From: Pigoraptor vietnamica
Lineage: Eukaryota; Opisthokonta; Filasterea
Reading direction: 5' to 3'
DNA: 20,019 nucleotides
Assembly: GCA_943704525.1 (NCBI GenBank)
Contig: CALSCQ010001314.1
Location: 1 to 20,019, forward strand
Shown: piece by piece, positions 1 to 20,019 of the stretch
How the letters are laid out: each line of letters starts with the position of its first letter
Position numbering within the stretch: position 1 is the first letter of the stretch
The notes under the pieces: generated by a model
What the model saw: the letters and a program-made list of their open reading frames with translations, nothing else
What the model was told of the DNA's origin: nothing
The model's database searches: none
Program-made: the position numbers and the translations under genes

Positions 1-422
<422 letters not shown>

Positions 423-460
423 GCGACGCACGAGACGGCGAAGAGCGGAGTTGGGAGTGA
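423..460 (+). CDS. Possible terminal exon of an upstream plus-strand gene
   Basis: A T-rich tract followed by GCTGTCGCAG gives a good 3' splice site ending at 422. One frame after it encodes a short charged tail (DARDGEERSWE) and stops with TGA at 458-460. An AATAAA hexamer lies on the same strand at 644-649, about 185 bases after the stop, at a normal 3' UTR distance. The upstream exons are not visible or recognisable, so no function can be given. This would make the unknown gene convergent with the minus-strand gene ending at 862. It could equally be chance. Confidence 0.25.
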
Positions 461-496
461 CAACTGTTTTTGCCGTCCCTGCGCGCGCGCGCGGGA

Positions 497-526
497 GTGT
501 GTGTGTGTGTGTTGTGTGCGTGCGTG

Positions 527-566
<40 letters not shown>

Positions 567-570
567 CTGT
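497..570 (+). repeat. (GT)n microsatellite
   Basis: GT dinucleotides run nearly without break, the purest part being 529-560, with TGTT and CG interruptions on the left. It lies in the presumed 3' flank of the leftmost genes. Confidence 0.9.
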
Positions 571-643
571 GCATGTATGATGCCATATACGTTTATGTCT
601 ATGTGCTGGAGTTATGCGATTTGCGCACCCACGCGTTTCGGCG

Positions 644-649
644 AATAAA
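644..649 (+). promoter_or_regulatory. Candidate polyadenylation signal AATAAA
   Basis: The canonical hexamer on the plus strand lies downstream of the possible terminal exon at 423-460. It has no matching gene on the minus strand. Assignment depends on that uncertain exon being real. Confidence 0.3.
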
Positions 650-861
650 GAAGCACGCACACAGCTTCATTTCGTTTCAATTGGCGCCAAAAACGGCAAA
701 AACGCAACGCAAAAGCCTCCAACACCATATCTCCCTATAGAGGAGGCACGTGCCGCCGCCCAATTAACACGCAGAAAGCGACGCCCGTGTACCGGAATGC
801 CGAGACGAACGGCCACGCACACTAGCGCCCTGCTCTCGCACGCACACAGCGGCATCTTTGT

Positions 862-2512
862 CTAGTCGCGCGAGGGGCGCGGGGGAATCGCGGGCCGCGG
901 CGGCTTGGCCGACGACGACGACCGCCCGTTTGACGAGTATCCGCCTGCGCTTGTCCCGCTCGCTGCGCTGGGCGTGCGCGTCGCAACGGGTGCTCCGTTC
1001 GCAACGCCGAGAGATCCATTCGTCGCGGGCGCAGTTCCGTTCGCAGCACTCCGGCGCGGGGGCACCGGCGGGGTCTCCGAATTGTTGCCGTGTGCGCCCG
1101 TCGCACCCGCCGCACCGCCAGCAACCGGCTGACTCGTTGTCTTCCGCGCGGTCGCGGCCGTCCCTTCGCCCGCCGGAGGGGCCTTGTCGGCACGTGATGC
1201 GGGCCTCAGCCCGTCGCCCACGCCCACGCCGGCACCGGCGCCGTTCAACGCGGCAGAGCCCGTGCGAGTGAGCGCGAGACCGCCCTGCGCACCGCCGTTC
1301 GCGCCGCTCGCCATCCGCGTGACGCTGCGCGCGTTCAAACGACCGACGGCTTCGTCGTGCGGCATGTGTGCGATGGGCTGCGGTGCCGTGGCCGCAAACG
1401 GCGACTGGGTCGCGTCGATGCCCTTGCCGCCGCCCGTCATGCGCATGTAGAGGGCCGACGCGTACAGCAGCTCCTTCTGCAGGCGCGCGGCTTCGTTGCA
1501 TAGCACGGCCACGCGGTCCCTGAGCGCGCTCGGGTCGGCGGGGAGTCCGTCGGGACCGAGGTCGACGGTGATGGTGGAGATGTCGAGTCCGTCGTCGAGC
1601 TTCTTCTTTGCGCCGATGACGTCGCTGTTGTGCGGGCGGCCGTAGGCGTTGTCGACCATGACCTGGAACCCTTCGTTCTTCTCGACTCGTCGAATGACGC
1701 GGGGCTTGTTGCGGACGAAGGGGAAGTAGTAGAGTATGTTGTAGAGCATGCCGTACACGCGCAGAAAGAGGAGGACGGGGAGCTTGTAGATGAGCGGGAA
1801 GAGCACGCGCGTCTCTGGTGCGATGCCGCGGCCGATGGGAGAGAGCACGCGCCAGTTGTAAACGGCGAACACGACGATCTGGAACGCCCACGCGAGGATG
1901 ATTCCCTTGAGGAAGACGACGTAGTTCTTGTACATCACGAGGATGATGATGCCGTAGAAGAAAAACAGCCAGTCGTTGATGATCATGAAGAGGTCGTGCA
2001 GCGCAAGCACGCGCGCCCACACGCCGCGCCACGACCGCACGCTCGGCGGGTGGAAAATCATCTTGACATACTTCCAAAGGAAGCGGTGGCGGCTGACGTC
2101 CCACCCCTTCCCGCGCTGCAGGAACAGCGAGGGCTCGCCGCAGTCGCACGGGCGGAGGCCGAGCTTGTTCGACACGGAGCGCGGGAGGATGTCGCGGATG
2201 TGCACCCAGCAGATGGGGACGTCCGTGCCGACGACGATCGTGCTCGCGCAGTCGACCTTGTAGCCGCCCGTGTGCACTTTGGAGGGCTCCATGATCCACG
2301 GGCGACCGGCCAGCGAGTGCAGGATAAGACCCTGCGGAGGGAAAGAGGGGTCCAGCGTGTGAGCAGAGGAGTCGAGGGGTGGTGCTGGCGAGGGACACAC
2401 GAGAACGACCGCAAAATTCTTAAAAAATGTAATGGAGATAAAGGAGTGTATATGTGGGCGGACGAATGACAGGGAGTGCGTGGTTGAAGGGGAAGTAAGC
2501 ACTGACGACGCC

Positions 2513-2586
<74 letters not shown>

Positions 2587-2904
2587 GGAGGGAAAGGAAG
2601 CCATTGACGATGACTGAGGGAGACGTGCCTGCTGGAGGTCGTCGCCGTGGTGCATCGTGTCGTGGCGATAGAGAATGTCGACAATGTACTCGGTGCGCCA
2701 CGTGTTGAATGCGCCGCTCGCAAAGAGCGTCGTCCCAAAGTGCGCCTGGACGATCTTGAAAAAGCTGAAGGGGGAGAGTGGTGAGCGAGGGAGCATGGAA
2801 GATACCAAACGCACAAGTATACACGCATCGACTCATACACACGACTACACGCACACACACACGCACGCACACACACACACACACGCACGCACACACACAC
2901 ACAC

Positions 2905-2944
<40 letters not shown>

Positions 2945-4310
2945 GCACACACACACACACACACACAACGCACGACAAGGTCACCCACCCTGCGAGCAGA
3001 TACTCCATGTTCTCGAACTGCGCGAGGGCGTACGTTCTGTTCATCGCGCACAGCGGATAAGCGAGGCACTTGACCGCCGGGTCCTCAAAGTAGCTCAGCA
3101 CTTCCTCCTGCGACCACGCGTCCGGCACAATCGTGTCGTCGTCGATCAGCGTGACAAAGTCGATGCGCCGGCTGAAGTTGCGCAGGTTGTATGCCGTTGC
3201 AAACTGCGCGATCGTTTTGTTGCCCTCGGGCAGCGTCCCGAACGAAACGGGCGGCCCGGTGTAGCTCGGGTGCTGCTGAACGTACCGCAGCGTGAGGTCG
3301 CGGCACGCGCGCTCCGTCGCCTCTATCTCCGCCACCGACGAGCCGTTGTCGGCGACGAAAACCTGCCACGGCTCGCTCTTCTTGAGGATGTTCTCCACCG
3401 TCGCGACAATCTTCTTGCTACTGTTGTGGCACGCGATGATGAACGCGTGCCCGCCCTTCTCCGCCTGCGGTACTTCCACCGGGGCCTCCGATACCCGACG
3501 ACGCAGCGTGCTCGCTCCCCCCGTCGCAGCCGACGACGACGCGCCGCCCGCAGCGCCGTTCCCCGAGCCCGCGCCGCCCGCGCCGCTTCCGTTCGCGGCA
3601 GCGGGCGGCTTATACTTCGGGTCGTTCGGGCCCCGCCACGGAACGATAATCGACATGCAGAGCAGCAGGAAGGCGTCCCAGTTCTGCAGCACCATGTACA
3701 TGAGAAAGTACGCGTAGATGGTGGAGACTGTCGCGCGCTCGGCCTCGACGTCCTCCGCGAAGGCGACGACGACCTGCAGCACGGTCATGTCGCGCTGCCG
3801 AGAGCGCGCGAAGATGGCGAGGGACGTGCCGAGGAGCATGATGAAAGCGATGCCCTGCAGCGAACCGAGCCCTTGCTGGACGCGTTTGCGGTGGCGCACC
3901 GAGTAACAGTAGAGGACCTTGCCAAACACCGGACGGACGACGCCGACGTAGAAGAGCGCGGCCATGACGACGGCGAAGGAGGCGAGGATGAGGTACTTTT
4001 GCGCCGCCTTGAGGTTGTCGGTGGATGTCGTCGTGCACTCGCAGTGCTGCTGCGCGCGGGGAAACGAGTCGACGGGGTTCGCGAGGCCTCGATACTTGAA
4101 CATGGCGGTGGAGATATTGTGGGCGCCGACCTTGTACCGCTCGCAGAAGCACGGCTGCGACCACATGTCCCATTTGTAGATCTGTGGGTTCGGTGTGGCA
4201 TGTGCGCAAGAGTTGAGGTGAGCTGTTTGCTTTGAAACATTGTGAAAAGATAACACATGGAGCCACTGTTGAGGGAGACGCACACACACACAGACAGGCA
4301 CGGACGCACA

Positions 4311-4388
<78 letters not shown>

Positions 4389-6991
4389 GCACACGAACCT
4401 GCTTCTGCAGCTTGACGTTGTTGAACCACAGCTCGAGGCCAATGCCTCCCACGGCCGTCTGCTGCGTGATGGTAAGATTCGACTTGCCTTGGAACGTGTA
4501 AACCATTCGCAGCGAGGGATCGGAAAAACCGAAGAAGCTCCACGGCACGCGTGCCTCGATCACGTTGTCCTTCACCTGACGTTTGAAGGGCCGTGTGAGG
4601 GATATTGGCAAATCACACACACAGGCGGCACACACACACACACACACAACAACACACAACACACGCACGCACGCATGCACACACACACCCCCGCATACAC
4701 CCGCACAGATAAACACACCGCATGCGCGAGAACGACCACGCTTGCACGGCGTCTGAGTGCTGCACCCACCTGGTAACCCGCGAGATTGTTGAAGTCCGGG
4801 TCCGTCACCTTCGTCGTCCCCTGCACGAGCTGCCCCGCCGTGAACAGCGTGTGCGGAAAGTAGTACGGCTCTCTCGGGAACCCGCGCCGGGGCACTTCCG
4901 TCGGCACTTTGGTGATAATCTCAAAGATGTGGAATCGCCCACGCGCGCTGTTCGCGAGGATCGAGGCGTCGTCCAGCAGCCGCACGCGCTCGGCGTAGCG
5001 CCGCAGCCACCAGCTCATAGCGTCGTTCGAATACGCCGCGACGCCGCCCGTCCCGAACGCGAGAAGGTAGTCGATTTGGCTGTCGAAGCGGATGGTCTCG
5101 AACACGTCGGCGAAGAACGAGCCCTCCGTGGGAACGCTGTCGACGCCAATCCACAGCTGGTCGTTGGGCTGCCACGGCGCAAACTTTTCCGCGAGGATGT
5201 AGACGAACGAGGCGTCGTGGGTGATGAGCACGCGCTTCACTCCCGGCAGATTGCCGCCGATGTTCGGCGCCTCGAGGGTCGTCCAGTCGCTCGAGTCGCC
5301 GTCGACATCGACGTCCCAGCGAGGCTCGACGGCGATGATGCCGAAATACTGCTCCGAGCTGAGCGTGTTGTGCCACGCCTTGCGGTTGAGGTCCCACTTG
5401 ATCGTGTTCCAGCTGCGCTTGAACCACTCGTCCGTCAATTCAAAGAGGATGACGCCCTGGTAGCCCTGCGCGTACATCATGTCCATCGTCTCGACGAGCA
5501 TGATCCCTTGCTGGTCCTCGCGCACGTGACCGTGGTCGCGGTTCTTGTAGCCAAAGTGCGCCGAACCGAGCGACGTCGGAAAGCCCGTCTCGGAAATAAC
5601 GAGCATGTAGTCTGCAAAGTACCGCCGGTACTCGATAAGGTACCACTCGAAGGGGTCGTCGGTCGACTGCCCCGTCTCGCTCTTCGGGTAGCCGTAATCG
5701 GCGAGGCTGTAGCGCAGAAAGTCCTGCGAGCGGGAGGTGTCAGTGCATCCCCCCCGCACGATTAGCGACTGCATTGAACGGGAGTGTGTGCGTGCGTGCG
5801 TGTGTGCGTGTTCATGATGTCTGCGTGCGTGCCGTGTGTGTCTGTGTGTGGGGAACACTTGGGCGCCCACTTACGGGGTAGTAGCAGTAGAGATGCTCCT
5901 GCGAATTGACCAGATCGCTATGGTGAGCGAAAAGTGCACTGCAAGCCACGAACAACGGAACTAACACACACCCAAACGCCACATGATAACGCACACACAT
6001 ACACAAACGCGCGCGCGCGCACACCCCCACAAACACAGTGACACAAACACACGACCAGGCCGGCAGCCCTACGCACGCACGCACGCGTCGCACCCACCGT
6101 GACCCAGTACCCCGCCGCCCACTCCGGGCTGAGAATGAAGTGCTTGGAATTGACCGTCATCCAGTCCTCGTACGAGATGTCTGGCTGGGGCTCCAGCGGG
6201 TGGTGGAGGGGGTCCGTCGTGACCCAGTTCGATACGGCCATGGGAAACATCCACCCCTGGTTCGCATTCAGCGTGCAGAGGTAGTCGAGCATGATGCACA
6301 GCCAGTTCTCGAACGTGTTCGAGTCGGGGGAACACCGCACCCACCGCCCCGTGTACGGCGCGCCGGGGAACACGTTGTAGTTCGTCTTGTTAACGGCGAA
6401 CGGCTCCCACTCGGTCCCCATGAGCCACCCGAGGACCCACTGCGAAATGTCCGACGTGTACGTCCCAAACACCCCGTTTGCATACTCGACTACGCCCGTC
6501 CCGTGCGCCGCCGTCGTCGTCTTCTCGATAAACTTCTTCATCTTCGAGTAGATGTCGTCCTCGAACGCGTCCGCGCCCCACCCGTCCGGCCCCGAGAGCT
6601 CCTCGTCCGGCGACCACACGCCGTGTATCACGTAGAGGGGATCGTTGGGCGATGTGATCGTGTTCCACTGGACGATCGCGTCGTAGAAGGAGGGCGGCAG
6701 CGTCGTGTAGATGCGAATCACGTTGCAGCCGAGCGTCTGCGTGTACTTGAAGTAGCGGAGGTAGTCGTCCTTTGTGAGCGGGAGCTCGCCGGGGTCGTGG
6801 CCAGGCTTGGACGCGCCGATGTTCATGCCGGAGATGTAGCCGAACTGCACCCACGTGTTGCCCTTGAGCTGCCACAGCTGCCCGTTCTCCACGCGAAAGT
6901 TCATCTTGTATCCCGCAGCAAGCGAAGGCGCGTGCGCGAGGCACACGAGGATCGCAATCGCCGCGCACGCGGCTGCGCGTAGTCGCGCCAT
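862..6991 (-). CDS. Membrane GH-CBM9-GT2 fusion: glycoside hydrolase plus processive-type glycosyltransferase
   Basis: Seven exons on the minus strand (6991-6098, 5898-5875, 5723-4770, 4575-4399, 4181-2989, 2764-2629, 2331-862) join in frame to 4848 nt, or 1615 residues. The start is the first ATG, followed by a signal peptide (residues 1-26). Residues about 30-430 form a clan-A-like TIM-barrel glycoside hydrolase, with candidate acid/base E194 (GTEWEP) and nucleophile E351 (ISETGF). Residues about 440-683 resemble a CBM9/DOMON-type sugar-binding domain (DGDSSDW, then VIEARVPWSFFG). Three helices follow (about 746-766, 793-808, 838-865), placing the GT2 domain in the cytosol. The GT2 domain has D961 (VADNGSS), D1030-D1032 (LIDDDT), GDDLQQ at 1121-1126 and QRGKGW at 1198-1203. 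Further helices and a Pro/Ala/Gly tail with PxxP motifs close the protein. The inferred role is synthesis and trimming of an extracellular polysaccharide; the sugar is unknown. GH-GT2 fusions are known in bacterial glucan synthesis (NdvB, GH17-GT2). The last intron is GC-AG. Confidence 0.88.
2332..2628 (-). other. GC-AG intron 6 of the GH-GT2 gene
   Basis: Read on the minus strand, the exon ends CTCCAGCAG and the intron begins GCACGT; it ends CCTCCGCAG. Only this junction keeps the frame and rebuilds the conserved GT2 segment GDDLQQ-GLILHSL. The nearest GT (four bases into the intron) gives the wrong phase. The 297-nt intron holds a 72-bp dinucleotide array that reads CA on the sense strand, unlike most introns of this gene. 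Confidence 0.75.
2514..2585 (+). repeat. (GT)n microsatellite in intron 6
   Basis: A pure GT array of about 36 copies on the plus strand, CA in the sense of the host gene, lies entirely inside intron 6 of the GH-GT2 gene. Confidence 0.95.
2848..2967 (-). repeat. Compound (AC)n/(GCAC)n array in intron 5
   Basis: AC dinucleotides with periodic ACGC interruptions lie in the 224-nt intron 2988-2765. They read as GT on the sense (minus) strand. The intron has donor GTGGGT and acceptor CTTCAG. Confidence 0.93.
4319..4383 (-). repeat. (AC)n microsatellite in intron 4
   Basis: A pure AC array on the plus strand, GT in the sense of the host gene, with a shorter impure array just left of it at 4281-4318. 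Both lie inside intron 4398-4182 (donor GTTCGT, acceptor CCACAG). Confidence 0.95.
4616..4690 (-). repeat. Impure CA-rich array in intron 3
   Basis: CA-rich simple sequence lies inside intron 4769-4576, reading as GT on the sense strand. The intron donor is GTGGGT and the acceptor ends ACGTCAG. Confidence 0.85.
5781..5850 (+). repeat. Impure GT-rich array in intron 2
   Basis: GT/GTGC repeats on the plus strand lie inside intron 5874-5724, reading as CA on the sense strand. This intron has the textbook donor GTAAGT. Confidence 0.85.
5875..5898 (-). other. 24-nt microexon of the GH-GT2 gene
   Basis: On the minus strand ATTCGCAG precedes GAGCATCTC and TACTACCCC precedes GTAAGT. The exon encodes EHLYCYYP in phase 0. 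Joining it between GYWVT and DFLRYS gives a continuous glycoside hydrolase segment with an aromatic HLYCYYPDF motif, as expected before a late strand of the barrel. The alternative upstream acceptor (CCATAG) breaks the frame. Confidence 0.8.
5986..6060 (-). repeat. CA/CG-rich simple sequence in intron 1
   Basis: CA-rich and GC-alternating simple sequence, reading GT-rich on the sense strand, lies inside intron 6097-5899 (donor GTGGGT). Confidence 0.75.
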
Positions 6992-7490
6992 TCCGAGCGT
7001 TTTGCGCGGCGTACGCGCGCGTGTGTGCGTGTGCGCGTGTGTGTGTGCGTGCGAGCAATAGAAATCCGCCGTCGCAACAGCGCAACTGGCTATTAGCAAA
7101 ACGCGACCATACGTGGCGAGAGAGAGGTCCGCACTTATGAGCGCTCGTGAGGGAGAAACAGAGGACCGCGGGGAGCAGCGAAGCGACGCGGAGGCTGAGT
7201 CAACAATAAGAGGCAGATTCGCAATTGGCAGGTGTCCCTGCACGGATGAAGGAAGAGAGAGAGCGAGGGACACGCACAGTCGCGTAGAGAGGCCACGACA
7301 GACGTCCGTAGAAAACACACTGTTGCGGCAGAGAAGACACGGGGTGCTCGTCGCACACCCAAACGCCCGAAATGGAACACGGGAGAGAGGCGCGCACGTG
7401 GGCCGGCGCCGATCTTCCCCTCACGGCCATTATGGGGGCGGTCTTAAGCCGGGTGTCACCGGCTGCGTCACCGTGCTGAACGAGTAGTGT

Positions 7491-7590
7491 GCGTGCGTGT
7501 GCACGAGTGTGTGCATGAGTGTGCGTGCGTGCGTGTGTGTGCGTGCGTGCGTGTGCACGAGTGTGCATGAGTGTGCGTGCGTGTGTGCGT
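7491..7590 (+). repeat. Two tandem copies of a ~50-bp GT-rich unit
   Basis: Two near-identical units, about 7491-7540 and 7541-7590, each contain GTGCACGAGTGTG and CATGAGTGTGCGTGCG in the same order. They differ by a few GT or GC dinucleotides. This is a minisatellite grown from simple GT sequence. Confidence 0.75.
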
Positions 7591-7828
7591 GTGCGTGTGT
7601 ACGTGTGCGTGTGTGCGTGCGCGCAGTATGGTAAAAGGGCTTACGGTTCATTTTTCCGCGCCTGGTGCAAGGCGTTCGGCGCGCGCGTGTGAGTGCGGGG
7701 GTGCGAGGTGTGCCTGTTTGGCGGCACCTCGGACAGGGTGACCCTGGAACCCCGCGAAGGCAGAGGACCTTCTGAGAGCCAGCGTAATTGTAAGGAATGC
7801 GGCTTGCGGCGGAACAGTCGGTGTGTAG

Positions 7829-7867
7829 GTGTGTGTGTGTGTGCGTGTGTGTGTGTGTGTGTATGTG

Positions 7868-7908
<41 letters not shown>

Positions 7909-7926
7909 GTGTGTGTGCGTGCGTGT
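7829..7926 (+). repeat. (GT)n array with GC and TA interruptions
   Basis: A nearly continuous GT array in the spacer upstream of the GH-GT2 gene, reading as CA on the strand of both flanking genes. Confidence 0.92.
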
Positions 7927-8379
7927 AGAAGATCAACACAATCTTGATGAAAGCGGGCAGCACAAGCTATTTCATACATTATCTGTAATAATCAGAACCG
8001 CAGTATTTATTACATTTTATAAATTAATACTACTATATTGATTCCTTTCTATAGCAAGTGGAATTTAGACTACTAAGCACAGCCACTTGGTTCTTGCGTT
8101 GTTGTTGTGACAATAATTTTCAGCCGTTCCAAGAGAGTCCAATGACACAGACGACGCTCACGTGAGAGAGACTCGACTTGCTCATTCATTCCGCAGCCGC
8201 ACGCAACTACCCGCGTTCAACACGGGCACAACGCACGCAACGCAAAAGCACAGAGCAAAACGCCAAAATGACTCGCAAAATCCAAAACGGAAGGAAAGAA
8301 TGAAAAAATATAAACGACGCAAAAGTGAAAACAAGCAAAAATCCTAAGCGACCAGTGCCACTCTCCCACGCGACTCGCT

Positions 8380-10181
8380 TCAGGCGGCCGCACGGCCGGC
8401 GCGGCTCTTCTCCGCCACGAGCGCGTTAATCTTGACCCACACCTTCTCGCGCGCATCCGCGGCCCAAATGAGGTCCATGTGCTCGTACAGCTCGACGCCC
8501 TCCGCGTGCACGAGGTTCACCTTCCCGCCCTCGCGCAGCTCCTTCTCGAGGCGTCCGCCGTGGACGAGCGAGTCGCGCTTGCCGTAGAACATGGCGACGG
8601 GGCACGTGATGTTGTGCGGGTTGTAAGCCTCCGACTCGCCGTACGGGCACAGGCGGCCCACGCGGAGGTTCTCGGCCCAGTGCATGATGAGCTTGACGGA
8701 CGTCGGCTTGGGGGTGAACTGGAAAAACTTGGGCTTGTTGTGCTGGTGCCAGAGGGCGTCGCCCCAACCGAAGAGGTAGTTGAACATGACGTAGGCCATG
8801 CTCGTGAAAACGGCGACGGGCGCGTAGTCCTGGACGACGTTCATGATGGGGATAAACGCCTTAGTGCCAAAGAAGCGCACAAACGTCTCGCGGGGCTGGT
8901 TGACCATGTACGACAGCGCCCAGTGGCTGCGGCAGGGGAGGGGTGGAATGTGTAAGCTCGTAAGCTCCTATTCATGATACACGCGCATACACACACACAT
9001 GCGCACACACCCATCTACACATACACACACACACACATACACATATGCACTCCCACAGCACGCACACGAGCACGCGCACATGCACACACGCACACGAGCA
9101 CGCGCACATGCACACACAGGCGCACACTGCAGACACCCACTTCACGGGCCCAATAAGGTACGCGGGCGCGAGCGCAATGAAGAGGTTGAGCTTGTCGCCG
9201 ATGGCGGGGTCGTGCGAGAGGCCGAGGAACGCCTGCGCGTTGCCCTGCGAGTGCCCAATGTACGTGCAGCGCTCGTGGCCGCTCTCCTTGCAGACGTAGT
9301 GCACGAGCGCGGGGAAGTCGAACCGGCCGAGCTCGTCAAGGCCCCAGTCCCAAAACTCGCGCTCGCCCGGGCGCAGCGCCTGGTGCTTGGGGACGACGCC
9401 GCGGTTGTTGCCGAGCCACACGTCGTAGCTGCATAAATGGAAGCACACGTGTGAGCACGGGGACATTACGCCATGACATTATGAACGTTGCGTGTGATGC
9501 GACGCGCGAAAATCCGAAAATGATGGCGCACTCACCCCTGGTCGGCGAGGTAGAAAGCAAGGCTGTCCTCTTGGCTGCTGACAAAGATGCCGGCCGATTG
9601 GAAGAGGCCGTGCTGCACGAGAATGGGCTTGAACGACGCCGCGTTGTCCTTCGCCTCGGCGCGGAAGACGCGGTAAACCTGCGTCGGCACATTACGTCAG
9701 CAACCAAGCCCAACGAATTCAGAGCATGTAGCAGGTAACGCACACGTCCCCAGCGCCCGACAGACACGTGCGTCACACACAGCGCTGACACGCGACGCAC
9801 CTGCAGAATGAACCCGTCGTCCGTCAGCACCTCGTGCTCCTCGAAGCAGTAGCCGTAGCGCGTCGCATAGTAGCGAACGTCCGAGCAGTGGCGCTCGTCG
9901 GCATGGGGGCGGTGCGGGCGGCTCCCAAACAGCGACTTGGCGAGAAGCGCCGCGGCAAGGTCGAGGCGCCACCACTTGCCGTCCACGCGCGCCTTGTACT
10001 CCTCAAAATATGCGCAGAGAACGAGGTAGAAGAGGCAGATGCACGAAAGGACCTGCCCGCTGAGCTCCTCAAACCAAGTCCCCGCGCGAGGCACGAAGCT
10101 CTCCTTCCAGAGGTAGAGGACGATGGCAAGCGCGCTCGTCACGCCGAGGCCGACAAGCTCTTGACCCGAAAACTCCATCAT
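8380..10181 (-). CDS. Membrane-anchored acid lipase / steryl ester hydrolase family alpha/beta hydrolase
   Basis: Four exons (10181-9801, 9678-9536, 9428-9141, 8926-8380) join to 1359 nt, or 452 residues. The likely product hydrolyses steryl esters or triacylglycerols, as in the family of human LIPA and yeast Tgl1, Yeh1 and Yeh2. Two hydrophobic segments (residues 9-24, 43-59) replace a cleaved signal peptide, as in the yeast members. The lid/AB-lipase motif follows (HEVLTDDGFILQ-VYRV), then the oxyanion HG at 150-151 (LVQHGLFQS), DVWLGNNRG at 177-185 and the nucleophile elbow GHSQGN with S234. D389 (GKRDSLV) and H420 (YEHMDLIW) complete the triad. Introns have donors GTGCGT, GTGAGT and GTGGGT. 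The third carries a CA-rich minisatellite. The paired ATG at 10181 starts just before the first hydrophobic segment; an upstream in-frame ATG at 10241 is possible but less likely. Substrate and organelle are inferred. Confidence 0.9.
8972..9061 (-). repeat. CA-rich array in lipase intron 3
   Basis: Impure CA repeats, GT on the sense strand, fill much of intron 9140-8927 next to an exact 28-bp tandem duplication. Confidence 0.85.
9062..9117 (-). repeat. Exact tandem duplication of a 28-bp unit
   Basis: Bases 9062-9089 and 9090-9117 are identical. Each unit starts GCACACGAGCACG and ends ATGCACACAC. It lies in lipase intron 3 and looks recently duplicated. Confidence 0.9.
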
Positions 10182-10375
10182 CGCAAACCAAAATCGTATT
10201 GGCGCGCTGTGGGCACGCCCTAGACTCAGCTGGCAACGCACAAATCGAAGCGGAGATTGCGATTAAAAAAAGATGCAATGATATTACCAGACTGGCAAGC
10301 CCTACGACGACACTGCTTGTGTCCCGTGTGCGCGAGTGTGTCGTGTGTTTGGGTTTGGTGCGCGTATTCGTGTTC

Positions 10376-10412
10376 GTGTGTGTGTGTGTGTGTGTGTGCG
10401 CGTGTGTGTGTG
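10376..10412 (+). repeat. (GT)n microsatellite upstream of the lipase gene
   Basis: A short GT array with a GCGC interruption, reading CA in the sense of the lipase gene, lies about 200 bases upstream of its start codon. Confidence 0.85.
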
Positions 10413-10437
10413 CCTCCCACAACACAACCGCCGATTT

Positions 10438-10472
10438 CAAAATTAATTATCCAATTTTGAAAATTAATTTTG
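10438..10472. repeat. AT-rich inverted repeat, 11-bp arms
   Basis: CAAAATTAATT at 10438-10448 is perfectly complementary to AATTAATTTTG at 10462-10472, with a 13-base loop. It sits at the edge of the CAGT-rich spacer. It could form a cruciform or simply reflect local AT richness. Confidence 0.7.
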
Positions 10473-10599
10473 CTCACTATGAAAAATGTATGAAAATTGG
10501 GCACGGCTAAAACTGGTCACATGCTGCGCGACAAAAATAAACCACTTAACGTCACTTATTTCCTTATTAGGTATTGGGAGGACACAATGGGCGTATTCA

Positions 10600-13500
10600 T
10601 GAGTTACACGCCGCCGACTGAGTCCGCCTCACAACTGGCGGCTCGGCGGCGGGGCCGATTCTGAACGCGCAGCCAGTCAATCGGAGTACGCACGGTTACT
10701 GGCGGCTCAGATTATTTTGACACGACTGGATGGCTGTCCGGCCGGCGCCGGCCGGCCCAGTCCACTCTGAAGCCGCCCGAGAGTCGGAGTAGGCAAGGCG
10801 GCCGCCCGGGCGACTCAGAGAAGCGGCTCAGTGTGCCCAGTCAAGTCAGTGACATGCGGTATGCCTGCACCGGCCGGCACTGCTGGCCGTTGGCACATGT
10901 CTGAGTTGGCCACGGTGTCCCTGCCGTGGCCGCCAATGACTGGTGGCGGCGGCGCCGGCCGGCGGCTGACTCGGGAAAGTCGGACCGCGGCGCCGGCCGG
11001 CCGGTCGACGGCAGTCGGACTGTGGCCTGACAGTGGTCCTGCGGCCCGCCGGCCGGGGCCCCGTCAGGCGGCAAGGAGTCCGCTGAGTGTGAAACTGGCG
11101 GACTGGCGACTCAGTCACTGAACTCAGTCAGTGAATCTCCGTCAGCTCCGCGCCACTGGCGGTCGCCTGCGCCGCCCAGTCTGACTGTGAAATGTCAGTC
11201 GATCGTCAGTCAGGCCGCGCCAGTCGACTCCCGGGCGGGTGCCCGACCGTGCGCCGGCGTGCATCGGCCGTACGGTCGTACGGCCATCAGTCGCATCTGG
11301 CCGCCGGCGGAGGCGCTTGTTGCTAGCCGCGGGCGAGCGGCCGCCAACCGACAGCGCCCGCCCGCGGGCGACGTACGGCCACTCCTGACGATGGCCGGCG
11401 CTGTGCAATGCATAACCGCCGGCCACAGTCAGTCGTAGCAAAAGTTGCTGTCGGTCCCAATTCCGTGGGATAGTATTGACGTCTGCCAATAGGCCGGCTG
11501 CAGTACATTAGTGACAATAAATAATACAAACAGACTGGCAAAAGTAGCACGAGTCCTCCTCAGCTCACCGGCTGGTTCGCCGTCGACGACTGTTTCCTTC
11601 AGCGCCGCAGCAGCGCGTCAGCCGGAGCTGTTGTGCGTCATGGCCGCCGCCGAGCCGAAGTGGCCGCGGCTGTCTCGGCACTGGCGGCACGGTGACGGTG
11701 GCCGCGCCTCTGTCTCTCCTCGTCAGGGACGACGTATACACGCACGGCCTGGAATGAACGGAGCGCCGCCGGGTCATTCGACACTGCACCAAGCAAACGC
11801 AAAACGGGGACACAGTTCTGTCAGCCCGGCGGCGGCTGACATGAGCGCGGTCGGCGGGCGTTGAATAAGGTACCCCCCTGAGGGCCGACTCAATCGCAGT
11901 TACCCAGGCCAGACCGGCGGCGCGCTCAGTGGTAATTCACAGTCACGCGGCCATACGAGTTATAGTGACACTCACCTGCCGACCCTCTGCAACAAGACTC
12001 ACCGCACTTCCAATGGTCCGGCACTTCGGACTGATGCAACTCCTCGGCTGATGCGGATGTACAGTACACGGCGCATGGACACGCGCACAGACTCTCACCA
12101 GCAGTTCAGTCGGCGCGGGCCACTGGCCTGGCTCTTTTCCAGTCGGACCCAACCGGTATCAGGCACTGCACACTGCCGTCGCTCGGCCCTGCTATCAGGT
12201 AGAAACAGTGAGACCTGTCAGCCGCGACGTGCGCCCGACGGGCTACTGACCCGGTTGACGGACTCGGCCGGCGTCGTTCAGAACAGTGAAGGTCACCAAC
12301 CTCACTCCCGACCGACCGGCCGCCCCCTGCTCATTTCTCTTTAGCACATCAGCGGCAGGTGGACAACCGCGGCAGTGTCGCCCTTACTCGCGGCGCCACG
12401 CAAAACATTCACGGCATGCCGTGGATAACCCGGCGGTCGCCGAGAGTCGGCACGCGGCAGTCGGCGGACAGTCGCTCTGAGTCGCGCAAGTTGGCCGACA
12501 TTTGTGACAGTGCACTGGCGTACCGTTAGGCGTCCCGGACCGAATTCGGTGCGGTGTGCGTCTGCTCATCAGTCCGCCGGCCTTGGGCTTCAGTGCCAGG
12601 CGAGTGGTTATTGTGCCTGCCCAGTGCCGTTGGAGACTCAGAGTGATCTTCGTTGACAGCACTCAAAGCGCCAGTTTCATGGCTGTAATCAGTCGTAGCG
12701 GGCACAGTACGCCTCACAAAAAAAAGCTAGAAAACAAGCCGGAGCGCCCTGAGACACGGCGGCAAGCCAACATGTTAGGATGAAGAGAAGAACTGCAGCC
12801 GGCAGTCCGGATGCGGCACGGCATGCGGGCGGTTAGTGCTGCTCAGGCCGGTCCGGCTGACCGGGCGGTACGCCGAAAAAAGGGCTCAGCCAGTTTACAT
12901 ACCTGGCCGCGCGCTCACACTGCTGGTGCTGCCGAATTGTCTGAGCGAATTCCGGCCCTGCTTGGAGGCCGGCATGGAGGCGTCACCAGTGACACAGTCT
13001 GTGTGAGCAGTCCGTGCATCCACGGCCGCTCGGCCTTGCACATTGACACACATCGTTCTTCAAGTCTTTGCACCGCAGCGGGTTTCACTGCTGAACTGTG
13101 GGCCGCGGGGGCGGTTGGGGGGTCGGTCAGCCGCAAATTGTCAAGTCGGTGACAAGCAATTGAAGCCCGTCGCACCGAATCTATGAAAGCAAATCAACCA
13201 GCCGCTTCAGTCGGCTGCGAAACCGGGGGAAGGCACGTGCCGAATTACCTTTCAAGGTCATCGATGTGCGCAGTATCTCCTCGATAGTTCCGGGAATGAG
13301 ATGCCCGACGATCGGTTGGCCGGTCCGGCCGCTAGGTGTGTCCCGGCGAAAGGTTGGCCGCAGCCGGCCGGTCGGCTCAAGCCGAGGGCAGCAGTCCGAT
13401 CAGTCGAGCCGCCGCGGACCGGGCTCAGCAATGACTTCGCAGACAGTGGGCATATCTGTGTGACCGTGCAACCGTAACCGGGTCACTATAATTCAGAGTA

Positions 13501-14200
13501 AGATCGGCAGCTGCTCAGTAAGGCTGGGCGGGACCGTCCGCGGCGACTGACTTCGGACGGGGATCGCCCTAGTCCAGGGGAATCCGACTGTGACGAATCG
13601 GCCACAGTGCCAGTTGATATGCGGGATCACATTCAATGCATTCGGTACCTCTCGCAGTGTTGCTGCGAGATAGCCCCGCGTGCGCAGCCAAATACCGCAA
13701 TTTTGTTGCAGATGATCGCTCCCGCGTGCACGACGCTGATGCGATGGAGGTGGGCCCATGTCACCCACTGACGGCTGTGGAACGCCCCCGGATATCAGTT
13801 TGTTTGAGTTCTGACGTCATTCCACAGAACATGGTTTGGTTGGAATGATGGAGATCTGACTGCAATGCGGGCCGCACGCGGGGTGGTTTTTCTCACGTGA
13901 GTGCGGCAGGCGTGTGCCAGATAAATTATTCGCAATTTTATTTTTCCACCCGCAGTGGTATACATTGTCCATAGTGAAGAGCAATTTATTATCGGAGAGT
14001 CAGTGCGGGTGTCAGTCGGAAATTCATTTATTTACACTGGCGAACACCATATTCACTTCATAGTCACTCTCTGTTATTACACAATGGGAATTGAAAAAGC
14101 CGCCCAAATGGTGCCCATGCTCAGTGTGGCCCCGCACAGTTCGGGTCGTCGGCCTCGTGTGCTCAGTCTGCAAAATATCGCCGTTTATTCGAGTTGAGTC
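10600..14200. other. Gene-free CAGT/ACTG- and GGCCGG-rich spacer block
   Basis: No coding frame in this 3.6-kb block resembles a protein, and stops are frequent on both strands. The four-letter word CAGT and its complement ACTG are heavily over-used. I counted 24 in 10621-11220 and about 18 in 11941-12540, against about 5 expected by chance and 2 in the coding segment 1261-1860. GGCCGG words and the octamer ACTGGCGG (10634, 10698, 11094, 11155, 11680) also recur. No long tandem unit is seen. The origin is unknown. Confidence 0.7.
11266..11285. repeat. Perfect palindrome, 9-bp arms, 2-bp centre
   Basis: GGCCGTACG at 11266-11274 and CGTACGGCC at 11277-11285 are separated by GT. It lies inside the CAGT-rich spacer. 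Confidence 0.85.
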
Positions 14201-15143
14201 AGCGGCGCTCTTCGCGCTGGCGTACACTTCGCACCTCGCGGCATCTTCTCGTTCATTGAGTGACGCGAAGGGCGCAATATCAGCGTTTGCGAACAACGAC
14301 AGTCGCCGGGTGCGACACTCCGCAGTTTTGGTCGCGTCCCGTCGTAATTCGACATCTCAGTCGTCTAACTGGAGGGCGTGGCACCCTGCGTGTGGACGCG
14401 TAAACAGGCGTCGGACGTCAATCTACATCAAGCGAGCTTCCGCGCGGAACAAGCAAGCCCTCTCGCGCTCTCGCGCGACAGAGTCTTCCCCGCACGCGAA
14501 TTTGTTGACGACTGTGTTACATCTGGCAGCCCTGCGACCGACGCTTGTGATGCGTTCGCCTTCGGCCTGTTTCGCCAACCAACATTGTATTGCGATCGTC
14601 ATTCACGGCTTTCCGATTTGACTTGGTTCGACACACAAAACAAGCTGGGCACAGGCCACTGCACGGCTTCGCCCATATCAGCGCGCGATCTTTGAGGTAC
14701 GTCGTGACTGATTGTTCGTTGCCATTCGTCACGCGGTGGACTAAACCCACTGACAGCCCAGGCAGTGACGTCGACTTAATCGGCTGGCTCAATTTCAGCC
14801 GACTCGGAGCTTCAACGTCGCGGCGCACAATTCCGTGCGCTGCATGGGCGCTCTCGTACCTCGGCCGTTACTTCGGCAGTTGCTGCGTGCTCGTCACACT
14901 CGCTGGGCTGCCGGCGGTCTGCGTTTGGACGGTCGACGCCAGGCAACGCACCTCTGTCGTTCGGCATAGTGTTCGTCTGATACGGCGTTTGCGTTTGCGA
15001 CGGTATCGGCTCTCGTCTCGTCTTTCGTGCCGATAGTGGCTGCCGCCGCGGGCTTGGCGATGCCTCGCTCGCTGCGCCACTCGTACTGAGTGGAGCGATC
15101 TGATCGCTTGCAGCGGCCGGCCGTGCTATTGTTTGGGAGCGCG
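14201..15143. other. Presumed promoter and 5' UTR region of the zinc-finger gene
   Basis: CAGT/ACTG density falls to about 11 in 940 bases, close to background, so this stretch differs from the block to its left. It has open frames but none resembles a known protein. A short ORF with ATG at 15060 ends with TGA at 15087-15089 in the same frame as the downstream gene. No core promoter element is identifiable. Confidence 0.4.
15060..15089 (+). other. Possible 9-codon upstream ORF in frame with the zinc-finger gene
   Basis: ATG at 15060 opens a nine-residue frame (MPRSLRHSY) that ends in TGA, 54 bases before the main ATG and in the same frame. It would act as an upstream ORF only if the transcript starts before 15060, which is not known. 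Confidence 0.3.
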
Positions 15144-16765
15144 ATGAAGGAAGGCCGCCCTGGCGCGGCGGCTCCGGCCAAGTCGCACAACGCAGAGGCG
15201 CCGCTGCCGCCCCAGCGACCGCAAGTGGGCGATTCGATTCCTCTCTCTAAGGAGTACGCAGATCCATTGGCACATCATCATCCACCCCTCGTGCCCGCTG
15301 GCGATGTCCCTTCCCACGGCAATACGGGACCGCGCGCTGCTCCTGTCGCATGGCCGACCCCGATGATGCTGCCCAGCCACGTCGTAGGGCCCTCCTTCCC
15401 GCACGACGCGCACAGACCGTACTACGCCTACAACACTTACGGCGAGCAAGGCCACTTGTTGCGCCGCGATCTACCGCCATTGAGGGACGCGCGGGGGCAC
15501 AGTGGACACGCGGTTCTTCCACCGCCGCCCTCTGTCGGTCTTCTCGGCGGCGCGCCGGGGGCGATCTCAAGCATACGCGGACTGCTGCATGAGCCTGGTG
15601 GCGGCCGCCCTGTCCTCCCACAGCCGTCAAGCGCCGAGGCCGCGTACCTGCAGGACCTGTACCGCGAAGCGCTCGCCCGTCTCGATCAGGCGGACGCGTG
15701 GATTGCGTGGCTGGAGAGTCGTCTCGACAGAGAGGCAAGTATCAGTGATATTCGTGTCACGTGCGTGTTACGCCTCCGCAGCTGTATTAACTCCAGTCTG
15801 CGCGCACTGTCCAGGAGAGGGCGCTGAGGGCGTGCAAGTGCGGTGCGGCCGCTGCGCTTTTGGAGGAGTACAGCCGTCCGTCTGCGGCCTTCTCTCGAGA
15901 GGGCGAGCCGCCCTCCACCTGGCCAACGACGGCGCCAAATTTTGGCCCCCCTCGGCCGTTTATAATTCATTCTCCGCGCGATCCCGCGCAGCTGTCGCGC
16001 GAATCCGCCCCTCCACAGGGATCTGCGACCGCCCGCGCCGTCGCTTTCGCGAGTGCCCCATCGACCGAGAGCGCGGCGTCGGCGCGTGAAGGTGACAGCG
16101 TGGCCCTGCAGGATGCCGGGGTGGCTGGCGCCCGTCAGATCCTTCCACACAACACTATGTCGACTCCGTCATCCGCGACAGGGAGTCTTTCGGTCGTCAC
16201 ATTACCGAAGACAAAGCGGCGGCGGCGGACGTTTGCGGAGCTCGATGAGAGCCAGATGCGGCGATTCCGGTGCCCCGTTAACCAGTGCGGGCGCATGTAC
16301 GCGCTCGAGAATTCCCTCAAGCAGCACATGCGCAGCAAGCACGGTTACACGCCAGAGGAAGCGGTTTCGGCGGTGTCGGTGCAGGTGCTGTCTCTCGGCG
16401 CGTCCGGCGGCGAGGTGCCTGACACGGACAAGGGCGAGGAAGTCGCGCTGCGCCCCGTCGCCGACTCTGTAGGAGGGAGCGAGAGTACTGCGAGCGTTGC
16501 GCCGAGCGTTGCGCCGAGTGTTGCGAGCGAAAGGGACCCCGACGCCGTGCGTGGGCTCGAACTGAAGAGCTTTTCATCGGAGGAGTCGTCCGTGTCGTCG
16601 GTTTCGCTGACATCGGGCGTGCCGACGGTGGAGCGACCTGCGAAGCGCCAGCGAAGAGAGTCCGCTCGCAGGCCGTCCGGCGGCGCACAAGAAGCGCGCC
16701 TGGCGCGCGTGGATGAGGAGATCGATATCGTCCGACCAACGCCGGATAACCCCCCCGTCGACTGA
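15144..16765 (+). CDS. Single C2H2 zinc-finger protein, probable DNA-binding regulator
   Basis: Two exons (15144-15734 and 15815-16765) join in frame to 513 residues. The start is the first ATG after an in-frame TGA at 15087. Residues 1-160 are Pro/His/Gly-rich and probably disordered. Residues about 164-215 form a predicted amphipathic helix or coiled coil across the splice junction (YLQDLYREALARL, then LESRLDRE-ERALRAC). A basic stretch KTKRRRR at about 329-335 is a likely nuclear signal. The finger is FRCPVNQCGRMYALENSLKQ followed by HMRSKH, with C350, C355, H368 and H373 (C-x4-C-x12-H-x4-H). This is a complete zinc ligand set with a longer first loop than the classic C-x2-4-C finger. The tail is Ser/Glu-rich with a small VAPS repeat. 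It is probably a nuclear regulator; targets are unknown. A helix plus a single finger suggests dimeric DNA binding, which is inference. The intron is GC-AG. Confidence 0.82.
15735..15814 (+). other. GC-AG intron of the zinc-finger gene
   Basis: The donor is GAG|GCAAGT, the consensus of GC-type U2 introns, and the acceptor is CTGTCCAG. The 80-nt intron joins two phase-0 ends. The GT four bases downstream does not restore frame with any nearby acceptor. An acceptor 18 bases upstream (at 15797) would also keep frame and add six residues. Confidence 0.75.
16492..16527 (+). repeat. 12-bp tandem repeat in zinc-finger coding sequence
   Basis: GAGCGTTGCGCC occurs exactly twice (16492-16503, 16504-16515), followed by a partial third copy. 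It encodes SVAPSVAPSVAS in the acidic/serine-rich tail. Confidence 0.85.
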
Positions 16766-17190
16766 CGCTGGCTTGTGAGTCGGAATTCCGTGTCAGTTTG
16801 TCAGTGCCATCAAAACACTGACGTTGGCCGGGTGTCGGGGCGGACTGGCTGTGCCGTGACTCGGCCGGGCGGCCACACTTATGTCGGGGCAGAACTGATA
16901 AAAAAAAAAAAAAAAACTTGGCTGTCGGCAATGACTGCGGCGAAAAGAACAGTTGCCCGGTAGTCTCAGTACCGTGACGGCCAGTTGGTCGAGCCAGTGC
17001 CATTCACGTTTTACTAACCTAGAAGCCACTGACAGTACGCACGCCGTTCCGGCATGCCATCTGGTCACTGGCAAATGGCCGTCGCCGGAGGCAGTCTGAT
17101 TTGTGAGCTGTTCAGTGAGGGCGGGCAGTGTGGGCGGCCGGGACTTCACGGGGCGCGCGGCCATTCAAAACTGCAGTCAATGTCACAAGT
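16763..17190. other. Second CAGT/ACTG-rich block, 3' of the zinc-finger gene
   Basis: I counted 18 CAGT or ACTG words in these 428 bases, against about 3 expected. The bias begins right at the stop codon and fades near 17.19 kb. No gene is seen. It contains an A17 tract at 16900-16916. Confidence 0.65.
16900..16916 (+). repeat. A17 homopolymer tract
   Basis: Seventeen consecutive A residues lie 134 bases past the zinc-finger stop codon. It is the only long homopolymer in the window. It might mark the tail of an old retroposed insert, but no target-site duplication could be found. Confidence 0.9.
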
Positions 17191-17248
17191 CGAATCGCAC
17201 GCTGGTGTGCGCGTGCACGTGGACGTCTCAGATCGGGTGCTCGTGCCA

Positions 17249-17278
17249 CCCATGTGCACCCATGTGTACCGATGTGTA
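17249..17278 (+). repeat. Three tandem copies of a 10-bp unit
   Basis: CCCATGTGCA, CCCATGTGTA and CCGATGTGTA follow each other without gaps, differing at one or two positions. Confidence 0.8.
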
Positions 17279-17486
17279 TTGACGGAGGGCGGGGCTGATG
17301 ACAGGCACCGTCGGGCAAAAACGTGCGAGAAGCGAATCCTCCCTAATCAAAGATGACACCCACGTCACCCGCAATACACCCGATAACGGGAATATGCCTC
17401 AATGTCCGGACAAGCTTTACACTCATTAGAACACTCGAAGATCACGATGCCAAAGTGACCGAAACACCTTGACGGGCCATCCCCCA

Positions 17487-17521
17487 AATGGGATCAGGGG
17501 TACTGAACCCCTGAATGGGAT
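17487..17521. mobile_element. Minimal hAT-like remnant: CAGGGGT inverted ends with 8-bp direct repeats
   Basis: CAGGGGTACTGAACCCCTG (17495-17513) has 7-bp inverted ends and a 5-bp centre. It is flanked directly on both sides by the identical octamer AATGGGAT (17487-17494 and 17514-17521). hAT DNA transposons are known for 8-bp target duplications and ends starting CAGGG or TAGGG. The body is absent, so this is at best an extreme internal-deletion derivative. Chance formation of both repeats so precisely nested is unlikely. Confidence 0.55.
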
Positions 17522-17559
17522 GATAATGCGTAGCGAATCGCCGAGATCTCGCTACATTC

Positions 17560-17574
17560 GGCACGTGACGTGCC
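17560..17574. promoter_or_regulatory. Palindromic E-box-like site GGCACGTGACGTGCC
   Basis: A perfect 15-bp palindrome about a central G contains CACGTG and ACGTG cores, 225 bases upstream of the TTC1 start. E-box/G-box cores of this type bind bHLH or bZIP factors. Use as a regulatory site is inference. Confidence 0.4.
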
Positions 17575-17798
17575 AAATAAGGAAAAAATCGGCTTCACTT
17601 TCTAGTAAGGCCCCACGAAATCCTCCTTATGCGAGCTATTCGAGACTTGTTGTCACGTGCGTGTTGTTACTCTTCGTTACTCCCCGAGCACGACGTCAGC
17701 ATGTGTGCGACACATACTGACCTTGCAGAGACGCATACCGTGCACACTTTGGCGCTCATTGAAGCTGCACACGCTGTCGCCTCGCACTCTTGCTAAAC

Positions 17799-18389
17799 AT
17801 GGACGACAGCGACTCGGACTATGCGAGTTGCGTGGAGTCCCTCTCGGGGGATGACGCGGAGCACGGCTCTCCTGCGCTTCCCACTGACGGACCCTCCGCT
17901 TCCGCGCGCGAGGAAAAATGCGCAGAGGCATCGCCCGCACTGAGCCAGTCGCAGGCTGCAACTGTTGTGGAAAGTGTCTCGCGCGAAAGGGGTAGCGTGC
18001 CTTCGAGTGTGTGCGATGTCCCACCGGCGTCGCTTTTAACGAACGCACAAGAAAGGGTACGTCTTTTTGGCATTGAGTGGGCATGGCGCTTCTTTCTGCA
18101 CTCAATGCACGCTGCGCGCAGTGTCCTACTTCATGTGTGTTCAGTTTTTCACTTGAGAGACGCACGTGCGCAGAGTGGCAGTCTGCGACCTGGCGACGTA
18201 CCCGTAGAAGCGCTCACTAATGGGACGGAAGAGGGCGACGCACGGGCGGTGGAAGCACCGACATCTCCTGAGGGACCGTCTGTTGTGGACGGCGCACAAT
18301 CGGAAGCGCCCGTTGAGGCGTCGTCGGAATTTCTGTCGGACGAGGAAATCAAGGTGGTTGACAGACATGTCGTGTGTATGTGTGTGTGT

Positions 18390-18426
<37 letters not shown>

Positions 18427-20019
18427 TGTGTGTGTGTGTCTGTGTGTGTGTGTGTGCGTGTGTGTGTGTGTGGGTGAGTGTGTGTGTGAGTGTGTGTGTG
18501 TGTGTGTGTGTGCGTATCTCGAGCCGTAATGCGCTTCTAACGCGAAGTGCGCGAATAGGAACGTTTGGACGAGGCCAATGTGCACAAGGAAGAGGGAAAC
18601 CGCCACTTTTCTGCTGGAGAATATGGACTGGGTGCGTGCTGCAGTGTTGGATTTTTGCGTTAGGTCAAGTGCGGTGTGTGTGTGTGTGTGTGTGTGTGTT
18701 TGTGCGTGTGTGTGCGCTATTGCGTGCGTCACGTGTGTATGTGCGATTGCGTGCGTCATGTGTGTATGTGCTATTGGGCGCGTGTATGTAAGTGATATTG
18801 GGTGCGTTGCGCGTCCGTGTTTATGTGCGTTTCTGTTATTGCGCCGGATGCCTGGAACAAATGCACTGCAGTGTGCGTGGCTCTGCGAAGTCGCGTTGTA
18901 TTAGTCATGCGCAGCGCGTGTTGTGAGAGCATGCCACTTTCCGCGGTCTCATCTCTGCCCCTGTGCGCAGCCATCGAATGTTACACTCGCGGCATCGAAC
19001 GCTGTCCGCCGAAGCACGCCGCCGCCGCCGTCTTCTACAGCAACCGTGCAGCATGTTACACGAAGCAGGTGGGCGTTGGTCTCTCGTGTGCGAGACTGTA
19101 ACTGGCTGATGGAAGTGGTGTTGAGGGAGTGTGCTTTGTTGTACATGTGCGAGAAGCAGCCGTGTGTGTTCGTGTGTTCGTGTGTTCGTGTGGGTGCAGT
19201 TGTGTCTGCGTGCGCATCCATGCGCCAGCAACTCAGACCCCGTTTCGCAGGAGGCGCACGAGCAAGTAATCGAGGACTGCACGAAGGGTGAGGGACACCG
19301 CGCATTCGCAGTGGCCGCTGTTTGTCGCAGCTTGTGCGTGCTCAGTGGACCTCAGTTGCCCGTTGCGTTGTTACTTTGCGAAGTTTTTCTCATGTAACTG
19401 TTGCTGCAGCGCTGGCGTTGGACCCGTCGTATGTGAAGGCGCGAGTGCGAAGAGGACACGCGTATGAGAAGACAGACAAGCTGGAAGACGCGCTCGCAGG
19501 TGAGCTAGTGCGTGTATTTTTGTGTGTGTGTGTGTGTGCGTGTGTGTGTGCGTCTGCGCGTGTGTATGTGTGTTTGTGTGCGTCTGTGCGTGTGTGTGCG
19601 TGTGTGCGTGTGTGTGTGTGTATGTGTGTGTGTATGTGTATGTGTTGTGTGTGTGTATGTGTGCGTATCTGAGGCGTGCATGCGTTCGTGAATGCATGTG
19701 TGTGCGCGCGTTTGCGTGGTTGCGTGTGTGCGTGTTTGCGTGTGTGTGTGCATAGCTAATGCGTTGTACATCCAACCTTGCCGTGTTTTCTTGCCCTGTG
19801 GCCCATTCGTTCCCTTCGTTTCTTTCAGATTTTAAGGCGGTGCTTGAAGCGGACCCCGGCAATTACGTCGCGCGCGATGCCACGCGCCGACTGCCGCCAA
19901 TCATCCACGAACGACAGGAGAAGCTCAAGGAAGAAATGATCGGTGCGTGCGGTTGTCGTGGCCATTCCCTCCGACGAAGAGGGGGATTCCGTGTGCGAGC
20001 ATATGCCTTAAAATCTGAA
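17799..20019 (+). CDS. TTC1: Tetratricopeptide repeat protein 1 (TTC1) orthologue, 3' end outside window
   Basis: Seven exons are visible: 17799-18056, 18174-18353, 18559-18631, 18971-19068, 19251-19287, 19410-19499 and 19829-19942. They join in frame to 283 complete residues; the next exon lies beyond the window. TTC1 is a small cytosolic TPR adaptor linked to Hsp70/Hsp90 and G-alpha binding in animals. Residues 1-146 are acidic and Ser/Glu-rich, as in other TTC1 proteins. Three TPRs follow: about 154-187 (KEEGNRHFSAGEY), 190-221 (FYSNRAACYTKQ, then VIEDCTKALALDPSYV) and 224-257 (RRGHAYEKTDKLEDALADFK). The end RLPPIIHERQEKLKEEMIG matches the diagnostic TTC1 C-terminal motif (human EKTDKLDEAL and RLKEEMLGKLKDLGN, recalled from memory). 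Introns have donors GTACGT, GTGGTT, GTGCGT, GTGGGC, GTGAGG, GTGAGC and GTGCGT. Residues that clamp the EEVD tail in chaperone TPRs (G159 N160, N195) are present. Confidence 0.93.
18364..18515 (+). repeat. (GT)n array in TTC1 intron 2
   Basis: Nearly continuous GT repeats with CT, AT and GC interruptions occupy most of intron 18354-18558, on the sense strand. Confidence 0.93.
18674..18710 (+). repeat. (GT)n array in TTC1 intron 3
   Basis: A GT array on the sense strand inside intron 18632-18970, grading into the minisatellite at 18712. Confidence 0.9.
18712..18787 (+). repeat. 27-29-bp minisatellite in TTC1 intron 3
   Basis: Units 18712-18740 and 18741-18767 differ by a 2-base indel and one substitution. 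Both contain ATTGCGTGCGTCA(C/T)GTGTGTAT. A third, shorter unit (18768-18787) and further ATTGGGTGCG echoes follow. Confidence 0.8.
19515..19755 (+). repeat. Long impure GT-rich array in TTC1 intron 6
   Basis: About 240 bases of GT with CG, TA and CT interruptions, on the sense strand, fill intron 19500-19828. Confidence 0.92.

Follow-up and report, generated by a model that had tools for sequence, protein, structure and literature searches.

The described systems closest to the gene reported here are the GH17-GT2 "Orphan"/NdvB proteins of pseudomonads, proposed in the excerpted source to be cyclic β-glucan synthases, in which an extracytoplasmic TIM barrel, membrane helices and a cytosolic GT2 domain share a single chain (PMC10237404). 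PgaB, AlgL and BcsZ likewise pair an extracytoplasmic cutter with a membrane synthase, but as proteins separate from it (excerpts of PMC5933820 and PMC8829089). As late as 2018, the reason why membrane polysaccharide synthases have such chain-cutting partners was described as unclear (PMC5933820, excerpt), and for alginate the removal of accumulated polymer is reported (PMC8829089, excerpt). Here we describe a gene of the filasterean Pigoraptor vietnamica, found in a stretch of 20,019 nucleotides (contig CALSCQ010001314.1; "the window" means this whole stretch), which also unites a hydrolase, helices and a GT2 domain in a single polypeptide, so that the analogy with GH17-GT2 proteins drawn in the preliminary description holds for the general layout. 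The pseudomonad proteins differ in being bacterial, in having a GH17 barrel and in that their excerpted source does not mention a CBM9-type sandwich. In searches of open-licence PMC papers, none of the titles and abstract beginnings listed describes such a fusion or the related bacterial gene cluster.

Rebuilt from the sequence, the gene runs on the minus strand from 6991 to 862, with seven exons forming a single frame of 1615 amino acids (4848 nt including the stop), as first proposed, in the order signal peptide, hydrolase barrel, β-sandwich, three helices and GT2 synthase. Exon 1 (6098–6991, aa 1–298) holds the ATG, the signal peptide (~aa 1–26) and the first two thirds of the barrel, and exon 2 (5875–5898, aa 299–306) provides H300, Y302, Y304, Y305 and P306, conserved in at least 82/84 bacterial ORFs. 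Exon 3 (4770–5723, aa 307–624) completes the barrel (to ~aa 445, base 5307) and encodes most of the CBM9/DOMON-like sandwich, whose core, with the motif E.RVPW..FGFSDPS, lies in exon 4 (4399–4575, aa 625–683). Exon 5 (2989–4181, aa 684–1080) has the motif IYKWDMW, a linker, the helices and the first half of the GT2 domain; exon 6 (2629–2764) ends with HHGDDLQQ, and exon 7 (862–2331, aa 1127–1615) encodes QRGKGW (2118–2101), the C-terminal helices, a proline-rich tail and the stop. Five introns are GT-AG and the sixth is GC-AG; at this DDLQQ site the donor in both paralogues, C65 and C1304, is GT. Neither Rfam nor a tRNA scan matched anything in the window.

That the hydrolase-sandwich part and the GT2 domain are one gene, not two, follows in this predicted model from exon 5, which starts with IYKWDMW, a motif conserved at the C terminus of the bacterial hydrolase proteins (Y685 in 81/84 and W687 in 83/84 bacterial ORFs), and continues stop-free into the helices and the synthase. 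As the exon joins are predicted from sequence alone, two adjacent genes might have been wrongly connected, but the junction lies within this stop-free exon, and C65, a diverged paralogue that lies on a different contig, differs in its introns and shows the same domain order, encodes the greater part of the sandwich together with the helices and half of the GT2 domain in one exon of 1916 nt (its exon 5); we consider such a misjoining very improbable.

Pfam, searched with the whole protein at E values up to 1, recognises only the GT2 domain, while NCBIfam matches neither the hydrolase-sandwich part nor, above cut-off, the GT2 part. Taken literally, this goes halfway towards the refuting result named in the preliminary description, profile searches without glycoside hydrolase or CBM9 similarity in residues 30–683; the assignments come instead from bacterial homologues and from predicted folds of one of them, which do support a hydrolase and a sandwich. 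Barrel and sandwich together form a bacterial family without a name in Pfam or NCBIfam, with 567 confirmed relatives; in 80/80 of the loci examined, the best 80 of these 567, the match extends to at least residue 620 of the 669 of the query. Measured against columns at least 95% conserved in 84 bacterial ORFs, the window protein retains 92/128 in the barrel and 31/47 in the sandwich, so the homology is not a matter of chance. The candidate catalytic glutamates are found at exactly the positions first given: E194, the putative acid/base (TEWEP, codon 6410–6412, minus strand), is Glu in 82/84 bacterial ORFs, and E351, the candidate nucleophile (SETGFP, codon 5589–5591, minus strand), in 83/84.

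In fold searches with the structure model of the bacterial homologue (pLDDT 87, pTM 0.87), the nearest fold was that of GH157, a β-1,3-glucanase family (PMC10229575, excerpt), with GH2 enzymes almost as high by Z and no GH17 enzyme among the 50 matches listed. Nor did Pfam give a GH17 match in the window protein or the bacterial members. Judged from this model, the barrel is nearest to GH157, not GH17, and shares its catalytic fold. LaGH157 (PDB 9g4n, 9fz9, 9g5g) resembles the family in barrel fold and nucleophile position, the family glutamate (TEFG) aligning in a profile alignment with the nucleophile at chain position 224 (13.6 bits for the E224A mutant chain of 9g4n versus 16.7 bits), but it is only 19% identical and has no GT2 domain. 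Sequence similarity to GH157 is weak, with E 0.015 for profile A2 and no match for the 34-row profile A5.

In the predicted fold of the bacterial homologue the sandwich appears to be of the CBM9/DOMON kind, in line with the domain proposed earlier, but only as CBM9-like, since Pfam gives no family-level CBM9 match in the window protein or the bacterial members. Its closest known counterparts are CBM74 (Sas6), a glucodextranase domain, the ethylbenzene dehydrogenase γ subunit and CBM9, none of them with a family-level Pfam match. The preliminary description had missed that barrel and sandwich are a ready-made bacterial unit, so that the sandwich did not come in as a new insertion between the catalytic parts.

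The GT2 domain with its C-terminal helices (1636–3458, minus strand; aa 925–1358, exons 5–7) exceeds the Pfam cut-offs for PF13641 (E 2.1e-11; 44.7 bits, cut-off 27) and PF00535 (E 4.8e-5; 23.8 bits, cut-off 23.3). Processive GT2 synthases carry D, DxD, (E/D)D and QxxRW-type motifs. Here DNGS, IDDD, GDDLQQ and QRGKGW start at residues 961, 1029, 1121 and 1198, with the DDD (D1030–D1032) at 3135–3143 on the minus strand; all four are retained in the window protein, C65 and C1304, QRGKGW being at most a variant of QxxRW. Kyte-Doolittle peaks predict three transmembrane helices (3642–3992, minus strand; aa 747–765, 790–808 and 845–863), and the loop after the first has six basic and zero acidic residues. 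Because this loop is charged like a cytosolic one, the topology proposed earlier, with the hydrolase outside and the synthase in the cytosol, is likely. Glycosylation sequons lie at residues 201, 657 and 705, within the part predicted to be outside, and others follow beyond residue 864. PDB sequence searches with the eukaryotic GT2, as a single query or a three-row profile, found no match; neither did its profile against five bacterial genomes or records at 0.01, a search that lacked a positive control and so shows little.

A same-strand GT2 gene of one type neighbours the hydrolase gene in 83/83 of the closest bacterial loci (747–1728 nt). Universal adjacency was rejected by an even draw of Bacillota, in which such a gene lay on the same strand within 3 kb in 11/23 loci and was absent there in 12/23, 9/23 having none in the 8.6–16 kb around the locus; the unit therefore also occurs away from this synthase. 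The cluster, found in Paenibacillaceae and others, has a barrel-plus-sandwich homologous to that of the window protein and often adjoining a GT2, but as separate genes, with a HEAT protein and with a GT2 only remotely related to the eukaryotic one (22% identity, hhalign E 3e-10). The hydrolase was fused to GT2 in 0/84, 0/25 and 0/23 bacterial ORFs (the set of 23 being that of 25 minus two G001 genes also among the 84), while other fusions of the same parts do occur: hydrolase-sandwich with HEAT (L125/L151) and HEAT with GT2 (L147). Searches of viral contigs for relatives found none, either for the hydrolase or for the eukaryotic GT2.

Could the hydrolase act as a transglucosylase, cyclising or branching a β-1,3-glucan that the GT2 produces, in the way suggested for the pseudomonad proteins in the excerpted source (PMC10237404)? 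The GH157 fold, weak Pfam GH72 matches in 3/29 bacterial family members and the shared topology are in its favour. Among the 83 closest loci, however, 66 have an NDP-sugar dehydrogenase, 32 GlmS and 22 GlmU; these genes, and a cluster GT2 nearest, below cut-off, to PgaC/IcaA and XrtG-associated models, rather suggest amino-sugar or uronic-acid polymers, and we think this activity somewhat unlikely, although such bacterial clues need not apply to the eukaryote, given how remotely the two GT2s are related.

Over 405 aligned residues the window barrel shares 39% identity with a Brevibacillus protein, versus 30% with C65, which might suggest bacterial DNA in the assembly. The six introns of the gene, carrying the AC/GT repeats of the genome, already argue against contamination, as do the differently interrupted paralogue on a separate contig and GT2 paralogues in the same genome, and we regard it as practically negligible. 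In a 44-row tree the barrels of the two eukaryotic proteins group together with support of 99/95; since both are long branches, the tree does not prove their place among the bacteria or a transfer, which we nevertheless infer for the barrel-plus-sandwich unit. C65 has Gly at E351, so catalysis is not retained in every copy. The same genome also has a related GT2 gene without a hydrolase. This gene, the second fusion without nucleophile and the frequent position of the bacterial unit beside a GT2 had been missed in the preliminary description.

The lost nucleophile raises the alternative that barrel and sandwich serve chiefly as a scaffold to which the nascent chain or the wall binds, with catalysis secondary or lost: C65 keeps 29/47 conserved sandwich columns and its GT2 motifs, the Planococcus hydrolase (L017) has neither Glu, and a second Paenibacillus copy (L015) lacks the first. 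As the window copy retains E194, E351 and the 92 barrel columns, we find this unlikely. What we consider fairly probable is that a single membrane protein of this eukaryote links the making of a polymer to its processing beyond the cytosol. On the cytosolic side, the GT2 domain would most likely polymerise a β-linked sugar from nucleotide sugars; the chain would leave through the synthase's own helices, presumably for secretion, and emerge beside the tethered sandwich, which may guide it, and the GH157-like barrel. Together these could hold and cut, or transglycosylate, the nascent chain and so set its length, linkage or release.

The single frame, the homology, the predicted fold of the bacterial homologue, the adjacency in part of the family and the paralogue come from the analysis itself, and the best reading of the window protein is a self-contained version of bacterial hydrolase-coupled synthases, with a bacterial-type barrel-plus-sandwich joined to a different, eukaryotic GT2. 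More tentatively, such a synthase may have been rebuilt independently from a transferred unit of the unnamed family and a remote GT2, then duplicated into catalytic and pseudo-hydrolase forms that shape one secreted polymer. The eukaryote appears to combine in a single protein what bacteria frequently encode as two neighbouring genes, and the comparison flags a hydrolase family, nameless in Pfam and NCBIfam, that often sits in an exopolysaccharide-like cluster. With synthase and cutter at a fixed 1:1 ratio, and a paralogue lacking the cutter's nucleophile, the question of the cutting partner becomes directly testable.

The gene on the minus strand at 6991–862 comprises seven exons joining to 4848 nt and 1615 residues when read in three frames with splicing taken from the sequence alone, which reproduces the single-frame model of the preliminary description. 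All acceptors are AG and all donors GT, save for the GC of intron 6, and the AC/GT repeats found across the window also lie within most introns; the assembly containing the window (as contig C539) comprises 32.5 Mb in 1395 contigs. In the hydropathy profile a signal peptide is evident, as are three helices N-terminal to the GT2 domain and several peaks C-terminal to it. The bacterial homologues of the hydrolase barrel and CBM9/DOMON-like sandwich share a conserved C-terminal motif, Y.W..W....ER..K, whose window counterpart IYKWDMW (Y685 conserved in 81 of 84 bacterial ORFs, W687 in 83) forms the start of exon 5, and this exon stays free of stops across the helices and on into the GT2 domain. 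Because the motif opens a stop-free exon, and because a paralogue on contig C65 has the same order, the predicted hydrolase and GT2 are one gene, not two. The three-part fusion first proposed from the window is confirmed, on firmer support than was then available.

For the whole window protein Pfam returned no models other than GT2, and NCBIfam gave no match to its hydrolase part. With 669 residues of the protein as query, homologues covering 78–99% of it were found in 3 of 72,556 plasmid records (Paenibacillus, Deinococcus and Planococcus), and at least 567 relatives were confirmed in prokaryote genomes; the best 80 of these, mostly from Paenibacillaceae, were retained, and each reaches query residue 620 or further. 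Of 398 Bacillota genomes drawn evenly, 23 gave a match at 1e-10. Among 29 family members, the Pfam matches of hydrolase type were all weak: GH72 in three (best 0.013), GH113 in one (0.0049) and a neopullulanase C-terminal domain in one (0.038). TPR repeats were recognised in one member, from Deinococcus. NCBIfam matched the Firmicu-CTERM sorting domain in 16 of the 29 (best 4.4e-6); in the first member the match reaches 16.5 bits, where the cut-off is 50, and sits at the start of the sandwich. The bacterial hydrolase–sandwich family is real, and it has no name in Pfam or NCBIfam.

The candidate catalytic residues E194 and E351 correspond to glutamate in 82 and 83 of the 84 bacterial ORFs, respectively: both are missing in the Planococcus protein, and the first in a second Paenibacillus copy. 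That copy (L015, 8057–11155) is longer and has an extra N-terminal region; an extension of comparable length also stands in front of the hydrolase in L124, L131, L135, L136, L139 and L140. The C65 paralogue (6477–500, minus strand; nine exons in our model, 1574 residues) retains the first glutamate and has glycine at the second. Of the columns whose conservation among the bacterial ORFs is 95% or higher, the window protein keeps 92 and C65 63 of 128 in the barrel, and 31 and 29, respectively, of 47 in the sandwich. On the strength of this glycine and the retention figures (63/128 vs 29/47), C65 resembles a pseudo-hydrolase whose sandwich has been maintained.

The two fusion proteins are 28% identical over window residues 7–779 and 52% over 782–1358. 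Their GT2 regions have two introns in common, after LLAG (phase 2) and after DDLQQ (phase 0), the latter also present in the related gene on contig C1304; C65 has additional GT2 introns of its own, and its exon 5 (4399–2484, minus strand, 1916 nt) encodes the greater part of the sandwich, then the helices and the first half of the GT2. Each hydrolase–sandwich part contains four introns, none at a common position, and these differing positions fit an acquired intron-poor unit that would have gained its introns after duplication. The GT2 group has at least four members in the genome: C539 and C65 with the hydrolase attached, C1304, which combines helices with GT2 and gave no match to the hydrolase, and C1291, truncated at the contig start, so that its upstream part is not covered. 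The GT2 part of the window protein gave NodC (0.001) and PgaC (0.0036) in NCBIfam, both far below cut-off. A three-row profile of the eukaryotic GT2 aligned with that of the bacterial cluster GT2 at a probability of 96.8 (E 3e-10, 22% identity), and a search of five bacterial genomes or records with it, run without a positive control, gave no match at 0.01. In the most probable history, this lineage had a GT2 family, and the hydrolase–sandwich unit joined it before the duplication that gave C539 and C65.

In the bacteria, one type of GT2 gene lies on the hydrolase strand in all 83 loci (the best 80 of at least 567, plus three plasmid loci), a sample selected by similarity. It is downstream in 70 and upstream in 13, with a gap of 747–1728 nt (median 1220), and only one further GT2 match occurs (L070). 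Universal adjacency is contradicted by the even draw, in which 9 of 23 loci, each examined over 8.6–16 kb, have no GT2. Eleven of the 23 have this GT2 type on the hydrolase strand no more than 3 kb away, so that the pairing is frequent without being universal. In L147 this GT2 is divergent and fused to HEAT repeats, and in L153 and L154 a weaker GT2 (about 1e-25) lies on the opposite strand some kilobases away. Near the L153 hydrolase, a GT2-like gene adjoins an ORF opening with the sandwich-type motif LDGQFADW (13166–15716, minus strand), possibly a second synthase–sandwich pair.

In 57 of the 83 loci a gene for a HEAT-repeat protein could be recognised; L072 has an unrecognised ORF in its place. 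These loci, some ending before the cluster does, also hold a response-regulator-like gene (79), an NDP-sugar dehydrogenase (66), GlmS (32) and GlmU (22); the dehydrogenase recurs in 4 of the 23 even-draw loci, GlmS and GlmU in none. The models nearest to the cluster GT2 are PgaC/IcaA (2.9e-40) and an XrtG-associated one (1.4e-39), both below cut-off. In the 83 loci the cluster has the appearance of an exopolysaccharide cluster of the synthase type, its polymer perhaps of amino-sugar or uronic-acid type. Upstream genes include polyphosphate-polymerase-domain, DUF4956 and CotH genes in the Planococcus plasmid cluster (L017, 3000–5856) and a diguanylate cyclase (GGDEF) gene in L042 (6140–7360), a hint of c-di-GMP control.

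No bacterial hydrolase ORF also matched GT2 (0/84, 0/25 and 0/23, the 23 being largely the same genes as the 25). The bacterial parts are fused in other combinations: a 1081-residue hydrolase–sandwich–HEAT protein (L125, 361–3603, minus strand; the same gene as L151, 5848–9090), whose gene overlaps that of the GT2, and a 1377-residue HEAT–GT2 protein (L147, 11634–15767, plus strand; HEAT_2 and GT2 in Pfam). These fusions support a physical complex. The C-terminal region of the L147 protein has no Pfam name and by eye resembles the N-terminal extension of the roughly 1040-residue hydrolase ORFs.

Elsewhere in the window, adjacent minus-strand ORFs at 8380–10262 resemble a single spliced gene for a lipase-type alpha/beta hydrolase (PF04083, 5.6e-9, in 9336–10262; Abhydrolase_1, 6.6e-4, below cut-off, at 8972–9478). 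Matches below cut-off on the plus strand are a single C2H2 zinc finger (0.0022) in an ORF at 15791–16765 and a TPR (0.0035) at 18796–19101. In the fusion gene itself, exon 7 (862–2331) encodes a proline-rich tail with PxxPxR-type motifs at residues 1547–1554 and 1606–1615, which we take to resemble SH3 ligands; the pattern is absent from the C65 tail.

The predicted topology is a signal peptide, the hydrolase and sandwich outside, three membrane crossings and the GT2 in the cytosol; the loop after helix 1 has six basic residues and no acidic ones. Such tethering would put a cutter and a binder where the chain leaves the membrane. For bacterial cutters, the portion of PMC5933820 available to us proposes length control, a secretable form and degradation of excess polymer. 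Our main reading, that the window protein couples polymer synthesis to processing outside the cytosol, we consider reasonably probable. That the eukaryote rebuilt a hydrolase-coupled synthase from a transferred bacterial unit and a remote GT2, then duplicated it into catalytic and pseudo-hydrolase forms, is a tentative proposal that we think rather doubtful; the even-draw adjacency result slightly lowered our confidence in both. The initial interpretation, sound as to the fusion, was incomplete without the bacterial unit, the C65 paralogue and the GH157-like barrel (the beta-1,3-glucanase fold nearest to the model of a bacterial homologue). The nearest architecture, going by the excerpted text of PMC10237404, is that of the pseudomonad GH17–GT2 proteins.
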